Shown here: one piece after another, positions 1 through 64,000 of the stretch
Numbering within the stretch: the first letter of the stretch is position 1
Layout: each line of letters begins with the position of its first letter
Source of the DNA: Candidatus Auribacterota bacterium
GTDB taxonomy: Bacteria > Auribacterota > Tritonobacteria > UBA1439
Assembly (NCBI GenBank): GCA_026392035.1
Contig: JAPLCX010000064.1
Span: forward strand, 1-64,000
Length of the DNA: 64,000 nucleotides
Reading direction: 5' to 3'
Position numbers and translations under genes: made by a program
The notes under the pieces: model-generated
What the model was told of the DNA's origin: nothing
The model's database searches: none
Seen by the model: only the letters and a program-made list of their open reading frames with translations

Positions 1-1
1 G

Positions 2-145
2 GTGGTCGAACGGACTCTGTCATGGTTGAATCGCTATCGAAAACTGCTGGTTCGATTCGAGAAGACCAAGGCAAGTCACGAGGCTTTATTAGAGTTGGCA
101 TGTGCATTGATTGTTTTTAGACGGGTTATTGTTATTTACGGATAA
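2..145 (+). pseudogene. IS5-type transposase, C-terminal end only
   Basis: The reading frame is open from the window edge and gives 47 residues beginning VVERTLSWLNRYRKLL, then TAA. The pattern VVERT-SWLNR-R-L-RFE followed by an Ala/Leu-rich helix is the typical C-terminus of IS5/IS1182-type DDE transposases. The catalytic Glu would lie in the VVER motif. The rest is outside the window, so it is unknown whether the element is whole. No clear terminal inverted repeat is visible after the stop, and sequence homologous to the interior of an SDR protein starts within a few codons. Confidence 0.7.
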
Positions 146-910
146 GCTCTTACACAATCACTAAAGGGAGTATCAGTACTTTATAATACCTATTGGGTTA
201 GATTTAACTACGGGGCTTTTACTCATGAATCTACTGTGACCAACACACTGACATTATTTAATTCGGCTAAAAAAGCAGGTGTTGAACGGATTGTGCATGT
301 TAGTATTACAAACCCTTCAGAAGAATCTAATCTTGAATACTTCCGAGGGAAAGCAAAGCTTGAAAAAGCATTGATGAAATTGGGTATTTCATATTCCATC
401 CTTCGCCCGGCAGTACTTTTTGGCAAAGAAGATATATTAATCAATAATATCGCCTGGCTACTGCGTAGGTTTCCTGTTTTCGGCGTATTTGGAAATGGTA
501 ATTACCGACTTCAGCCGATTTATGTTGATGACTTTGCCAAGCTGGCTATTGAACAAGGTGAGAGTAGAGAGAATACAGTAAGCGATGCGATTGGATCGGA
601 GACATTCACTTATAATGGTCTAGTCGAGGAAATTGGTACAATTATAGGTAAGAAGAGGCCAATAATACATATTCACCCGGCAATCGGTTACATAGCAGGG
701 AGTGTCATAGGCAAATTGGTAGGTGATGTAATCATTACGCGTGACGAAATTGAAGGTCTCATGAACGAACTTCTATACGTTAATTCGCCACCTGTTGGAA
801 AAACAAAGCTTACAGACTGGGCAAAGGAACACGCTGAAACGCTTGGATTAAAATATACAAGCGAATTGGCACGTAGAAAAGACAGATTCAATGCATATAA
901 CACCAACTAA
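146..910 (+). pseudogene. NAD(P)-binding atypical SDR (NmrA/complex-I-39-kDa-like), 5'-truncated
   Basis: The frame is open right after the transposase stop and reads SLKGVSVLYNTYWVRF, matching the interior of atypical short-chain dehydrogenases (the -G-D-LYNTYW-RF segment after beta-4). It continues with KKAGVERIVHVSITNPS and the substrate-side region LRPAVLFGKED. The N-terminal Rossmann part with GxxGxxG, about 65-70 residues, is missing, and IS5-like sequence stands in its place. A GTG at 236 could still start a 224-residue product, but that would lack the NAD-binding fold. I therefore call a broken gene. Its stop codon lies inside the left end of an attC-like site, as expected for an integron cassette. 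Confidence 0.65.
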
Positions 911-1041
911 CCCACCGCTGCACCTGACCTGAGAAAGGCTGCTCTTTCGTCTAGCAGTTCCAGGTGTAGCAAAGCTCAGGGGACGGTCTTTACTTGTTAA
1001 CTTACTGCCATTTTCTCAGGCAGGTGAGCTTCACGTTAGCC
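905..1041 (+). other. attC-like recombination site 1
   Basis: A 137-bp imperfect palindrome starts at the SDR stop codon. The outer boxes are AACTAAC (905-911) and GTTAGCC (1035-1041). The inner boxes are GCTGCACCTG and CAGGTGAGC (1021-1029), which pair perfectly except for one extra G in the left box. Spacers between outer and inner boxes are about 5 nt. Conserved R and L boxes, an extrahelical base in L'' and a long variable centre are the hallmarks of integron attC sites. R' deviates from GTTRRRY at one position. No integrase gene is present in the window. Confidence 0.7.
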
Positions 1042-1101
1042 CAAGTTCCGCTTTGGGGTCAGGTCTACGCATTACTATAATATTCCCCTCCGTTCAGCCC
1101 T

Positions 1102-1521
1102 TCACTCCCCCAAAATCTGAACGATGACCTGCCGCTGCCGGGGACGGTTGTCGAACTCGGCGAGCACGACCTGTTGCCACGTGCCCAGCAGGAGGCGGCC
1201 ATCCTCAAAAGGTATCGTAAGGGAGGGCCCCTGGAGTGCGGCCCTCAGGTGGCTGAATCCATTCGCGTCCCCCCAGGTATCGTTGTGGGCATAGTGCTTG
1301 TTCCTGGGAATCAGCTTTGCATAGAATTCCTGGACGTCCTTTATCAACCCCGGTTCGTATTCAAATGTCGTGATCGCCGCGGTTGAACCAACGACGAAAA
1401 CCGTCACGCTCCCCCTCTTGAGCTTTGTTGCCCCCAGCTTTTCCGCCACCTGGCCTGTGATATCCACGAGGTCCCCATCCCCCTGCGTGTCCAGACTGAT
1501 TCTCTCATTGATGATTTTCAT
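1102..1521 (-). CDS. YjbQ/UPF0047 family protein
   Basis: This 139-residue protein matches the YjbQ (UPF0047, secondary thiamine-phosphate synthase) family in length and in the motifs GSVTVFVVGSTAAITTFEYE, a His/Asp stretch (HYAHNDTWGDANGFSHLRA) and LLLGTWQQVVLAEFDNRPR. Family members bind a metal through these His residues; weak thiamine-phosphate synthase activity is known, but the physiological role is uncertain. The start at 1521 is preceded by AAGGAG at ideal spacing. The longer upstream frame reads through a dispersed repeat and is not coding. The gene lies downstream of the sirtuin gene on the same strand, with the repeat in the gap. Confidence 0.85.
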   Translation of the reverse strand: MKIINERISLDTQGDGDLVDITGQVAEKLGATKLKRGSVTVFVVGSTAAITTFEYEPGLIKDVQEFYAKLIPRNKHYAHNDTWGDANGFSHLRAALQGPSLTIPFEDGRLLLGTWQQVVLAEFDNRPRQRQVIVQILGE

Positions 1522-1549
1522 AATCTCCTTCCCGCGATGACTGTATCCT

Positions 1550-1610
1550 GTAGTGGGTTGATTCATCAATCCCGCCTTGATGCGGGTTCGATAAATCGAA
1601 CCCCTACAAC
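1550..1610. repeat. Dispersed palindromic repeat (TGTAGGGG-type family), copy 1
   Basis: Two adjacent palindromes, GGGTTGATtcaTCAATCCC and GGGTTCGAtaaaTCGAACCC, are followed by CCTACA. Related sequence with GATTCATCAAGCCC, TCGAACCC and CCCCTACA occurs near 28.6, 52.3 and 62.9 kb. It fills the yjbQ/sirtuin gap. Confidence 0.7.
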
Positions 1611-1654
1611 TACACCACAATAATAATCCGCGAAATCCGCATAATCCGCGGTTT

Positions 1655-2410
1655 CTATTTTTGAAAAGCCCTATCAACGAGTCCCGGCAAAATCTCTCCC
1701 GATTTTCCCATTATCGACCAGTCCACTATTTCTGAAATCTGCGTCGGCTCGCGGTTGATCTCCGCCGTCTTCGCCCCGCGGCGCTTCGCCAGATACACAA
1801 AGCTCGCCGCAGGCTGGACGACCGCGCTCGTGCCCACGGAAAAGAAGAGGTCGCATCTGCCGAGCGCCCGTTCAGAATCGCGCACCGCTTTCGGCGGCAA
1901 CTGCTCTCCGAACCAGACCACGCCCGGCCTCCGGATGCCGCCGCACGCGCATCGCGGCGGATACTGCCCGAATGGGCCGCCGCGCTCCTCACGGCTTACC
2001 CCGCAGCGCTCGCACCGCCATTCCCAGATCGAGCCGTGGAGCTCGATGACGTTCTTGCTGCCCGCAGCCTGGTGGAGCCGGTCCACATTCTGGGTGAGGA
2101 GCGCGAATTCCCCTCCCCTCTCGATGAGGCACCGCTCCATCCGGGCGAGGGCATGATGACCGGGATTCGGTTTGACCAGCGCGCAGTTCTGCCGGCGCTC
2201 GTCATACCACTTGCTCACCATCTCCGGATTGCGCGCGAAGGCCTGCGGCGTGGCGAGCTCCATCGGATCATACTGCGCCCACAGTCCCTCCATCGCGTCG
2301 CGGAACGTCGGTATCCCGCTCTCCGCCGACACCCCTGCACCGGTGAGCACAACAACATATTTTGCCTTTTTTAGTGCTGCCGCCACTTCTTCCGGCACCC
2401 GCACCCTCAT
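1655..2410 (-). CDS. cobB: NAD-dependent protein deacylase (sirtuin)
   Basis: A complete 251-residue sirtuin. It has the NAD-binding motif GAGVSAESGIPTFRD near residue 24, TQNVDRLHQAAGS followed by the catalytic-His motif ELHGS, and a four-Cys zinc module (CERC ... CACG). The GTSAVVQPAASF segment binds ribose. It should remove acetyl or other acyl groups from lysines using NAD+, producing O-acyl-ADP-ribose. The ATG at 2410 starts MRVRVPEEV. Its coding strand is opposite to the neighbouring cassette-like genes, and it looks more GC-rich than they do, so it may be resident chromosome rather than a cassette. Confidence 0.92.
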   Translation of the reverse strand: MRVRVPEEVAAALKKAKYVVVLTGAGVSAESGIPTFRDAMEGLWAQYDPMELATPQAFARNPEMVSKWYDERRQNCALVKPNPGHHALARMERCLIERGGEFALLTQNVDRLHQAAGSKNVIELHGSIWEWRCERCGVSREERGGPFGQYPPRCACGGIRRPGVVWFGEQLPPKAVRDSERALGRCDLFFSVGTSAVVQPAASFVYLAKRRGAKTAEINREPTQISEIVDWSIMGKSGEILPGLVDRAFQK

Positions 2411-2519
2411 ACGTCACTCCCACTTTATATAACTATTGTAACAGAATGCGTGAAATGCAACGCCTGACATTTAAATCATCTGTGTTTCCATCAGCCAAAA
2501 AAGTAATGATTTTTATCAC

Positions 2520-2548
2520 TTGCATTATCTGCTGGTATGATATATTAT
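2520..2548 (+). promoter_or_regulatory. mazEF promoter
   Basis: TTGCAT (2520-2525), a 17-nt spacer and TATTAT (2543-2548) form a sigma70-type promoter ending 18 bases before the antitoxin start. The operator palindrome covers the -10 element. Confidence 0.55.
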
Positions 2549-2556
2549 CATACCAG
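2532..2556. promoter_or_regulatory. Toxin-antitoxin operator palindrome
   Basis: The perfect inverted repeat CTGGTATGATA-tat-TATCATACCAG has 11-bp arms and a 3-bp spacer. It overlaps the predicted -10 box and ends 10 bases before the antitoxin ATG. RHH/MazE-type antitoxins bind such palindromes to repress their own operon, so this is the likely autoregulatory site. Confidence 0.75.
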
Positions 2557-2566
2557 AGGTGAAAAG

Positions 2567-2809
2567 ATGAGCACTGCAAAGATCGCTATCACAATCCAGG
2601 AAAAGTTATTGCATAAGCTGGACCGCCTTGTAAAACTGCGCATTTTCCCAAGCCGCAGCAGGGCTGTTCAAGAAGCCGTTGAGGAGAAACTTACACGGAT
2701 AGACCGGAGTCGCCTCGCGAGGGAATGTGCGAAGCTTGACCCCGCGTTCGAGAAAGCGATGGCGGAGGAAGGGTTCCCCACGGAGATTGAAGAATGGCCA
2801 AAATATTGA
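2567..2809 (+). CDS. mazE: Ribbon-helix-helix antitoxin of a MazEF-type module
   Basis: This 80-residue protein begins [18 protein letters not shown] (RHH beta strand and first helix), followed by [16 protein letters not shown], the second helix. The C-terminal tail is acidic and aromatic ([14 protein letters not shown]), the usual toxin-wrapping part. The ATG at 2567 follows AGAGGTG at good spacing; an upstream in-frame start would fall inside the operator and was rejected. The 3' end overlaps the toxin gene by 16 bases, giving translational coupling. It should neutralise MazF and repress the operon at 2532-2556. Confidence 0.85.
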
Positions 2810-3132
2810 GGGGTGATATTATCTGGGCGGATCTGAACCCTGTAAGAGGACGCGAACAAGCAGGCCAGAGACCGGTGCTGATCCTCAGCCACGACGTTTT
2901 TAACGAGCGATCAGGCACGGTGATCGCCGTTGCACTCACAAGCAAGCCGCAACAAGCTGCGTTCCCCTTAACTATTGAACTTACCAGTTGTAAATTACCC
3001 AAACGCTCGTGGGTCAAAATCAGCCAGATCCGCACCCTCTCTGTTCAACGCCTCGACAAAGCGATCGGGAAAGTATCGCCCGAGGAACTCAGCCTTATAA
3101 CAGAAGGATTGAACGAGATTATCGGAGGCTAG
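2794..3132 (+). CDS. mazF: MazF/PemK-family mRNA interferase toxin
   Basis: A 112-residue toxin of normal MazF length. It starts [28 protein letters not shown], containing the conserved GD-W-DL-P--G-EQ-G-RP motif with the catalytic Arg, and ends with the [10 protein letters not shown] strand. It would cleave single-stranded RNA at short sequence motifs when the antitoxin is degraded. It overlaps the antitoxin gene by 16 bases. Its stop codon lies within the left arm of attC-like site 2. Toxin-antitoxin pairs are frequent stabilisers of integron cassette arrays, which fits the context. Confidence 0.93.
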
Positions 3133-3261
3133 CTTGTTACTCACCAATGATCTTAGAAAAACTGTTTCTCCTACTGCATAATCCGGTGTCAAGCACACAT
3201 CGTCGATTAGTTTAGTCGGTTCATTCTTACTTTTCCCAGGCAGATGAGTTTAGCTTAAGGC
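3127..3261 (+). other. attC-like recombination site 2 (degenerate)
   Basis: This follows the mazF stop in the same position that site 1 has relative to its gene. The left arm GGCTAGC-ttgtt-ACTCACC (from 3127) can pair with the right arm GATGAGT-ttagc-TTAAGGC (ending 3261), again with 5-nt spacers and a total of 135 bp. The outer boxes depart from RYYYAAC/GTTRRRY at two positions each, so it is a decayed or divergent attC at best. Confidence 0.45.
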
Positions 3262-3305
3262 GCCATACTCTGAAACGCACTTTGTCTCGAAATTAAGGAA
3301 ATCGC

Positions 3306-3803
3306 GTGATTAAATTCTGTCCCGATTGCGGCACAGCTCTTGAGTTGAAGGAGTTTGAGCAAAAACGGCAACATTTTTGTCCCTATTGCAAACATATTTA
3401 CTATCCACAGTTGAAAGTCGCAGCCGGCGGTTTCATTGAACAAGATGGAAAGCTATTGCTACTACAAAGAACTGGCGCTCCCTTCCAGCACTGTTGGAAC
3501 ATACCTGCGGGTTATGCAGAAGTAGACGAAAGCCCTTTTCAAGCCGCCGTCAGGGAAGTTTACGAGGAAACAGGGTTGCGTGTCGAAGTGTATAACCTGA
3601 TAGACGTCTACTTCTTTTCTGATGATCCCAGAGGTAATGGCATTTTAATCGTCTTTAAGTGCAAACTCATTGGAGGCGAATTACACCAAACCCTTGAAGG
3701 GGCCAATCCAACTTTTTTTGCCGCGTGTGATATTCCAAAGAATTTGGCTGGTGGTGGTCATGATCAGGCGATACGCGCTTGGGTAAAGTGCCAGCGCACC
3801 TAA
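3306..3803 (+). CDS. Nudix hydrolase with N-terminal zinc ribbon
   Basis: A 165-residue protein. Residues about 5-30 form a zinc ribbon (CPDCG ... CPYCK) as in NADH-pyrophosphatase-like Nudix proteins. The Nudix box is GYAEVDESPFQAAVREVYEETGL, with the signature REVYEETG; the usual Gly-x5-Glu start is GYAEVDE. It should hydrolyse a nucleoside diphosphate linked to another moiety; the substrate cannot be read from sequence. The GTG start at 3306 follows AAGGA. It appears AT-richer than the sirtuin gene and its stop overlaps attC-like site 3, consistent with a mobile cassette. Confidence 0.88.
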   Translation: MIKFCPDCGTALELKEFEQKRQHFCPYCKHIYYPQLKVAAGGFIEQDGKLLLLQRTGAPFQHCWNIPAGYAEVDESPFQAAVREVYEETGLRVEVYNLIDVYFFSDDPRGNGILIVFKCKLIGGELHQTLEGANPTFFAACDIPKNLAGGGHDQAIRAWVKCQRT

Positions 3804-3926
3804 TAGTCCCCGCAGCCGACCACCCTATCGAAAATTTTATTCAGCGAGTCACTGAGCTCGTAGCATGCCGGTTCCTATTTGGCATCATGGCGAAACGCGC
3901 GTGGTGCCTTATCTGAATCGTTAGGT
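3798..3926 (+). other. attC-like recombination site 3
   Basis: The right box GTTAGGT (3920-3926) is a perfect GTTRRRY. The left box ACCTAAT (3798-3804) overlaps the Nudix stop and pairs with it at six of seven positions. ACCAC and GTGGT further inside also pair. The classical L boxes are poor. Length (129 bp) and position just after a gene match site 1. The assignment rests mostly on the outer boxes. Confidence 0.45.
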
Positions 3927-3952
3927 CTTTAATTACCTAGTGAACTAGAGGG

Positions 3953-4777
3953 ATGATGAATACCAACGATATAATGAATGTCGCACTCACATTAGCTGGT
4001 TTTGCTGAGATCCCAGGTGATAGCGACATTTTTTATCCGGGTGAGAATATAAAGAAACTCCTGTTCGGGATTGATGTCTTTAATAGCGATATAATTGCTG
4101 CCAAAGAGAATGGATATGATCTGGTGATCTCTCATCATCCGCCGAACAAAACCTTCACGGCGCGCTTTTGCAATGAAATCAAGGATCAGGTTAAGTTGCT
4201 GGTTAAGGCCGGCGTCAGCCAGAAACATGTGGCAGCCATTGTCGAGCCGATAGTTGATAAGTTTTACAACTGGAATCGAGATAAAAATCATAACGAGGTG
4301 ATATCACTGGCAGCAAAGCTTGAAATGCCGCTAATGAATATACATCAGCCATGTGACGAGCTCGGGAGACGCTGTTTACAGGCTATACCCGACCGAATAG
4401 GCAAAGCTGCCACTGTTGGAGATTTGATGTCTCGATTCGGTCAACTAAGAGAAGTGCAGCAAAGCGGTGAGAGAATCGAACTCGTGTGTGGTAATTTGAA
4501 TGATCGAATCGGGGAAACTATCGTTGTCCACGGAGTGGGTACTAATGGCGGGCACGCAGTGGCGACGGCGCTATTTGAGGTTGGAGTCGATACCGTAATC
4601 TATATCCATCTGCTGCCGTATCAAAAAGACGAAAGGGAGCTTCTTGCGAAAGAGAACAAGGGAAATTTGATATTGACCGGCCACTATGCATCTGATTCCA
4701 TTGGGGCAAATATTCTCATCGTGAAGCTTGAGGAGTTGGGGATGGAGGTCACACGTTTCAACAAGCTCTACTTTTGA
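3953..4777 (+). CDS. Nif3-like dinuclear metal centre protein
   Basis: The 274-residue sequence resembles the Nif3/NGG1-interacting factor 3 family. It has a metal-binding SHHPP motif around residue 60 (DLVISHHPPNKTF), a central region with VVHGVGTNGG, and the C-terminal TGHYASDSIGANIL, where the conserved GH--SD supplies further metal ligands. Nif3 proteins bind two metal ions; their substrate is not firmly known. Start codons ATG at 3953 and 3956 are both possible after a weak GAGGG. It appears AT-rich and follows attC-like site 3 by 26 bases, so it may be the next cassette, although no site is recognisable after it. Confidence 0.75.
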   Translation: MMNTNDIMNVALTLAGFAEIPGDSDIFYPGENIKKLLFGIDVFNSDIIAAKENGYDLVISHHPPNKTFTARFCNEIKDQVKLLVKAGVSQKHVAAIVEPIVDKFYNWNRDKNHNEVISLAAKLEMPLMNIHQPCDELGRRCLQAIPDRIGKAATVGDLMSRFGQLREVQQSGERIELVCGNLNDRIGETIVVHGVGTNGGHAVATALFEVGVDTVIYIHLLPYQKDERELLAKENKGNLILTGHYASDSIGANILIVKLEELGMEVTRFNKLYF

Positions 4778-4852
4778 GTATTACCGGGAGTATAATACTC
4801 GATGCATTGCGTAGCATGTTTCCGAAATACAGTAAGGGACAGGGGTGTGAAT

Positions 4853-5071
4853 ATGCGATTACTGGAAAAATGGGAATATGATGAATTCAAACAGATTGGA
4901 GTGGATTTTCAGGATGCGCGGGAAGTTCAAGCCTATGATGAGCGTATAGCAAAGTTCAGGAATACAGATGAACAGAACCAATTAATTAACCCAAAAGCGG
5001 CACGGGATTTAATCGCGCGTATTAGACAACAATCATCACTCGTGTCCAAATCACTAAACAAAATATCCTAA
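4853..5071 (+). pseudogene. Class I SAM methyltransferase N-terminal fragment
   Basis: The 72-residue frame begins MRLLEKWEYDEFKQIGVDF and continues REVQAYDERIAKFRN. This resembles the short segment in front of the Rossmann domain of some class I SAM-dependent methyltransferases (the --YDE-K--G-D ... YD-RM--FR- pattern). The SAM-binding DxGxGxG region never appears; the frame instead ends with a Lys/Arg/Ser-rich tail. It is probably a remnant, or a small protein derived from one. The upstream ATG at 4802 is less likely because the similarity starts at 4853. Confidence 0.4.
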
Positions 5072-5091
5072 CCTGTTGAAATATATGGGAA

Positions 5092-5289
5092 TTGCATGCT
5101 TTATGGTTATTCGAGATTTCAATTCCAATTTGGATAGCAGTGGATCCAACTGTCAAGGAGAAAGATTTGACCCCAAGGCCAGTCATATACCCTGAAGGGT
5201 TGAACAGAAATCAGGGAATTGTCATGGGTATCCTGGTGCTCCTTATCAACCTGTTGGTTTATACCGCACTCGCGGGAAAGAGGAGTTGA
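5092..5289 (+). CDS. Small membrane protein, function unknown
   Basis: This is a possible 65-residue protein with one C-terminal transmembrane helix (about residues 42-60, GIVMGILVLLINLLVYTALA) after a charged, proline-containing segment. The TTG at 5092 is the first possible start; a later GTG or TTG is equally possible, so the N-terminus is uncertain. The stop codon TGA overlaps the TTG start of the following phosphorylase-like gene by two bases, which argues for coupled translation and for a real gene. I recognise no family. Confidence 0.4.
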   Translation: MHALWLFEISIPIWIAVDPTVKEKDLTPRPVIYPEGLNRNQGIVMGILVLLINLLVYTALAGKRS

Positions 5290-6083
5290 GAGTGGCGGGG
5301 GTGAGCAGCGAGCAGTATTCGTCATTATTTTGGGAGGTGTCGCAACACCGCATGGACACTTTTGAAACTCTCTTCGGCATAAAAAAGGAGCAGGTGAAAA
5401 AGACCTGCGTGCTGCTCCCGCTCCTGTCGAGAGATATTTTGAAACAGTTCGGTGTGCAGCAGCTCTCACGAGGGAAAATCTACTCATCAGGGAACAGCGC
5501 GCACTTCACGCTCGTCCGCACCGGCGTCGGGCCGGCGTTCGCAGGCGATGCAGTGCTGCACCTCGCCGATACACAATGCAGAAACATCATCCTGTTTGGA
5601 TCGTGCGGGCTGGTGGAATCCAGCACAGGCCTGCGTATCGGGAGCCTCCTGAGCCCCTCTGCAGCTTACGCGGCTGAAAGTTTCACCAATCTCCTGGAAA
5701 GCGATTCGCGCTCCTGGAAGGCGTACTATCCCGACAGGAGCTTGCACGACCAATTGCTGAACTCATCCGGCCCGGCTGGCATTGAGAATGGAACATGTCT
5801 TTCCATCGGCTCATTGAAGCTTCAAGACAGCATGCTACAGATAATCAAGGAAAAAGCGATCCGGATGGTTGACATGGAGTGCGCGAGTGTGCTCGCCGCG
5901 GCCGCGCACACGGGGCTGAGGGCGGCTGCCGTATTCTACGTCACTGATGTCATAGGGGAAAAGCCTTTCCACGCGGAATTGAGCCGGGAAGATACAACCA
6001 TCATCACCTCCTCCATAAGGAACGCTGTCCGTGTTCTATGCGAGTTTATCGAAACGAAGTTGACGAGGAATAAAGATGTGTGA
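5286..6083 (+). CDS. Purine/uridine phosphorylase superfamily protein
   Basis: A 265-residue member of the PNP_UDP_1 fold. Visible motifs are RTGVGPAFAGDAVLHLA followed by ILFGSCGLV (phosphate/ribose site) and MVDMECASVLAAAAHTGL, the conserved VDME-A segment that holds ribose. It may cleave a nucleoside, a futalosine-type compound or 5'-methylthioadenosine; the sequence does not decide. The start could be TTG at 5286 (overlapping the upstream stop) or ATG at 5352 (MDTFETLFG). It overlaps the following SplB-like gene by 8 bases, so all three genes seem to form one translationally coupled operon. Confidence 0.8.
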   Translation: MRVAGVSSEQYSSLFWEVSQHRMDTFETLFGIKKEQVKKTCVLLPLLSRDILKQFGVQQLSRGKIYSSGNSAHFTLVRTGVGPAFAGDAVLHLADTQCRNIILFGSCGLVESSTGLRIGSLLSPSAAYAAESFTNLLESDSRSWKAYYPDRSLHDQLLNSSGPAGIENGTCLSIGSLKLQDSMLQIIKEKAIRMVDMECASVLAAAAHTGLRAAAVFYVTDVIGEKPFHAELSREDTTIITSSIRNAVRVLCEFIETKLTRNKDV

Positions 6084-7602
6084 GCTTTGCATTCAGGCGT
6101 ACCCAGACGATGACGTGCGCGGGGGGATGGATAATGGGTCGTGCGGAGGGCTCCTAGGATGTCGCAACAGGAGGGGGCTTTCTCAAAGCACGCAGTTCTG
6201 TAGGCATACTCGTGAATCTGAACGCCTGAAGGCGGCTCGCGCTCTCGCGAGTGCCAGATTCCCTCGGTTCGGGGTGAACAAAACGCAGGAGACTGTCCGG
6301 CTCTTATACGAAATATCGAAGCGGGACAATGTCACGCCGGCGGCAATACTCCGCACGAGCCCCTCCGTAAATTTCGCGGAGCTCAAAGAATGCCTCCTGC
6401 ACAAACGGTTCCCGCACGCCTCTCTCCGCGGTGAACCCTCAAAGGCCTTTCTCCCCAAACTCTCCCTGGATCCCGCCGCCCGCCTGGTGCGCGGGCCGGG
6501 CACATTCAATCCGAAGCGGATCATGGTGGAGGAATCGGCAAGGAATTCAGATCTCGAACGAAGGCTGCGAGACGCGTTTCCCCGCGCGGTCGTCTCGGAA
6601 ATCCCGAGCCTCGAGGCATACCTCTCAACACAGGAGGAATTCGGGATCGCCGATTACAACAGCAGACGCACTACCGTCTTCGTCATACGCGCGCGGCATG
6701 ATTTCTTCAAACGGTGCCCATGCACAAATGGGGCGGTGCCGTGCGGCTACCATATCTTCAATCTCGGTTTCGGCTGCATCTATGAGTGCAGCTACTGCTA
6801 CCTGCAGGAGTACGCCAATGCACCGGGGATCGTCCTGCCGGCCAACATAGAGCATTTCTTCGACCGCTTCGCGCGGTACACATCATCGCCCGCCGCCGTT
6901 GCATGGCGGCGGGGGACCCGCATGCGCATCGGGACCGGCGAGTTCTCTGACTCACTCATGCTTGACCACCTCACTGAATATTCCCTGCCGATAGTGGAAT
7001 TTTTCAAGCGGCACCAAGACGCGCTCTTTGAGTTTAAGACGAAGAGTGCGCGCATCGACAATCTGCTGAAGGCCCCCCACGCCGGCAATATCGTATTGAG
7101 CTGGTCGCTGAACCCGCAGAAAATAATAGACGAAATTGAATGGTACACCGCGCCGCTCTCTGCGCGTCTCAATGCAGCGGCACGTGGCGCCGAGGCGGGC
7201 TACGCGATAGGGCTGCACTTTGATCCCGTGATTCATTTTGAAGGGTGGGAAAAAGAGTATGCCGGTGTCATAGAAGAAGTCTTCGATACACTGCAACCTC
7301 AGAATATCGCGTGGATAAGCATCGGCACACTGAGGTTCAGGCCACGTCTCAAGCAGATCATCGAGAACCGCTTCCCGGACAACACCATCCTGGATGGAGA
7401 ATTGCTCCCCGGCTACGACCGCAAGCTCAGGTATCCGGTCAGCACACGCCACGCTGTGTACAATCGCCTTATGACGATGCTGCTCAAACACTCAAAGAAA
7501 CTTCCGGTCTACCTGTGCATGGAAGACCGGAAAATGTGGGAAATGGTAGGGCTGAAGTTCCCATTTGGCGGAGATCAAAACCACAATTCTAACCACAGAT
7601 AA
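6076..7602 (+). CDS. SplB-like radical SAM protein (spore photoproduct lyase family)
   Basis: A 508-residue protein. The central motif CIYECSYCYLQEY (about residue 235) is the CxxxCxxC iron-sulfur site of the SplB/DNA-repair-photolyase radical SAM branch. It is preceded by the family-typical Cys cluster KRCPCTNGAVPCGYHIFNLGFG and followed by GTGEFSDSL and a TIM-barrel-like half ending in ELLPGYDRKLRYP. Spore photoproduct lyase repairs thymine dimers in spores, but many non-spore-formers carry homologues of unknown substrate. The gene overlaps the phosphorylase-like gene by 8 bases. The N-terminal 90 residues have extra Cys residues and no recognised domain; a later start is possible. Confidence 0.82.
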   Translation: MCELCIQAYPDDDVRGGMDNGSCGGLLGCRNRRGLSQSTQFCRHTRESERLKAARALASARFPRFGVNKTQETVRLLYEISKRDNVTPAAILRTSPSVNFAELKECLLHKRFPHASLRGEPSKAFLPKLSLDPAARLVRGPGTFNPKRIMVEESARNSDLERRLRDAFPRAVVSEIPSLEAYLSTQEEFGIADYNSRRTTVFVIRARHDFFKRCPCTNGAVPCGYHIFNLGFGCIYECSYCYLQEYANAPGIVLPANIEHFFDRFARYTSSPAAVAWRRGTRMRIGTGEFSDSLMLDHLTEYSLPIVEFFKRHQDALFEFKTKSARIDNLLKAPHAGNIVLSWSLNPQKIIDEIEWYTAPLSARLNAAARGAEAGYAIGLHFDPVIHFEGWEKEYAGVIEEVFDTLQPQNIAWISIGTLRFRPRLKQIIENRFPDNTILDGELLPGYDRKLRYPVSTRHAVYNRLMTMLLKHSKKLPVYLCMEDRKMWEMVGLKFPFGGDQNHNSNHR

Positions 7603-7793
7603 ACACAGATGACAAGCCGCGGATCGCCACGGGTAAACACGGAGATTTTGAGTTGTTGAAACAGGATGCACGCAGATGCTCACTGCAGTAGAAAGTGCAA
7701 AGCTTACGGCGCTGAAAATAGTGATGCCGTACACTTTCAAGATTTGGCTTTGAACTGTATTCCGGGCTGTGTTCATCCGCGTTGATCCGCGGC
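7591..7793. repeat. Composite dispersed repeat with CACAGATAAA-type arms
   Basis: The left arm has ten-base units of the CACAGATAAA/CACGGATAAA kind (7593-7641). The right arm, GTGTTCATCCGCGTTGATCC (from 7769), is the inverse. The interior contains GAAACAGGATGCACGCAG (7658-7675), present identically at 48604-48621, and AGATGCTCACT, whose inverse lies near 48.71 kb. No gene is seen in this gap; an apparent frame across it is repeat-derived. Confidence 0.7.
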
Positions 7794-7802
7794 AAAAACC
7801 TT

Positions 7803-8672
7803 ATGAAAGAAAATGTCAGCGTGATTATCCCGACGTACAACCGGGGGCCTTTCCTCAAAAAGGCGATTGAGTCCGTGCTGTCGCAGAGCTATCAGGAATT
7901 TGAACTCGTCGTCGTGGACAGCCACTCAGGTGACGACACACCGGCCATCCTCAAGGGCTTCGGGGACAGGGTCACCGTGCTTCAGGCGGCGCACGGAAAC
8001 CCCGCCGCGGCGCGCAACCTCGGGATCAGGCGCACTCACGCTCCGCTCATTGCCTTCCTCGACTCAGACGACTGGTGGCAACGGGACAAGCTCTCGCTCC
8101 AGCTCAGGGCGATGGATGAAAATCCCCCGTACCTCATCTCACACACGCAGGAAATATGGTACAGCGGGGGGGAGATTCTGCGGCAGAGACGAAAGCACCG
8201 GAAATACCACGGCTGGATATTCGATAAATGCCTCCTGCTGTGCGCGGTCAGCCCCTCCACGGTCATCGCGCGGCGCGAGCTCTTCGAAGCGGTCGGTATC
8301 TTTGATGAAAGTTTCGTCTGCTGCGAGGACTACGAACTCTGGCTCCGCGTGAGCGCGAGGTATCCCTTTCTCCTCGTGGATATGCCGCTCACCTTTAAGG
8401 ACGGCGGGCGCGGGGATCAGATGTCCCGCATCCACCGGGTGGGGATGGACAAATTGAGGATACGGGCCCTCTTGAAAATACTGAGTGAACCCTCACTTCT
8501 GAGCGAAGCGCAGAGAGCGCTGGCAGTGCGCGAACTCGAAAAGAAATGCCGCATTTATGGAGAGGGCTGCATTAAACATGGGAAAATCGAGGAGGGCAAC
8601 CACTATCTCGAGTTGCTGAAATTACTTCCGGTTATCCAGATTTCTCCCCATCAGCCAGACTTCACCCGGTGA
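7803..8672 (+). CDS. Glycosyltransferase family 2
   Basis: A 289-residue GT-A enzyme. It begins VSVIIPTYNRGPFLKKAIESVLSQSYQ, the classic GT2 nucleotide-sugar-binding start; the metal-binding DxD region is AFLDSDDWW (about residue 86), and CCEDYELWLR is the catalytic-base ED motif. It transfers a sugar from a nucleotide donor onto a glycan or lipid; donor and acceptor are unknown. The ATG at 7803 directly precedes the conserved beta strand; the frame upstream is repeat sequence. There are no transmembrane segments. It ends convergently, overlapping the GNAT gene by 51 bases. Confidence 0.9.
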   Translation: MKENVSVIIPTYNRGPFLKKAIESVLSQSYQEFELVVVDSHSGDDTPAILKGFGDRVTVLQAAHGNPAAARNLGIRRTHAPLIAFLDSDDWWQRDKLSLQLRAMDENPPYLISHTQEIWYSGGEILRQRRKHRKYHGWIFDKCLLLCAVSPSTVIARRELFEAVGIFDESFVCCEDYELWLRVSARYPFLLVDMPLTFKDGGRGDQMSRIHRVGMDKLRIRALLKILSEPSLLSEAQRALAVRELEKKCRIYGEGCIKHGKIEEGNHYLELLKLLPVIQISPHQPDFTR

Positions 8673-9260
8673 AACACCCGCCAGCGCGGGGGCAGGGTAC
8701 CGCGAGAGGAGCACAAATCCCATTTTGGTAAAAAATCTCTTTCCCGGCCCTGTGGGTGTTGACACATGAATACCCTTTACCCCGTCCGAATTCAGCCGAT
8801 CGAAAAATGCTTCCAGTAGTTTTGATCCGAGTCCTGTACGCTGCGCATCCGGCGCGATGTCTATATGACAGTGTGCGGGGTATTCCGCCATGATTCTTCG
8901 CACGACCCGATAACGGCGGAGGCCGAGCACCGTGACCGCGACAATGATTCGCCAGACTCCGATGCGGTGCCAGTAGCCATGCCTCACAAATCGAAAGAGG
9001 AGACGCGGAACAATCGCGCGCGCGAAGATGCGCTCGAACCGTTTCGTATCAGCGCACCCGGTGAGGTAGCCCACAACCCGACCGTCGGCCTCTGCAACAA
9101 AAAGCGATCCTCTCTCGAACCTTGTATAGTAGCCCAGGACTGCTTCGGCAACAAACTCCCGGTCATTGCAGAGCGGCTCTATGGACTGGCCATAGAGGGC
9201 GGTCTCAACGCAGATGTCGCGGATCACCTCCCAATTTGTCTCCCGGTAGGATCGGATCAT
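8622..9260 (-). CDS. GNAT family N-acetyltransferase
   Basis: A 212-residue GNAT protein. The fold is visible as RGSLFVAEADGRVVGYLTG (beta 2-4), then HCHIDIAPDAQRTGLGSKLLEAFFDRL with the acetyl-CoA pyrophosphate loop Q/RxxGxG/A (QRTGLG), and FFTKMGFVLLSRYP (beta 6-7). A basic insertion of about 45 residues between strands 3 and 4 is longer than usual. The substrate is unknown. The start ATG at 9260 (MIRSYRETNWE) is preferred over 9269. The 3' end overlaps the convergent GT2 gene by 51 bases. Confidence 0.85.
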   Translation of the reverse strand: MIRSYRETNWEVIRDICVETALYGQSIEPLCNDREFVAEAVLGYYTRFERGSLFVAEADGRVVGYLTGCADTKRFERIFARAIVPRLLFRFVRHGYWHRIGVWRIIVAVTVLGLRRYRVVRRIMAEYPAHCHIDIAPDAQRTGLGSKLLEAFFDRLNSDGVKGIHVSTPTGPGKRFFTKMGFVLLSRYPAPALAGVSPGEVWLMGRNLDNRK

Positions 9261-9289
9261 AGCGCACACTTATGGAAGTGGAGGGCCTT

Positions 9290-10702
9290 TCACTCCCTCG
9301 TGAGCGTGAATATCTGCCACGCAGTATATGATCGGGGGACAACACCAGAAGTCAAGCCGCAAGCCTGCACAAAAATCGCCTCAGGATCTCCGAGCACACG
9401 CCACGGGATCGTCACAACACCGACGTCATTGCTTAATTCAGCATTGATCTCATCCGAAGGAATTTTCACATCCTGGTCATGAGCGACCAGCACGCCCATG
9501 AAAGACTCGACGCACACCTTGGGCATCTGCTCGAACGGCGTGTCATGGCGGTACCCGAAGGCGCCAATGGATATCCCCATCCTGTACTCAAGCGGGTGCC
9601 GCAGGCCAACCTTCACCTCCAGCCCCTCCCCTGTGTTGCGGTATGCCACGCCTGCAACATAACCACTCGGCTCTCCACGCTCATAGTCTGACGTCTCCGC
9701 GCTCGCAACCGCCTCACGATGTGGACTCCACGCAGCCGCTTTCATGAGCGACACCGGCTCAACGAGCGTGAAGAGTTCGTTGCGCCGCGCAAACGCCGTC
9801 AGCCAGTAGCCGCTGTCCGACATCTGGCTCTTATAGAGCCGGATTGCTTCGTACTTGCGGCGCACCTGGTCGGGTGTGAGCTCAAGTATCCATGAGCGCG
9901 CTCGCTCGTCGGCAAGGCGTTCCGGAAATGAAAGCCACTCATGCGGGCGGTAAAAGTAGGGGCGGGGCCACGGCCCCATGTGTATGGGGTAGGTGAAAAT
10001 CTGGGGCTCGGGGATCCGGCCGGCGAGGTTCAGGAGCGCGACGCGCAGGAACAGGAAGTGGGCCCGATGATCAGGATTGGCGTCAATCGGGTGCGTCACG
10101 AAAATGTGCGTGGGACGGAAGTCGAGCAGCTCCCGCTCGATATCCGCCACAATCGATTCGCCCTTATAGGGCTTCCCATAGCCCGGCGCCTCTCTGTACG
10201 GCACATGCGTAGTGTCGGTGAGCATGCTGTGCAGCGGCGGCGACGTTCCCCAGTGCCTGTTCCAGATGTCGAGGGTGTCGTGATCCGGATACCCCAGGAA
10301 CACGAGCTGCTGAACGGGAACGCCGAGAAAGGCCATCGCCTCTATCGCCTCGTGGATTCTGATTTCTCCCATGTTCCGATTGACCCTCGGGCTCAGCCAG
10401 GGACGCATTCGGTATACCATGAACGCGAGCTGGTTGTGGTCGCCGCTCGTCAGGTACACCACCCGTACCGCGGCGCCTACCGCTACCGCCTGCTGGATGA
10501 GCCCGCCGCACCCGAGCGTTTCATCATCTTCATGGGGTGCCAGTATAAGGATTCGACTGGGCACGGCGACCGCCGTAAAGGCGGGAAGCGCCGGACGCAC
10601 GGGCGCGGCGCGGCGGGGAATGAGCAGCACCACCACGAACCCTACGATTCCCAATGCGAACAGCAGGAGAAACCACCACGCGCCATGCAGATGCCAGTTC
10701 AT
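9290..10702 (-). CDS. PIG-L/LmbE family deacetylase, membrane-anchored, with C-terminal extension
   Basis: A 470-residue protein. An N-terminal transmembrane helix (about residues 8-30) precedes a LmbE-like domain whose zinc motif is APHEDDETLGCGG (about residue 55), with the later HPIDANPDHRAHF supplying the third ligand. Members remove acetyl groups from N-acetylglucosamine-containing lipids or thiols. About 150 C-terminal residues after the deacetylase domain look beta-rich and are not recognised. It lies just upstream of the GNAT gene on the same strand (30-bp gap), so the pair could exchange acyl groups on one glycan. The domain is probably outside the cytoplasmic membrane or anchored at its face. 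Confidence 0.85.
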   Translation of the reverse strand: MNWHLHGAWWFLLLFALGIVGFVVVLLIPRRAAPVRPALPAFTAVAVPSRILILAPHEDDETLGCGGLIQQAVAVGAAVRVVYLTSGDHNQLAFMVYRMRPWLSPRVNRNMGEIRIHEAIEAMAFLGVPVQQLVFLGYPDHDTLDIWNRHWGTSPPLHSMLTDTTHVPYREAPGYGKPYKGESIVADIERELLDFRPTHIFVTHPIDANPDHRAHFLFLRVALLNLAGRIPEPQIFTYPIHMGPWPRPYFYRPHEWLSFPERLADERARSWILELTPDQVRRKYEAIRLYKSQMSDSGYWLTAFARRNELFTLVEPVSLMKAAAWSPHREAVASAETSDYERGEPSGYVAGVAYRNTGEGLEVKVGLRHPLEYRMGISIGAFGYRHDTPFEQMPKVCVESFMGVLVAHDQDVKIPSDEINAELSNDVGVVTIPWRVLGDPEAIFVQACGLTSGVVPRSYTAWQIFTLTRE

Positions 10703-10810
10703 ATCTCACACATCATAATACATACTCCCACCGAGCGAAACCAGATACCCTGCGAGAGATCTCACCGCGGGGAGTGCGTGTAGCGAACACAAAGAAACAT
10801 AATGGATGCT

Positions 10811-10905
10811 CAGTGTCTTCAGTGGTTAATTGTTCTTACCACTGAAGTCACTGAATGCACTGAAGTTGGGTTCCTCCACTCCGCGGCTCCGTGGTTAATA
10901 CTGCA
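10811..10905. repeat. Inverted CACTGAA-type repeat, copy 1
   Basis: The left arm CAGTGTCTTCAGTGGTTAA (10811-10829) pairs with TTACCACTGAAGTCACTGAA (from 10836), which continues as nine-base units. It is followed by CTCCGTGGTTAA, the outer arm type seen in copies near 35.9 and 37.5 kb. The 10703-10970 gap holds only this; no gene is visible. Confidence 0.7.
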
Positions 10906-10970
10906 TGGCACCCATTGCATGACTGCGGGATTACCATTGCCGGAGAGGATACGCACCGGCTCACCGTTCC

Positions 10971-11798
10971 TCACGCGATCCCAAACCTTCCCTCGCGCTC
11001 TTTGATCAGGCCGTCTTTGACGAGCTGCCTGATATTCCTCCTCACCCTCCTGGCCTCCACGCTCAGCCGGGCGACCAATTCCCGCGCCGAGAGCGACTGT
11101 TCCGCAATGCACGCCCTGAGAATCAGCCCCCTGATCTGCCTGTCCGAACCCTTGAACGAAGTCTGTTTCCGGTAACGGGCGCTCTTCCTGTTTGGATTCC
11201 CATGCGTTGCCTTGAGCATGGACCCATAATCCATGAGTGCATTGTACCACTTTCGCGGACGCGCGGCATCGAGCGTCTCCTCGACCAAAGAAAGAATTTC
11301 TTCATCACTCACCACCCGCCGCGCCCGGAAGAAAAAGTGAATGAACACGGTCCGGACATTGGTCTCGATGAACGCGACCGGGATCTCAAACGCGAAGGCG
11401 GCGATGGCCGATGCCGTCGCGGGCCCGATCCCCGGGAGGGTTTGCAGATCCTCTATCCCGGGGGGCAGCTCCCCCTCCCACTCACTGATCACGCTCTCGG
11501 CGATCCTCTTCAACGCGAGCGCCCGCCGATTATATCCCAACCCCTGCCATGCCCGGAGTATCTTCCTCAGCGGCGCCCGGGCGAGCGCGCGGAAGTCAGG
11601 AAAGGCGGCGGTAAATTCCCGATATTTCCGCACCACCCTCTCCGCCTGAGTTTGCTGCAGCATGACCTCTGAAACGAGAATACGGTAGGGATCGCGCGTG
11701 GTCCGCCAGGGGAGACGCCGCCCATGCAGGGCGTAATGTCGGTATATCGTTTCCCTGAACGAACGGATGCGCGCGGGCGTGAGCGGCATTGTGCTCAT
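10971..11798 (-). CDS. HhH-GPD DNA glycosylase, MutY-like without Fe-S cluster
   Basis: A 275-residue protein. RLPWRTTRDPYRILVSEVMLQQTQ is the MutY-specific adenine-recognition start. The helix-hairpin-helix is LPGIGPATASAI. Where MutY and EndoIII have the catalytic Asp (-LDGNV-RV-), this protein has FIETNVRTVF, i.e. Glu. The four cluster cysteines after the GPD region are absent. The tail (about 65 residues) looks like a winged helix, not the MutT-like domain of MutY. Similar 'FIETN-R-VFIH' glycosylases are known to me from candidate phyla. The ATG at 11798 with GGGAGGGG upstream is preferred over one at 11888. Confidence 0.8.
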   Translation of the reverse strand: MSTMPLTPARIRSFRETIYRHYALHGRRLPWRTTRDPYRILVSEVMLQQTQAERVVRKYREFTAAFPDFRALARAPLRKILRAWQGLGYNRRALALKRIAESVISEWEGELPPGIEDLQTLPGIGPATASAIAAFAFEIPVAFIETNVRTVFIHFFFRARRVVSDEEILSLVEETLDAARPRKWYNALMDYGSMLKATHGNPNRKSARYRKQTSFKGSDRQIRGLILRACIAEQSLSARELVARLSVEARRVRRNIRQLVKDGLIKEREGRFGIA

Positions 11799-11934
11799 CT
11801 CGCCCCTCCCCGAGGGATCGGTCACGCGCGACTTTCGCGCATGCGTTCTCGTCGCCCGCTTTGATTTGGGAGCTGCCATATACCTCATTATAACGGAATC
11901 GACTCATACTGAAATTAATAATCCAGTCAGTGAT

Positions 11935-11964
11935 TTGAAACGCGGTACGGATGTATGGTATAGT
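11935..11964 (+). promoter_or_regulatory. Promoter of BamE-like gene
   Basis: TTGAAA (11935-11940), an 18-nt spacer and TATAGT (11959-11964). The expected start site falls at about 11971, on the GTG-ATG of the gene, so the transcript may be leaderless; no Shine-Dalgarno sequence is present. Confidence 0.5.
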
Positions 11965-11973
11965 ACTTATGTG

Positions 11974-12654
11974 ATGAAGATATCGATCGGCATACTGCTT
12001 GCAGGCTCCCTCTCTGTCATCCCCTCACTGGATGCCGATACCGTCACCTGCAAAGACGGCAGGGTGATCCATGGCACGATAACAAGCGAAACGGAAAACG
12101 AGTTGACCATCGGCCTCTACGGAGAGCAAGTGGTCATTCCCCGCTCGAAAATTCTATCCATCACGCGGGCTACCCCTGAAGACAATCAACGGCTTGAAAA
12201 GGAGTTTGAACAACTTGATGCACACTACAAAGAGGAGAGCCGCGAGCGGGAAAAGCAGGATGCGGAAAACGGCCCGGCAGAGTACACACCCATTCCATTC
12301 CCCACAGAACCTCCCCCCCCTGACGGCGATTTCGAGGAACCAGAAGTAATAGTCTTCCCGGCATATCCCCCCCAGGACGTGGCGCCTCCCTCGGGAGAAG
12401 CAGCGCCTCCAGGACCACCGAACAGGGTGCAAGAGCGGTTGTCCTGGGAGCAAGAGGTCCATCAGGCGATTCACCAGAAACGCGTGATCCCCGGCATGAC
12501 GGAGAAACAGGTAGAGTCGGCGTGGGGGTTCCCCGACCTGATCCATCCAGTGCATGGAACCTACACCTACACCGATCGGTGGATCTATGACCGCGATGAT
12601 AGCGGAAAGGTGAGTGTCTATTTCAATAATGGGATCGTGGTGGAAATCTATTAA
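11974..12654 (+). CDS. Secreted protein with BamE/SmpA-like C-terminal domain
   Basis: A 226-residue protein. The signal peptide spans about residues 1-20 (MKISIGILLAGSLSVIPSLDA). A small beta domain follows (TVTCKDGRVIHGTITSETEN ... VVIPRSKILSI), which looks like the LSm/SH3-type 'DG---G-I' repeat of exported proteins. Then come a charged helix, a Pro/Glu-rich linker and a C-terminal block VIPGMTEKQVESAWGFPDLI ... DRWIYDRDD ... YFNNGIVVEI, which fits the BamE/SmpA pattern 'v-pGmt--qV---lG-P'. A periplasmic or outer-membrane role is likely. No Cys lipobox is present. GTG-ATG tandem starts lie at 11971/11974. Confidence 0.65.
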   Translation: MKISIGILLAGSLSVIPSLDADTVTCKDGRVIHGTITSETENELTIGLYGEQVVIPRSKILSITRATPEDNQRLEKEFEQLDAHYKEESREREKQDAENGPAEYTPIPFPTEPPPPDGDFEEPEVIVFPAYPPQDVAPPSGEAAPPGPPNRVQERLSWEQEVHQAIHQKRVIPGMTEKQVESAWGFPDLIHPVHGTYTYTDRWIYDRDDSGKVSVYFNNGIVVEIY

Positions 12655-12720
12655 GCGCGCTGTGCAGGTAGCGCCGCTGCGATCTTAGTAAACGGCTAAA
12701 CGGGGAGACTGGCCGGGATC

Positions 12721-12749
12721 TTGACAAGCCATCTTTTTGGTGTTATATT
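12721..12749 (+). promoter_or_regulatory. Promoter of PTS IIA gene
   Basis: A consensus TTGACA (12721-12726), a 17-nt spacer and TATATT (12744-12749) make a strong sigma70-type promoter. The -10 ends only 15 bases before the ATG at 12765. Confidence 0.65.
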
Positions 12750-12764
12750 TTATTTGAATAAATA

Positions 12765-13247
12765 ATGGGGCTCAACATGGAATGCGTCCAATACCTTGAC
12801 TGTTCCACTATCATCCTCAACCTCAGCGGGAGAACCCACGAAGAGGTTATTGCTGAACTTGTTGACACAATCTGCCAGGGGGGTAATGGGGATAGAGCGA
12901 AAATTCTGAAAAGTATCTATACTGTAGAAGACATCAAGAATACCGCCGTAGGGAAGGGAGTCGCAATCCCGCACGGCAGGACAGACGCGATACCCCACCT
13001 CAAGCTCGCGTTTGGGAGGTCTGAGCGCGGCGTGAACTGGGGATCGCCGGATGGCAATCTCGTCCAGATGGTGTGGCTCATCGTGAACCCCAAACACCAG
13101 GCCGACGAATACCTGAACGTGCTCTCCCAGATAACAAAGATTTCCTGCCGGCAGAATTGCCGCGAGGCCATCATGCTCGCCAGGGATCCTGCCGAAATAG
13201 TACGGATCGTGAAGGAATGCAGGAACCGAGAGCGGGCCCGAAATTAA
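12765..13247 (+). CDS. PTS EIIA type-2 (PtsN/fructose-like) domain protein
   Basis: A 160-residue single-domain protein. The active-site motif is AVGKGVAIPHGRTDAIP, with the phosphorylated His in PHGR; VQMVWLIVNPKHQADEYLNVLSQI matches the later IIA helix. It resembles nitrogen-PTS IIA (PtsN) proteins, which act as regulators rather than transporters. No EI, HPr or permease is in the window. The start may be ATG 12765 or, given the very close promoter, ATG 12777 (MECVQYL). Transcribed alone from the promoter at 12721. Confidence 0.85.
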   Translation: MGLNMECVQYLDCSTIILNLSGRTHEEVIAELVDTICQGGNGDRAKILKSIYTVEDIKNTAVGKGVAIPHGRTDAIPHLKLAFGRSERGVNWGSPDGNLVQMVWLIVNPKHQADEYLNVLSQITKISCRQNCREAIMLARDPAEIVRIVKECRNRERARN

Positions 13248-13423
13248 GGGTTCCCTCCCTCTCTTCGATGCCCGATCCGCGGGCTCATATAATCATGATA
13301 TTTGCTTTCCCTATGCCCCTCTCCCCCCACCCCACACACCGATCAGTCAAAAACCCAACGGTGGGAATAGATTTTAAACCTGCTCCCGCTGTGCTATAAT
13401 ATAGGGATGGAGCGCGAGATGCC

Positions 13424-16114
13424 GTGAACACCCCTTCCAACACAACCCCGAGCCTCAGCGGGAAAGAGATATATCGCCACATCTTCGAGCATGCGGCCAG
13501 CGCAATGTTCATCGCCGACGCCGAGACAGGAATAATTCTGGATTGCAATGCCCAGGCTGAAGCGCTGATCGGACGCACGCGGGGCCAGATTCTCGGGATG
13601 CATCAATCGGAGCTGCATCCCGAGGGCGAGGAAGAAAAATATAAGGAGCGATTCGCCCTGCACGTTCAACAGGGGAACATTGGCGATGTCGAAGTTGAAG
13701 TACAGCATAGCGACGGTCGGCGAATTCCCGTCATGATAAGAGATAAGATCGTGGAGGTGGATGGCAAAAAATTGATCCTGGGGATCTTCGTGGACATGAG
13801 CGAGCATAAACGCACCGAGGAAGAACTCAGGGGACTTAAGCAGCAAATCGAGTTCATCCTGGGCGCGACAAAAACGGGCCTTGACATCATTGATTCAGAG
13901 CACAACATACGCTACATCGATTCGGCATGGCAAAGCGTCTATGGAGATCCCGCGGGAAAAAAGTGTTATGAATACTTTATGGGGGCAAAACGGGTGTGTC
14001 CCGGCTGCGGAATTCCAAAGGCCCTCGCCACTAAAAAGCCGGTCGTCACTGAAGAAATACTGGTCAAGGAGAACAACAGGCCTATACAGGTGACCACCAT
14101 TCCGTTCCAGAACGAAATGGGGGAGTGGCTCGTCGCCGAGATGAACGTTGACATCACCGAGCGTAAGCGAATCGAGAACGAAATAAAAAGATATCGCGAT
14201 CAGCTCGAAAAGATAGTAGAAACACGCACCCGAGAACTCGAAAGACTCAACGAACAGCTCCGGGGAGACATCGCCGCGCGCGCGAAGGTTGAAGAGACTC
14301 TCCGGGAGCGTGAAGATTTCCTTGCGAGCATCTTCACAAGCATTCAGGACGGGATCAGCATCCTCGACAAGGAAATGCGCATCATCCGCGTCAACCCCAC
14401 CGTGGAGCGGTGGTACGCGCACGCCATGCCGCTCATCGGCAAAAAATGCTACGAAGCCTACCATTCGCGGACGGCACCCTGCGAGGTCTGCCCAACGCAG
14501 AAAACACTCGAGACCGGCAGCGCAGCCTATGAGATAGTCCCCTTGAACGGTCCGGGAGGAGAGATTGTGGGGTGGCTTGACCTCTACAGTTACCCACTCA
14601 TCGACAGGGCAACCGGCAAACTCACAGGGGTTATTGAATACATGCGCGACATCAGCGACCGCAAGAAAGCCGAGGAAGCACTGAGAGCATCCGAGGCCAA
14701 GTATCGCGCCGTCGCCGATAATACCTATGCCTGGGAATTCTGGATGGATCCCGACGGCCGCCTCATTTACTCATCGCCCTCGTGCGAGAGAATCACCGGC
14801 TATGCCGCGGAAGAATTTGAGGCGGATCCTGGCATGTTGCGCACCATTATCCACCCCGATGATCGGGCGCGTTTTGAGTCGCACGAGCAGGAACAAGATC
14901 ACGGCACTTCCCCGTCCGAGATGGAGTTTCGCGTCATCCATCGCGGTGGGTCAGTCCGCTGGATCTCCCACGTCTGCCAGCAGATATACGACGCCGCTGA
15001 CACATATCTCGGCACACGCGGCAGCAACCGCGACATCACCGAGCACAAAGTAGCCGAGGAGACTTTGCGGGAATCAGAGGAGAAATATCGCGCGCTGATG
15101 GATGGTGCGGTTGATGCTATATTACTTGCAAATACCGATGGGTATCTGCTGGAAGCGAATGAGAACGCCCTCAAACTTTTTGGGTATTCGAAGAAAGCCT
15201 TAATGGGGACGCATTTCACACATCTTCACCCTGAACAGGAGCGCGCACGAGTGGATGCCGATTTCAAAGGTGGTGTAGAGAGTGGGCGCAGTTTTTTAAC
15301 TGACGGCATAGTGCTCAGAAAGGATGGGAAACTAATTCCAGTGGATATCAGCACATGCGTCATTGAATATGCAGGCAAGAAGGTGGCACAGGGTATCTTC
15401 AGAGACATCTCGGAGAGAAAAAGAATAGAGCAGATGAAAGATAACCTCATCCGGGACGTCTCCCATGAACTGAAGGCCCCCATCGCCATGATGGAGATGG
15501 CGTTTGCCATGGGGCAGAAGGCGCTTGGGGCTGAAAATATTGATGATGCACAGAAGGCGTGGAGCATTGGCTCCAGAAATCTCAAGACGCTCAGCAAGGA
15601 TGTGAACAACATACTGGGAATATTCTCGCTGAGCGCCAGAAGAGTAGTACCACAGCGGAAGCAGATTTCCCTTAAAAGGATGGTGGCCGAGATCGTGAGG
15701 GATTTGCGGGATCTCATCGCGCAGAAAAAACTCAGAGTTAAGATAGATATCCCGCGAGAGATCGACAAGATCTACGCTGACAGGAGAATGATGCGGACGC
15801 TCGTCCACAATATCATAGACAACGCGATAAAATTTACGAGACATGGCACCATCTCACTGATCGTTCGCTCTCGCGGAAATGAGATCTGTCTCAAGGTCAA
15901 AGATACGGGCCGCGGTATCGCGGAAAAAGATATGGGTGTGCTATTCACCAGATTCTTCAAGCATGATCCGTCAATGCAGGGGACGGGACTCGGCCTGGCA
16001 ATCTGCAAGGACATCGCCGGGATATACGGCGGTACGATCCAGGTCACCTCGGCAGGAGCGGGGAAGGGAACCACGGTCACAGTGAAATTGCCGCGCGCAG
16101 TGCTGGGTATCTGA
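13424..16114 (+). CDS. Multi-PAS sensor histidine kinase
   Basis: An 896-residue soluble kinase without transmembrane segments. Five PAS domains lie at about residues 8-125, 137-245, 295-410, 424-545 and 549-665, with a coiled coil (about 240-290) after the second. PAS 2 and PAS 3 each carry KKCYE followed by a Cys pair (CPGCG; CEVCP), a pattern suggesting metal, redox or haem sensing. The H box is DVSHELKAPI; the ATPase has IIDNAIKFT, DTGRGIAEKD and TGLGLAICK. The GTG start at 13424 overlaps a short upstream ATG frame; TATAAT lies at 13395-13400. A response regulator follows after 37 bases. Confidence 0.9.
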   Translation: MNTPSNTTPSLSGKEIYRHIFEHAASAMFIADAETGIILDCNAQAEALIGRTRGQILGMHQSELHPEGEEEKYKERFALHVQQGNIGDVEVEVQHSDGRRIPVMIRDKIVEVDGKKLILGIFVDMSEHKRTEEELRGLKQQIEFILGATKTGLDIIDSEHNIRYIDSAWQSVYGDPAGKKCYEYFMGAKRVCPGCGIPKALATKKPVVTEEILVKENNRPIQVTTIPFQNEMGEWLVAEMNVDITERKRIENEIKRYRDQLEKIVETRTRELERLNEQLRGDIAARAKVEETLREREDFLASIFTSIQDGISILDKEMRIIRVNPTVERWYAHAMPLIGKKCYEAYHSRTAPCEVCPTQKTLETGSAAYEIVPLNGPGGEIVGWLDLYSYPLIDRATGKLTGVIEYMRDISDRKKAEEALRASEAKYRAVADNTYAWEFWMDPDGRLIYSSPSCERITGYAAEEFEADPGMLRTIIHPDDRARFESHEQEQDHGTSPSEMEFRVIHRGGSVRWISHVCQQIYDAADTYLGTRGSNRDITEHKVAEETLRESEEKYRALMDGAVDAILLANTDGYLLEANENALKLFGYSKKALMGTHFTHLHPEQERARVDADFKGGVESGRSFLTDGIVLRKDGKLIPVDISTCVIEYAGKKVAQGIFRDISERKRIEQMKDNLIRDVSHELKAPIAMMEMAFAMGQKALGAENIDDAQKAWSIGSRNLKTLSKDVNNILGIFSLSARRVVPQRKQISLKRMVAEIVRDLRDLIAQKKLRVKIDIPREIDKIYADRRMMRTLVHNIIDNAIKFTRHGTISLIVRSRGNEICLKVKDTGRGIAEKDMGVLFTRFFKHDPSMQGTGLGLAICKDIAGIYGGTIQVTSAGAGKGTTVTVKLPRAVLGI

Positions 16115-16151
16115 GCGCGGGAAACATGGAATACCACAAGAGGGTGAATGG

Positions 16152-16517
16152 ATGAAGCGCATACTTATTGTTGAAGATGACCCCGACATGCAGGCAATTT
16201 ACAAGTTCATGTTTAAGGATGAAGCCCACAAGTATGCGATCCAGATCACGGGTAACACGGCGAGAGCGTTAAAATCAATCAGACAGCGGCGCTTTGATCT
16301 CATTATCTCTGATATCATCATGAGGGACATGAGTGGTGAATCCTTTCCTGTCCAGGTAAGGCAGGAAGGGAAGAACAACGTGCCCGTCTTGGTGGTGAGC
16401 GTGCTGAACCCCGACATGCTGGGACAGCTCAAAAATATGCACCGCGTCTATTTCCTCCAGAAACCGATCACCAGGGAAAAATTGCTGAATAAGATTGGCA
16501 GGATTGTGCGGTCGTGA
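16152..16517 (+). CDS. Single-domain response regulator
   Basis: A 121-residue receiver domain alone. Acidic residues VEDDPD sit at the N-terminus, the phospho-acceptor is Asp54 in LIISDIIM, and the conserved Lys is in FLQKPI near residue 104. The Thr/Ser switch residue is in VLVVSVLN. With no output domain it probably acts by protein contact or in a phosphorelay. It lies 37 bases downstream of the five-PAS kinase on the same strand and is very likely its partner. GAGGGTGA precedes the ATG. Confidence 0.92.
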   Translation: MKRILIVEDDPDMQAIYKFMFKDEAHKYAIQITGNTARALKSIRQRRFDLIISDIIMRDMSGESFPVQVRQEGKNNVPVLVVSVLNPDMLGQLKNMHRVYFLQKPITREKLLNKIGRIVRS

Positions 16518-16583
16518 ACGATCCCGCCAGTGCTCTAGATGGAGCAGGCTGAACAACCCCTCGTACGAGAAAGGAGCAGTGCC

Positions 16584-17015
16584 ATGAAAGCCGTTGCGAT
16601 GTTATGCGCAGCAATCGTTCTTCTCGGCCCCGTTGCAGATAGAGCGTTCGGTGCCGAAAAAGCTGATGAAGGAGCCATACGGGAAGCCTTCAACACCAAC
16701 GCGGCTCTTTACATACAAACGACGCAAGCGGATTTACAATCCAATATAAACTTTCCGAATGTCGGCGTCACCCTCCTCTCGTCCGGTATCGAAAAAACAG
16801 ACTCACTGGTCACTCCGTATAAGGGGAAGGCCGAGTATGTCATCGAATACGATAATCCCGCTGAAAAAGGCTTGCGCAAAACTCATCCGTATATCATGCG
16901 CTGCACCTACTTCAATGGGAAATGGGACATTGACCCGCACGGGCATGCTCGCAAGAAGAATATTGAAGACCTGGAGCCGCCCCTGTCAAAAACTCGTGTC
17001 TCTCCTGACGTGTAA
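16584..17015 (+). CDS. Secreted protein of unknown function
   Basis: A 143-residue protein with a signal peptide (about residues 1-23: Lys, then AVAMLCAAIVLLG, cleavage near AFGA-EK). The mature part has no family I recognise; it is mixed alpha/beta, with Tyr/Asn-rich segments and CTYFNGKWDIDPHGHARKK near the end. The ATG at 16584 is preceded by AAGGAG; an earlier in-frame start at 16539 would spoil the signal peptide. It follows the response regulator by 66 bases and could be co-transcribed with it. Confidence 0.65.
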   Translation: MKAVAMLCAAIVLLGPVADRAFGAEKADEGAIREAFNTNAALYIQTTQADLQSNINFPNVGVTLLSSGIEKTDSLVTPYKGKAEYVIEYDNPAEKGLRKTHPYIMRCTYFNGKWDIDPHGHARKKNIEDLEPPLSKTRVSPDV

Positions 17016-17123
17016 ACACGAAGAGCCACCCTCAGGTAACTGACCAATAACCTTTCGCCGCGCTTTCCGCTTGCCACGCCATTTCCCATAGTCTATGATG
17101 GTGGAACCGGGAGGATCGTTGAT

Positions 17124-18656
17124 ATGCTTGCGAAGGTTCATTCAGGTTCCATCCACGGCGTCGAGGCGTATCCCGTTGAGATCGAGGTTGATGTCTCAGG
17201 AGGCATCCCGGCGGTGGTCATCGTCGGGCTCCCCGATACCGCGGTAAAGGAATCCCGGGACCGCGTCAAAACAGCCATCCAGAATTCCGGTTTCGTGTAC
17301 CCCGAGGGGCGCCTCACCGTCAACCTCGCCCCCGCGAATATCAAGAAGGAGGGTCCGAGTTTCGATCTCCCCATCGCCGTGGGGATTCTCGCCGCCGGCA
17401 AACAGATCGATCGCGATCGCCTTGGCGACTTTATCATACTGGGTGAGCTCGCCCTCGATGGGAGCGTGCGCGCGGTCAGGGGCGTGCTCCCCATCACCCT
17501 CACGGCGAAGCAGGAGGGACGGAAAGGCATCATCGTCCCTGCGGATAACGTCGCAGAGGCCGCCGTCGTGGAAGGGATCAACGTTTACCCGGTTGACTCC
17601 CTCGCGGCGCTCGTCAAGTTCGTCGAGGGAGAGGCTGAGATCAATGCCGTCACGCTGGATATGAGCGAGGTGTTCGAGCGGGCGCGCACTTACCCGATTG
17701 ATTTTTCCGACGTCAAGGGGCAGGCGCACGTGAAGCGGGCACTCGAGGTCGCGGCGGCCGGCGGCCACAACATCATCATGATCGGCCCTCCAGGGTCAGG
17801 CAAGACAATGCTCGCCAGAAGGCTCCCGACAATCATACCCGAGATGACGCTCGATGAGGCCCTCGAGACGACCAAAATTCACTCAATTGCCGGCCTCCTC
17901 GATCGGGGAACGCCGCTCGTGGCCACGCGCCCGTTCCGCAATCCGCACCACTCAATCTCGGACGCGGGGCTGATCGGCGGGGGAACCTACCCGAGGCCCG
18001 GCGAGGTGAGCATCGCGCACAACGGCACTCTCTTCCTCGATGAGCTGCCGGAGTTCAAGCGGAATGTGCTCGAACTCCTCCGCCAGCCGATCGAGGACGG
18101 CTATGTGAACATATCCCGCGCGGCGGGGACAATCACCTATCCCGCCCGCTTCCTGCTCGCCGCCGCGATGAACCCATGCCCGTGCGGATTTTTTACCGAT
18201 CCCCAGCGCACCTGCCGCTGCACGCCCGCGCAGATCCAGCAGTACATGTCGAAGATCTCGGGGCCGCTCCTGGACAGGATCGACATCCACGTGGATGTGC
18301 CCGCGGTGAAATACCGCGAGCTCGCGGGGGAAACGATCGCCGAGAGCTCTGAGGCGATGCGGAGCCGCGTGAGCGCCGCGCGCGGACGCCAGCTCGGGCG
18401 GTTCAGCGAAGAGAAGATCTACTGCAACGCCGAGATGAACCACCGGCAGATCAGGAAGCACTGCCGGCTGAACGCGGAAGGGCAGGAACTCCTCAAGACG
18501 GCGATCACCGAGCTCGGCTTGTCGGCGAGAGCTTATGACAGGGTGCTGAAGGTTTCCCGCACGATAGCCGATCTCGAGGGGGGCGGCGAGATACTCCCGC
18601 CGCACGTCTCCGAGGCGATCCAGTACCGGGTGCTGGACCGGCAGCTGTGGATGTAA
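17124..18656 (+). CDS. comM: ComM/YifB family Mg-chelatase-like ATPase
   Basis: A 510-residue protein of standard family length. The N-terminal ChlI/Lon-protease-like domain includes [21 protein letters not shown]. The AAA+ core has Walker [16 protein letters not shown] (about residue 215), Walker B-like [11 protein letters not shown] and NPCPCGF; the C-terminal Mg_chelatase_C region follows with RIDIHVDVP and [19 protein letters not shown]. ComM helicases extend branch migration during natural transformation and recombination. ATG at 17124. It stands alone between the secreted-protein gene and the TMTC-like gene. Confidence 0.95.
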
Positions 18657-18723
18657 CTACAGCCCAAGGTTGAACGTTGAAGGTGTAAAGCCTTTTTACA
18701 ACACGCTCAGGCGTCCCCTTATC

Positions 18724-20247
18724 ATGTCCAGCGAAAAGCGGAACACGATCATCGCGCTCTTTATTATCGTCGCTGCCACGCTCATCTCGTTTTATCCCTC
18801 GCTCCACGGCGGCTTTGTCAACTTCGACGACGATCGCTACGTCTATCGCAACCCGATGATCAGGGACTTGTCCTGGCAGGGAACTGCGACGATATTCACC
18901 TCCACCGACTACGCCGTGATCTACTGCCCGCTGGTGTTCCTCTCTTACGCGATTGAATACCGCTTTTTCGACCTCCACCCGTACGCATATCACATGACCA
19001 ACCTCGTCCTCCACTTGTGCAACTGCGTATTGGCGTTCTGGTTCATCCTCCTGTTGAGCCGCAGCATCTCCACCGCGCTCATCGTCGCCCTGCTCTTCGG
19101 CGCGCACCCGCTCCGCGTCGAATCGGTTGCCTGGATCACCGAGAGGAAAGACGTGCTCTACGCGTCCTTCTTCCTGGCTGCGCTCGTCTGCTATTGCTAT
19201 TACCTCGCACACAGGTCAACCATGAGGTATCTCGGCGTTGTTCTATTCTTCCTTCTCTCCCTCCTCTCAAAACCGGCAGCGCTGGTGCTCCCGCTCGTCC
19301 TCCTCCTCTGCGACTATCTCCGCGGCGCGAAAATAGACAGGAAGAACCTTCTCGCAAAACTTCCCCTCTTCTCAATCGCCGCGGCCTTTCTGATCCTGGG
19401 GTTTTTCGCCGCAAAGGACTACGCGCGCACGGGGCCCGCGTTCACCATGTTCGACCAGCTCTTTATCCCCCCCTATGCCCTGCTCTTTTACCTCTACAAA
19501 TCCATCGTGCCGGTGCGCCTGTCATGCCTCTACCCTTTCCCCGTAAAGCATGGTGATTTTCTGCCTGCGGTATTTCTCCTCTCTCCCCTCATACTCATAC
19601 TACTCGGCGGGCTGGTCGCGTTCTCAACACGCTCCACAAAAAAATTGGCCTTTGGGAGCTTGTTTTTCCTGATCACGGTCCTCCCCGCCCTGCAATTCTT
19701 CCCCACGGGCACGGCGATTGTCGCCGACCGCTTCATGTACATCCCCTCGATCGGGCTGTCATTTCTCCTGGCCGAATTGATTGCATGGCTCTACGGGAGG
19801 AAGAGGAAGTTTGTCGCGCACCTCGCGGCCGCCTCGTTCGCGGTGCTTATCGTGGCGCTGTCCGCCCTCACGCGGAGCAGGTGTGCGGTGTGGAATAGCA
19901 ACATCGCGCTGTGGGACGATGCCGTTCGTAAGTACCCCGATGGCTACATTCCGCTCGCCTATTTCAACCGGGGCATTGTGTATACCGACATGGGGCTGTA
20001 TGAAAAAGCTGTTTCCGATTTCAATAGAGTGCTCACGCTCTACTATCGCGAGCGGGGAATGGATGGAGACCACGCCGAAACCTGCCGCACCATGATGGCA
20101 ACCGGCGGTGGACCCGCGGAGGCATATCACTTCCTCGCCTCCAGGTACGCTGAGATAGGCAAGACCCAGGAGGCGATCGGCTGCCTCAATGTGTCCAGAC
20201 GGCTGCGCGGCGAGAGCGGCGTTCCACTCCACACGGCGCCGCCCTGA
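18724..20247 (+). CDS. TMTC-like membrane glycosyltransferase with C-terminal TPR
   Basis: A 507-residue, polytopic protein of about ten transmembrane helices. The first loop FVNFDDDRYVYRNPMI (DD motif) and FGAHPLRVESVAWITERKDVLYASFF are hallmark segments of the TMTC/DUF1736 family (eukaryotic O-mannosyltransferases, GT-C fold) and its bacterial relatives. The last 100 residues contain TPR-like helices (PLAYFNRGIVYTDMGLYEKAVSDF). It probably transfers a sugar from a polyprenyl-phosphate donor onto an extracytoplasmic target; a polyprenol-P-mannose synthase-like gene lies 505 bases downstream. The start ATG at 18724 is preferred over TTG 18670. Confidence 0.75.
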   Translation: MSSEKRNTIIALFIIVAATLISFYPSLHGGFVNFDDDRYVYRNPMIRDLSWQGTATIFTSTDYAVIYCPLVFLSYAIEYRFFDLHPYAYHMTNLVLHLCNCVLAFWFILLLSRSISTALIVALLFGAHPLRVESVAWITERKDVLYASFFLAALVCYCYYLAHRSTMRYLGVVLFFLLSLLSKPAALVLPLVLLLCDYLRGAKIDRKNLLAKLPLFSIAAAFLILGFFAAKDYARTGPAFTMFDQLFIPPYALLFYLYKSIVPVRLSCLYPFPVKHGDFLPAVFLLSPLILILLGGLVAFSTRSTKKLAFGSLFFLITVLPALQFFPTGTAIVADRFMYIPSIGLSFLLAELIAWLYGRKRKFVAHLAAASFAVLIVALSALTRSRCAVWNSNIALWDDAVRKYPDGYIPLAYFNRGIVYTDMGLYEKAVSDFNRVLTLYYRERGMDGDHAETCRTMMATGGGPAEAYHFLASRYAEIGKTQEAIGCLNVSRRLRGESGVPLHTAPP

Positions 20248-20264
20248 GGTGAGGGCGTGAGGTA

Positions 20265-20375
20265 ACCCCTTAGTCACAGGGGGAAAACAGTATAAACGAC
20301 TATCCACTGATTTCACTGATGAGCACGGATTTTTAAGTAGGTTATCAGTGTAAATCCGTGTTAATCCGTGGATGA
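20265..20375. repeat. Dispersed repeat shared with the 61.9-kb region
   Basis: About 60 bases (AGGGGGAAAACAGTATAAACG, then CACTGATTTCACTGATGAGCACGG) are repeated in inverse orientation at 61863-61925. The CACTGATTT..AGCACGGATTT arm pairs with AAATCCGTGTTAATCCGTGG (20352-20371). No gene is seen between 20248 and 20513. Confidence 0.7.
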
Positions 20376-20513
20376 AAACACTGCGTGAAATGAATTAGTG
20401 CCCACCGTGACTGATGTATTACGGCGCACGCTCATTCCAGATAGAGAAAAGGATGCGAGCTGTGGTATCATTTGAACCTGCGCTGACAGAACACACCGGA
20501 GAGGGGGAGCCAA

Positions 20514-20756
20514 ATGGGCCTGACGCCCGAGCAGCAGGATGTGTTAAAACTCATGCGCGGCATCGTGGAGGGCTACCACACGCTCAGCATCGGCAACGCG
20601 CACGCGCTCAAACGGCTGGCCAGGGACTACTTTAAGGTTGACCTGGATGTGGCACCGACCATTGAGGCGGTACGCAGCCGCCGCGGTGACCTCATCTACA
20701 CTGAACTCAACCGGCTCCAGGCCGTGATCAGCGAGATTGAGGAGCACGGTAGATGA
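20514..20756 (+). CDS. Small hypothetical protein coupled to the Dpm1-like gene
   Basis: This 80-residue, probably all-helical soluble protein (GLTPEQQDVLKLMRGIVEG ... LIYTELNRLQAVISEIEEHGR) has no signal peptide or Cys residues. I do not recognise the family. Its TGA stop overlaps the ATG of the following glycosyltransferase gene (ATGA), so the two are translationally coupled, which supports its reality and suggests a role in glycan assembly. GGAGAGGGGGAGCC precedes the ATG as a strong ribosome-binding site. Confidence 0.65.
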   Translation: MGLTPEQQDVLKLMRGIVEGYHTLSIGNAHALKRLARDYFKVDLDVAPTIEAVRSRRGDLIYTELNRLQAVISEIEEHGR

Positions 20757-21463
20757 GCGGGAAAATCCTCGTCGCGATCGGCACCTACAACGAGCGGGAG
20801 AACATCGCGCGCCTCGTGGAGCAGGTGCTGTCCGTTGCGGGCCGCGAGCCACTGGACATACTCATCGCGGACGACAACTCGCCGGACGGGACAGGCCAAA
20901 TCGCAGACGAGCTCTCGAAGAGGCACGCGCGCGTCCACGTGCTCCATGGCCCGCACAAGCGCGGCCTCGGCAGGGCATACCTCGCCGCCTTCGCGTGGGC
21001 ACTCCCGAAGGGATACGACACCATCATCACCATGGATGCCGATTTCTCGCATGACCCGAACTATCTCCCCGAGATGTTGACGAGGAGCCGGGAGTGCGAC
21101 GTGGTGATCGCCAGCCGCTACGTGCCGGGAGGCGGCGTGAAGAACTGGCCATGGTATCGCAGGGTGGTGAGTCGCGGGGGCAGCATCTACTCAAGGCTCG
21201 TCACCGGCCTGCCGGTCCGGGACGCCACCGGCGGGTTCAACTGCTACGGGCGGAGCGTGCTCCAATCGATCGGCCTCGAGACCATCCAATCGGAGGGATA
21301 CGCGTTCATGATCGAGATGAAGTACCGGGCATGGAAGAAGGGATTCCGCCTCTGCGAGATTCCGATCGTCTTTGTCGACCGCACGCTCGGCGCGTCAAAA
21401 ATGTCAAAAAGGATCTTTCTCGAAGCGTTTTTCCGCTGCCTTCAATTGAGATTCTCGCACTGA
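20753..21463 (+). CDS. Polyprenol monophosphomannose synthase (Dpm1-like GT2)
   Basis: A 236-residue GT2 protein of the dolichyl-phosphate mannose synthase type. It starts ILVAIGTYNERENI, followed by ADDNSPDGTG, and the metal site is TMDADFSHDP (DAD). DATGGFNCYGRSVL and ASKMSKRIFLEAF are typical Dpm1/Ppm1 C-terminal motifs. There is no membrane domain, as in the catalytic subunit type. It should make polyprenyl-phosphate mannose (or glucose) from a GDP/UDP sugar on the cytoplasmic face, the donor required by GT-C enzymes like those encoded nearby. Coupled by ATGA to the small upstream gene; overlaps the convergent GT22-like gene by 22 bases. Confidence 0.88.
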   Translation: MSGKILVAIGTYNERENIARLVEQVLSVAGREPLDILIADDNSPDGTGQIADELSKRHARVHVLHGPHKRGLGRAYLAAFAWALPKGYDTIITMDADFSHDPNYLPEMLTRSRECDVVIASRYVPGGGVKNWPWYRRVVSRGGSIYSRLVTGLPVRDATGGFNCYGRSVLQSIGLETIQSEGYAFMIEMKYRAWKKGFRLCEIPIVFVDRTLGASKMSKRIFLEAFFRCLQLRFSH

Positions 21464-22953
21464 GGACCCGATTCTAAGGACCTCGCATATATCGCGCGCG
21501 CTCCCATCAGGTGAATTCTCCGGAAGCCTGATTCCCTGAGGCGCCGTCGCACATCTCTCGTGAGCAGCCCCCTGGCGATGACAATGTAGTTCGGCTCCTC
21601 GCCCCGCTTCAAACTCAGATGGTAGTGGTAGCCAGTCTTCCCCATCAGCTCTTCAGGCGTCCGCGCACTGCGGATCGCATGTTCGAGGAGCATGTCAGGG
21701 GTGCGCGGGGCCGGCGAATACCTCTGGTATTCGTCCAATGTGCCAAAGGCCTCAAGCGGGACATTGTGGCGAAGGTAGAAATATCCTCCTGTTTCCCACC
21801 AGTAGGCACCAAGCACGGTGACCGCCCTCACATCGTTTTTCCTGCTCAGATATGCGAGGGCTGACGCGTATCCGCTGTTCTGCCGCCATGGGAAATGGAG
21901 GCCCTTGACGCATGAGAGGAGCAGGATGGCAACCACCACGGTTGTCGCAAAGAATCGCTTGAGCCCGGAACTGCCGATTCTCGCCGAGAGCCCCGTGAGG
22001 CCGGCCGCGATCGAGACGAAGAGGAGGGGGAGCGCGGGGGCTAGAAATCGCGCCTCTTTATGGAGCAGGACAGAGAGGATACCGACGAGCAAGAGGGCAG
22101 AGCCACCTATAAGGGGAAGCTCGTGGAGGCCGTAGAGGAACAGAAGTGCCACCAGCGGCGAGAGCGGGTAGAATTCGTTCCAGAGCCACGCGAGATAGAA
22201 ATACCACGGCTCCGCTCCCCAGAGGGAAGCCGGAAGCCCTGTAAAGTGGAATGCGAAGTAGGCGCGCAGGGAGTGTACGGCGCTGCCCCACCGGACCCAA
22301 TCGATCGCTCCCTGGAGGAGGAGGCAGATCGAAAAACCAACTGCCAGTGCCAGGAGGCCTCGCAGGTCGCGTCGCACACAACAATAAATGGAGAGCGGCA
22401 GGAGGAAGATCGCGACCTGGAAGCGGATAAAGAAGGCCACTCCCATGAGCAGGCCGCCGAGAAATCGCCCCGTCAGGCTCCCCCCACGGTTCAGCCCTAT
22501 CAGGAGAAACGGGAACAGGATAATATTCATGACGAATGTGTCCGGGAGCGTGCGCACGCTGTAGTATATGAGTAGATACCAGAATGCGCAGAGGAGCGAG
22601 GCGATCACCCCCGTCGCTCCGTCCCGCAACTCCCTGCCAAGGAGATACGCCCCCCAGACCAGGCCGAGAGAACAGAGCGCGTTGAAGGACCGGACAATGA
22701 CAACGCCGGATATCGGATCATCCAATCGAAGGATGCGGACAAGCCACAGGAGAGGTACATAGAGGGCGGGGAAAAACCAGAATCGCGCTCCGAAAACGAA
22801 TTCCCATGGAACGATGCCGTAGCCGCACACGATGCGGTGTGCCTGCTCGAGGCTCTGGAACGGCTCATCGGGGTGCATGTACCCAGATGAATGGACGGCC
22901 GCGACTGCCCTCACGACTGTCGCCAGCGCGAGGACGGGGAGGAGGGCCCGCAT
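21442..22953 (-). CDS. GT22-like (ALG9/PIG-B type) membrane mannosyltransferase
   Basis: A 503-residue protein of about ten transmembrane helices. The first periplasmic loop reads SGYMHPDEPFQSLEQAHRIVCGYGIVPWEF, closely following the HPDE-FQ-LE--H---G-G---WE signature of GT22 mannosyltransferases (ALG9, ALG12, PIG-B) that use dolichyl-phosphate mannose; ARFWFFPALY corresponds to the R-S--P segment. An Asp/Glu in that loop is the catalytic acid region. The ATG at 22953 follows GAGGTGA; the alternative at 22977 overlaps the upstream gene. It probably uses the product of the Dpm1-like enzyme encoded convergently. Confidence 0.78.
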   Translation of the reverse strand: MRALLPVLALATVVRAVAAVHSSGYMHPDEPFQSLEQAHRIVCGYGIVPWEFVFGARFWFFPALYVPLLWLVRILRLDDPISGVVIVRSFNALCSLGLVWGAYLLGRELRDGATGVIASLLCAFWYLLIYYSVRTLPDTFVMNIILFPFLLIGLNRGGSLTGRFLGGLLMGVAFFIRFQVAIFLLPLSIYCCVRRDLRGLLALAVGFSICLLLQGAIDWVRWGSAVHSLRAYFAFHFTGLPASLWGAEPWYFYLAWLWNEFYPLSPLVALLFLYGLHELPLIGGSALLLVGILSVLLHKEARFLAPALPLLFVSIAAGLTGLSARIGSSGLKRFFATTVVVAILLLSCVKGLHFPWRQNSGYASALAYLSRKNDVRAVTVLGAYWWETGGYFYLRHNVPLEAFGTLDEYQRYSPAPRTPDMLLEHAIRSARTPEELMGKTGYHYHLSLKRGEEPNYIVIARGLLTRDVRRRLRESGFRRIHLMGARAIYARSLESGPQCENLN

Positions 22954-22960
22954 GCCGGAG

Positions 22961-24670
22961 TCACCTCGTGGGCGCATGGTCAGTCCCTATGGATGTCGGG
23001 GGCGTATCAACAGCGTAGACGAAGATAGAGTGACCCACCTGCGCTGCCGGGCGGCGCTCTTTCAGCCAGTCTAACGCGTGCTTGTCGTCTCTCCGGACGC
23101 ACTGCAGATCCATCGCGGAGATGGCGACGTAGCCGCTCACGCCCTCGACGTTCGCCGGTAGCGGCGCGTGCTTGATCGCATAGTAGTCCAGCACATCGGG
23201 ATAGAAACCGCATTCCCAGATCCGATCAATCCCCTTTTCCCGCAGGTAGTTTTTCAACCCCTTGACGTCCTGCCCCCAATCCAGATTCGAATCGACGAGA
23301 TACCTGTATCCCTGGCTCGGGCCGCCGATGAGCTCATTGAAATACGCGAGGTAGTGCGGGTAGATGGAGAGTGATGACGCGAGGTGCCAGGCGAGGAGCA
23401 GGCACATGACGGGCGCGAGGAGCTTGCGCCGCTCGGGCGCGGGCATCGCCAGTCTCGAGATGAAGACGAAGAGGAAAGGGTATATCGGCAGGATGTAGCG
23501 GAGGCCGATATTTATTTTCCCCAGCATGCAGGCGGTGAAGAAGAGGAGCGGGGGCAGTACGACGAAGCACTCGCTCCCCCAGTCCGCGCGCGCCCTTTTA
23601 AACAGTGCGAGCGACAGGACGAAGAGGATGAGGATCGCGACAGGTGTCTTTATGAGGAACGCCACGGGGAAGTAGTACCACCAGCCGGTGGTGGAATAGC
23701 GGCCCATGAGAAACGCGGGATGCCCCTCCGCGGCGTGCCGCAACTGGAACAGCAGGCCGCGTACGAAGCTGGGCGCAGGGCAGGGGAGTCCGAGCAACCG
23801 GGGAGGCAGGAGCCTGGCAGCCCTCCGCGGCAGTTCACCGATGAGCGATGCGAGCGGCGCTGTCTCAAAGCCGTACGCGGCCCATATCACGACCGCGGCA
23901 CAGCAGAATACGACGATGAGCGGAGTAACCGCCGAGAGGATACGCGCGGGGAGAACCCGTGGCGGGCAATCTGCCTGCACAAAGGCTCGCAGCGCGGAGA
24001 AGGCCGCGGGGGAGAGATACGCCGCGCAGTAGAGAATGACATAGATGGGAAAGAGCAGGAAGGCGGAGAACTTGCTCAACTGGGCGAGGGCGAGGCACGT
24101 AGCGACAAGGAGCAGCCCCGGCCAGTTGGGGCGCCGACAGAAACACCAGAGCGAAAAAACGGCGAGGAAGATGAAACAGGCCGCCGCCATATCCGAGGTT
24201 GCAACGCCTGCGTGGGCGAGGATATTGGGACAGAAGCAGTACAGGAAGAGCGCCATCACTCCGCTGAGCTTGCCGAAGAGCAGCGACGCCCACAGATACA
24301 CCAGGAAGCCGAGCAGGCAGCCGCACGCAACGATGCCCATCCTCCCCCAGAAGATAATGCGCTCGGCGTCCACCCTGTTGTGATAGAGAAAATGGAGACC
24401 GAGTGCGGGCGAGTTCGCCTCCCGCCATGCGGGGTGATCCAGCGGCAGGTCCGGTTTCAGAAAGAGGAGGGGGATTGCGGCGATGTATTTACTCAGGGGC
24501 GGGTGCTCATAGGTCAGGCGGAAATTACCTGTTGTGAGCTCGGCGTAGCCGGGGAGGAACGTCACGATTTCGTCGGTGACCATCGACTGCTGCCTCATGC
24601 TGGCCACCGCCTGGAGCGCACACAGTGCCAGCAGAAGACAGATGAGTAACCGCGTGCTGCGTTCCGTCAC
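22961..24670 (-). CDS. GT39/PMT-like membrane glycosyltransferase
   Basis: A 569-residue polytopic GT-C protein. The first loop contains MVTDEIVTFLPGYAELTTGNFRLTYEHPPLSKY, the D-E ... HPPL-K pattern of PMT_2/ArnT-like enzymes, followed by GVATSDMAAACFIFLAVF. The C-terminal soluble part has SNLDWGQDVKGLKNYL, common in these bacterial proteins. It likely uses a polyprenyl-phosphate sugar. The stop lies 8 bases before the preferred start of the GT22-like gene, so they share a transcript. The acceptor (protein, lipid A or polysaccharide) is unknown. Confidence 0.8.
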   Translation of the reverse strand: MTERSTRLLICLLLALCALQAVASMRQQSMVTDEIVTFLPGYAELTTGNFRLTYEHPPLSKYIAAIPLLFLKPDLPLDHPAWREANSPALGLHFLYHNRVDAERIIFWGRMGIVACGCLLGFLVYLWASLLFGKLSGVMALFLYCFCPNILAHAGVATSDMAAACFIFLAVFSLWCFCRRPNWPGLLLVATCLALAQLSKFSAFLLFPIYVILYCAAYLSPAAFSALRAFVQADCPPRVLPARILSAVTPLIVVFCCAAVVIWAAYGFETAPLASLIGELPRRAARLLPPRLLGLPCPAPSFVRGLLFQLRHAAEGHPAFLMGRYSTTGWWYYFPVAFLIKTPVAILILFVLSLALFKRARADWGSECFVVLPPLLFFTACMLGKINIGLRYILPIYPFLFVFISRLAMPAPERRKLLAPVMCLLLAWHLASSLSIYPHYLAYFNELIGGPSQGYRYLVDSNLDWGQDVKGLKNYLREKGIDRIWECGFYPDVLDYYAIKHAPLPANVEGVSGYVAISAMDLQCVRRDDKHALDWLKERRPAAQVGHSIFVYAVDTPPTSIGTDHAPTR

Positions 24671-24687
24671 CTCTCAGACTCCATACC

Positions 24688-24978
24688 TCACTGTACCGTA
24701 ACGGGCGAGGTGGACATGCCGTTGCCCAGCCAGTTTCCGGGGCTCGCCGCACCGGCGCCCGCGGGCACAATGACCGCCTCGAGCGTGTAGATCCCCGCGG
24801 GGATGCCATTCGGTATCCGGAACTGCAGCGCGCCCGCGGCATTCCCGTTCGGGTTGAAACCGCCGGCGACCGGACTGATGCTGGTTGACCATCGGAGTTT
24901 TGAGTCCGCGACCCACAATTTTCCATCCGGCACATTCGCCCCGAGGTCAACTGCGCAGACAACAGCTAATGTCCTCAT
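24688..24978 (-). CDS. Small protein: free-standing beta-sandwich-like domain
   Basis: This 96-residue protein is nearly all one domain: ANVPDGKLWVAD, WSTSISPVAGGF, ALQFRIPNGIPAGIYTLEAV, then a Gly/Ala stretch and SPVTV. The order matches the C-terminal ~85 residues of the GH26 protein encoded at 32994-34430 (VVVKLPNNTYYSY ... GIVPAATGF ... GSLPEGAYILYSGLV ... DPFTY). It may be the surviving end of a larger secreted protein, because no signal peptide precedes it; only MRTLAVVCAV is hydrophobic. GGGAGAGAAGC precedes the ATG at 24978. It lies in the gap between two GT-C genes. Confidence 0.5.
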   Translation of the reverse strand: MRTLAVVCAVDLGANVPDGKLWVADSKLRWSTSISPVAGGFNPNGNAAGALQFRIPNGIPAGIYTLEAVIVPAGAGAASPGNWLGNGMSTSPVTVQ

Positions 24979-24997
24979 CTTTGCTTCTCTCCCTGAA

Positions 24998-26395
24998 TCA
25001 CGGGTACACAAAACCCACCATGCTGAGTGTGATAGTAGTTTGAACCATTGTCGCGACCAAGACAAGCGAAAACGTCGATCTGCCCAGCCGCTCGGCGCAG
25101 CAGTGCGCGGCCACGATCTGAATCAAAACGGCGAGGAATATCCACAGCCTCGCCACCTCGCCCCTGTTGATGCCGATGAGATCGAGAAAGAGCAGCATGG
25201 CGGCGGTTGAGAGTGTGAGGAGCGGGCCCGGTTCCAGCAGCGTTTTCCAAATCTCCCCTCCACGCCCCACCCTGTTTCTCACGGCGGAGATGCCGCGCGC
25301 GAGCGCCCCTCCCATCGCGAAAAAGAAGAGGATCATCTGGGCGATGCCTGCACTAAAAAAGAAATCCTTTGGATTCTGGACGACCCATATCCCGTAGCTC
25401 CTCTGGTCGTGCAGGTTAAAATCTATCGCATCCCTGAGCACCATGAGAAAAACCTCAACGATATTGAACTCCAGCAGGAGGAGCACTGCGAGATGGAGGG
25501 CGAGAAATGAGAGGGCGGCGTATGCGATCATACCCACGAGCTGTGGCCGCTGGATCTTTCTCTCAAAGTAGTATTTCGCGCAGAGGGCGACACACACGAT
25601 ACCCATGACCAGCGGAAGCGGTTCAAAGAATAGCACGAGATAGATCGAGCACCCCGCGAGCACGAGATACGCCACGCCGCGTGACTCGAGGTACCTCAGG
25701 AAGAGGAGGAGCGTGAGGAGAATGAACACCGGCGTGACGGTGTTGAGGATCGGGAAGAAAAAGATCTTCGCGGGGATAAAGAGGTAGAGGATCAACGAGT
25801 AGATTGCGGTCTGGGCGTTATGGAATATGCGCTTCACCAGGGCGTAGGTCAGCAGCGCGCCGATGTTCGAGATGAGGATGACGAGCCACCCCATTACCCG
25901 TGGCGAGGCGGTGAGCGCGCGCATGAGCGAGAAGAACACGATCTTCCCCGGCATGTTGCTCCTCACGTGCCGCGGCATGCGCGGCGCGATCGTTTCGTAG
26001 TGCCTGAGGAGTTTATCCGCGCGGTATTCCATCGCCGGTTTATAGAACGAATTGGCCACGTCGCTCTTGATAATGGTTGCCAGCGAATATGGATACACTG
26101 AACGGAGCGTCAGCTGGATGAAAAAACCGGTGATGAGCCAGAGACAAATGAACCCGCGCTCGCGCCCCCCTATGTATCGGTTGGTGAGGAGTAGCAGCGC
26201 GAAGATGAACGGAAGGGCCGCGAGGGAGACAAGAATCGGAGCCCATGTGATGCCCCGGTAGTACGGATAGGTCCAGTTGCCCGGAGCCGACCCGAAGGAG
26301 ATATTTTTTGTAGCGACGAGAGAAATAAAAATAAGTAACGCGGCTGCGATACATATATTCACCGCCGCTGCTTTACCAATTCTCAATCTGGCCAT
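24998..26395 (-). CDS. Polytopic membrane protein, GT-C-like
   Basis: A 465-residue protein of about eleven hydrophobic helices with short loops. No catalytic motif is obvious; a soluble loop (about residues 110-160, SDVANSFYKPAMEYRADKLL) sits where GT-C proteins carry their acceptor-facing loop. I cannot assign a family with confidence. The start ATG at 26395 follows GGGTGG; the alternative at 26428 would overlap the upstream GT87-like gene by 11 bases. It belongs to the minus-strand run of membrane glycosyltransferase-like genes ending at 21.4 kb and probably takes part in the same glycan pathway. Confidence 0.65.
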   Translation of the reverse strand: MARLRIGKAAAVNICIAAALLIFISLVATKNISFGSAPGNWTYPYYRGITWAPILVSLAALPFIFALLLLTNRYIGGRERGFICLWLITGFFIQLTLRSVYPYSLATIIKSDVANSFYKPAMEYRADKLLRHYETIAPRMPRHVRSNMPGKIVFFSLMRALTASPRVMGWLVILISNIGALLTYALVKRIFHNAQTAIYSLILYLFIPAKIFFFPILNTVTPVFILLTLLLFLRYLESRGVAYLVLAGCSIYLVLFFEPLPLVMGIVCVALCAKYYFERKIQRPQLVGMIAYAALSFLALHLAVLLLLEFNIVEVFLMVLRDAIDFNLHDQRSYGIWVVQNPKDFFFSAGIAQMILFFFAMGGALARGISAVRNRVGRGGEIWKTLLEPGPLLTLSTAAMLLFLDLIGINRGEVARLWIFLAVLIQIVAAHCCAERLGRSTFSLVLVATMVQTTITLSMVGFVYP

Positions 26396-26417
26396 TTTTA
26401 CCACCCGCGACATGGGC

Positions 26418-27818
26418 TCATCGCACACGATCGGGCGACAGGGCGTACGCGCACCTGGAGCGCTCCGGAATCAGGTAGAGGAGCATGAGAAAGATCATTT
26501 GGGCTGAAATGAGATAATAGTAATTGCAGAAGGCATTCTTGAGGACGAGGAGCGCGCAGAAAGAGACCGTGATGCTCGCGCGAAGGAAACCCGCGATGTT
26601 TTTGTCCTCTATGAGGAGCAAAAGGATGAGAAGGGACAGGATGAGCGGCAGGGAGATCACGGGAGGTATGTGTGTTCCGTAGCGGTTGAAGAGGAGGCTC
26701 TCGAGGCTGAGCGCATCGGGCCGGGACCCCAGTTTCAGATGGTGCATCACCGTGCTGTACAGGAATTGCCTCGGGGAAGCAATCAGATAGGGCAGGATCG
26801 TAATGAGCACGATCATCGAAATGACAAGGATTTTCTTCCCTCCCCCCTCGAGGAGAAAAATAAAGGGAAGCAGGATGAGATTATATTGCTTCGCGGCGAA
26901 GAATACCCCCAGGACGATTGTCCCGGCCCTCTGAGACCCACGGTAGATGAGGTAGATAGCCACACAGAGGAGGCCGGCTGAAATAGGCTCCGTCCATGCT
27001 TGCTCGAGCACGAAAAAGGACAGCGGATTGGCCAGATAGACCAGGGCCAACAGGGGAGCCGCGAGCTTCGGGTAAGAGTCCCCTCGGGCCATTCCATGCA
27101 CCGTGGCGATCCGGTAGAGCATACACGCGCAGACAAGGTCAAAGAAGATAGAGCATGTGCGGATATCTCCAAATGCCCAGCGAAACGGCGCAAGAAGTGC
27201 AACAGTCACAGGAAAATAGAACAGCCCGGGCAAATAGGTGCCCGGCGGGTAGATCGCTGTATACGTCGCCCTGTAGGGATTCTCACCGGCGAAAAGAGCC
27301 CTCGTCGCCTCCTGGAGAATGTAGTACACATCTATGTGGGGTTTGGGTGATGCAAAGATGACAAAGACCTTGCCGGCGAGAAACATACCCGCGCAGAGGA
27401 TGATCAAGAGGCGTAGCGCAAAAATGTGCTTCCGCCCCTTTGAACGGATGAGTGCGATCAGGATGCCTATGCCGAGCGGGAAGGCGCAGAGGCCACATGC
27501 ATTGATCATACGATTGGAGAGAGGATTCTCGCAGTACATCAGGCTGTTGGTGAGACCAAGAATGAGAGAGAAGAGACAGAGACACGCAGAGAGGAGGATG
27601 AGTGGAGCCGTACTATTTGCCGCATGCACCTTCCTGAACAGGGGGCAATAGAGGAGGCCGAGCGGAGCCAGTAATGCGATGAGCGAGAGAGCTGCCCAGG
27701 AGCGGTAGCTGCCGAAGGTAGCGTATAGGACCGAGCTTATGGTGAGATACATCAGAAATAGTGGATAGAAACCATAGCTATAGCAAATCCCATTCGCCTC
27801 TTGTTTCACTGGAGTCAC
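26418..27818 (-). CDS. GT87-like polyprenyl-phosphate mannosyltransferase family membrane protein
   Basis: A 466-residue protein of about eleven transmembrane helices. The loop VYYILQEATRALFAGENPYRATYTAIYPPGTYLPGLFY resembles the GT87/DUF2029 pattern (D-Y-----A-----G-NPY ... YPP). GT87 enzymes add mannose from polyprenyl-phosphate mannose in the periplasm. The GTG start at 27818 directly follows the TGA of the upstream GT2 gene, which implies coupled translation. It is followed by another membrane protein gene with at most a small gap. Confidence 0.68.
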   Translation of the reverse strand: MTPVKQEANGICYSYGFYPLFLMYLTISSVLYATFGSYRSWAALSLIALLAPLGLLYCPLFRKVHAANSTAPLILLSACLCLFSLILGLTNSLMYCENPLSNRMINACGLCAFPLGIGILIALIRSKGRKHIFALRLLIILCAGMFLAGKVFVIFASPKPHIDVYYILQEATRALFAGENPYRATYTAIYPPGTYLPGLFYFPVTVALLAPFRWAFGDIRTCSIFFDLVCACMLYRIATVHGMARGDSYPKLAAPLLALVYLANPLSFFVLEQAWTEPISAGLLCVAIYLIYRGSQRAGTIVLGVFFAAKQYNLILLPFIFLLEGGGKKILVISMIVLITILPYLIASPRQFLYSTVMHHLKLGSRPDALSLESLLFNRYGTHIPPVISLPLILSLLILLLLIEDKNIAGFLRASITVSFCALLVLKNAFCNYYYLISAQMIFLMLLYLIPERSRCAYALSPDRVR

Positions 27819-28580
27819 TCAGACCTGTAATTTTTTGCCATTCCGGTTGAATATCGAAAACCGGCCGAGCCGCAGTTTTTGGAGTACGAATTGCAGGGCG
27901 GTGCCGACCACCCCCCATCCATATGCCACACTCCTGCCGAATCCTATGGAGGAAGACTCCCTGGTATATTGCGAAGGCGCCGTCAGCTCGCCTATCCTGT
28001 AGCCGAAATAGATTGCCTGAGCCAAGATCTGGTTGTCAAATATAAAGTCGTCGGAATTTTCCAGGAGGGGAAGGCTTGAGAGCACTTCTCTTGAAAAGCC
28101 TCTGTAGCCGGTGTGGTATTCTGAAATTTTCTGGCCGAGCAAAATATTCTCCATGAAGGTGAGTGCCCTATTAAAAAAATATTTATAAAGGGGCATGCCG
28201 CCCCTCAGGGCCATGCCGCCCAATATCCTGGAGCCGAGCACGACATCAAACATTCCCGAGGCGATAAGTCCCGCCATGGCGGTTATCAGCTTGGGAGGAT
28301 ACTGATAATCCGGATGAAGCATTATCACTATGTCTGCTCCCTTTTTGAGAGCTTCCCGATAGCACGTTTTCTGATTGCCTCCATAGCCCCTGTTTTCATC
28401 ATGCACGTGAACCTCAATTCCCAATTTTTTTGCTACGGAAACAGTATTGTCACTGCTGCGATCATCCGTGAGAAGTATCACATCGACAATTCCCCTGGGG
28501 ATCTCGTGATAGGTTTTCTCCAGTGTCTTCTCAGCATTGTATGCAGGCAGCACCACAACTATCTTCTTGCCTTCGAGCAT
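27819..28580 (-). CDS. Glycosyltransferase family 2 (polyprenyl-phosphate glycosyltransferase-like)
   Basis: A 253-residue GT2. It starts KKIVVVLPAYNAEKTLEKTY; other motifs are TDDRSSDNT, NRGYGGNQKTCYREALKKGADIVIMLHPDYQYPP (DxD equivalent HPDYQ) and EYHTGYRGFSREVL. It resembles DPM/DPG synthase-like enzymes without a membrane domain and may charge a polyprenyl phosphate or build a glycan. The ATG at 28580 follows GGAGGGG. Its TGA immediately precedes the GTG of the GT87-like gene. Confidence 0.87.
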   Translation of the reverse strand: MLEGKKIVVVLPAYNAEKTLEKTYHEIPRGIVDVILLTDDRSSDNTVSVAKKLGIEVHVHDENRGYGGNQKTCYREALKKGADIVIMLHPDYQYPPKLITAMAGLIASGMFDVVLGSRILGGMALRGGMPLYKYFFNRALTFMENILLGQKISEYHTGYRGFSREVLSSLPLLENSDDFIFDNQILAQAIYFGYRIGELTAPSQYTRESSSIGFGRSVAYGWGVVGTALQFVLQKLRLGRFSIFNRNGKKLQV

Positions 28581-28611
28581 CTCACACCCCTCCAATCGAG
28601 AGCACGTTGAA

Positions 28612-28720
28612 TTGTACGGGTTTGATTCATCAAGCCCGTATTTGACTCGGATTCGATAAAACTTGTCCTGAGCGGAGCCGAAGGATCCCTGCCCGGCCGG
28701 CAGGCGGGGAACCCCTACGA
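28612..28720. repeat. Dispersed palindromic repeat (TGTAGGGG-type family), copy 2
   Basis: It contains GTACGGGTTTGATTCATCAA, TTCGATAAAACTTGTCCTGA, GCGGAGCCGAAGGATCC and ACCCCTACGAC. The same blocks occur at 1550, 52268 and 62849 in varying order. It fills the gap between the GT2 and YfhO-like genes. Confidence 0.7.
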
Positions 28721-28736
28721 CAGAATGATGTTCACT

Positions 28737-31055
28737 TCAGTCGAATATGCATCTCATACTTGTGACAACGGCGATGAGCAATGAAATCAGGGAGATCGCC
28801 ACGCCAATTTTAAAGGAAGATGGTGAATAGTAAAAGTGCAGATTGTGATCGCCCGCAGTCGAGATGGCAACGAGCCTGAAGCTGCCGTTCGCTCTGTGGA
28901 TCTTTACCTTCCGTCCGTCAATAAACGCCCTCCAGCCCGGAAAGTAATTATCGCTCAGGATCAGATAGCAGGGTCTTTCTGCGTGGATTTTCAGCGCTAC
29001 CTCCCGCGGCCTGTAGCGCGTGATGGTGCAGGAACTGTTCGAAATGCCGCCCGCGTGGTACAGTGGCACATCCCGGTCGGCGACCAGCGCCTCACTGCGG
29101 AAGTCAAGTCCCGGCAGCTCCTTGAGCACCTCGTCGCCGGAGCCGACGACACGCACCCGCGGCACGAGGAAGGCGCGCGGCATGCACGAGAGGTTTTCAA
29201 ATATGCGCACCGAGCGGTCAGCGTATGCGCACCGGTAGCGCTCCGGATAGCGCACGCGCATCGCGCGCCGAGGGTCCTGATCTTTCGCGCACATGATATA
29301 TTTCACATTAAGGAAACTCGCCATCTCTTCGTTGACGCTGGTGACCACCTGAAAAAGGTTTTCAAAATTTCCGAGCGCCGACTGGAAGAGTCCGTATGAT
29401 CCGATCCCCATGGCATCGTAGTTCCTCGGTTCCTGGATCCCGTACCAGGCGCTGAGGTCGGGGAAAAACAGATCCCCCATGAAGAGGCATCGATGCACCG
29501 ATTGATCCCTCTGGAGGAAGCGGAGGGAGGGTGACGTAGGATAGAACTGGCTCTCCGGAATCGCGGGATTGAAACCGATTGCGTGGACACCCGTCTGCGC
29601 GAACATCAGCAGGCCCAGATACAGCGCCGCGCGTCTGCCCGTCAGCAGGCCGTACCGGCAGAGCAGGAGGATGAGAGAGGTCACCATGATGAACGCGAGG
29701 AATAAGATCGGCGGCGCGAGGTTGTGGCGAAAGCGGAACTGGAAGTTGTACGCTTCGAAAAAGGCCTTATTGGAAACGGCGAGCACAACTGCCGCAGCGA
29801 GGACAAGTGCCGCGAGTCCGATCACGGCTGCCGCACGCGGAGGCCGTGCGCCATTCTCTGTAATAGAATGGATAGAGAACGCCCCGATGACGCAGAGCGA
29901 GAAGCCGAGGCAGAAGAGCAGGCGGCTGTTATCGGCGATGTCGAGGAAGGGGACTGCGGTGAGGATCCGGTAGATCGGCTCTCTCTTGTATATCACGCAG
30001 AAGCACAGTGCTCCTAGGATCAGGTAGAACCAGACGTACCCCTTATTTCGCGCCGTGCTGAGGATGGCGAGAAGGGACAGGATGACCGTGGTCACACCGG
30101 CGAGTCCGCCCACGGACACGCAGTAGTTGGTGAACGGAGCGAAGTAGCTCTTGTGGCTTGGGTTTCCGTAGAAATCGGGAATCAGGTTGAGGATCGCCGC
30201 GGGGAGCGGGAGGTAGTGCGGGTTCGCCGCATATGCCGCCCGTCGAGTGTATGCCGTGCTCAGGAACAGGTACTCGAGAAAAGGGATGAGCTGGACGGCC
30301 GCCAAGCCCAACCCAAGGGCTGAGAAGAGGAGGAAGCACGCGAGCCTCCTCCGGCATTGGCCCCAGGAAAGTTCACCGGATAGCAACCTCCAGAGGAGGT
30401 ATGCGAGCGCAATGAGAAGCACGTGGATGAGCGTCTCGATATGGCCGGCGAGGGCGGCGAGCGCCACGGAAAGGGCGACGAGGAGCGACGGCCATCTGCC
30501 GGGGGGACTCTGCCTGAGGAACTGCTCGATGAGAAAGAGCAGGAGGGGGAAGAAGATCATGACGCTGCTCAGCGGCCACTGGAGCCAGAACACATTGAAG
30601 CCGAGGAATGCGAAGTTCACGCTGCCGAACGTTGCGCCCCCCCTGTTGAGGCCGAGCGAGCGCAGGTAGAGATACGTGGAGAGCGCGATGAGGGAGAGTT
30701 TGAGAAATGCAGCGGCGACCAGAGCGATTTTCCATGGCAGGATATAGAAACAGAGATTGAGCGGAAAGAGCACTGCGGATTGCAGGTTGGCGAAGTGAGG
30801 TACGCCTGCGCCGGAGCAGGGGTTCCAGAGGGGGAAAGAACCGCCGAGGATCTGCTCGCGGCTGAATTTCAACCATGGGTGTATCTGGGTCACGATATCG
30901 GAGAGGAGCACGTTTCGTGGGGTGTACGGTACACCGGGAATGGAGAAGGGCGACCACATCTGGAGAATATCGGCAGGGGAAAAGTAGGCGCCGCTGAAGA
31001 GCGATAGTGAGAAGAATATGAGAATGGAACAAAGGATGAGTATGTGGTATTTCAT
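28737..31055 (-). CDS. YfhO family membrane protein
   Basis: A 772-residue polytopic protein. The N-terminal membrane domain has PRNVLLSDIVTQIHPWLKF and GSFPLWNPCSGAGVPHFANLQSAVLFP, the conserved 'D----- P ----- G--PLWNP---GG-P--A--Q----P' region of YfhO (GT-C fold). After about twelve helices comes a soluble domain with GISNSSCTITRYRPREVAL, LSDNYFPGWRAFIDG and a final hydrophobic helix. In Firmicutes YfhO homologues glycosylate lipoteichoic acid; here they probably decorate a surface glycan. It forms the upstream end of the minus-strand cluster with the GT2 gene, though a repeat lies between them. Confidence 0.82.
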   Translation of the reverse strand: MKYHILILCSILIFFSLSLFSGAYFSPADILQMWSPFSIPGVPYTPRNVLLSDIVTQIHPWLKFSREQILGGSFPLWNPCSGAGVPHFANLQSAVLFPLNLCFYILPWKIALVAAAFLKLSLIALSTYLYLRSLGLNRGGATFGSVNFAFLGFNVFWLQWPLSSVMIFFPLLLFLIEQFLRQSPPGRWPSLLVALSVALAALAGHIETLIHVLLIALAYLLWRLLSGELSWGQCRRRLACFLLFSALGLGLAAVQLIPFLEYLFLSTAYTRRAAYAANPHYLPLPAAILNLIPDFYGNPSHKSYFAPFTNYCVSVGGLAGVTTVILSLLAILSTARNKGYVWFYLILGALCFCVIYKREPIYRILTAVPFLDIADNSRLLFCLGFSLCVIGAFSIHSITENGARPPRAAAVIGLAALVLAAAVVLAVSNKAFFEAYNFQFRFRHNLAPPILFLAFIMVTSLILLLCRYGLLTGRRAALYLGLLMFAQTGVHAIGFNPAIPESQFYPTSPSLRFLQRDQSVHRCLFMGDLFFPDLSAWYGIQEPRNYDAMGIGSYGLFQSALGNFENLFQVVTSVNEEMASFLNVKYIMCAKDQDPRRAMRVRYPERYRCAYADRSVRIFENLSCMPRAFLVPRVRVVGSGDEVLKELPGLDFRSEALVADRDVPLYHAGGISNSSCTITRYRPREVALKIHAERPCYLILSDNYFPGWRAFIDGRKVKIHRANGSFRLVAISTAGDHNLHFYYSPSSFKIGVAISLISLLIAVVTSMRCIFD

Positions 31056-31231
31056 GCGGGGCGCCGATCAGGCTCGGGTATACAAGATAATTGCTTTAAG
31101 ATGGATCATCCCTTTGGCAACAACCAGTGCCGATCTGAAGGAGTATATTATATATATTCCGACAAGCACATCAGCAGAGGTTCCTATTTTAAGTACAACA
31201 TGTACAGTGAGCGCTCCTTTTGAGTCTGGCT

Positions 31232-32785
31232 CTATAGCTGAGTTTCTGCATACCGTTTCATAATATTGTTATGTTGATCGTAAATGAGGATGATGCTATT
31301 TTTAATCTGATCGATTTTTTTCAACTCCCCAACGTCAATCTCCTTGTGTCCTCGCCATGTCCCTTCTGCGCCCGGCAGCCGAACGGCCTCTATGTCTCCT
31401 GATCTCCCTCCGTAGGCAAAAAAGAGCGCTTCTGAAATGCCATTTCTAAAAATAAATGCATATCCTATCGAAGATTGGATTCCGTCGGGGAGATTAACAA
31501 AATATACTTTGCGACCGGCTAATGAATCCGGTTCAAGCTCCTTTACCGATTTTATGATCCGTCTCACATTATATGACGCAGTCGCCCAATCCATTTCTCT
31601 TTTTTTTATGAAAAGCACTTGTGGAATACTAGCAGCAAGACATATCGTGATGAGTATGACTACGCTTATCCAGGAAGAGTGAGGACAGGCGTCAGCGGTC
31701 GACTTAGTGAATTTGCTGCCAAAATAGTTGGAGGAACGAACAAAAGCCATGGCCAGGATGATAGACGAGAAGCAACCGGGGAGGAAGAGGTAACGCGCTT
31801 CGACCACCGTGTAGATGGCCGGCAGGGAGATGAACAGAAGAAAACAGGCAACCAGGAATTTCATTTGCATTGAGCCAAGCCCCAATAGCATTCCCACACC
31901 CCCACAGGCAAAGAGCATGGCGCCGATTTTTACATAGGCGGGACAGCTCAAGTGAGAATATGTGGTGAGAAACGGGAGGAAACCGTAGAGCACATATTGC
32001 GTGTAGTTCACGGCTATTTTGCCGGGGGGATTTATCATGCTGAACGGAGCTTTGAAAAATAGGTACACGAACAAAAGCACGAGGAAGGGAATGAACTTTG
32101 CCGCCGCACAGGGCGGTGTTGATAATGGAGCAGCCGTGGGGGAGTGAAGCCGGGCAATATTGAAAACATGATATGCAACGAGAATGAAGAAAAGAGGAAA
32201 TGCTGACTCCTTAGTAAAAACGGCACAGCAAAACCAGATGAGGGATAGTATATACCATCGCAGCTCCCCGCGATGGCAATAGATGTGGTAGGAAAGCAGT
32301 GCGAGAAGGCAGAAAAATGTGAGGAGGATATCTGCGGAGCACGATATCCAGAAGATAACCTCGCTATGGTAAAATGTGCACGCGAAAAGCACGGGGGAAA
32401 CTATTGATACTATTTTATTATGGGTGATTTCAAGAGCAAGCAGGGAGAGCAGAACGCAATTGCATAGCTGAAATATAATTGCAGTTACGCGAAAGGCAAT
32501 TGGAGAAGTAGAAAATAATTTGTAGATGATTGAAAATATGAAAAGAACGCAGGGCCTGTAGAATTCCCATTCTGAAGGGATGAGGGCGGCACGTAGGCCC
32601 CCCGAAGCCCATTTAAGGAGTACGAAATCATCCGATTGAAAATAATTATTGAGTGAATATGAGTAAAGGAGTACAAGGGTTAGCCCGCATATAATGATTA
32701 CCCATGTTACTAGAGTAAAATAAGGCTCCAGATAAACTCTCTTCTCGGCGTTTGAATTTGGCATATGTAATGGTTTAGACATCAT
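31232..32785 (-). CDS. Polytopic membrane protein, TMTC/GT39-like
   Basis: A 517-residue protein with about eleven transmembrane helices. The first loop LNNYFQSDDFVLLKWASGGL carries a DD pair where TMTC/GT-C enzymes have theirs; FYHSEVIFWISCSADILLTFF recalls the HP--VE-V-W-S-R-D-L TMTC motif. A soluble C-terminal part of about 100 residues follows. It is clearly AT-richer than the rest of the cluster, which suggests separate acquisition. Upstream, 208 bases of AT-rich DNA separate it from the divergent GH26 gene. Sugar and acceptor are unknown. Confidence 0.65.
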   Translation of the reverse strand: MMSKPLHMPNSNAEKRVYLEPYFTLVTWVIIICGLTLVLLYSYSLNNYFQSDDFVLLKWASGGLRAALIPSEWEFYRPCVLFIFSIIYKLFSTSPIAFRVTAIIFQLCNCVLLSLLALEITHNKIVSIVSPVLFACTFYHSEVIFWISCSADILLTFFCLLALLSYHIYCHRGELRWYILSLIWFCCAVFTKESAFPLFFILVAYHVFNIARLHSPTAAPLSTPPCAAAKFIPFLVLLFVYLFFKAPFSMINPPGKIAVNYTQYVLYGFLPFLTTYSHLSCPAYVKIGAMLFACGGVGMLLGLGSMQMKFLVACFLLFISLPAIYTVVEARYLFLPGCFSSIILAMAFVRSSNYFGSKFTKSTADACPHSSWISVVILITICLAASIPQVLFIKKREMDWATASYNVRRIIKSVKELEPDSLAGRKVYFVNLPDGIQSSIGYAFIFRNGISEALFFAYGGRSGDIEAVRLPGAEGTWRGHKEIDVGELKKIDQIKNSIILIYDQHNNIMKRYAETQL

Positions 32786-32993
32786 ATTGGGCTCAATACG
32801 TTCGGAGTCATATTATTACAAAAATGAGAAATATTTGTATATCCATTCCCGGATGGAGTGTTTAATGTGGGTATGCGTGGTATCCAAATCACCTAGAGGC
32901 GGAAGTTCAAGCGGTGAGCGGGAGGGCGCGCTCCCTTGCTTAAAGAGCATTTAGATGCTATCTTATATCAGGAGAAGTAAATAGGAGATTATC
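32786..32993. promoter_or_regulatory. Divergent intergenic region
   Basis: This AT-rich gap lies between the minus-strand membrane protein and the plus-strand GH26 gene, so promoters for both should be here. I see AGGAGATTATC-ATG as the GH26 ribosome-binding site, but no convincing -35/-10 pair. Confidence 0.35.
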
Positions 32994-34430
32994 ATGAAAT
33001 CGAGGATCATTATAGCTATCTTCATGCTCGCCAGCTTTAATGGTGTGTGCGGCGGGGGACAGATCAGCCCTGGAATTTTCTTCCAGGGGGGGGATAATTG
33101 GGCCGGGCGGATTGACTATTTTAACGACCAAGCCGGGAAGGCGCATCCTCTCATAGGGTACTCGGTGACGTGGACATATGAATTTGGCGTCAATTGGCCC
33201 GATTATATTGCTGAAACGGTAAAGGCGGGCTCTGTCCCCATGATGACATGGATGTCTTGTGTCGATGACATTATGGACAGCGACTATCCGCTTCAAAAGA
33301 TTATCGATGGGGCATTTGACGACTATATCAGGCGATCTGCAAAGACGCTTAAAAACTATAACACGAGAATACTGTGCCGCTTCGATCAGGAGATGAATTT
33401 GAACATATGGGCCTGGTCAGTGACCGCCCCTTGGAACAATGGGGATCCAAAACAGTACGTAGCGATGTGGCGGCATGTGGTGGATATTTTTAAGGAAGAA
33501 GGCGTTACCAACGTTGAATGGATATGGTGTCCTAATGCCATGAGTTACACCCTGGCGACCTGGAATGATGTGAATAACTATTATCCGGGTGACGGTTGCG
33601 TTGATTGGATCGGCCTTGATGGTTATAGCTGGGGCTCTGCGAACACGAGTGGGAATGCAAAATCTGCGCTCTCCTTCCCGTGCATATTCGATCCGATTGT
33701 TCGCGATTTTCAATGCACATATAAGAAGCCGATCATACTATGTGAGACAGGATGTCTGGAAGATGCGCGATATCCGAAACCGAAGTGGATTGGCGACGCC
33801 TACGACTATCTTTTCCAATATCCATTTATAAAAGGAATCGTATGGCTTAACAGCTATAATCCAGAGACAGGAATGGAGGAGGATTTCCGCGTCATCCGTA
33901 TGTATGATGATAAGTTGGGCGTGCCGGAAATCGTCACGAGCGCGTACCGCAATGCGCTCACCCCCGAGTCATTTATCACCTACCTGCCGACATTGGAACA
34001 AGCGACTCCATCGGAACTTGCGTGCAACCCGCTGCCGCGCGGCAGCGAATATCCGAAACATGAGATCTTGCTCAACAAATCTCCCGGTTCGATCTATCGG
34101 ACTGGTGATGTGCTGGCTCCCGCATACTTCGTCTATTCGGCAACCAATCCAGCAAACATGTTCGTGGATCCTTATGTGGTTGTAAAATTGCCGAATAACA
34201 CATATTACTCGTACACTAAATCTGGATTTGTTCGTGGAATCGTTCCTGCGGCAACTGGCTTCGCCGTGAAGAGAGAGTCGAGATCAATGACATTTTACTA
34301 CACGTTCTCAGGTTCTCTTCCTGAGGGAGCCTATATTCTGTACAGCGGACTTGTACGGAAAGGCCAGAGCGCACTGGTAGCGGCCAATCGGTTGAGTTTC
34401 GACCAGGACCCGTTCACGTATCAGCGCTGA
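32994..34430 (+). CDS. Secreted glycoside hydrolase family 26-like (beta-mannanase type)
   Basis: A 478-residue exported protein with a signal peptide at about residues 1-20. The GH26 barrel follows: RFDQEMNLNIWAW with acid/base Glu133, WIWCPNAMSY, DWIGLDGYSWG and nucleophile Glu251 in ILCETG. About 130 C-terminal residues form a separate beta-rich domain ending DPFTYQR, related to the small protein at 24688-24978. Family members hydrolyse beta-1,4-mannan or beta-1,3-xylan/glucans; substrate is inferred only. It lies next to the membrane glycosyltransferase cluster and may trim or release its product. It appears AT-rich like the divergent neighbour, and its 3' end overlaps the radical SAM gene by 17 bases. 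Confidence 0.85.
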   Translation: MKSRIIIAIFMLASFNGVCGGGQISPGIFFQGGDNWAGRIDYFNDQAGKAHPLIGYSVTWTYEFGVNWPDYIAETVKAGSVPMMTWMSCVDDIMDSDYPLQKIIDGAFDDYIRRSAKTLKNYNTRILCRFDQEMNLNIWAWSVTAPWNNGDPKQYVAMWRHVVDIFKEEGVTNVEWIWCPNAMSYTLATWNDVNNYYPGDGCVDWIGLDGYSWGSANTSGNAKSALSFPCIFDPIVRDFQCTYKKPIILCETGCLEDARYPKPKWIGDAYDYLFQYPFIKGIVWLNSYNPETGMEEDFRVIRMYDDKLGVPEIVTSAYRNALTPESFITYLPTLEQATPSELACNPLPRGSEYPKHEILLNKSPGSIYRTGDVLAPAYFVYSATNPANMFVDPYVVVKLPNNTYYSYTKSGFVRGIVPAATGFAVKRESRSMTFYYTFSGSLPEGAYILYSGLVRKGQSALVAANRLSFDQDPFTYQR

Positions 34431-35790
34431 GAGCAACCTGTTGTTTGTTTGCCCGCCGGTTCGATCGGATTCCCCGGAGCAATCTCCAGAGTTTTATTTT
34501 GATGCGATGGCTGATTCGTCGGAGGCGGTTCAAAAACTTCCGGCGTTGTTTCTTGATCTCTGCGCACGCCGCCTGTAGTTTCTTGTTGTAACTGTCAAAA
34601 GTGGCCCAGTCAACCTGCTCGATCATTGCATTTTTGATATCCAGATCATCCCGCAGGAGATTCATCTGTTTTGCCATCTCCCAGAATACCGTTCCTGGCA
34701 GCGGGATAAGCGAACCAAATGAGACATTGGCAAACTTATGGCGATTCGCATTGATAAAACTCAATGTCTCTTCAATATCTTCTTTCGTCTCGATCGGGGT
34801 GCCGATGATAAAGCTTGCATTGACGATGAGACGATTCCGATAGCAGAGGTCGAGCGCTTCTTGATTGATTCGTTTTGTGCACCCCGTTTTATTGAGATAA
34901 CGCAGGATTCGATCCGATGCCGATTCAAAGCCGAAGAAAACTTCGCGAATGTTTATTTTCTTGAGCAGTTGAACCACCTCAGCATTAATCAGGTTGGCGC
35001 GAGCATTACAGCCATACCATGCCAGGCGCTGCAAACCGTCAGTGCGCATGAGTCTGACGATATCTCTGAACCGCTGGAGATGGCCTATGAACAAATCGTC
35101 AATAAACCCAATACTTAATGGCCGATAGCGCTCGAGGACATACCGGAGTTCCTTCACTACATAAGGCGCGGTGAAGTAGCGATATTTTCCCCACATTCCC
35201 TCGTTGTAGCAAAACGCGCATCTGAAGGGGCACCCGCGCGATGTTACCATGTGCATATTTTTGTCATAGGGCAGGAAGCCTTTGTTGATGAAGATATCTC
35301 TGTCAGGGGCCGGATATTTGTCAAGTGTGCGATCTATCTTTCCCGGGTCGGTTCTCCTCAAGCAGCCGTTCTCTCTATATACAAGGCCGGAAATGGACGA
35401 CAGATTTTCCGGGGCGATTCGCCGATTGTTCAAAAGCAGACGCGCTATTTCCGAAAAGCTCTCTTCCCCATCTCCAATTACGCCAATGTCAAAGCATTCC
35501 GACAATGATTCGGGCAATGCGGAGATGTGGACTCCCCCAACGACTATCGGTATTCTCGCTGCCTTCTTGATCTGGTGTGCGATCTGTGCCGCGGCCGTGA
35601 AGTTGCGCGTGATGGATGATATGCCGATCAAATCGGGATTGAGTTGGAGGATTTTCCGGGGATCTTCCGCATAATAAACCTCTATATTTTTTTCTCTCGA
35701 ATGGAGGAAAGAGGCGAGGTAGCCGAGGCCGAGGGGGGGGAGATTGGTTTCCGACTGAGCCTTTTTGCTCTCGAGCAGGCATATCTTCAT
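34414..35790 (-). CDS. B12-binding-domain radical SAM protein
   Basis: A 458-residue protein. The N-terminal cobalamin-binding-type Rossmann domain includes LPPLGLGYLASFL, PDLIGISSITRNF and IPIVVGGVHISALPE, followed by GDGEESF. The radical SAM domain has MVTSRGCPFRCAFCYNEGMWG (CxxxCxxC), and EVFFGFESASDRIL later in the barrel. It lacks the B12-ligating DxHxxG, as many family members do. Substrates of this class include lipids, hopanoids and tetrapyrroles; none can be assigned. Its last part is basic (KKQRRKFLNRLRR). The ATG at 35790 precedes MKICLLES. Convergent with the GH26 gene. Confidence 0.85.
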   Translation of the reverse strand: MKICLLESKKAQSETNLPPLGLGYLASFLHSREKNIEVYYAEDPRKILQLNPDLIGISSITRNFTAAAQIAHQIKKAARIPIVVGGVHISALPESLSECFDIGVIGDGEESFSEIARLLLNNRRIAPENLSSISGLVYRENGCLRRTDPGKIDRTLDKYPAPDRDIFINKGFLPYDKNMHMVTSRGCPFRCAFCYNEGMWGKYRYFTAPYVVKELRYVLERYRPLSIGFIDDLFIGHLQRFRDIVRLMRTDGLQRLAWYGCNARANLINAEVVQLLKKINIREVFFGFESASDRILRYLNKTGCTKRINQEALDLCYRNRLIVNASFIIGTPIETKEDIEETLSFINANRHKFANVSFGSLIPLPGTVFWEMAKQMNLLRDDLDIKNAMIEQVDWATFDSYNKKLQAACAEIKKQRRKFLNRLRRISHRIKIKLWRLLRGIRSNRRANKQQVALSADT

Positions 35791-35880
35791 AACGCCCGCG
35801 AATCCTAGCACACGCCCCATGGCGAGTCAAAGTCAAATGCCGCCCCGGGACGCAGACGACACAGAGCTCGCAATAATTTC

Positions 35881-36032
35881 CACCACGGACCTGCCTGTCG
35901 GCAGACAGGGACACGGAGAGCACGGAGAAACACAGTGGATTCTCAGTGGTTTCAGTGTCTTCAGTGGTTAGGGGTTTTTACCACTGAATACACTGAAGTA
36001 GTGCACCTCTGCTCCGTGTCCTCCGTGGTTAA
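35881..36032. repeat. Nested inverted repeat: CACGGAG outer, CACTGAA inner arms, copy 2
   Basis: Outer arms are CACCACGGAC plus GACACGGAGAGCACGGAG on the left and CTCCGTGTCCTCCGTGGTTAA (36012-36032) on the right. Inner arms are TTTCAGTGTCTTCAGTGGTTA (ending 35970) and TACCACTGAATACACTGAAG (35979-35998). The same nested plan recurs at 37467-37621. Confidence 0.75.
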
Positions 36033-36098
36033 TGCTAAGTGTTATGCCATGGATAACCGATCGCGCATTTGGGCTTCCTCAACGTCTAAAGTTTTATC

Positions 36099-36104
36099 TA
36101 TAAT
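36099..36104 (+). promoter_or_regulatory. Putative -10 element of the small lipoprotein gene
   Basis: A perfect TATAAT lies 30 bases upstream of the ATG at 36134. The -35 (TTCCTC, 18 bases away) is weak, so this is a tentative promoter. Confidence 0.35.
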
Positions 36105-36133
36105 GTTCTCACCCGAATGGAGGATGATTACAC

Positions 36134-36367
36134 ATGAGATGGATAAGTGTCGCCATGATTATGCTCCTCCTCTGCGCGCTCCCGTCCTGCGTCAACGTGA
36201 CGACGGAGCGCAGGGCGGAGTCTGTTTCCCGCACGCCGGAGGGAGGCTACGAGAGGGACTCGGAGGTCAAGGTCAACACGTACGGCTGGAATTTCCTGGC
36301 GGCGTCGCTCCACATTCTTTTTTTCCCATTCAAGCTCCTGTGGCACGCGGTGAAGATAGTTCTTTAA
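36134..36367 (+). CDS. Small predicted lipoprotein
   Basis: A 77-residue protein. A type II signal peptide ends in LLCALPSC, a lipobox with Cys at about residue 19. The mature part has a polar stretch (NVTTERRAESVSRTPEGGYERD) and a C-terminal amphipathic to hydrophobic segment (FLAASLHILFFPFKLLWHAVKIVL). The family is unrecognised. It lies 70 bases ahead of the ATP-grasp gene on the same strand. GAGGATGATTACAC precedes the ATG. Confidence 0.6.
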   Translation: MRWISVAMIMLLLCALPSCVNVTTERRAESVSRTPEGGYERDSEVKVNTYGWNFLAASLHILFFPFKLLWHAVKIVL

Positions 36368-36437
36368 CCGCTTCTCACGCTCGGATATAATTTTCATCGC
36401 GATTGCACAGTTGGTGCGTGACGAAAGGCGGAGCCGC

Positions 36438-37454
36438 GTGAAGAAGCTCAAGATCACCATTCTCTACGACCGTTCACCCGATCAGTCTGACGAGAAGGAG
36501 CTCGCGCTCGCCATGTCAGGCGAGGGAAAAGATGCGCACCATCACCTGTGTGGGTACCTCGGCAAGCTCGGCCATGAGGTGCGGCTCTACGGCGTGTATG
36601 ATGACGTCAAGGGGCTCATCGCTGAGCTCGATGCACATCCGCCCGAAATCGCGTTCAACACGTGCGAGTCGTTCCGCCAGGACTCCGCCATGGAGTTCCA
36701 TATCCCCGCGTTCCTCGACATGCTGAGCGTAAAGTACACCGGCTCCGGTCCCGACGCGCTCATGCTCGCCCAGAACAAGGGGCTCGCGAAGAAGGTCCTC
36801 GCCCACCACGGCCTCTGGTCGGCCGATTTCACCGTGTATCCCAAGGGGCAGTTCGACATCCGCCCCTCGAAGTTGAGGTTCCCACTGATCGTCAAGCCGC
36901 TCACCGAGGACGCCTCCATCGGCATCGCCGAGAGCTCGGTGGTCAAAAATGATGACGCGCTCGCGAGCCGGATCGCGTACGTGCACGAGAAGATCGGCTG
37001 CGAGGCTCTCGTCGAGGAGTACATCGAGGGGCGCGAGCTCTTTGTGGGGGTGATCGGCAACGACAAACCGACCGTGCTCCCGCCGGTGGAACTCGACTTC
37101 AGCAAAGCCACGAGTGACAAGCTCAAGGTCTACAGCTTCAAGGCTAAGTTCGACTCCGCGTATAGGAACAAGTGGGGGATCCAGTCCCTCTTCCCGAAGG
37201 ACCTAAAGAAGGAAACGATCGCGACGATCGAGGAGATCACGCTCACCGCCTACCGCGCCCTCGGCCTCAGGGACTACGGCCGCCTCGATCTCATCCTCGC
37301 CCCCGACGAGGCCGTGTATGTCCTCGAGGTGAATCCCAACCCGAACATCGCAAAGGACGAGGACCTGCCGAACGCCGCCGAGCAGATCGGTTTGAGCTAC
37401 ACAGATTTCGCCGAGCGAATCATCAAATTCGCCCTCGAGCGATATAAGAAATAA
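36438..37454 (+). CDS. D-Ala-D-Ala ligase-like ATP-grasp protein 1
   Basis: A 338-residue Ddl-type protein. Motifs are NTCESFRQDSAMEFHIPAFLD, VKYTGSGPDALMLAQNKGLAKKVL, the ATP-binding VKPLTEDASIGI and the metal-binding VLEVNPNPN. It should form an amide or peptide bond using ATP. The substrate is probably not D-Ala, because the motifs differ from Ddl and no other cell-wall gene is nearby. A similar protein is encoded at 42836-43849, next to GNAT and lysine aminomutase-like genes. The GTG at 36438 gives VKKLKITILYD and is preceded by AAGGCGG; ATG/GTG starts further upstream are less likely. Confidence 0.83.
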   Translation: MKKLKITILYDRSPDQSDEKELALAMSGEGKDAHHHLCGYLGKLGHEVRLYGVYDDVKGLIAELDAHPPEIAFNTCESFRQDSAMEFHIPAFLDMLSVKYTGSGPDALMLAQNKGLAKKVLAHHGLWSADFTVYPKGQFDIRPSKLRFPLIVKPLTEDASIGIAESSVVKNDDALASRIAYVHEKIGCEALVEEYIEGRELFVGVIGNDKPTVLPPVELDFSKATSDKLKVYSFKAKFDSAYRNKWGIQSLFPKDLKKETIATIEEITLTAYRALGLRDYGRLDLILAPDEAVYVLEVNPNPNIAKDEDLPNAAEQIGLSYTDFAERIIKFALERYKK

Positions 37455-37466
37455 CGGTCAATTCTG

Positions 37467-37621
37467 CACCACGAAGACACGGAGCGCACAGAGTAGAGGA
37501 ACACTAATTCAGTGGCTTCAGTGGTAGAAACACCTAGCCACTGAAGACACTGAAACCGCTGAGAATTTACTGCGGTTTTCTGGGGTGGAAATTATTGCGA
37601 GCCCTGTGCCCTCGGTGGTGA
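37467..37621. repeat. Nested inverted repeat: CACGGAG outer, CACTGAA inner arms, copy 3
   Basis: The outer left arm CACCACGAAGACACGG.. (37467-37493) pairs with CCTGTGCCCTCGGTGGTGAA (37602-37621). The inner arms TTCAGTGGCTTCAGTGG (37508-37524) and CCACTGAAGACACTGAAACC (37538-37557) pair. It abuts the 3' end of the convergent TPR gene. Confidence 0.75.
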
Positions 37622-37623
37622 AC

Positions 37624-38874
37624 TCACCTCCTCCGCTCCAGCAGCAAAGCTTTTTGGAACTCCTCAACCGCCTCAGCGTGCCGGTTATACCCGCCCTGCT
37701 TCGAGAGCGACTCGCCGAGCAGCCGATGTGCTTCCGGATCATCCGGACAGAGCCTCACCGCAGACCGCAACTCGATTTCAGCGGCGTGAAATTTACCTGT
37801 CTCGTAGAAGAGCTTCCCGAGGAGAAGATGTGCGGGGCCGTATCCCGGGCTGTCCGCAATCAACCCCTCGAGGATGCGGCGCCCCTCATCTCCCCTCCCC
37901 CTGTTCACCAGGCAGTGTGCCAGCCAGTAGCGCGCTCCGGAATCTTTCGGGCGCAGCTTTATCGCCCGGCGCAATTCCCCCAGCGCGGATGCGCAATCCC
38001 CACGCACGGCCTTGAGTTTCCCCGATTGAAAGACCGCCTCGAAAAAGGCCGGCTGGATGCGGGCGGCCTGTTCGAACGCGCGCTCGGCGAGCGTGGTCCG
38101 CTCGAGAGAGAGCCAGACGAGCCCCTCCTGATACGCCGGCATGGAGAACGCCGGATCAAGGTTGCGGGCCTCATTGAACAGGCGGAGGGCCATATACGGC
38201 TTCTTCGCTCCGAGCGCAACGAGGCCGTTCAGGTAGCGCGCATCGGCGCTCTCCGGGTAATCCTCGGACAACTGCGCCGCGTTCCGTGATGCCCCCCCAA
38301 GGTCGCCATCCCCCAGGAGCTGGAGCGCGCGGGAGAACGGGGGGAGGAATCCCGGGGGAACGCGCGGAGGGAGCGGATCCTGGACGAGGCGGCACGCCCT
38401 TCCCGCCGCATGGGCGGCGAGCGCCGGGAGGGATTCATCTCCGCCGGCAACGCCGGTTTTAAAAACGTCCGTACCGTCCCCCGAGGCGGAGCCATTATAG
38501 AAGGTGACGGAAGCTGTTTCACCGCGGCCTGCTGAATCCTTCCGCTTCGCGAAAGCGCCCAGGAGGTAACGGTCGGCTCCCGCGCGCGCGCAGAGGGTCC
38601 TGGCCTCGCCGACACGCGGCATCCCCCGGGCATCGTAGAGTGTGCTCAGCGTTTTTGAGTGGGGGGCTGCCGACAGGAGCGCCTCGCAATCCCCCGATCC
38701 GTTGATCGCCCTTGCGATGAAATAGGGCAGGCCAAGGGAGAAACAGGGATCCGGCGTTCTCCCCCCATCCGCGCCGCAAAAATCTCCAATGAGAATGGTA
38801 TCGGCGGCGGCTCCGGAGAGGCACAGGACACACAGACACAGCGCACCACATCGTCTCGTCGCAGTCAGATTCAT
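37624..38874 (-). CDS. Secreted TPR-repeat protein
   Basis: A 416-residue protein with a signal peptide (about residues 1-24, ending SGAAA-DT). Residues 25-175 form an unassigned alpha/beta domain with GDFCGADGGRTPD and several Cys residues. From about residue 185 on there are six or so TPR units (DARYLNGLVALGAKKPYMALRLFNEARNLDPAF and following). It probably acts as a periplasmic or outer-membrane interaction scaffold. The ATG at 38874 starts MNLTATRRCG. The gene is on the strand opposite to its neighbours and convergent with the ATP-grasp gene. Confidence 0.75.
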   Translation of the reverse strand: MNLTATRRCGALCLCVLCLSGAAADTILIGDFCGADGGRTPDPCFSLGLPYFIARAINGSGDCEALLSAAPHSKTLSTLYDARGMPRVGEARTLCARAGADRYLLGAFAKRKDSAGRGETASVTFYNGSASGDGTDVFKTGVAGGDESLPALAAHAAGRACRLVQDPLPPRVPPGFLPPFSRALQLLGDGDLGGASRNAAQLSEDYPESADARYLNGLVALGAKKPYMALRLFNEARNLDPAFSMPAYQEGLVWLSLERTTLAERAFEQAARIQPAFFEAVFQSGKLKAVRGDCASALGELRRAIKLRPKDSGARYWLAHCLVNRGRGDEGRRILEGLIADSPGYGPAHLLLGKLFYETGKFHAAEIELRSAVRLCPDDPEAHRLLGESLSKQGGYNRHAEAVEEFQKALLLERRR

Positions 38875-38989
38875 CTTGAGTGTCTCTATTATAGCCCATG
38901 CGCAGACGCGGCAATCCGTTTTTTATTGAACTCGGGGCTCTGATTCATATATTATTTGAATCCCTGCGGGCCGAGGATGATCGTCTCAG

Positions 38990-39063
38990 GCGGGCGTAGC
39001 TCAATGGTAGAGCCCCAGCCTTCCAAGCTGGTCATGTGGGTTCGATTCCCATCGCCCGCTCCA
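38990..39063 (+). tRNA. tRNA-Gly (anticodon TCC)
   Basis: A complete cloverleaf: acceptor GCGGGCG/CGCCCGC, D arm GCTC-AATGGTA-GAGC, anticodon stem CCAGC/GCTGG with loop CTTCCAA (anticodon TCC), T arm with TTCGATT, discriminator T and an encoded CCA (39061-39063). The anticodon reads GGA and GGG codons for glycine. Confidence 0.96.
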
Positions 39064-39156
39064 GATTTAGCATGGGGAGGCGCATTGAGGTGTGTGGATA
39101 CGTTTCCAGATCAGAGGAGAGCCCTCGGCATACGCCTCGGGCCCCAAGGGCTTCAT

Positions 39157-39188
39157 CCGGATTGCGTTCACTCTGTTCCGCAATCCGG
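39157..39188. repeat. Perfect 10-bp stem-loop downstream of tRNA-Gly
   Basis: CCGGATTGCG (39157-39166) and CGCAATCCGG (39179-39188) are perfectly complementary, with a 12-base loop. There is no U-tract, so it is not a typical terminator. It lies between the two copies of the tRNA 3' end. Confidence 0.7.
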
Positions 39189-39201
39189 TGAATCCCTAGG
39201 G

Positions 39202-39219
39202 TTCCCATCGCCCGCTCCA
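39202..39219 (+). repeat. Duplicate of the tRNA-Gly 3' end (att-like)
   Basis: TTCCCATCGCCCGCTCCA repeats the last 18 bases of the tRNA-Gly gene (39046-39063) exactly, 156 bases downstream. This is the footprint left by integrases that use tRNA 3' ends, or by a small tandem duplication. Confidence 0.7.
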
Positions 39220-39282
39220 CTACTGCAGGGATAAGGGATAAGAGATTAAGGATACGCCATGTCTCTTACTAATGGATGACTG

Positions 39283-40746
39283 ATGCGATTAGGGCTTGTG
39301 TTCAATCCTTTCTCGTACAAGCTGCACGAGGAGAATCTCAAGATCGTGCAGCGGTTCTTCGGCCTCTTCCCCCCCTTGAGCCTGGCGTGGGTGGCGAGCA
39401 TCGCCGAGAAGGCCGGCCATGAGGTGATCATCATTGATGCCCGCACGCTCAGGCTGAGCAGAGAGGATGTGCTCGACCGCCTGTGTGAGTTCGCGCCCGA
39501 CATCATCGGGTTCATGATGACGACCTACATGTTCCGGGAAACGCTCGACTGGATACGGTACCTCAAGAACAACCTCAAGGTCCCCGTGGTCATCGGCGGC
39601 TATAATTTGCGCGTCTATCCCCGGGAATCTGTCGCGCCGCCCGAGATCGACTTCGGCGTGGTCGAGCACGCCTACTACACGATTCCGAAGCTGTTCGAGG
39701 AGCTCGGGGGGGGCAGGCGATTCGGGGACGTGCCCGGACTCGTATACAAGCAGAACGGCGCCACCATCGTCACCCCTCACGAGATGCAGATTGACTTTGA
39801 CAAGTTCCCCTCCCCCGCGCGCCACCTGCTCCCCAATGAGCTCTATGCCGAATTTCCCACCGAGCGGAGGAACTTCACCGTGATGGTGACATCCCTTGGC
39901 TGCCCGCGCCGCTGCGTTTTCTGCGAAGCAGGCGGGACACGGTACGCGCCCCGCACGCCCGCGACGGTCGTCGCGGAAATGGAGGAGTGCTACCGGAACC
40001 ACGGGGTGCGCGAGATCGACATCTTCGACTATGAGTTCCCGTGCCTCCGCGGGAGGACGCTCGAGATATGCCGTTTGCTCAAGGATAAGAAGCTCGACCT
40101 CGAGTGGGCCTGCCGCGCCCGGGTGGACTCGGTGGACGAGGAGTTGCTCCGGGAGATGAGGGCGGCCGGCTGCAGCCGCATCTACTACGGCCTGGAGTCC
40201 GGCGTCCAGGAGATCCTCGACAGGGTCAACAAGGGAACCACGCTCGCGCACATCGAGGACACAATGCGGATGACGAGGGACGTCGGGATACGGCCGCTCG
40301 GGTTTTTCCTCATCGGGGCGCCGGGAGAGACCCGCGAGACGGTCAGGCAGACCGTGAAGTTCGCGAAGCGGCTGAACCTTGACTACGTGCAGTTCTCCAA
40401 GACGCTCGCGAAGCCGCTCACCCCCCTCTGGAAAAAGCTTGTTGCAGACACGGGATATGATTACTGGCGCGAGTACATCCTCGGCAACGCCCCTGAACAG
40501 GTGCTGCCCCGGCCGTGGACGGCGTTGAGTAACGAGGAGATTGATCGCCTCGCCCGCCGTGCGTATCTGAGTTTTCACACGCGTCCGATGTTCCTCCTCC
40601 GCTCAACGCTCAAGGTCAGGTCGTGGAGCGAGTTCAGGCGAAAATTCATGGCGCTGTTCGAGATGTTTCTCAAGCAAGAGCATGTGTCAACAACCGACGA
40701 GACATTCGTCGCGTACGACGACAATGCGATCGCACTGCCGCATTGA
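39283..40746 (+). CDS. B12-binding-domain radical SAM protein
   Basis: A 487-residue protein. The N-terminal cobalamin-type Rossmann domain (about residues 1-150) includes PPLSLAWVASIAEKAGHEV, PDIIGFMMTTYMF and VPVVIGGYNLRVYP. The radical SAM domain has VTSLGCPRRCVFCEAGG (CxxxCxxC, about residue 205), YYGLESGVQEIL and FFLIGAPGETRETV. The C-terminal third includes a basic, helical region. It belongs to the same broad family as the protein at 34414-35790 but is not a close copy. The substrate is unknown; lipid or hopanoid modification is common in the family. ATG at 39283. A heptamer repeat follows its stop. Confidence 0.87.
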   Translation: MRLGLVFNPFSYKLHEENLKIVQRFFGLFPPLSLAWVASIAEKAGHEVIIIDARTLRLSREDVLDRLCEFAPDIIGFMMTTYMFRETLDWIRYLKNNLKVPVVIGGYNLRVYPRESVAPPEIDFGVVEHAYYTIPKLFEELGGGRRFGDVPGLVYKQNGATIVTPHEMQIDFDKFPSPARHLLPNELYAEFPTERRNFTVMVTSLGCPRRCVFCEAGGTRYAPRTPATVVAEMEECYRNHGVREIDIFDYEFPCLRGRTLEICRLLKDKKLDLEWACRARVDSVDEELLREMRAAGCSRIYYGLESGVQEILDRVNKGTTLAHIEDTMRMTRDVGIRPLGFFLIGAPGETRETVRQTVKFAKRLNLDYVQFSKTLAKPLTPLWKKLVADTGYDYWREYILGNAPEQVLPRPWTALSNEEIDRLARRAYLSFHTRPMFLLRSTLKVRSWSEFRRKFMALFEMFLKQEHVSTTDETFVAYDDNAIALPH

Positions 40747-40752
40747 CAACGG

Positions 40753-40780
40753 GTGACTCGTGACCAGTGACCCGGTAACC
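40753..40780 (+). repeat. Heptamer tandem array GTGACYM (single arm)
   Basis: Four consecutive 7-nt units: GTGACTC, GTGACCA, GTGACCC, GGTAACC. They lie 6 bases after the radical SAM stop and before the kinase gene. No inverted partner is visible. Confidence 0.6.
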
Positions 40781-40834
40781 GGGAAACGGTCCGCGAACCA
40801 TTGGCCGCGAGGCGCGAGCGACGAGACACCATAC

Positions 40835-42415
40835 ATGGATGCAGATAGAATTCTCAAAGCGATATCACGATCGGTCCCTGCCCTCTTCAGGGAAAAGGAG
40901 TTCGGTCGCGCGGCGGGCGGCTTTTTGCGCGGCCTTGGCGTCGCGACGGGCGCGAGCAGGATATACGTTTTCGAAAACTGCGCCGGGCCCAGGGGAGAGC
41001 TCCTCGCCAGCCGGCGCTATGAATGGGCGGCCCCGGGGATCTCGCCCCAGATCGGGAAGAGAGCCGTGCAGCACCTGAGGTGGAGCCGCTTTAAATCCCT
41101 GAGAGATCACCTCCGCAAGAAACACTTCTGCGGCACGGTGCACACGATGTCCGCATCACTGAGAAAATTCTTTGAATCCCAGCAGATCCGCTCTATCGCG
41201 CTTCTTCCCGTGTACGTGAACAGGTCCTGGTTTGGCTTCATCGGTTTTGACGACTGCCTCGCTCCGCGGCGCTGGTCAATGACAGAGATCGAAGCCCTGC
41301 GGGTGGCCGCCAATGCGCTTGGAGGCGCGATAGAGCGCCGCAGGATGGAGCAGCAACTGCGCATCGCGGAAAAGAAATACCGCGACCTTGTGGAGAGGAT
41401 GAACGAAGGGCTCTCCTACGCCGACGAGCGTAACATCATCAGGTACGCCAACAAGGGGTTCTGCAGGATGCTCGCCTACGCCCCGCGCGAACTCATCGGC
41501 CGCAGCATCGAGAGCTTACTGAACCAGGAGGGGAAGGAAACGTTGAGGAGCGAAGCCAGGCGCAGGAGAAGGGGAGAGTCCTCACGTTACGAGCTGAGCC
41601 TTCGTTCCCGGAGCGGAGAGATGGTGTTCGCGCTGGTATCCGCCGTCCCGGTCTTCGACGAGAAGGGATGCTTCCGGGGCGGATACGCGGTGTTTACGGA
41701 CATAAGCGAGCGGAAGAGGATCGAGGTATTGAAGGACGATATCCTCAGAGAGGCCTCGCATGAGCTCAAGGCCCCCACCGCGAAGATCAAAATGGGGCTC
41801 GATCTCCTGAAGACGCACCGCAGGGCGCCGATGGATGATGAGGAACGCCTGGGGATGAGAATGATCGAGAAGGAGGTGGCGCGGCTCCGGAGGAACGCCG
41901 ATTCGCTCACGGATCTCTCCGCCTTCGATTCGGGACTGATAAAACTCAGGAGGGAGAAAATCAACCTGGGTGACTTTCTCAATGGGGTGGTTGCAGAGCA
42001 CTTCGTGAGCGCGCGCGAGAAAGGGCTCTCGCTCGTGTGCTCACCCGGCGGGGGAAAATTAATTCTTCGAGGCGATCGCGAGAAACTATATCAGTTGTTC
42101 CGCAACCTGCTCGAAAACGCCATCAAATTTTCTACGGCAGGAACGATTGCTGTTTCCGCGGGGAACGGGAAGGGTGAGATCGCCGTTTCCGTCACCGACG
42201 AGGGAAGGGGGATCGAGCCCGCCTATCTGGAAAAGATTTTTGAGCGCCACTATCAGCGCCACCCGCACGAGCCCGGGATGGGTCTCGGCCTCACGCTGTG
42301 CCGCAAGATCGTTGAGCTCCACAGAGGCAGAATATGGGCTGAATCGAGAGAACCCGGGAAGGGAACGACGATCTGCGTTTCGCTGCCAACAGCATCAGGG
42401 AAAATAAAAAAATGA
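40835..42415 (+). CDS. GAF-PAS sensor histidine kinase
   Basis: A 526-residue soluble kinase. A GAF domain occupies about residues 10-175 (TGASRIYVFENC ... SIALLPVYVNRSWFGFIGFDDC, with a CxxT-like HFCGTVHTM region). A PAS domain lies at about 185-305, and HisKA has EASHELKAPTAKIKMGLDLL. The ATPase has LLENAIKFS, DEGRGIEPAYLEKIF and MGLGLTLCRKIVELH. No response regulator is adjacent. The ATG at 40835 (MDADRILKAIS) is preferred; the in-frame GTG at 40760 would place heptamer repeat sequence inside the coding region. Confidence 0.88.
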   Translation: MDADRILKAISRSVPALFREKEFGRAAGGFLRGLGVATGASRIYVFENCAGPRGELLASRRYEWAAPGISPQIGKRAVQHLRWSRFKSLRDHLRKKHFCGTVHTMSASLRKFFESQQIRSIALLPVYVNRSWFGFIGFDDCLAPRRWSMTEIEALRVAANALGGAIERRRMEQQLRIAEKKYRDLVERMNEGLSYADERNIIRYANKGFCRMLAYAPRELIGRSIESLLNQEGKETLRSEARRRRRGESSRYELSLRSRSGEMVFALVSAVPVFDEKGCFRGGYAVFTDISERKRIEVLKDDILREASHELKAPTAKIKMGLDLLKTHRRAPMDDEERLGMRMIEKEVARLRRNADSLTDLSAFDSGLIKLRREKINLGDFLNGVVAEHFVSAREKGLSLVCSPGGGKLILRGDREKLYQLFRNLLENAIKFSTAGTIAVSAGNGKGEIAVSVTDEGRGIEPAYLEKIFERHYQRHPHEPGMGLGLTLCRKIVELHRGRIWAESREPGKGTTICVSLPTASGKIKK

Positions 42416-42432
42416 TTTTTTTAAAAAATATA

Positions 42433-42461
42433 TTGACATAAAAACACCTTTACGCTAGTAT
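42433..42461 (+). promoter_or_regulatory. Sigma70-type promoter of the RHH/ATP-grasp/KamA operon
   Basis: TTGACA (42433-42438), a 17-nt spacer and TAGTAT (42456-42461), preceded by an A/T-rich block like an UP element. The leader to the first start codon would be about 160 nt and contains a 7-bp stem (CAGCTTG/CAAGCTG). A very similar promoter lies at 47905. Confidence 0.65.
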
Positions 42462-42625
42462 GCTTGAAAATGGCGTTTTTTTTATGAGTAGAGAGGCATA
42501 ATTATGTATTTATGCGTTTATGTTAATATCTGGCTCTCACAGCTTGGGCCAGAGGCCGCCACACAAGCTGCGCTCAATCTCAACCACATCAACTGCACAA
42601 GATGCGGAGAAAGGTGGCACGGCAT

Positions 42626-42805
42626 ATGAAAAAGAGAACGACCATATACATGGATGAAGAGCTTCACAAGAAGGTGCGGATGCTGGCCATCAAGGAGAAC
42701 ACCACGATGGCGAAGATATTCGTGCATGCGCTGAGGCGCTATCTTGCTGAAGTCCAGGAAGATCCCCGTCAGGAAAAATTCGCCCAGCTTCTGGGCACCC
42801 CCTGA
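42626..42805 (+). CDS. Small ribbon-helix-helix protein
   Basis: A 59-residue CopG/RHH-type protein. KKRTTIYMDEELHKKVRMLAIKENTTMAKIFVHALRRYL shows the beta strand (TTIYMD), first helix and second helix of the fold. The short C-terminal tail (QEDPRQEKFAQLLGTP) is antitoxin-like, but no toxin gene follows. It may instead regulate its own operon. The ATG at 42626 is preceded by GAGAAAGGTGG. The following ATP-grasp gene starts 31 bases after its stop, and both would be read from the promoter at 42433. Confidence 0.78.
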   Translation: MKKRTTIYMDEELHKKVRMLAIKENTTMAKIFVHALRRYLAEVQEDPRQEKFAQLLGTP

Positions 42806-42835
42806 GGGAACTTCATGAACTGAAAGGGCGACCCT

Positions 42836-43849
42836 ATGCGCATCGCATTGACGTGCAATCTCAAACCCCGGCTCTCCCCCACCCCCTCGCGCGAGGACTA
42901 CTACGCTGAGTGGGACGACCGCGGCACCATAGACGCGGTGGCAGCTGCCCTGTCAGAATCAGGCATGGTGGTGACAGTAGAAGCCGATGAGGATATCGCC
43001 GAAAATCTGAAGAAGGCGCAACCCGACATGGTCTTCAATATCGCAGAGGGGATCAACTCGCCGAGCAGGGAATCCCAGGTCCCGGTCATCTGCGAGCTGC
43101 TGGGGATACCGTACACCGGCTCGGACCCGTTCACACTCGCCGCGTGCCTCAACAAGGCAAGGGCAAAGGAGGTCATGTCGTTCCACCACATTCCCACCCC
43201 GGCGTTCCAGGTGCTCACGCACCCCGAAGAGCCGCTCAACGGGTTGAAGTTTCCCGTGATCGTGAAGCCCCTGTGGGAGGGGTCGAGCATGGGGATCAGG
43301 GATGACTCACTCGTTTTCGACCGGAGCGACATCCCCTCACGGGTGGAGAGAATTGTTTCTGAGTATCGCCAGCCCGCGATTCTGGAATCCTTCCTCAGCG
43401 GCAGGGAATTCACCGCCGCGCTGCTGGGGAACGAAGAGGGCCTGCGGGTGCTCCCATTGGTTGAAATCGATTTCCTGACGCTGCCCGAAGGCGCCAGCCG
43501 CATCTACTCCTATGAGGCCAAGTGGGTTTGGGACACACCGGGGGCACCCTTGAAAATATTCACCTGTCCGGCTGAGATCGAGCGCGAGATGGAAATGGCG
43601 ATTGCAGATCTATGCAAGGAGGCGTATGTCGCGCTCGGCTGCCGCGACTGGTGCCGCATCGACGTGCGCCTGGATGAATCCATGAAACCGCACGTTCTGG
43701 AACTGAACCCCCTGCCCGGTATCCTCCCCGATCCCGATGAAAACTCCTGCTTCCCAAAAGCGGCGCGGGCGGCGGGGATGAGCTATGGCGATCTCATCAG
43801 GGAGGTCGTGCGCATCGCGCGCGCGCGCTACGGCATGGGGGAGGCATAA
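42836..43849 (+). CDS. D-Ala-D-Ala ligase-like ATP-grasp protein 2
   Basis: A 337-residue Ddl-type ligase. Motifs are NIAEGINSPSRESQVPVICELL, GIPYTGSDPFTLAACLNKARAKEVM, VKPLWEGSSMGI (ATP binding), GREFTAALLGN and HVLELNPLPGILPD (metal site). It shares its plan with the protein at 36438-37454. It should ligate a carboxylate to an amine; the neighbouring lysine 2,3-aminomutase-like gene suggests beta-lysine or a related amino acid as a possible substrate (inference). It is followed after 6 bases by the GNAT gene, so the two are surely co-transcribed. Confidence 0.85.
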   Translation: MRIALTCNLKPRLSPTPSREDYYAEWDDRGTIDAVAAALSESGMVVTVEADEDIAENLKKAQPDMVFNIAEGINSPSRESQVPVICELLGIPYTGSDPFTLAACLNKARAKEVMSFHHIPTPAFQVLTHPEEPLNGLKFPVIVKPLWEGSSMGIRDDSLVFDRSDIPSRVERIVSEYRQPAILESFLSGREFTAALLGNEEGLRVLPLVEIDFLTLPEGASRIYSYEAKWVWDTPGAPLKIFTCPAEIEREMEMAIADLCKEAYVALGCRDWCRIDVRLDESMKPHVLELNPLPGILPDPDENSCFPKAARAAGMSYGDLIREVVRIARARYGMGEA

Positions 43850-43855
43850 CTCATC

Positions 43856-44353
43856 ATGAGCACGGTATCGATCCGTCCGATCAGGCGCGGCGACCGCGCG
43901 GGAATTGAGAGTTTGCTGAACCGCGCTTCCGAGTTCACGCGCGACGAGATCGCCTGCGCCCTGGAGCTCGTTGACTACTCGCTCGCGAACGGGAACAGCG
44001 ATGAGGACTATGCCGTGTTCTGCGCCGAATCACCTGAGAAAGGCATCATCGGTTTCGTCTGCTACGGCAAGACCCCCCTCACTCAGGCCACCTACGATCT
44101 CTACTGGATCGCCATTGATCCCGCGCGCCGGAGGGAAGGTGTGGGAAAACGCATGCTTACGTATCTCGAAGATATTTTGAGTGCACAGGGCGCTCGGCTC
44201 CTCGTGGCGGAGACCTCATCCCAGGCCGCCTACGCACAGGCGTGTTCGTTCTATGCCAAAGAGGGGTTCCGTGAGGAGTCCCGCATCAAAGACTTTTATG
44301 CGTCGGGAGATGATCTTTTGATTTACTGTAAGAGGTTTCAGAGCAGCAAATAA
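43856..44353 (+). CDS. GNAT family N-acetyltransferase
   Basis: A 165-residue GNAT domain. IRPIRRGDRAGIESLL begins the fold; KGIIGFVCYGKTPLTQATYDLYWIAIDPARRREGVGKRML contains strand 4 and the acetyl-CoA loop RRxGVG; SFYAKEGFREESRIKDFY is the end. It lies between the ATP-grasp and KamA-like genes. In methanogens and some bacteria a GNAT enzyme (AblB) acetylates beta-lysine made by lysine 2,3-aminomutase, so acetylation of that product is one option here. Sequence alone does not prove the substrate. Confidence 0.86.
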   Translation: MSTVSIRPIRRGDRAGIESLLNRASEFTRDEIACALELVDYSLANGNSDEDYAVFCAESPEKGIIGFVCYGKTPLTQATYDLYWIAIDPARRREGVGKRMLTYLEDILSAQGARLLVAETSSQAAYAQACSFYAKEGFREESRIKDFYASGDDLLIYCKRFQSSK

Positions 44354-44402
44354 CTACCGAGCAACGCTCGCATGCATGGCGAGCTCAAGGGAGGAGGAAA
44401 CA

Positions 44403-45587
44403 TTGCAGTCGCGATTGAGAACCACCATCTGGAAGGATGTCCCGGAAACTGATTGGAACAACTGGAAATGGCAGGTGAAGAATCGGGTCACCGCGCTCGC
44501 GGAGCTCTCCCGGCTCGTGAAACTCACCGCGGAGGAAGAGAGCGGCATCAGGCGCGAGGAGGACAGGCTCCCCATGGCGATCACGCCGTACTTTCTCTGC
44601 CAGATAGATGCTGACAACCCCGACTGCCCCCTGAGGAAACAGGTCATCCCGCACATCGAGGAGCATTTCTTCTGCTCGCGCGAGATGCAAGACCCCTGCG
44701 GCGAGGAGAAGGATTCGCCCGTCCCCGGGGTGGTGCACCGCTACCCCGACCGCGTCCTCCTGATCGCCACCGAGGCGTGCGTGAGCTACTGCCGCTACTG
44801 CACGCGCAAGCGCATCGTCGGGAGGAGGACACAGAGCATCGACCGGGAGCAGCTCGCGAGGGCGTGCGACTACATCAGCGGCAACAAGAAGATACGGGAC
44901 GTGCTCATCTCCGGGGGCGACCCGCTGTCGCTGTGCGATGAGAAGATCGAAACGATCATGAAGTCGCTCAGGGCGATCAAGCACGTCGAGATCCTGAGAA
45001 TCGGGACCCGGGTTCCGGTCTTCCTCCCTCAGCGGATAACCCCGGAGCTGGTGGGGATGCTGAAAAGGTACCACCCGGTATATGTGAGCATCCATTTCTC
45101 CCACCCGCGGGAGATCACCCCCGAAACCTCAAGGGCGTGCGAGATGCTCGCCGACGCCGGCATCCCCCTGGGGAGCCAGACGGTGCTCCTCAGGAACATC
45201 AACGACAATGCGGTGACGATCAAAAAGCTGCTCCAGGAACTGTTGAGAATCCGCGTGAGGCCATACTACCTCTACCAGTGCGACCTCGCCGTCGGGACCG
45301 AGCATTTCCGCACGCCGATCTCCACGGGGATCAACATCATCGAGAAGCTCCGCGGCCACACCACCGGCTACGCCGTCCCCACCTTCGTGGTGGACGCCCC
45401 CGGCGGCGGCGGGAAGATACCGTTGAGCCCGAGCTACTTTATCTCGCTGGTCGAGGGGAGGGCCGTCCTGAGGAACTACGAGGGGAAGATCTTCGAATAC
45501 CCGGAGCCGATGGACGCGCAGCGGCTCAAGCTGAAGCTGTGCAAGGAGGAGATCCACGAAAAAACCCCGCCCCTCCTGGTCACATAG
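44403..45587 (+). CDS. KamA family radical SAM protein (lysine 2,3-aminomutase-like)
   Basis: A 394-residue protein. The N-terminal part DVPETDWNNWKWQVKNRV is typical of KamA. The iron-sulfur site is EACVSYCRYCTRKRIVG (CxxxCxxC), followed by DVLISGGDPLSL (SAM binding) and THFS-type barrel motifs; the PLP lysine is expected in the C-terminal APGGGGK segment, seen as VDAPGGGGKIPL. It should move an alpha-amino group to the beta position, most probably L-lysine to beta-lysine, using SAM and PLP. The TTG at 44403 sits behind a strong AGGGAGGAGG; an ATG at 44376 lies upstream of that site and lacks its own. A REP-like hairpin lies about 90 bases after the stop. Confidence 0.88.
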   Translation: MQSRLRTTIWKDVPETDWNNWKWQVKNRVTALAELSRLVKLTAEEESGIRREEDRLPMAITPYFLCQIDADNPDCPLRKQVIPHIEEHFFCSREMQDPCGEEKDSPVPGVVHRYPDRVLLIATEACVSYCRYCTRKRIVGRRTQSIDREQLARACDYISGNKKIRDVLISGGDPLSLCDEKIETIMKSLRAIKHVEILRIGTRVPVFLPQRITPELVGMLKRYHPVYVSIHFSHPREITPETSRACEMLADAGIPLGSQTVLLRNINDNAVTIKKLLQELLRIRVRPYYLYQCDLAVGTEHFRTPISTGINIIEKLRGHTTGYAVPTFVVDAPGGGGKIPLSPSYFISLVEGRAVLRNYEGKIFEYPEPMDAQRLKLKLCKEEIHEKTPPLLVT

Positions 45588-45676
45588 CAGAGCGCGTTTG
45601 ATCCGTTTGAACCGTCTTCAGCCGTAGGACGCCCCATTTTCTCTTCCTGATTAAGATCCCGTCCCTCTGATCTCGT

Positions 45677-45698
45677 AGCCGAGACTTCGGTCTCGGCT
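45677..45698. repeat. REP-like hairpin AGCCGAGAC-TTCG-GTCTCGGCT
   Basis: A perfect 9-bp stem with a TTCG tetraloop, about 90 bases after the KamA-like gene. There is no T-run. Its stem resembles the palindrome at 45774-45801 (AGCCGA-AC). Confidence 0.75.
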
Positions 45699-45773
45699 CT
45701 GTAAAAAGGGTGCATGAGCCGCGGATTGGCGCGGATAAACACGGAATTTGGATACCCGAAAAGTTATCCACAG

Positions 45774-45801
45774 CGTAGCCGACACTTAAGTGTCGGCTAC
45801 G
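45774..45801. repeat. Perfect 28-bp palindrome
   Basis: The half-site CGTAGCCGACACTT is followed immediately by its complement AAGTGTCGGCTACG. It is related to the hairpin at 45677. Such perfect palindromes are typical of REP elements or operator-like sites. Confidence 0.8.
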
Positions 45802-45844
45802 GCAGATGGTTAGTGTGGTGTCTCGGAAGTAGCATTCAAAAGTC

Positions 45845-45928
45845 CTGTCATTGCGAGGAGCGTAGCGACGAAGCAATCTCATGATTGCCAATATGTTGAG
45901 ATCGCTTCGCTTTCGCTCGCGATGACAG
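45845..45928. repeat. MITE/REP-like element with CTGTCATTGCGAGGAGCG end
   Basis: The left end CTGTCATTGCGAGGAGCG and AAGCAATCTC are mirrored by GAGATCGCTTCGC and CGCTCGCGATGACAG on the right. Elements of this kind (GTCATTGCGAGGAGCGAAGCG...) are dispersed in many environmental bacterial genomes. Confidence 0.75.
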
Positions 45929-45984
45929 ACATATGCTAGGAATTTCCGTGACAAGACATTAGATGATTTCAACAGAGGTCGTGC

Positions 45985-47739
45985 ATGAACCGCCGGCACG
46001 TGATTCTGGCCGCCATTCTGATTGCACCGTGCGCGCTCAACGCCCAGCTCGGCAACTTCCCCTGGCCGATGTTTCACAAGGATGCCCGGCATACCGGCAT
46101 GAGCTGGTCATACTCGGGCCCCTCCCAGGGCGACCTGTACTGGAGCTATTACACCGGGGGCGCGGTGCTCTCCTCGCCCGCCATCGGTTCCAACGGCGGC
46201 ATCTACGCGGGATCGGATTCCCGAGCCCTCTACGCCCTGACGTCTCTCGGCGCTCTCACGTGGAGTTACACGACAGGGGGGGCGATCCAATCCTCCCCCG
46301 CCATCGGGTCTGACGGGCGCATCCACGCCGGCTCTCAAGACAACAATCTTTATGTAGTGAGCAGCGTCGGGAACCTTGCGTGGAGCTATTACCTGGGGGG
46401 GGATAGTTACCATTTCTCGTCGCCGGCGCTCGGCTTAAACGGACGGATATATGTCGGATCACGCGATTACCAGGTATACGCGTTTAACTCCAATGGCGCT
46501 CTTGCATGGACTTACGCAACCACCAACCTCATAATTTCCTCCCCCGCCATTGATTCTGCCGGGCGCATCTCTGCCGCCTCCGCCGACAAGCATTTCTATA
46601 TGGTTAATTCCGCGGGTTCTCTCGCATGGAGTTATGAGATTGGATACCAGTCGAACACCTCTCCTTCGATAGGCCCGGACGGCAGGGTTTATCTTGGTGT
46701 GGACAATACTCCCCCCGAAGGTTCAAATTACGGCAGGTTCTGCGCGTTCACGTCGAAAGGTTCCCTCGTGTGGAGTTACGGGACCGGGGATGGAGCATTG
46801 GGAGTGGAATATGTCTGTCCCGCCATAGATAATTCCGGGAGGATATTCGCAGGCAGCAATGACAATATTGTTTACTGCCTCTCGTCCACCGGCAGTTTCG
46901 CCTGGAGTTACAGAACGGGAGCTGACGTGCAATCTTCCGCCACATTGGGATCTGACGGGATGGTTTACATCGGCTCCGAGGACACCACGTTCTATGCGTT
47001 CACTTCCTCGGGCGCCCTCGCCTGGACATATTTCACCGGAGGCCATGTTGATTCCTCCCCCGCCATAGGTTCGGATGGAAGGGTGTTTGTGGGCTCCAAT
47101 GATGCCAACATCTACGCATTCAGGCAGCAACCGACTGCCACGGTCACGCCGACGCACACGAGCACACCGACGCGCACGCCCACACCAACAGTTACGAGGA
47201 CTCCGACCATCACGCAAACGCCGACCCAGACGCAGATTCCCACTCAAACACCGACAACGACGCCGACTCCCACTCAAACGCCGACGTGGACGCCTGCTCC
47301 ACCGTTCACCTCAACACCGGCCATCACACTCACGCCCACCGCCGGACCGAGTCCCCAACCCACATCCGCCTCGCTCCTCGGAGTGACGGTAAACAGCACT
47401 TCCCTCTCGGCGGGGAATCCATTCACGGTTGATGTTGTCGTACAGCCGATCAGACAGGCCTTCGACGCATGGGGGGTGATCAAGGGGCCCGGCGTGATTT
47501 ACTCATTCATACTCAACAAACCGGGCAGCCTCCGCAAGGGAGCAAGACCCATTGTCAGAAATGTGGCCGGCTTGAGGAAACCGTACCATGGAACACTCTT
47601 CTCGATGCCGAAGCTCCCCGCGGGCATCGCGGGTGATTATCTTGTCATCGTGGCGCTCGTAAAGCCAGGCGTCTCGCCGAAGGGCGTGGAGAGCGCTATC
47701 TCCGGCTACGCGGATCAAAAATCCGTGACGATGCATTAG
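45985..47739 (+). CDS. Secreted PQQ-like beta-propeller with Thr/Pro linker
   Basis: A 584-residue protein with a signal peptide (about 1-20, ending CALNA). After WPMFHKDARHTG come about eight repeats of roughly 40 residues with the pattern SSPAIGSDGRIYAGS-D--LYA--S-GSLAWSY, i.e. PQQ/YVTN-type propeller blades. Residues about 375-460 are a Thr/Pro-rich linker (TPTRTPTPTVTRTP). A C-terminal domain of about 120 residues includes FDAWGVIKGPGVIYSF, LFSMPKLPAGIAGDYLVIVALV and a final VTM, and looks beta-sandwich-like. Probably a surface or extracellular protein. GAGGTCGTGC precedes the ATG at 45985. Confidence 0.82.
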   Translation: MNRRHVILAAILIAPCALNAQLGNFPWPMFHKDARHTGMSWSYSGPSQGDLYWSYYTGGAVLSSPAIGSNGGIYAGSDSRALYALTSLGALTWSYTTGGAIQSSPAIGSDGRIHAGSQDNNLYVVSSVGNLAWSYYLGGDSYHFSSPALGLNGRIYVGSRDYQVYAFNSNGALAWTYATTNLIISSPAIDSAGRISAASADKHFYMVNSAGSLAWSYEIGYQSNTSPSIGPDGRVYLGVDNTPPEGSNYGRFCAFTSKGSLVWSYGTGDGALGVEYVCPAIDNSGRIFAGSNDNIVYCLSSTGSFAWSYRTGADVQSSATLGSDGMVYIGSEDTTFYAFTSSGALAWTYFTGGHVDSSPAIGSDGRVFVGSNDANIYAFRQQPTATVTPTHTSTPTRTPTPTVTRTPTITQTPTQTQIPTQTPTTTPTPTQTPTWTPAPPFTSTPAITLTPTAGPSPQPTSASLLGVTVNSTSLSAGNPFTVDVVVQPIRQAFDAWGVIKGPGVIYSFILNKPGSLRKGARPIVRNVAGLRKPYHGTLFSMPKLPAGIAGDYLVIVALVKPGVSPKGVESAISGYADQKSVTMH

Positions 47740-47904
47740 AACTACTGGCGCCCTAGAGCACTGCACCTCGCAGGAGAGAATTAGACCTCCGCTGCTCAAA
47801 GAGGGTGAACACAAGCTTATGGGGGCCGGCCATGGCACCGGCGGTCATTAGTCACGTGCACATGCCTGTTCATTCTCAGCGTAAAAATATTTTTAGATTA
47901 TCTA

Positions 47905-47933
47905 TTGACAGAAAAACGGCAGTATAGTAGTTT
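47905..47933 (+). promoter_or_regulatory. Sigma70-type promoter
   Basis: TTGACA (47905-47910), a 17-nt spacer and TAGTTT (47928-47933), preceded by an A/T-rich block (AAAATATTTTTAGATTATC). It resembles the promoter at 42433 in spacing, -10 and upstream composition, and drives the small membrane protein gene. Confidence 0.6.
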
Positions 47934-47999
47934 GCGTATACATGGAGGTGCACAATATCATCATGGACTCTGCATAGACATAATGCAGAAAGGAGGTGG

Positions 48000-48479
48000 G
48001 TGTTGAAGAAGCTGGTGGCTCTAGTTCTTGCCGTAACGTTCAGCTCAGTTTGTAGTGTCGCGCCGATCCTTGCGGGTGAGGGCCCCATGCCGGCGAGCGA
48101 ACCCGCCGCAGTGACAAGCGGGGCTCCGGTGACATCCGGAGGGCCGGGATGGACCCTGGCGGGCGGGGCGAAAGAGAAGAATCCCACGCTTGCCGGGATC
48201 ATGTCGTTCATCGTGCCCGGTTCAGGCCAGTGGTACAATGGCGAGCTCCTCACATGGAAAACTGCCGCGATGATCGCGGCCGAGGGCGGCTCCATATTCG
48301 TTCTCGCGTTCTTCGCCGCGCGCGGCCCCACGGGAGTGGCGTTCGCGGGCATGGGCGGTATGATCGCGACCGCCGCAGTGAGCAGCTGGGACGCCTGGCG
48401 TTCCGCGAAGAGAATCAACGGCCTTGCGCTTGAAATGGACAAGAACCGGACGATGGTGAGCTACAATATTCCCTTTTAA
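48000..48479 (+). CDS. Small exported membrane protein, possibly DUF5683-like
   Basis: A 159-residue protein. A signal peptide (LKKLVALVLAVTFSSVCSVAPILAG) is followed by a Pro/Ala/Ser/Gly-rich stretch and a hydrophobic domain starting KNPTLAGIMSFIVPGSGQWYNGE. The 'P--A---S-I-PG-GQ-YN-------' pattern resembles DUF5683-type membrane proteins of unknown function. Two helices (MIAAEGGSIFVLAFFAA and GGMIATAAVSSWDAW) follow. AGGAGG lies 3 bases from GTG 48000 and 6 from TTG 48003; TTG is better spaced, so the product may start MKKL. It is a single-gene unit between the promoter at 47905 and the terminator at 48519. Confidence 0.7.
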   Translation: MLKKLVALVLAVTFSSVCSVAPILAGEGPMPASEPAAVTSGAPVTSGGPGWTLAGGAKEKNPTLAGIMSFIVPGSGQWYNGELLTWKTAAMIAAEGGSIFVLAFFAARGPTGVAFAGMGGMIATAAVSSWDAWRSAKRINGLALEMDKNRTMVSYNIPF

Positions 48480-48518
48480 CACAGGCTGCCTTCGTGCGGT
48501 TTTATAAAGAAGCAATAG

Positions 48519-48552
48519 AACCTCCTGGGCTCTCGGGCTCGGGAGGTTTTTT
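48519..48552 (+). terminator. Rho-independent terminator
   Basis: AACCTCC (48519-48525) pairs with GGGAGGTT (48541-48548) around an inner TGGGCTC/GGGCTCG region, followed by six T residues. It lies 40 bases after the small membrane protein gene. Confidence 0.85.
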
Positions 48553-48805
48553 ATGCCCACACATAGCGCGCCTGAACCAGATATAAATACAGATACATAT
48601 TATGAAACAGGATGCACGCAGTTGGTTACCACGGCCGACAGTTTGAAGTGTAAGGTGTAACGTATAAGGAGCGCGATATTCTTTCAACTTTATGCTTTTT
48701 ACCGTAGTGAGCATCTGTGGTTTAAATATATTACTGTTCCCGGCGTTGCGGATTCGGGCGGAATATGGTAAGAATAAACAACTTCAGAGGGCTACATAAC
48801 CGTCC
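48553..48805. repeat. Gap with dispersed repeat GAAACAGGATGCACGCAG
   Basis: The 18-mer at 48604-48621 is identical to 7658-7675, and AGTGAGCATCTG near 48.71 kb is the inverse of CAGATGCTCACT near 7.68 kb. The first mlaE gene starts at 48806. I see no gene and no clear promoter here. Confidence 0.55.
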
Positions 48806-49552
48806 ATGCGATTCATCATTGAGGTTGGCGCCATAGCGCTCTTCGGGATCAGGAGCATCTCATGGGCCCTCAGGCCTCCCTTCTTCTTCAGGGAGACACT
48901 CAGGCAGATGGCCCGCGTGGGCGGGCGCTGCCTCGTGCCCGTGATCGGCGTGGTCGCCCCGTTCGGGATGATCATCACGCTCCAGGGACTGCACATCGTC
49001 AATCTCTTCGGCGTGGACAGAATGCTGAGCAGCATCCTCGCGGCGTCGCTCCTGCGTGAACTCTCTCCCGGCCTCTGTGGAATCATGATGGCGGCGCAGG
49101 CGGGCAGCACGGCGGCAGCCGAGCTCGGAACCATGCGCGTCAAGGAGGAGGTGGACGCCCTCTCGGTGATGGCGGTCAACCCCTTTCAGCACCTCGTCGC
49201 CCCACGACTGATCGCGCTCACCCTGATGTGCCCCATCGTGAACGCGATCGCATGCTTCAGCGGGATCATCAGCGGCTATGTCTCGGCGGTGATACTCAAG
49301 GGGGTCAACCGGGGAGCCTTCATGGCGAATCTCTACAGCTTCGTGGACATCATAGATATCTGGGGAGGGATCATCAAGACCCTCGTCTTTGGATTCATCA
49401 TCGGGTTGATAAGCTGCTACTACGGCTACCACGTGAGAGGGGGGGCGGAGGGCGTCGGCAGGGCGGCGAACGATGCCGTCGTCCGTTCCATCATCACCTT
49501 TCTGGGGGTGAACTACTTCTTGACATCAGCGCTTCTCGCGCTAGCCAAATAA
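48806..49552 (+). CDS. MlaE-family ABC permease 1
   Basis: A 248-residue integral membrane protein of the MlaE/YrbE family. It has about five hydrophobic segments. The conserved coupling region LLRELSPGLCGIMMAAQAGSTAAAELGTMRVKEEVDALSVMAVNP is complete, and HLVAPRLIALTLMCPIVN follows. It forms the channel part of an MCE-type transporter that moves phospholipids between the membranes. A second mlaE gene follows after 74 bases, so the complex may be heterodimeric. ATG at 48806 without a strong ribosome-binding site. Confidence 0.9.
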   Translation: MRFIIEVGAIALFGIRSISWALRPPFFFRETLRQMARVGGRCLVPVIGVVAPFGMIITLQGLHIVNLFGVDRMLSSILAASLLRELSPGLCGIMMAAQAGSTAAAELGTMRVKEEVDALSVMAVNPFQHLVAPRLIALTLMCPIVNAIACFSGIISGYVSAVILKGVNRGAFMANLYSFVDIIDIWGGIIKTLVFGFIIGLISCYYGYHVRGGAEGVGRAANDAVVRSIITFLGVNYFLTSALLALAK

Positions 49553-49626
49553 TGCGAGCGGGCACGATAACTCATGCCCCTACAGGGGCTTCGCTTCTCG
49601 CATCAGCCAACTGATTGAGGCGGCAC

Positions 49627-50394
49627 ATGGTCACAGACAATCGGCACAACCCACTCGCTGCGGGGATCGCGCAGGTTGGAGGGTGGGGAATCTTCAGCGC
49701 GCGGGCAATGCACTGGGCCTTTGGCTCGCCGCCGCTCGTCGCCACTGTGATCGAGGAGGTGTACCGCATCGGGGTTCAATCGCTTTTTATCGTGTGCGCA
49801 GTCGCCGTGTTCATCGGCGGCAATATCGCCCTCCAGGGGTACTACGTCTTCAGGGAGTTCGGGGGGCAGAATCTCGTGGGGATTTTCGTCGCCCTCGCCT
49901 GCGTGCGCGAGATGGGCCCCATCGTCGCGGGATCGATGGTCGCGGCCAAGGCGGGCACCGCCATGGCCGCCTCGATCGCCACCATGCGCGTCAAGGGGCA
50001 GATAGACGCGCTCGAGGTCATGGCGGTCAATCCCTACCGGTACCTCATCGCCCCGCGCGCGATCGCCGCGCTGATCGCCCTCCCGATCCTCGTGGTGTTC
50101 GCTGATTTCTTCACCGTCGCCGCCGCATATTGCGTCTCCGTGTTCCAGCTCGGCGTCAGCTCGGGCACCTTCATGGAAAATGTGGCGAGCTACACAAAGA
50201 TGAGCGACATCTTCTTCGGCATGGTCAAGGGGATGGTGTTCGCGCTCCTGATCTGCCTACTCAGCTGTTATCAGGGGTACTATTCTGAGCCGGGCCCCGA
50301 GGGCGTGGGGAGGGCAACCAACAGGGCGGTGGTGAGCGTGTGCGTCGTATGCATTATTGTGAATTACCTTTTAAGTGAGCTCATGTACGGCTAA
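49627..50394 (+). CDS. MlaE-family ABC permease 2
   Basis: A 255-residue MlaE homologue with five or six hydrophobic segments. The coupling segment is CVREMGPIVAGSMVAAKAGTAMAASIATMRVKGQIDALEVMAVNPYRYLIAPR, clearly homologous to but well diverged from the gene upstream. The C-terminus ends LLSELMYG. The ATG at 49627 follows TGAGG. The gap upstream contains an imperfect inverted repeat (GCGAGCGGGCA...TGCCCC...CTTCTCGC). A heptamer-flanked four-helix-bundle gene separates it from mlaF. Confidence 0.9.
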   Translation: MVTDNRHNPLAAGIAQVGGWGIFSARAMHWAFGSPPLVATVIEEVYRIGVQSLFIVCAVAVFIGGNIALQGYYVFREFGGQNLVGIFVALACVREMGPIVAGSMVAAKAGTAMAASIATMRVKGQIDALEVMAVNPYRYLIAPRAIAALIALPILVVFADFFTVAAAYCVSVFQLGVSSGTFMENVASYTKMSDIFFGMVKGMVFALLICLLSCYQGYYSEPGPEGVGRATNRAVVSVCVVCIIVNYLLSELMYG

Positions 50395-50407
50395 ATACTC
50401 GTGAGGC

Positions 50408-50862
50408 GTATCTCGTATTTCGTATCTCGTATTGTGCATCTCGCAAGCACATGCACAAGGGACATGAAGAATGAAAGACAAAATAATCAGTTTTAGGGAT
50501 CTTGAGGTGTGGCAGTTGGGGAAACTGATTGTGGTAGAAATCTATACGACAACAAAAACGTTCCCGCCTGAGGAGATATATTGCCTCACCAACCAGATGC
50601 GGCGGGCGGCAGTCTCCATTCCATCAAACATAGCAGAAGGTTTCAGCAGGTATCACAACAAAGAATACCGCCAGCTGCTTTTCGTAGCCCTCGGATCTTG
50701 TGCTGAACTGGAAACCCAAATTGAGATAGCTTGCGAATTGGGTTACCTCGATACGTCCTCACGCCAAAGCCTGCTCGAAAAGTTGGATCACGAATCGCGA
50801 ATGTTACGGAACTTAATTAAAAAACTCTAAGGACGAGATACAAAATACGATATACGAGATAC
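50408..50862. mobile_element. Heptamer-armed element H1 carrying a four-helix-bundle gene
   Basis: Left arm (50408-50435): GTATCTC, GTATTTC, GTATCTC, GTATTGT. Right arm (50835-50862): GAGATAC, AAAATAC, GATATAC, GAGATAC, the inverse of the left units. The arms flank one gene and fill the whole mlaE2/mlaF gap. No transposase is present. The arms could form a stem of about 28 bp in DNA or mRNA with the gene in the loop. Confidence 0.6.
50471..50830 (+). CDS. Four-helix-bundle protein (S23/IVS/Avd-like) 1
   Basis: A 119-residue protein of the four-helix-bundle family once called S23 ribosomal protein (found in 23S rRNA intervening sequences and related to Avd of diversity-generating retroelements). 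Hallmarks are FRDLEVWQLGKLIVVEIY, EIYCLTNQMRRAAVSIPSNIAEGFSR and LGSCAELETQIEIACELGYL. Members form barrel-like pentamers that bind nucleic acid. It is inserted between two genes of one operon and flanked by inverted GTATCTC heptamers. The ATG at 50471 follows GAAGA. Confidence 0.88.
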   Translation: MKDKIISFRDLEVWQLGKLIVVEIYTTTKTFPPEEIYCLTNQMRRAAVSIPSNIAEGFSRYHNKEYRQLLFVALGSCAELETQIEIACELGYLDTSSRQSLLEKLDHESRMLRNLIKKL

Positions 50863-50867
50863 AGAAC

Positions 50868-51608
50868 GTGATCGAATACATTAAGGTGTACAAATCATTT
50901 GGCGATCTGAAGGTCCTGGAGGACGTCTCGTGCACGATCCCGGACTCAAGGATCACCGTCTTCATCGGCCCGAGCGGCGTGGGCAAGAGCGTGCTCATGA
51001 AGATGCTGGTGGGGCTGGAAAAGCCGGACTCCGGCGCCGTGCGCGTTGATGGCGAGGATGTCACCAGCATGGATGAGCGGAGCCTCTACCGCCTCAGGCG
51101 AAAGATGGGGATGCTCTTCCAGGACGGCGCCCTCCTCGATTCCATGACTGCGGGAGACAATGTCGCGTTCCCCATGAGGCAGCACACGAGCATGACGGAG
51201 ACGGAGATCGCGCGCGCCGTCGCCCAGAAGCTCGCGCTGGTCGGCATGCCGGGGTGCGAGGAGAAATGGCCCTCGGAGCTGAGCGGCGGGATGCGCAAGC
51301 GGGTGGGCCTGGCGAGGGCCATCGCGCTGAACCCCGAGATCGTCCTCTTTGATGAGCCGACGTCCGGCCTGGACCCGCTCATGGCTGACGCAATAGACGA
51401 GCTCATCCTCGACATGCAGCGGAAACTCGGCTGTACATTTGTGGTCATCAGCCACGATATCCCCGGAACATTCAAGATCGCAGACCGGGTCGGTGTCCTC
51501 TATGACACGCGGCTGATCGCATACGGAGAGAAGGAGGAAATCTATCGGTCTCGCGAGCCGCTCCTCGTGAAATTTTTCTCGCGCGACACGGGTTACACAC
51601 GCGCATAA
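50868..51608 (+). CDS. MlaF-family ABC transporter ATP-binding protein
   Basis: A 246-residue ABC ATPase. Walker A is GPSGVGKSVLMKML, the Q loop LFQDGALLDSMT, the signature LSGGMRKRVGLARA, and Walker B IVLFDEPTSGLDP; the H loop is VISHD. LFQDGALFDS-type sequence and the C-terminal FFSRDTG tail are typical of MlaF. It powers the MlaE permeases. The GTG start at 50868 (MIEYIKVYKSFG) directly follows the right heptamer arm (6 bases), so the element supplies the immediate upstream sequence of this gene. Confidence 0.93.
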   Translation: MIEYIKVYKSFGDLKVLEDVSCTIPDSRITVFIGPSGVGKSVLMKMLVGLEKPDSGAVRVDGEDVTSMDERSLYRLRRKMGMLFQDGALLDSMTAGDNVAFPMRQHTSMTETEIARAVAQKLALVGMPGCEEKWPSELSGGMRKRVGLARAIALNPEIVLFDEPTSGLDPLMADAIDELILDMQRKLGCTFVVISHDIPGTFKIADRVGVLYDTRLIAYGEKEEIYRSREPLLVKFFSRDTGYTRA

Positions 51609-51619
51609 AGGAGGCAACT

Positions 51620-52231
51620 ATGGACAAGCGATTCAGGTCCGAGATCACCGTGGGGCTTTTCGTCATCGCCGCCGCGCTCATCCTCGGCTACATCTCGCTC
51701 AAGATTTCGAGGATACGGGTCCGGGACGGGATAGACGTTACCTTCGTATTCTCCCACGCCTGCGGCCTCGTGAAAGACGCGCCGGTGGCCGTGTCGGGAG
51801 TGGAGGTGGGCTACATCAAGGACCTCAAACTTGATTCGGGCAACGCGCTCATCACCACCCGCGTCGCCTCTTCCGCAGGATTGAGGAGAGACCTCAAGGC
51901 GACCATACGCTCAAAAAGTCTCCTCGGGGAGCCGTACCTTGAGCTCATTCCCGCCAGTCGCACCGCGCCACTTCTCCAAGACGGCGACAGGATCGTCAAT
52001 ACGGTAGCGCCGGTCCAGATAGACCAGATGATCTCATGGCTCGGCGCCGCGTCGGAACAGATGGATCCCGCTGAGGCGGGGCGCTTTCTCAAGGCGCTCT
52101 CCCATGACCCCGCCGCCACACGCCGCATCATGAAGAACGCCGACGAACTCCTCGGAAAACTCTCCACGCTGGACGCCAAGACCCTCAGGGAATTCATCCA
52201 GCAAGTGAAAGTGCGGGCGCGCTTGTTCTGA
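51620..52231 (+). CDS. MCE-domain (MlaD-like) protein
   Basis: A 203-residue protein. One N-terminal transmembrane helix (VGLFVIAAALILGYISL) anchors an MCE domain (about residues 38-120): VTFVFSHACGLVKDAPVAVSGVEVGYI, then LRRDLKATIRSKSLLGEPYLELIP. A helical tail of about 75 residues follows. MlaD-type proteins form a hexameric periplasmic ring with MlaE/MlaF. AAAGGAGG precedes the ATG at 51620, 11 bases after mlaF. No MlaB or MlaC homologue is seen nearby. Confidence 0.9.
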   Translation: MDKRFRSEITVGLFVIAAALILGYISLKISRIRVRDGIDVTFVFSHACGLVKDAPVAVSGVEVGYIKDLKLDSGNALITTRVASSAGLRRDLKATIRSKSLLGEPYLELIPASRTAPLLQDGDRIVNTVAPVQIDQMISWLGAASEQMDPAEAGRFLKALSHDPAATRRIMKNADELLGKLSTLDAKTLREFIQQVKVRARLF

Positions 52232-52267
52232 GATGCGAGGGGTTTTAATAGCCGTCCGCCTTGGTAG

Positions 52268-52388
52268 TGTAGGGGTTCGATCCTTCGGCAAAGTTTATGC
52301 TGAGCGTAGCCGAAGTACTCAGGACAGGTTTTATCGAACCCGCGACTATACCTTCTCTTTAAGCGGGCTTGATGAATCAAGCCCCTAC
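52268..52388. repeat. Dispersed palindromic repeat (TGTAGGGG-type family), copy 3
   Basis: TGTAGGGGTTCGATCCTTCG at the left and GCTTGATGAATCAAGCCCCTACG at the right are inverse ends; inside are TGAGCGTAGCCGAAGTACTC and TTTTATCGAACCC. It separates the MCE gene from the glycosyltransferase gene. Confidence 0.75.
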
Positions 52389-52420
52389 GGATAATTGCCC
52401 CCATAAAAGGCAATAATAAC

Positions 52421-53518
52421 ATGCTACGGATCGCATTCTACATAAGCTGCCACGGCCTGGGCCACGCGATGAGGATGAAGGAGCTCCTCTCGTGGATCCA
52501 CAGGGAAGATCCGTCAGCTCAACTGCATGTCGCGGGGATGATGCCCCCGTGGGTCTTCAATGAGGCCCCCGCCGTGCCACTCCGGCACCGGGCCGTGCAG
52601 TGCGACATCGGCGCCATCCAGAAAGACAGCCTGCACCTCGACGTGGCGCGCACACTCGATGAGAATGCCGACTTCTACCGCGACATAGATCCCCTCGTGC
52701 GGCGCGAGGTTGATTTTGTCCGGCGGGAGAAGATTGACCTCATCGTGGGCGACATCCCCCCGCTCGCGTTCCTCGTGGCCGCGGCCTCAGGCGTGAAGAG
52801 CATCGCCATCGGAAACTTTTCATGGGATTGGATCTATGAAGAATACGCCGAGGAGCACCCCCGCTACCGCTATCTCGTCGATTGTGTGAGGGAGGCCTAC
52901 GCTCGCGCTGACCTTCTCCTGCGCCTCCCTTTCCACGGTGATATGAGCGTGTTCCGCACGGTGAGGGACATTCCCCTCATCAGCCGCTCGGCATCCCTCC
53001 CGCGCGATGAGGTGCGGAGCCGCCTCGGGATACTGGAGGGAGAGACGAGGAAGGTGGTGTTCATCTCGATGGGCGGCCACGACAATGCGGGCATCGTGGC
53101 GGACACGCCGGCCCCGGAGTTCGGCGACTACATTTTCATCTCGTTTTTCAATGTCAGTGGCCGGATGAAACAGATGATACTCCCGGAGGACAGGGCCGGC
53201 ATCCCACACCCGGACATCGTCCGGGCGAGCGATTGCGTGATCAGCAAACCGGGATACTGCACCGTCGCTGAATGTATCGCGAACCGGACCCCGCTCATGT
53301 ACACCTCGCGCGACAACTTCAGGGAATATCCTGTGATGGAGGCAGCGGTAAAAACCTACTGCCGGTGGCACTACCTCCCCAGAGATGACTTCCACGCGGG
53401 ATTATGGCGGAGACACCTTGATGCCTTCTTCCAGGGGCCGGATTCGTTCCGCTGGCCCGAGATACCCACCGACGGCGCGGCAACGGCGGCGCGCATCATT
53501 CTGGGAAAGTTGGGGTAA
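52421..53518 (+). CDS. Glycosyltransferase-like protein related to the L-arabinokinase N-terminal domain
   Basis: A 365-residue GT-B-like protein. The start IAFYISCHGLGHAMRMKELL is the G-GH--R motif of MurG-type enzymes. CDIGAIQKDSLHLDVARTLDE, DLIVGDIPPLAFLVAAASGVKSIAIGNFSWDWIYEEYAEE and CVISKPGYCTVAECIANRTPLMYTSR closely follow the pattern of the N-terminal domain of plant L-arabinokinase (-DcG--Q-D---VD--A-L ... D-V--A---A--GI----V-NFSWD-IY-EY). The kinase domain is absent. The activity of that domain is not established; nucleotide-sugar binding is likely. Confidence 0.75.
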   Translation: MLRIAFYISCHGLGHAMRMKELLSWIHREDPSAQLHVAGMMPPWVFNEAPAVPLRHRAVQCDIGAIQKDSLHLDVARTLDENADFYRDIDPLVRREVDFVRREKIDLIVGDIPPLAFLVAAASGVKSIAIGNFSWDWIYEEYAEEHPRYRYLVDCVREAYARADLLLRLPFHGDMSVFRTVRDIPLISRSASLPRDEVRSRLGILEGETRKVVFISMGGHDNAGIVADTPAPEFGDYIFISFFNVSGRMKQMILPEDRAGIPHPDIVRASDCVISKPGYCTVAECIANRTPLMYTSRDNFREYPVMEAAVKTYCRWHYLPRDDFHAGLWRRHLDAFFQGPDSFRWPEIPTDGAATAARIILGKLG

Positions 53519-53568
53519 CGTCGCCGACAGACCCCCACTATGCTCGTGCAGCGCTCGTTTGTTTCCTA

Positions 53569-53574
53569 TATAAT
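53569..53574 (+). promoter_or_regulatory. Putative -10 element upstream of rnc
   Basis: TATAAT lies 22 bases before the rnc start. No good -35 is seen at 16-18 bases upstream. Confidence 0.35.
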
Positions 53575-53595
53575 AGCGATCCCGACGAGGTCGTT

Positions 53596-54297
53596 ATGCC
53601 CGATGATCAACAGCTTGACCATCTCCAGGAGAGGCTGGGCTACCGGTTCAGGAAGAGGGCCCTGCTGGTTGAGGCGCTCTCCCATTCCTCTTACGTGAAC
53701 GAGAAGCTGGACGCCAGCGGATCCAGCAACGAACGGATGGAATTCCTCGGCGACTCCGTCCTGGGGCTGATCATCACCCAACACCTCTTCGAGCACTACC
53801 CGAAATGCTCCGAGGGCGAGCTCACCCTCATGAAATCGGTCCTCGTGAGCGAGGGAACCCTCGCCGGGATCGCTCAGAGAATCGAGCTCGGTCCGTGCCT
53901 CTACCTCGGGAAGGGTGAGGCATCGAGCGGGGGCGCCGAGCGGCCATCGAATCTCTCGAACGCACTTGAAGCCCTGCTGGCCGCGCTCTATCTCGACGCG
54001 GGAATCGAGGAGGCTCGGCGCGCCACGGAGGCGTTATTTGAAGAGGATTTGAAGAAAATAGAGACCACACGGCACAGCCTGAACTACAAGAACCTGCTCC
54101 AGCACTACAGCCAGGAGCGCAGGGGCGCCATACCCGAGTACGTTCTGCTCGGCAGCCATGGCCCGCAGCACGACAAGTTTTTCGAAATAGAGGTCAGGAT
54201 CAAGGGGGTGGCGCTCGGCAGGGGTTCCGGACGGAGCAAGAAAGAGGCCGAGCAGGAAGCCGCACGACTCGCGCTCGAGGCCCTCGGCAAACAGTAG
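53596..54297 (+). CDS. rnc: Ribonuclease III
   Basis: A 233-residue protein of normal length. RNase III domain: NERMEFLGDSVLGLIITQHLF is the signature with the first acidic cluster; LSNALEALLAALYLD is the second, with the metal-ligand Glu present but Asn where E. coli RNase III has Asp114. The dsRNA-binding domain (about 160-232) includes KNLLQHYSQERRGAIPEYVLLGSHGPQH and GRGSGRSKKEAEQEAARLALEAL. It cleaves double-stranded RNA in rRNA and mRNA processing, and its targets could include the long inverted-heptamer stems of this region (inference). ATG at 53596. Confidence 0.95.
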   Translation: MPDDQQLDHLQERLGYRFRKRALLVEALSHSSYVNEKLDASGSSNERMEFLGDSVLGLIITQHLFEHYPKCSEGELTLMKSVLVSEGTLAGIAQRIELGPCLYLGKGEASSGGAERPSNLSNALEALLAALYLDAGIEEARRATEALFEEDLKKIETTRHSLNYKNLLQHYSQERRGAIPEYVLLGSHGPQHDKFFEIEVRIKGVALGRGSGRSKKEAEQEAARLALEALGKQ

Positions 54298-54346
54298 TAT
54301 CCCGTAGTCAACTCACATCAATCATATACGCACACTAATGTGTAAC

Positions 54347-54379
54347 CACAGATGAACACAGATTAACACGGATGAACAC
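54347..54379 (+). repeat. Decamer tandem array CACAGATGAA (single arm)
   Basis: Three ten-base units CACAGATGAA, CACAGATTAA, CACGGATGAA and a final CAC. The same units form arms at 7.6 and 20.3 kb. It lies between rnc and ilvD. Confidence 0.75.
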
Positions 54380-54410
54380 TACAGCCTGTTTCCCTGATGT
54401 ATGAAATTAG

Positions 54411-54439
54411 GTGAAAAATCGCCCGCGATAGGATATCAT
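54411..54439 (+). promoter_or_regulatory. Possible ilv operon promoter
   Basis: GTGAAA (54411-54416), a 17-nt spacer and TATCAT (54434-54439), 27 bases before the ilvD start. The match is modest. No T-box, leader peptide or attenuator is visible. Confidence 0.35.
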
Positions 54440-54466
54440 GGGGCATTCTCTCACAGGGAGACTGTC

Positions 54467-56125
54467 ATGCCGATGAAACATGAGGCGATCACCAAGGGGA
54501 TCGAGCGAATGCCCCACCGCGCCCTCCTGTTCGCGACAGGGATCGGGCGCGAAGATATGTCAAAACCGTTTATCGGCGTGGCCACGTCCTGGAACGATCT
54601 CATCCCGGGCCACGTGCACATGCGCACACTGGAGCGATTCATCGAGCGTGGCATCTTCGCCGCGGGGGGCGTCGCGTTCTTTTTCGGCATCCCTGGCGTC
54701 TGCGACGGGATCGCCATGGGGCACGAGGGGATGAGATACTCGCTGCCGCTGCGCGAGCTCATCGCCGACTCCATTGAGACGGTCGCCCGGGCGCACGCAC
54801 TCGACGGCCTCGTCCTCCTCACGAACTGCGATAAGATCACGCCGGGGATGCTCATGGGGCTCATGCGCCTCGACCTCCCCGGTATCGTGGTCACCGCCGG
54901 GCCGATGCTCGTGGGTCACTACAGGGGGAGGAAGCTCTCCCTCGCCAAGGACACCTTCGAAGCGATCGGCCGCTTCAAAGCGGGAGAGATCGATGAGCAG
55001 GAATTCCGGGAGCTTGAGATCAGGGCTTGCCCTGGGCCCGGTTCCTGCCAGGGCCTCTACACCGCGAACACCATGGCGTGCGTGACGGAGGCGATGGGAC
55101 TTTCATTGCCGGGCTGCGCGACGGCGCCGGCGGTTGAATCGGAGAAGCTCCGCATCGCTCAGGCGAGCGGGAGCAGGATCGTGGAGCTGGTGCGGCAGGG
55201 GATCACCGCGCGGGCGATCGCCACACGCGCCGCGTTCTCCAATGCCATCCGCGCCGATATGGCGCTCGGCGGTTCGACGAACAGTGTCCTCCACATACCG
55301 GCAATCGCGTACGAGGCCGGGATCGAGCTCCCTCTGGAAACATTCGACCATGTGTCAAAAGACACACCGCACATCGCGAGCCTCCAGCCTGGGGGCGATT
55401 GGTGCATGGAAGATCTCCATCGCGCGGGCGGCATTCCCGCGATCCTCTCGGTGCTCAAAGAGAAGCTTGAGGATGCGGCAACCGTGAGCGGGAAGAGCAT
55501 CCTCCGGATTGCCACAGAGGGCGTTGTGTACGACCAGGCGGTGATCAAGCCACTGAAGGAAGCGTACAGCCCCGAGGGAGGCATCGCGATCCTGAAGGGA
55601 AATCTGGCCCCCGAGGGAGCCGTCGTCAAGCAGAGCGCGGTCAAACCAGAGATGAGGCAGTTCAAGGGGCGGGCCGCGGTATTCGACTGCGAGGAGGCGG
55701 CCATGAAGGCCGTGATGGAAAAATGCATCCCCCGCGGCACGGTGATCGTCGTCCGCTACGAGGGCCCCAAGGGAGGACCGGGGATGAGGGAGATGCTCTT
55801 GCTCACCGCGGCGACCGTGGGGATCGGGCTCGCCGACCATGTCTTCATCGTCACCGACGGCCGCTTCTCCGGCGGGACAAAGGGGCCCTGCATCGGCCAC
55901 ATCTCACCCGAGGCGATGGAGGGCGGTCCGATCGCAGCCGTCAGGGATGGGGATGAAATAGAGATCAACATGCCGCAGCGCACACTCACCGTTGCCCTGA
56001 GCGAGCGCGAGCTCGCCGCTCGCCTGAAGGCATGGAAGCCGCCGGAGCCGAAGGTCAAAAGCGGATACCTCGTGCGCTACGCCCGCTCGGTCACCTCGGC
56101 TGCCACGGGAGCCATATGCAAGTAG
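54467..56125 (+). CDS. ilvD: Dihydroxy-acid dehydratase
   Basis: A 552-residue protein of full IlvD length. Motifs are [12 protein letters not shown] (first cluster Cys), [29 protein letters not shown] (second Cys and family signature), [14 protein letters not shown] and [21 protein letters not shown] near the C-terminus. It dehydrates 2,3-dihydroxy-isovalerate and -methylvalerate to 2-keto acids in valine and isoleucine synthesis, using an Fe-S cluster. The ATG at 54467 follows AGGGA; the in-frame ATG at 54401 is less likely. First gene of ilvD-ilvB-ilvN-ilvC-leuA. Confidence 0.96.
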
Positions 56126-56134
56126 CAACCGTTG

Positions 56135-56268
56135 TTCGTCATTCGTACTTCGTATCTCGCAGTAAAGTAGAAAGGCTAGAGAATTTCAAATATCTTAAGA
56201 TCCGGCAGAATGATGGACACACAATACTCGTCGTCTTAGTCTACGATATACGAAATACGAACGACGCT
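56135..56268. mobile_element. Heptamer-armed element without a gene, related to H1
   Basis: Left arm (56135-56162): TTCGTCA, TTCGTAC, TTCGTAT, CTCGCAG. Right arm (from 56242): TACGATA, TACGAAA, TACGAAC, GACGCTG. The units are of the same CGTAT type as H1. The 79-base interior has no gene. The element fills the ilvD/ilvB gap. Confidence 0.55.
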
Positions 56269-56291
56269 GTACGATTGGGGGTTATTACGAT

Positions 56292-58019
56292 ATGAAGGGG
56301 TGCGAGATCGTCGTCCAGGCGTTGCTCAAGGAGAATGTCCAGGTGATGTTCGGCTACCCTGGCGGAGCCATCATGGACGTCTTTGACGCGCTGTACGAGG
56401 CGCCCATCTGCTTCATCCTCACCCGCCATGAGCAGGCGGCGGCCCACGCTGCCGACGGCTACGCACGCGCCACGGGGAAGGTCGGCGTCTGCATCGCCAC
56501 CTCCGGCCCAGGCGCCACCAATCTGGTCACGGGGATTGCCACCGCGTATATGGATTCAGTCCCCCTCGTCGCCCTCACCGGGCAGGTCTCCACGCAGATG
56601 ATCGGCAACGACGCCTTCCAGGAGGCGGACATTGTCGGAATCACGCGGCCAATCACCAAGCATAACTTTCTCGTCAGCAATGTTGACGACCTCCCCCGAA
56701 TCCTGAAGGAAGCGTTCCTGATCGCCTCCACGGGCAGGCCGGGGCCTGTCCTGATCGATCTTCCCAAGGATATCCAGAAGGCCGAGACGGCGCAGACCTA
56801 TCCGGAGAGCGTCGAGATCAGGGGGTACAAGCCGACTTACAAGGGGCATCCCCAGCAGATCAAGCGCGCCGCCGCGGAAATCGCAAAGGCGAAAAAGCCG
56901 ATCATCTATGCCGGCGGCGGCGTGATCAGTTCCGGCGCGGCGAAAGAACTCAAGGAGCTCGCCGTCAAGGCAGAGATACCGGTGACCACCACACTGCTGG
57001 GGCTGGGGGCGTTCCCAGAAACGCACGAGCTCTCGCTCGGGATGCTCGGGATGCACGGCACGGTCTACGCAAACTACGCCATGGCGGAGGCCGACCTCGT
57101 CATCGCCGTGGGCGCTCGCTTTGACGACCGCGTGACCGGCAAGCTCTCCGCATTCGCGTCACACGCACACATCATCCATATTGACATAGACCCCGCCTCC
57201 ATTCACAAGAACGTCACGGTGGATGTCCCCATCATCGGGGACGTGAAGGCCGTGCTGAAGGAGCTCAACAAGCTCATCAGGAAATGTGATTCCACCGAGT
57301 GGCTGAGCACGATCAAAGGCTGGAAGGTGAAGCACCCGCTCACCTACGACATGAAGATCGGAACGTTGAAGCCCCAATTCGTGATAGAAAAGATGCGGGA
57401 GCTCACGAAAGGGGAGGCGATTGTCGCCACCGACGTCGGCCAGCACCAGATGTGGTCGGGGCAGTACTGCAGGGTGACAAAACCGCGGACGTTCATCTCA
57501 TCCGGGGGCCTCGGGACGATGGGATACGGCTTCCCCGCGGGCATCGGCGCTCAGGCCGGCTTGCCCAAAGAGCTCGTCGTGGTCATATCCGGCGATGGGG
57601 GCTTCCAGATGAACATACAGGAGCTGACGACCGCGGTGAACTACGACCTGCCGGTCAAGGTGCTCATCCTCAACAACCAGTACCTCGGCATGGTGAGGCA
57701 GTGGCAGCAGTTCTTCTACAAGGGCCGCTACGCATCGACCTGCCTCGCGCGCAATGTCCACTGCCCGAAGATCTGTGACGGCACGGCGGGAAAATGCCCT
57801 CCCTACGTTCCTGACTTCGTGAAGGTGGCCGAGGCCTACGGCGCCATGGGACTGAGGGTTGAAAGGGAGAAGGAGGTCGTGCCCGCGCTGAAGAAGGCGT
57901 TCCAGACGAAGAAGCCGGTGGTGATAGAGTTCGTGGTCGCCCCGGAGGAAAACGTTTTCCCCATGGTGCCCGCCGGTGCCTCGGTGAAAGAGATGATCAA
58001 GGGAATGGAACTAGTGTAA
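56292..58019 (+). CDS. ilvB: Acetolactate synthase large subunit
   Basis: A 575-residue protein of standard length. The N-terminal TPP domain has [15 protein letters not shown] and [23 protein letters not shown], with the activating Glu in HEQ. The central FAD-binding region follows, and the C-terminal TPP motif is [30 protein letters not shown]. It condenses two pyruvate molecules, or pyruvate and 2-ketobutyrate, with loss of CO2. It works with the regulatory subunit IlvN encoded next. A Cys-containing stretch ([20 protein letters not shown]) near residue 490 is unusual and could reflect an extra loop. Confidence 0.96.
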
Positions 58020-58022
58020 ACG

Positions 58023-58142
58023 CAAAAGTCAAAGCGCAAAAGGTAAAATGACAAGGCAAAATTCAAAAGGGGGAGAAGAGGGTTGCATGGGCGTACCGTT
58101 GTTTTTGACTTTTGGATTGTGGTTTTGACTTTTGACTTTTTC
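58023..58142. mobile_element. Heptamer-armed element without a gene, related to H2
   Basis: Left arm (58023-58071): CAAAAGT, CAAAGCG, CAAAAGG, TAAAATG, ACAAGGC, AAAATTC, AAAAGGG. Right arm (58102-58142): TTTTTGA, CTTTTGG, ATTGTGG, TTTTGAC, TTTTGAC, TTTTTCA. The right arm shares GACTTTTG-ATTGTGGTTTTG with the right arm of H2. About 30 bases lie between the arms. The element fills the ilvB/ilvN gap. Confidence 0.6.
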
Positions 58143-58188
58143 ACGAGACACCCGGAGTTCTGTATACGCATATGGAGATATCAATGTC

Positions 58189-58662
58189 ATGAAGCACACC
58201 ATCAGCGTGCTCGTGGAAAACAAATTCGGTGTCCTCGCGAGGATCGCCGGCCTGTTCAGCGGACGGGGTTATAATATCGACAGCCTCTCCGTCGCGGAGA
58301 CGACCGATCCGACTGTCTCGCGGATGACGATCGTCTCACGCGGGGACGATCGCGTCATCGAGCAGATTACCAAGCAGCTCAACAAGCTCGTTGACGTGAT
58401 CAAGGTACAGGACTACGCGGGCGAGAATTTCCTGGAGCGCGAACTCGTCCTCGTCAAGGTGCACACCACCGCACAGGCCCGCCCCGAGGTGATGCAGATC
58501 GTTGACGTCTTCCGCGGGAAAATCGTTGACGTCGGTCACTCCTATGTGACGGTGGAGCTCACCGGAACTGAAGACAAGGCCGACGCGCTGCTCGGCCTGC
58601 TCAAACCGTTCGGCATCAGGGAGCTCGTCAGGACGGGCAAGATTGCAATTGCGAGAAAATAA
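58189..58662 (+). CDS. ilvN: Acetolactate synthase small (regulatory) subunit
   Basis: A 157-residue protein. The ACT domain starts [40 protein letters not shown], the site where valine binds for feedback inhibition. The C-terminal domain includes [30 protein letters not shown]. Full length for the short IlvN/IlvH class. The ATG at 58189 follows GGAGA; the longer upstream frame runs through heptamer repeats. Located between ilvB and ilvC, with heptamer elements on both sides. Confidence 0.96.
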
Positions 58663-59119
58663 AAAGTCAAAACGCAAAAGGCAAAACCAAAAGCCAAAAT
58701 TCAAAACAGAGATGAATGACAGGGTTTATGATCTTAAGAAGCGGACATACCTCTATGCGCTCGAAATAATCCGCTTTCTTGAAAGCCTGTCAAAAGATTA
58801 TATTTCGCAGGTTATCGGAAAACAGCTTCTTCGGTCAGCAACATCCGTTGGAGCAAATATTATCGAGGCACAAGCCGCAAGCTCAAGAAAGGATTTTATC
58901 AATTTTTACAATCATGCCCTTAAGTCGGCGAATGAAAGCAAGTTCTGGCGCGGCCTTATCAAGGATTCCGGTAAGGCATCTCCTGATATGATAGCTCCTT
59001 TTCTCAATGAAACGAACGAATTGGCTAATATATTAGCAGCGAGCATATTAACGATGAAGGGCAAGAAGAAGTTTTGACTTTTGAATTGTGGTTTTGCCTT
59101 TTTACTTTTGGCTTTTGAG
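58662..59119. mobile_element. Heptamer-armed element H2 carrying a four-helix-bundle gene
   Basis: Left arm (58662-58707): AAAAGTC, AAAACGC, AAAAGGC, AAAACCA, AAAGCCA, AAATTCA, AAAC. Right arm (59072-59119): TTTTGAC, TTTTGAA, TTGTGGT, TTTGCCT, TTTTACT, TTTGGCT, TTTGAGT. They are inverse to each other over about 48 bp and bracket one gene, whose stop codon is formed inside the right arm. The element fills the ilvN/ilvC gap; ilvC starts 42 bases later. Confidence 0.62.
58712..59077 (+). CDS. Four-helix-bundle protein (S23/IVS/Avd-like) 2
   Basis: A 121-residue protein of the same fold family as the one at 50471 but only distantly similar. YDLKKRTYLYALEIIRFLESL, IGKQLLRSATSVGANIIEAQAASSRKDFINFYNHALKSANES and a last helix NELANILAASILTMKGKKKF match the family pattern (-Q--RSA-SV-ANI-E----). 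The ATG at 58712 follows the left heptamer arm directly, and the TGA stop lies in the right arm, so arms and gene form one unit. It is inserted between ilvN and ilvC. Confidence 0.86.
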   Translation: MNDRVYDLKKRTYLYALEIIRFLESLSKDYISQVIGKQLLRSATSVGANIIEAQAASSRKDFINFYNHALKSANESKFWRGLIKDSGKASPDMIAPFLNETNELANILAASILTMKGKKKF

Positions 59120-59160
59120 TTAGCATGGTCGATCGCGGGTTACTACCAAGGGAGGATACT

Positions 59161-60159
<999 letters not shown>

Positions 60160-60160
60160 A

Positions 60161-60188
60161 AAATCCCAAATCCCAAACCCCAAATCCC
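60161..60188 (+). repeat. Heptamer tandem array AAATCCC (single arm)
   Basis: Four consecutive units: AAATCCC, AAATCCC, AAACCCC, AAATCCC. It starts 2 bases after the ilvC stop and ends 17 bases before leuA, taking up most of the gap. No inverted partner is seen. Confidence 0.75.
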
Positions 60189-60205
60189 AATAAAGGTATC
60201 GATCT

Positions 60206-61747
60206 ATGTCCGAGAAACTGATCATCTTCGACACCACGCTCCGGGACGGCGAGCAGTCGCCGGGCGCGAGCCTGAACGAGCGTGAAAAATTTGAAGTCGC
60301 CATGCAGCTCGCGCGGCTCAAGGTGGATGTCATCGAGGCGGGCTTTCCCATCGCCTCGCCGGGCGATTTTGCCGCCGTGCGGCAGATCGCCGCCGGCGTG
60401 CGCGGCCCGGTCATCGCAGGCCTCGCGCGCGCGCTCCCCAGGGACATCGAGCGGGCCGCGAAGGCCCTCGAGAAGGCATCGAGGCCCCGCATCCACGTCT
60501 TCCTCGCGACCTCGAGCATCCACCGGCGCTACAAGTTGAAAAAGGCGAAGAGCGAGATCCTCAAGCTCGCCGCGAGCTCGGTACGGAAGGCGAGGAGATA
60601 CGTGGACGACGTTGAGTTTTCGCCGGAGGACGCCTCGCGGACGGAACCGGACTTCCTCGCAGAGGTCGTGGGGGCGGTGATCGACGCGGGCGCCCGCACC
60701 GTCAATATCCCCGACACGGTCGGCTACGCGACCCCCGAGGAGTTCAGCAGGCTCATTCGCTTTCTGAAAAGCTGCGTCCCCAATATCTCAAGGGCGGTGA
60801 TCAGCGTCCACTGCCACAACGATCTCGGCCTCGGCGTGGCCAATTCGCTGAGCGCCATACTCAGCGGGGCGCGCCAGGTGGAGTGCACCATCAACGGGAT
60901 AGGGGAACGGGCCGGGAACGCCTCGCTCGAAGAGATCGTGATGACGGTAAAGACCCGCCCGGATCTCTACAAAACCCACACCGGCATAGACACCCGCCGG
61001 CTATGGAAAACGAGCCGCCTCGTGAGCCGCCTCACCGGGATTCCGGTTCAGCCAAACAAGGCGATCGTGGGTGATAACGCGTTCGCCCACGAGGCGGGGA
61101 TACACCAGGACGGCGTACTCAAAAAGCGGGCCACGTACGAGATCATCACGCCGGAATCCGTGGGCTGGAAGGGGACCTCGATGGTCATGGGAAAGCACTC
61201 GGGGAGCCACGCCTTCCGGGAACGTCTGAGGCAGCTCGGGCATGAGCTCGCCCCTCACGAGCTTGAGAAGGCGTTCCGCAGGTTCAAGGATCTCGCTGAC
61301 AAAAAGAAGTTCATCTTCGATGATGACCTGGAGGCGATCATCGAGGACGAGATATCGGCGATCCCGGAAGAGTACCGCCTCGACTACATCAGCATCTCGA
61401 GCGGCAACAAAACACTCCCCACGGCCACCATCAGGCTCGTGCGCGACGAGAAACTCCTCCAGGACGCCGCGTGCGGCGATGGGCCGGTTGACGCCGCAAT
61501 GAAAACGATCAGGCGCATCACGGGGATCAAGGGCATGCTCGCGGATTACGCGCTACGCGCCGTCACTGGAGGCACCGATGCCCTCGGCGAGGTCACGGTG
61601 AAGGTGTCGAGCGGCCCCTATACCGAAACCGGGCGCGGCACGAGCACTGATATCATCGAGGCGAGCGCCAAGGCGTACCTCAACGCACTCAACAAGATCC
61701 TCTGGCGCCAGGGCCGGAAAAAAAGGACGAAGTCGCCTCGATTCTGA
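60206..61747 (+). CDS. leuA: 2-isopropylmalate synthase
   Basis: A 513-residue protein of full LeuA length. FDTTLRDGEQSPGASLNEREK is the catalytic signature; the metal-binding HCHNDLGLGVANSLSAI lies near residue 205, with GIGERAGNASLEEIVM after it. The C-terminal regulatory domain (about 385-500) binds leucine for feedback inhibition. It condenses 2-ketoisovalerate with acetyl-CoA, the first step to leucine. The ATG at 60206 has a weak AAAGG upstream. Last gene of the branched-chain operon; leuB, leuC and leuD are not in the window. Confidence 0.95.
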   Translation: MSEKLIIFDTTLRDGEQSPGASLNEREKFEVAMQLARLKVDVIEAGFPIASPGDFAAVRQIAAGVRGPVIAGLARALPRDIERAAKALEKASRPRIHVFLATSSIHRRYKLKKAKSEILKLAASSVRKARRYVDDVEFSPEDASRTEPDFLAEVVGAVIDAGARTVNIPDTVGYATPEEFSRLIRFLKSCVPNISRAVISVHCHNDLGLGVANSLSAILSGARQVECTINGIGERAGNASLEEIVMTVKTRPDLYKTHTGIDTRRLWKTSRLVSRLTGIPVQPNKAIVGDNAFAHEAGIHQDGVLKKRATYEIITPESVGWKGTSMVMGKHSGSHAFRERLRQLGHELAPHELEKAFRRFKDLADKKKFIFDDDLEAIIEDEISAIPEEYRLDYISISSGNKTLPTATIRLVRDEKLLQDAACGDGPVDAAMKTIRRITGIKGMLADYALRAVTGGTDALGEVTVKVSSGPYTETGRGTSTDIIEASAKAYLNALNKILWRQGRKKRTKSPRF

Positions 61748-61772
61748 ATGCGTCGTGAACAAGATTTAGATT

Positions 61773-61852
61773 GTCATCCCTGCAAACGCGGGCCTGCCTG
61801 CCGGCAGGGATCCAGCATAAAACCTGGGCTCCTGCTTTTGCAGGAGTGACAG
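61773..61852. repeat. REP-like element with GTCATCCCTGCAAACGCGGG end
   Basis: GTCATCCCTGCAAACGCGGG at the left and TCCTGCTTTTGCAGGAGTGACAG at the right are imperfect inverse ends with GGGATCCAG and CCTGGGCTCC inside. This matches a widespread dispersed repeat type of environmental bacteria. Confidence 0.75.
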
Positions 61853-61862
61853 TGACTACATA

Positions 61863-61925
61863 TAATAAAATCCGTGCTCATCCGTGAAATCAGTGGATGA
61901 TCGTCCATACTGTTTCCCCCCTATA
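61863..61925. repeat. Dispersed repeat shared with the 20.3-kb region (inverse copy)
   Basis: AAAATCCGTGCTCATCCGTG and ATCAGTGGATGATCGTCCAT, then ACTGTTTCCCCCC, correspond in reverse to 20265-20332. It lies just upstream of the prepilin peptidase gene. Confidence 0.7.
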
Positions 61926-61944
61926 ACTGAGGGGTTACTACATA

Positions 61945-62742
61945 ATGACTATTCTCCTGGGATTCTTCATCTTCATCCTCGGCGCCATCGCCGGCAGCTT
62001 CCTGAACGTGTGCATCCACAGGCTGCCCCGCGAGGAGTCAATCGTCTCTCCGCCATCCCATTGCCCCCACTGCAAGACCCCGATAAAGCCGTACGATAAC
62101 GTCCCCATCGTCAGCTACCTTGTCCTCGGGGGCCGCTGCCGCTCCTGCGGGAGCCGCATATCACCACGCTACCTTGTCGTTGAGCTTCTCACCGCCGGTT
62201 GTTTTCTCGCGCTCTCACTCATGTTCGCCCACGCATTTCCGCTGATGGTCATTGCTCTGATATTCGTGTGCAGCCTCATCATCGTGTTCTTTGTGGACCT
62301 TGAACATCAGATAATTCCCGACGAGATCAGTCTGGGGGGAATTGCCTTCGGCATCGTGGCGAGCATCGCCTACCCCCAGCTCCACACGACGACATCCCAC
62401 GGACTTGCGCTCATACGATCTCTCGAAGGCCTCGTCACGGGTGGCGCGCTCTTCTGGCTCATCCGCATCATCGGAGGGAGGGTGTTTAGAAAAGAAGCCC
62501 TTGGCTTCGGTGACGTCAAGCTCATGGCCGCCATCGGAGCCCTCCTCGGGCCGTCCCTCATCCTCCTCACCACCTTCCTCGCCGCGCTCATCGGATCGGT
62601 CATCGGCCTTTCACTCATCGCCATCGGCAGGGCGGAGCTCGGCTCCCGCCTTCCGTTCGGCCCGTTCATCTGCCTGGGGGCCGTTACTTCCTTCCTCTAC
62701 GGCAACCAGCTCATCGCCTGGTACCTCACTCTGCTCCGGTAG
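61945..62742 (+). CDS. Prepilin peptidase / leader N-methyltransferase (A24)
   Basis: A 265-residue membrane protein. GSFLNVCIHRLPREESIVSPPSHCPHC and GRCRSCGSRIS form the N-terminal DiS_P domain with two CxxC zinc motifs. The catalytic aspartates are in VDLEHQIIPDE and GFGDVKLMAAIGALLG. About seven transmembrane helices. It cleaves and methylates type IV pilin or type II secretion pseudopilin precursors at the inner membrane. The ATG at 61945 is adjacent to GGGGTTAC; the longer upstream frame is repeat sequence. No pilus genes are nearby. Confidence 0.93.
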   Translation: MTILLGFFIFILGAIAGSFLNVCIHRLPREESIVSPPSHCPHCKTPIKPYDNVPIVSYLVLGGRCRSCGSRISPRYLVVELLTAGCFLALSLMFAHAFPLMVIALIFVCSLIIVFFVDLEHQIIPDEISLGGIAFGIVASIAYPQLHTTTSHGLALIRSLEGLVTGGALFWLIRIIGGRVFRKEALGFGDVKLMAAIGALLGPSLILLTTFLAALIGSVIGLSLIAIGRAELGSRLPFGPFICLGAVTSFLYGNQLIAWYLTLLR

Positions 62743-62848
62743 CTCTTCTTCCACGAATCGCCTGACTCGCAGGCGTGTAACCCGAAATGGCGGATAACCG
62801 ATTACTATCTTCACCAACTGGGTGCGCGTAATTAAGAAATGGCGATTC

Positions 62849-63025
62849 TGTAGGGGCTTGATCCTTCGGCTGAGTTTATACTGAGCGTAGTCGAAGTGCT
62901 CAGGACAAGTTTCCCGCCTGAAGCGGGCAGGTATCACGCGAGCCGCGTGGCTCACGCGGCCCGTTACGCGGGTCGGATGAATCCCTGCCCCCCGGCAGGC
63001 AGGCGATCCCTGCAAATCCGCCATT
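62849..63025. repeat. Dispersed palindromic repeat (TGTAGGGG-type family), copy 4
   Basis: TGTAGGGGCTTGATCCTTCG and TGAGCGTAGTCGAAGTGCTC match copy 3. Palindromes follow (GCGAGCCGCG/TGGCTCACGCGG; GCCCGTTACGCGGG). AAATGGCG and CGCCATTT flank it at about 62837 and 63020. No gene is seen in 62743-63164. Confidence 0.65.
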
Positions 63026-63164
63026 TAGGGACAGGTCACCGGGCTTTCGCTTTTCACAGATATGTGGTATCATTCGGATGTGCGCGGGCGCAGGCTGCGC
63101 GATCGGCGTGTAGAAGACGCGAGGCGATCGTCCGGATTGTCGCTACGAGAAAGGAGGAGCTATC

Positions 63165-63365
63165 ATGCTCTGGGTGCAAATAGGCCAGACAGCGGGTATG
63201 GCGTACAGGGTGCTGGAGAAAAAGAAGGAGGCAACCACCACCGAACTCATGAGGGAGCTCAAGGTCCCGTATGATATTCTCCAGATGGCGTTAGGTTGGC
63301 TGGCCCGTGAGGACAGGATAAAGTTTGACAGGGTGGGGAAGTCTCTCAAGATCTCATTGAAGTAA
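63165..63365 (+). CDS. Small winged-helix protein (DUF2582-like)
   Basis: A 66-residue protein. VQIGQTAGMAYRVLEKKKEATTTELMRELKVPYDILQMALGWLAREDRIKFDR follows the DUF2582 winged helix pattern (-G--AG-----L------------ -----V--AlGWLAREdKi). The family is thought to bind DNA or act as a small regulator; no target is known. AAGGAGGAG precedes the ATG at 63165 at ideal spacing. A TATCAT (63068-63073) upstream may be part of its promoter. The aconitase gene follows after 5 bases, so they form an operon. Confidence 0.82.
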   Translation: MLWVQIGQTAGMAYRVLEKKKEATTTELMRELKVPYDILQMALGWLAREDRIKFDRVGKSLKISLK

Positions 63366-63370
63366 AATCC

Positions 63371-64000
63371 ATGGGCAGATCCCTGACCGACAAGATCATC
63401 GCGGGACATCTCGCGCGCGGGATGCCTGTCGCCGGTGCGGAGATTGCGCTGCGCATTGACCAGACGCTCACGCAGGACGCGACGGGGACGCTCGCGTTCC
63501 TCCAGTTTGAGGCGATGGGTGTCAGCAAGACGAGGGCCGGCCTGTCGGTGAGCTACGTTGACCACAACACGCTCCAGGCGGGACCGCAGAACGCCGATGA
63601 TCACCGCTATCTGGAGCGCGCGGCGGCCCGTTACGGGGTATATTTCTCCCGCCCGGGGAACGGGATATGCCATCAGGTGCACCTGGAGCGGTTCGCGGTC
63701 CCGGGGAGCACGCTCCTCGGCTCGGACAGCCACACCCCTACGTGCGGCGGAATCGGCATGCTTGCAATCGGCGCGGGAGGGCTGGATGTCGCGGCAGCCA
63801 TGGCAGGCGAGCCGTTCTACCTGAGCATGCCCGAGATCATTCTCGTGAGGTTGAGCGGGAGACTGCGGCCATGGGTTTCAGCGAAGGATATCATCCTCGA
63901 GCTCTTGAGGCGTTTCGGCGTGACGTGGGGGAGGGGCAAGATACTCGAGTACGGCGGTCCGGCGCTCACGTCGCTCACCGTCCCCGAGAGGGCGACGATC
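63371..64000 (+). CDS. Aconitate hydratase, Aquifex-type (N-terminal part)
   Basis: The first 210 residues are present and the gene runs off the window. SLTDKIIAGHLARGMPVAG and EIALRIDQTLTQDATGTLAFLQFEAMG open the protein; then SYVDHNTLQ, NADDHRYLERAAARYGVYFSR, GNGICHQVHLERF, GSDSHTPTCGGIGMLAIGAGGLDVA and VPERATI. These are aconitase-superfamily motifs, and the exact wording fits the putative-aconitase subfamily first seen in Aquifex rather than LeuC. It interconverts citrate and isocitrate with a [4Fe-4S] cluster. Starts 5 bases after the wHTH gene. Confidence 0.88.
   Translation, partial: MGRSLTDKIIAGHLARGMPVAGAEIALRIDQTLTQDATGTLAFLQFEAMGVSKTRAGLSVSYVDHNTLQAGPQNADDHRYLERAAARYGVYFSRPGNGICHQVHLERFAVPGSTLLGSDSHTPTCGGIGMLAIGAGGLDVAAAMAGEPFYLSMPEIILVRLSGRLRPWVSAKDIILELLRRFGVTWGRGKILEYGGPALTSLTVPERATI

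Follow-up and report, generated by a model that had tools for sequence, protein, structure and literature searches.

A four-helix-bundle gene between inverted heptamer arms is very likely a small mobile element of bacterial intergenic spacers

Genome comparisons indicate that a small four-helix-bundle (4HB) gene and the inverted short-period repeats on either side of it very likely constitute one mobile element, inherited and moved as a unit between sites, genomes and phyla. This conclusion is inferred from comparison; no transposition was observed and no enzyme was identified. The element lies in the window, by which we mean the whole 64,000-nucleotide stretch analysed here (contig JAPLCX010000064.1, positions 1 to 64,000, forward strand), part of the genome of a Candidatus Auribacterota bacterium (G000; 2.8 Mb, 122 contigs). 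It is about 450 bases long, comprises one small gene and two mirror-image heptamer-repeat ends, and is located between mlaE and mlaF, not inside an rRNA gene. The window features are as follows.

49615..50394, + strand: upstream host gene, mlaE permease (PF02405, 2.7e-72; syntenic in G001-G005)
50408..50443, + strand: left arm of the first element, five 7-nt units of GTATCTC type
50471..50830, + strand: four-helix-bundle (S23/IVP) gene, 119 aa (PF05635, E 4.7e-36; TIGR02436; AlphaFold2 pLDDT 94.6; PDB 2gsc, 2rld and 4dwl)
50833..50862, - strand: right arm, inverted units of GTATCTC type, defined by alignment with the left arm
50868..51608, + strand: downstream host gene, mlaF-type ABC ATPase (PF00005; directly after mlaE in G002, G003 and G005)
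58662..58707, + strand: left arm of the second element, 7-nt units of AAAAGTC type
58712..59077, + strand: second 4HB gene, NxxEA subfamily, in the ilvN-ilvC spacer (PF05635, 6.6e-19)
59071..59116, - strand: right arm of the second element, overlapping the 3' end of the second 4HB gene
60155..60196, + strand: AAATCCC array without a gene, its unit being that of the arms of another 4HB element of G000 (L012, G000:C12)

The left-arm units of the first element read GTATCTC, GTATTTC, GTATCTC, GTATTGT and GCATCTC, and the reverse-complemented right arm reads GTATCTC, GTATATC, GTATTTT and GTATCTC followed by GT. The initial annotation, made from sequence alone, had described an S23/IVS/Avd-like 4HB gene inside inverted heptamer arms between mlaE and mlaF, and this held on the sequence, the PF05635 match and the arm score; its count of four units per arm held for the right arm, which has two additional bases, and fell one short for the left. 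The inverted pairs extend over 29 nt at 86% complementarity and 24 nt at 92%. Their arm alignment score was 19, whereas 4813 random placements with this geometry in the rest of the window gave scores no higher than 12. Only 5 bases separate the right arm from the mlaF start, a GTG at 50868. We found no transposase or recombinase in the window element, confirming what had been claimed for a transposase, and an element of ~430-455 bp has room for the 4HB ORF only.

The gene product matches the families 23S_rRNA_IVP (PF05635) and four helix bundle protein (TIGR02436), and its AlphaFold2 model consists of four helices. The best PDB matches of the model were XCC0516 (2gsc, TM 0.91) and BT_0352 (2rld), with the Avd protein of diversity-generating retroelements (DGR Avd, 4dwl) more distant; the solved homologues 2gsc and 2rld have 5 chains each. 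The protein has no recognised catalytic domain. Across 158 divergent homologues, residues Q42, R45, S49, N53, E56 and E79 are 90-100% conserved, compared with at most 85% for hydrophobic core positions, and five of the six form a stripe on helix 2 with the sixth on helix 3. Because these polar residues outdo the hydrophobic core in conservation, a ligand site or an active site is possible. A bolder reading would make the S23/IVP bundle the recombinase itself, with its own chemistry, the 7/8-nt units its binding sites and the rRNA intervening sequences (IVSs) one corner of a pan-bacterial class; we regard this as unlikely, although it is not excluded.

Orthologous sites without the element were found for both window copies. 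The mlaE-mlaF spacer is empty, at ~4-24 nt, in the relatives G002, G003 and G005, and in G001 and G004 it holds hairpins without a gene, made of two other units. The ilvN-ilvC spacer is also empty in G002, G003 and G005 and is filled in G001 and G004 by a different 4HB subfamily with a different unit, while the site of an element of G001 (L097) is empty in G000, G003, G004 and G005. Copies at unrelated sites are alike only within the element: two in G006 (L133 and L138) are 85.5% identical over 462 nt and their similarity stops at the outer arm ends, and the same confinement was seen among L124, L125 and L128 in G038 and among L135, L136 and L144 in G031, with identities of 82-86% within the G006 and G038 sets. 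Between phyla, where the insertion loci are unrelated, L097 matches an element on a Nostocales plasmid (L257) over its full length (protein 75%, nucleotide 69% over 418 nt) with arms identical in type, CAGAATTCAGGAGTCAG. The similarity between the window element and one from Planctomycetota (L161) spans 339 nt and includes the left arm, and the pairs L045/L162 and L163/L164 link the window phylum or Omnitrophota with Atribacterota. As a discrete unit that is missing from orthologous sites and has copies at unrelated ones, the element satisfies this criterion for a transposable element, and the comparisons show that insertions go into intergenic spacers and are mostly co-directional with the host operon.

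Near-identical plasmids allowed two insertion junctions to be read. Comparison of plasmid C of Trichormus ATCC 29413 with Nostoc linckia NIES-25 (99% identical) revealed a clean 428-bp insertion that turns AAAAAGTAATTAAC into AAAAAGTAAT...TTTGTAATTAAC and repeats GTAAT, a direct repeat readable as 4 or 5 bp. On pNsp_a of Nostoc sp. ATCC 53789, the TTCTA of the empty site flanks the insert on both sides. Direct repeats of 4-5 bp were seen at these two sites only, both from one Nostocales subfamily; at filled/empty plasmid sites 2, 4, 5 and 6, divergence or alteration of the junctions obscured any duplication, and the window copy is not readable. The 4HB genes of Nostocales plasmids have heptamer arms, and the clean empty plasmid sites contain no array before insertion. 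Thus the suggestion in the initial annotation of a minimal mobile element built from short-period repeats was supported by empty sites, dispersed copies, cross-phylum homologues and plasmid pairs, and neither observation that would have refuted it, a gene present at this place in all relatives or arms that are random low-complexity sequence, was made.

Inverted arms are a general property of the gene family. The genome of the window contains nine PF05635 genes, eight of which have inverted arms scoring above all shuffles, among them the second element of the window, which the initial annotation had missed. With 38 relatives included, PF05635 was present in 24 of the 39 genomes, and 69 of 91 testable genes had flanking inverted arms, defined by a score above all 100 dinucleotide shuffles; among these 69, the best period was 7 or 14 at 49 loci and 8 at 11. 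In GTDB contigs we found 80 PF05635 loci from ~20 phyla, with arms at 63 of the 77 testable (period 7/14 in 47, 8 in 14), compared with 4 of 104 control ORFs in the same contigs. Periods of 7, 14 or 8 thus account for 121 of the 132 armed loci. These counts are not independent because the elements are related, and significant arms were absent at 22 of 91 PF05635 genes in G000 and its relatives and 14 of 77 across phyla. One control open frame, in a Chitinophagaceae contig (L173, 4111-4663), had strong inverted flanks with a score of 32.5.

Unit length is nearly always 7 or 8 nt, with a median of 5 units per arm for 7-nt and 4 for 8-nt units, and unit sequence varies between elements, TAGTCAG, TGACAAA, AAATCCC and AAAAGTC being among those of G000. 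By a longest-open-frame rule, the gene is co-directional with both neighbours in 49 cases and against them in 6, a bias of the kind expected of insertions that operons tolerate. We asked whether PF05635 genes without arms are 23S IVSs, and rejected this: Rfam searches of 20 such loci gave no overlap with rRNA, and the only RNAs nearby were tRNA, tmRNA and a group II intron. No match to the element was found in phages.

Some members of the family have unusual neighbours. In five genera, members of one 4HB subfamily (L007, L065, L103, L122, L063) still adjoin the same tRNA genes, although their arms have changed in sequence and kept only their inversion; since this group keeps one place across a class, part of the family may have become settled or domesticated. 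On cyanobacterial plasmids, 4HB elements (L261, L263, L281) occur in CRISPR operons, between cas6 and cas4 of type I-D and between cas10 and cmr3 of type III-B, the latter being absent from the corresponding place in PCC 7002. Such elements could possibly account for the CRISPR-linked 23S_rRNA_IVP genes of an earlier report (PMC10910872), and where S23/IVP genes adjoin CRISPR or other operons, they may have hitchhiked there.

The unit can decay to hairpins without a gene, and solo or hairpin arrays with the same unit are spread through genomes. At other sites of the cyanobacterial plasmids compared above, the place of a full element is taken by a truncated copy (L269) or by a hairpin remnant without a gene (L278). 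Solo arrays and gene-less hairpins are more numerous than gene-bearing units: the AAATCCC pattern has 123 matches in G000 against 15 for the control, the unit of the second window element recurs at 12 further sites and GTATCTC at several, and the unit of L097 has 39 further sites in G001 and none in G004 of the same genus. These dispersed copies were counted by pattern searches only. Internal stops or truncations between the arms mark L005, L069, L107 and L269 as decaying copies. The solo AAATCCC array of the window (60155-60196) lies immediately 3' of one gene and before the start of the next. Three heptamer hairpins without a gene occupy spacers of one ribosomal protein operon (L037, 252-347, 2954-3025 and 4640-4725; G000:C16), and an in-frame heptamer array lies inside a valyl-tRNA-synthetase-like open frame, apparently adding 20-25 residues (L039, 950-1100; G000:C86:8493-8535).

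Unit sequence drifts fast while the left and right arms remain alike. In 22 of 26 pairs, the two arms of an element resembled each other more than they resembled the same-side arm of the homologue (p 8e-5), suggesting that the arms are kept symmetric as the unit changes, but this homogenisation test is partly circular because left-right alignment defined the arms. The left arm has more G than C in 108 elements compared with 17 C-rich ones, with a loose unit consensus of ~AG[TG]. Protein subfamilies differ in arm polarity (p 0.001, without correction for relatedness), and between-genome arm similarity, in the sense orientation only, is 0.138 at 50-70% protein identity versus a baseline of ~0.02. 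That arm type tracks the protein fits recognition of the unit by the 4HB protein, although shared ancestry would by itself produce some of the pattern.

From these properties we propose a mechanism in which a 4HB oligomer would bind the repeated arm units on one strand, with about one unit per subunit. This stoichiometry is suggested, not shown, by a numerical analogy, namely the five chains of the solved homologues and the five units per arm. The protein would then pair the two element ends and either recruit a host or trans-acting nuclease or transposase, or act itself, and insertion would leave a 4-5-bp direct repeat. We hold the binding and recruitment steps, taken together, only tentatively and would not favour them over their negation. 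Slippage and template switching within the hairpin would lengthen, shorten and homogenise the arms, and gene-less hairpins may be mobilised in trans in a MITE-like manner.

An RNA-level element following classical IVS logic is one alternative to a DNA element of this kind: the arms would pair as an RNA stem, RNase III would excise the insert from the operon transcript and so render it harmless, the 4HB protein would bind RNA, and spread would proceed via RNA or cDNA. Consistent with this, RNase III cuts a 28-bp stem in the Coxiella IVS RNA (PMC4990558), the two window arms pair when the transcript is folded, insertions favour the operon sense, and the structural homologue Avd partners a reverse transcriptase. 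However, the fold z-score of the window element is only -1.7, and G.U mismatches in the sense strand of 132 arm pairs (66 and 54) were no commoner than A.C mismatches (69 and 77, respectively), which means that pairing within the sense transcript is not the evident constraint, with the caveat that this comparison had no positive control. There is also no reverse transcriptase gene in G000 (0 PF00078 matches) or in 12 of 19 genomes with at least two 4HB genes. We consider the RNA-level explanation unlikely. A resident reverse transcriptase as the mover was rejected on the same absences and on the lack of correlation with 4HB count, and the element does not need one.

It is also conceivable that the arrays are an independent family resembling short tandemly repeated repetitive (STRR) sequences, generated by polymerase slippage and hairpin copying, and that 4HB genes have simply inserted within or between these arrays. 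The excess of solo arrays and gene-less hairpins over gene-bearing units speaks for this, as do heptamer arrays known without a stated 4HB link in cyanobacteria, Xanthomonas and Beggiatoaceae. Against it, the same protein and arm unit recur together, sense-specifically, across genomes and phyla, paralogous copies break at the arms, and the array-free empty sites on plasmids largely refute it, leaving it very unlikely. Equally improbable in our view is mobilisation in trans by Y1 (RAYT-like) single-strand transposases with the 4HB protein as an end-binding helper. The number of Y1_Tnp genes does track the number of 4HB genes over 39 genomes (rho 0.75, 0.69 after size), and hairpin-ended elements located in spacers look like REP/REPIN systems, but Y1 genes in the same genomes have inverted ends of their own (GGGGTCAAACC... 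type) and not heptamer arms, ruling out shared ends, and 2 of the 19 genomes with at least two 4HB genes give no Y1 match. Duplications of 4-5 bp are not an expected outcome of Y1 transposition. The Y1 genes at L237-L251, with precise inverted ends starting GGGGTCA or GGGGACA, form a separate small-element family.

The preferred reading, a mobile arm-gene-arm unit, joins three literatures that were unconnected in the work we found: S23p rRNA IVSs, heptanucleotide STRR arrays of bacterial intergenic regions and a very common protein without known function, the "four helix bundle protein". If it is true, one of the smallest mobile elements to carry a gene is built around an orphan protein that genome annotations often list, many of the heptamer repeats taken to be "regulatory" are ends and remnants of 4HB elements, and S23p function becomes testable.

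Among known systems, STRR or heptameric arrays have been described in heterocystous cyanobacteria, in Xanthomonas (GGGAATC, with ~70 inverted pairs in Xcc) and Nostoc (PMC4692102) and in Beggiatoaceae (TAACTGA; PMC4679880). They share with the present arms the 7-nt tandem units, the intergenic location, often within operons, and in Xanthomonas the inverted pairing, but that literature links them to no S23 gene or element, whereas here the arrays are the ends of 4HB elements. RAYT/REP and REPIN systems (PMC3116915) likewise have one small gene between inverted ends, insertion into spacers and many gene-less hairpins; they differ in their catalytic HUH/Y1 transposase and fixed-tag REP ends, as the 4HB element has PF05635 only and variable tandem 7/8-mers. 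MITEs are comparable as gene-less derivatives with short inverted repeats spread in trans, although the parent here carries the 4HB gene and no parent transposase is known. PF05635 has been noted as Avd-like (PMC10053308), and DGR Avd (PDB 4dwl, 8ub7) has the same fold (TM ~0.76-0.78) but only 8% identity; without a reverse transcriptase, G000 offers no retroelement for the 4HB protein to serve.

The closest precedent is the rRNA IVS. That of Coxiella burnetii 23S rRNA, a selfish element of 428 nt, combines an S23p ORF with 28-bp terminal inverted repeats and, immediately before the ORF, has three or four tandem heptameric repeats (GACAGAT) whose number varies between strains; IVS mobility has been proposed before (PMC4990558); rRNA insertions of CPR bacteria also include 23S_rRNA_IVP ORFs (PMC11270868). 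IVSs and the present elements thus share PF05635 as sole gene, terminal inverted repeats, nearly equal size and, in Coxiella, heptamers in the 5' arm. In contrast, IVSs are known only inside rRNA genes and are discussed in terms of RNase III excision, while the present elements occupy protein-gene spacers and plasmids, have period-7/8 repeats in both arms, dispersed gene-less derivatives and strain-level empty sites, and lack an RNA-stem signature. The initial annotation knew of no described class of this kind, which held only in part given this precedent. Since the IVS precedent exists, and since we found no description of 4HB elements with heptamer arms outside rRNA in the open-access literature searched (most subscription journals and all preprints were not covered), we interpret the element as a very widespread variant of the S23/IVS type rather than as something categorically new.

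Follow-up and report, generated by a model that had tools for sequence, protein, structure and literature searches.

A gene-less palindrome of heptamer arrays between ilvD and ilvB in Candidatus Auribacterota: a probable non-autonomous copy of a dispersed element

Results

Organization of the ilvD-ilvB junction

We analyzed a window of 64,000 nt from the genome of a Candidatus Auribacterota bacterium (G000; 2.8 Mb, draft, 122 contigs). Between the stop codon of ilvD (56125) and the ATG of ilvB (56292) lies a junction of 166-172 nt, which contains two inverted arms of 37 nt each that are 76% complementary and enclose 78 nt (Table 1). The first-pass annotation had placed a gene-less element at 56135-56268 and had assigned its arms to the same unit type as those of an element between mlaE and mlaF. 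Comparison of the arms and analysis of their periodicity bear out the shared unit type, the inverted order and the gene-less interior; the element is real, but its true ends lie slightly farther out.

Table 1. Coordinates of the ilvD-ilvB element, its neighbouring genes and the other elements in the window.
Feature	Coordinates	Strand	Remarks
Left arm, gene-bearing CGTAT element, mlaE-mlaF	50415..50443	+	
Four-helix bundle gene (PF05635, 23S_rRNA_IVP)	50471..50830	+	Cargo of the mlaE-mlaF CGTAT element
Right arm, gene-bearing CGTAT element, mlaE-mlaF	50834..50862	+	
ilvD, dihydroxy-acid dehydratase	54401..56125	+	Upstream neighbour; Pfam
Left (5') arm, gene-less CGTAT-family element	56126..56162	+	Heptamers TTCGTCA-TTCGTAC-TTCGTAT-CTCG
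Interior (loop), non-coding	56163..56240	.	78 nt
Right (3') arm, gene-less CGTAT-family element	56241..56277	+	
ilvB, acetolactate synthase large subunit	56292..58019	+	Downstream neighbour; Pfam
Gene-less AAAAGTC/TTTTGAC-family element	58020..58146	+	ilvB-ilvN junction
Left arm, gene-bearing AAAAGTC/TTTTGAC element	58663..58711	+	ilvN-ilvC junction
Four-helix bundle gene (PF05635)	58712..59077	+	Gene of the AAAAGTC/TTTTGAC element
Right arm, gene-bearing AAAAGTC/TTTTGAC element	59078..59121	+	ilvN-ilvC junction

The pattern TTCGTAN{0,2}TTCGTA matches twice in the window compared to 0.02 expected matches, once in each arm (TTCGTACTTCGTA at 56142 on the plus strand and TTCGTATTTCGTA at 56249 on the minus strand). 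The lag-7 identity of the arms amounts to 0.60 and 0.63, which is clearly higher than the value of about 0.25 obtained after shuffling (0 of 2000 shuffles for each arm). The 78-nt interior is without 7-nt periodicity, as 468 of 2000 shuffles were as good. By eye, the interior frame read from 56161 resembles the four-helix start FRDLEVWQ, and it is possible, judging from the sequence, that the region around 56179-56213 is a remnant of the start of a four-helix gene. Tests for such a remnant were equalled by 129 and 226 of 1000 shuffles using protein profiles and by 8 of 200 using a DNA profile. Alignment of the interiors of all CGTAT-type copies, as put forward in the first-pass annotation, yielded nothing, and the ilvD-ilvB interior has no second copy in its own genome or in seven relatives. 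We propose that it is unrelated or decayed sequence. The S10-L4 junction of the relative G001 was considered as a second four-helix remnant and turned out to be unsupported (147 of 1000 and 40 of 200 shuffles as good).

Connected by a short loop, the arms fold with -28.1 kcal/mol compared to -13.3 +/- 2.9 kcal/mol for shuffled arms (0 of 200), and the core of the stem consists of paired blocks of about 4-7 bases with single mismatches in between, which are located at the variable positions of the unit. Such a stable stem would be in line with a transcribed RNA hairpin that serves RNase III processing or transcript stability and adjusts the expression of ilvD relative to ilvB, similar to the stems of 23S intervening sequences (IVSs), in which RNase III is known to cut (PMC4990558). 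However, the RNA fold of the whole ilvD-ilvB junction does not stand out from shuffles (z = -0.8), and an Rfam search of the region from 50 to 61 kb revealed no match. Considering also the variation between relatives and the pattern of arm mismatches described below, we regard an RNA hairpin of this kind as unlikely.

Each of the two arm families had been described as occurring once with and once without a four-helix gene. This holds in the window, where the AAAAGTC/TTTTGAC family is also represented by one gene-less (58020-58146) and one gene-bearing element (58663-59121), but not genome-wide, as gene-less CGTAT copies far outnumber the single gene-bearing one that was found. The window additionally contains a lone AAATCCC-type heptamer array without partner arm between ilvC and leuA (60160-60196), and heptamers of this type also flank a four-helix gene at another locus (L008).

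Dispersal of the CGTAT family in the genome

The pattern TCGTNNNTCGTNNNTCGT has 36 matches in G000, whereas the reversed control has 2. At least ten inverted CGTAT elements were identified, nearly all of them gene-less and mostly located in junctions of co-directional operon genes, a position that would also suit the RNA hairpin discussed above. The sites are tuf-rpsJ, rpsS-rplV, rplP-rpmC, rplO-secY, mraY-murD, tuf-rpmG, cysD-cysN, larB-larC, mlaE-mlaF and ilvD-ilvB, with all gene names except the Pfam-identified ilvD and ilvB read off translations. Only the mlaE-mlaF copy carries a four-helix gene; the other gene-less loops span 4-45 nt, and the 78 nt of the ilvD-ilvB copy represent the longest one. 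Exact stretches shared by the ilvD-ilvB copy extend over 23 nt with tuf-rpmG (CGATATACGAAATACGAACGACG, 56244-56266 in the right arm), 20 nt with tuf-rpsJ and 17 nt with rplP-rpmC, in comparison to at most 8 nt in controls, although these lengths are somewhat inflated by the heptamer vocabulary. Arm similarity within elements is only moderately above that between elements (62 of 5000 permutations).

Single CGTAT-type arrays without a partner arm, among them one in valS, also occur in G000. Together with the array between ilvC and leuA, they would fit an origin by local slippage and template switching, whereby heptamers expand in place and the inverted copy results from hairpin-primed synthesis, with no need for mobility or a protein partner. 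The arms are indeed imperfect heptamer arrays whose variable positions differ from arm to arm, and the number of heptamers differs among Coxiella strains (PMC4990558). On the other hand, slippage does not account for one unit family at many unrelated junctions of the same genome with 17-23 nt in common, nor for the relation between arms and enclosed proteins described below, and we consider it quite unlikely.

One of the one-sided CGTAT-type arrays lies in frame within an apparent valS gene, near a CxxC region (L111:1999-2060, contig C86 of G000). Both copies of tuf are directly followed by a CGTAT element after the stop codon (L103:230-360 and L105:1254-1330). The left arms of these two elements are alike and their right parts are different, which would fit a gene conversion of tuf that included the left arm.

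The same junctions in related genomes

According to the first-pass annotation, unrelated sequence of similar composition without inverted order in the relatives would have argued against the element. Instead, inverted repeat-array elements were found in the ilvD-ilvB junction of four relatives, namely a CGTAT-type palindrome in G002 (same family), a GTAAGC-type element in G001, a CACAAAG-type element in G006 (same class) and a TAGCG-type element in G010 (same phylum). The element is absent in G003 and G005, in both of which the junction is too diverged to align. Neither a target-site duplication nor an exact insertion point was seen in these comparisons, in which no species provided both an occupied and an empty junction. 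A regulatory RNA hairpin is difficult to reconcile with this picture, since conserved regulation would not predict that unit family, loop and presence vary between genera at one junction.

A similar turnover is evident elsewhere. The ilvN-ilvC junction contains a four-helix gene in G000 as well as in G001, with clearly different proteins and different arms. Lag-7 self-similarity of the intergenic regions in the S10/spc operons is high in G000 (z = 13.8) and G001 (z = 12.5) but about zero in G003, G006 and G007. Compared by eye, the unit families of G000 and G001 differ at most shared S10/spc junctions, for example L23-L2, L16-L29 and L24-L5, and are the same at L14-L24 and S14-S8, which indicates that sites are often re-occupied and that some elements are inherited.

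A four-helix gene flanked by TAGTAGT arms occupies seemingly the same place in G000 (L001) and G001 (L072), preceded by a similar upstream gene and followed by a ferredoxin-like gene. Both four-helix frames contain a stop codon, so this gene may be decaying in place. In the ribosomal protein operon of L103, an AAAGTGT-type palindrome is apparently nested in the loop of an ACGGAG-type palindrome between S8 and L6 (~7807-7980), and CCTGCCGGCAGG-type palindromes interrupt the elements at L23-L2 and L22-S3.

Four-helix genes and their arms across phyla

G000 contains nine PF05635 genes. To these and the other genes of the own phylum we added 80 named loci, taken from GTDB genomes across many phyla and from Methanophagales archaea. 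The carriers include environmental Flavobacterium and Geobacter species. Inverted arms (z>4, with control statistics from base-shuffled sequence) are present at 50 of 75 named four-helix loci, compared to only 4 of 136 control segments from the same loci, and the best arm period among the 50 armed loci is 7 nt in 37 and 8 nt in 10 cases. In the pooled set, 105 of 139 four-helix genes have arms, 80 of these 105 being clearly 7-periodic, and clear arms are missing at 34 of the 139. The closest arm match to the mlaE-mlaF element was found in a Sedimentisphaerales genome (L145), whose four-helix protein is the second most similar to the mlaE-mlaF protein among those compared. No strong domain was detected beside PF05635 in the four-helix protein, and a nuclease or recombinase is thus not in evidence. 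An exception to the link between gene and arms is G016, which has 105 matches to the TCGT-heptamer pattern and lacks a PF05635 gene, so that any action in trans would there need a lost or different partner.

Similarity of proteins and similarity of arms are correlated across 80 elements (Mantel rho 0.19, 0 of 500 permutations). The correlation is also found for own-phylum versus other loci (rho 0.20, 0 of 500) and for the other loci alone at a protein similarity <0.55 (rho 0.12, 5 of 500). In forward orientation the mean arm similarity climbs with protein similarity from 5.8 to 10.3, while it stays flat at 5.2-5.8 in reverse orientation. The best between-element arm matches comprise 67 forward and 11 reverse cases, i.e., the arms keep their polarity with respect to the gene. 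These sequence comparisons suggest that arms and four-helix protein evolve in step in widely differing bacteria. Part of the correlation could be due to co-inheritance or host relatedness and not to recognition, but the signal across lineages is not explained by within-phylum copying alone. It is these two properties, the relation of arm type to the similarity of the enclosed proteins even between distant lineages and the conserved polarity, that slippage in place leaves unexplained.

Mismatches between the arms are compatible with G-U pairing on the transcribed strand in 98 cases, and 106 are A-C (p = 0.62). As there is no G-U strand bias, maintenance of the arms seems not to depend on RNA pairing, and this further weakens the case for an RNA hairpin. 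The mismatch data rather favour arms that are preserved as protein-read sequence arrays or as DNA hairpins and not as an RNA processing signal, and cutting of the arms by RNase III may be a side effect.

Discussion

The closest known counterparts are the IVSs of 23S rRNA, which consist of inverted arms around an S23p gene and are cut by RNase III; in Coxiella, heptamer repeats (GACAGAT) precede an S23p gene that is decaying, and the S23/IVP four-helix family is described as having no known function (PMC4990558). The IVSs of Coxiella and Leptospira resemble the present elements in their inverted terminal arms, a PF05635 gene in the loop and a sporadic, horizontally acquired distribution. In contrast, our elements are located in protein-coding operons, occur in many copies and unit families per genome and are mostly gene-less. 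IVSs are moreover excised from RNA, and the present arms show no bias for RNA pairing. The ilvD-ilvB element has the complementary terminal arms that form the stem of an IVS (37 nt, 76%; hairpin reached by 0 of 200 shuffles), and the S23p/IVP frame expected in the loop is present in the mlaE/mlaF copy and not in the ilvD-ilvB copy. Since it lies outside the helices of a 23S (or 16S) rRNA gene, as do the other copies in protein operons, it is by definition not an IVS, but it may well work like a non-autonomous relative of one.

Short, non-coding palindromes dispersed between genes, together with fewer gene-bearing copies, are likewise typical of MITEs and of REP/RAYT palindromes, and the ten CGTAT elements including mlaE/mlaF are dispersed copies that share their ends with a gene-bearing element. 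The arms described here differ from both in being heptamer arrays and not a single terminal repeat, and the gene encodes a four-helix protein and not a transposase. It is well known that Y1 (RAYT-type) transposases move REP palindromes in other bacteria, and with 11 Y1_Tnp genes in G000 and 14 in G001 (none in G007) such an enzyme encoded elsewhere could mobilise the palindromes, with the four-helix gene as a mere passenger. However, most of the Y1_Tnp genes (L224-L243) have their own conserved and non-periodic terminal inverted repeats (GGGGTCAAATCTTT, AGGGTCAGACC and GGGGACACTC). No transposase is encoded in the element and the Y1_Tnp family, the only one compared, has different ends; the same palindrome was not found flanking a Y1 transposase gene. 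As mobilisation by a Y1 enzyme also leaves the correlation between protein and arms unexplained, we regard it as very unlikely. Some of these Y1_Tnp genes adjoin tRNA-like sequence.

Tandem heptamers in many copies between genes have been reported for Geobacter metallireducens (GGACCGG x4 and MTYCTGA x5), where they also occur inside genes, and for Beggiatoaceae (TAACTGA, almost all direct), and in the consulted parts of both reports they are proposed to be regulatory sites and no link to a four-helix gene is drawn (PMC2700814; PMC4679880). A distantly related four-helix family is Avd of diversity-generating retroelements (bAvd, E 0.0014, below its cut-off). A reverse transcriptase partner as in these retroelements was also considered, and a PF00078 search of the draft genome G000 gave no match. 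Provisionally, the association of heptamer-array arms with four-helix genes is undescribed in the open-access papers searched, with the exception of the Coxiella repeats.

Both the dispersal of the family and the correlated evolution of arms and protein are supported by our data. We therefore consider it probable that the ilvD-ilvB element is a non-autonomous member of a dispersed family of mobile elements, whose heptamer arms are recognised by a cognate four-helix protein. The element would be a palindrome with arms made up of 3-5 imperfect heptamers each, here with a TCGT core and three variable bases, and the apex would hold a small S23/23S-IVP four-helix gene, a short loop or, as in ilvD-ilvB, a 78-nt stretch that is either unrelated or decayed. 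The four-helix protein made by a gene-bearing copy (mlaE/mlaF in the CGTAT family) would recognise the heptamer arrays as DNA, with each subunit or ring reading several heptamers, and might help to copy or move any segment between two inverted arrays, irrespective of a gene inside. Binding by the protein, mobilisation in trans and the transposition chemistry are what we infer here, and no known recombinase was found encoded in the element. Insertions would mostly survive in operon junctions, directly downstream of a stop codon and upstream of the following ribosome-binding site, as they cause little damage at such positions.

In a broader sense, and held with slightly less than even confidence, these elements might belong to a superfamily of mobile DNA palindromes in many bacterial phyla and some archaea, which would be spread by S23/IVP proteins that read 7-nt arrays in an orientation-specific manner, with each lineage having its own unit. 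The 23S IVSs would then be members that landed in rRNA, the ilvD-ilvB element a gene-less passenger, and elements with a PDDEXK_3 gene and a period of about 9-10 nt a parallel class. If arm units and protein co-evolve, each S23/IVP gene comes with a predicted binding array and thus with a directly testable substrate. Furthermore, a single kind of element would account, through its non-autonomous copies, for many intergenic repeats of uncultured bacteria that lack an explanation so far, also in ribosomal protein operons.

The PDDEXK_3 (GxxExxY) genes of G000, G001, G002, G004 and G006 (L244-L263) often lie between inverted arms that repeat themselves roughly every 9-10 nt, with ACGGAG, CGCGGATTNN, ACGCAGAT and CACTGAA as arm types, which looks like a parallel class with different cargo. 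Gene-less arms of the PDDEXK_3 type also occur in the ribosomal operon of L103, at L23-L2, L5-S14 and S14-S8.
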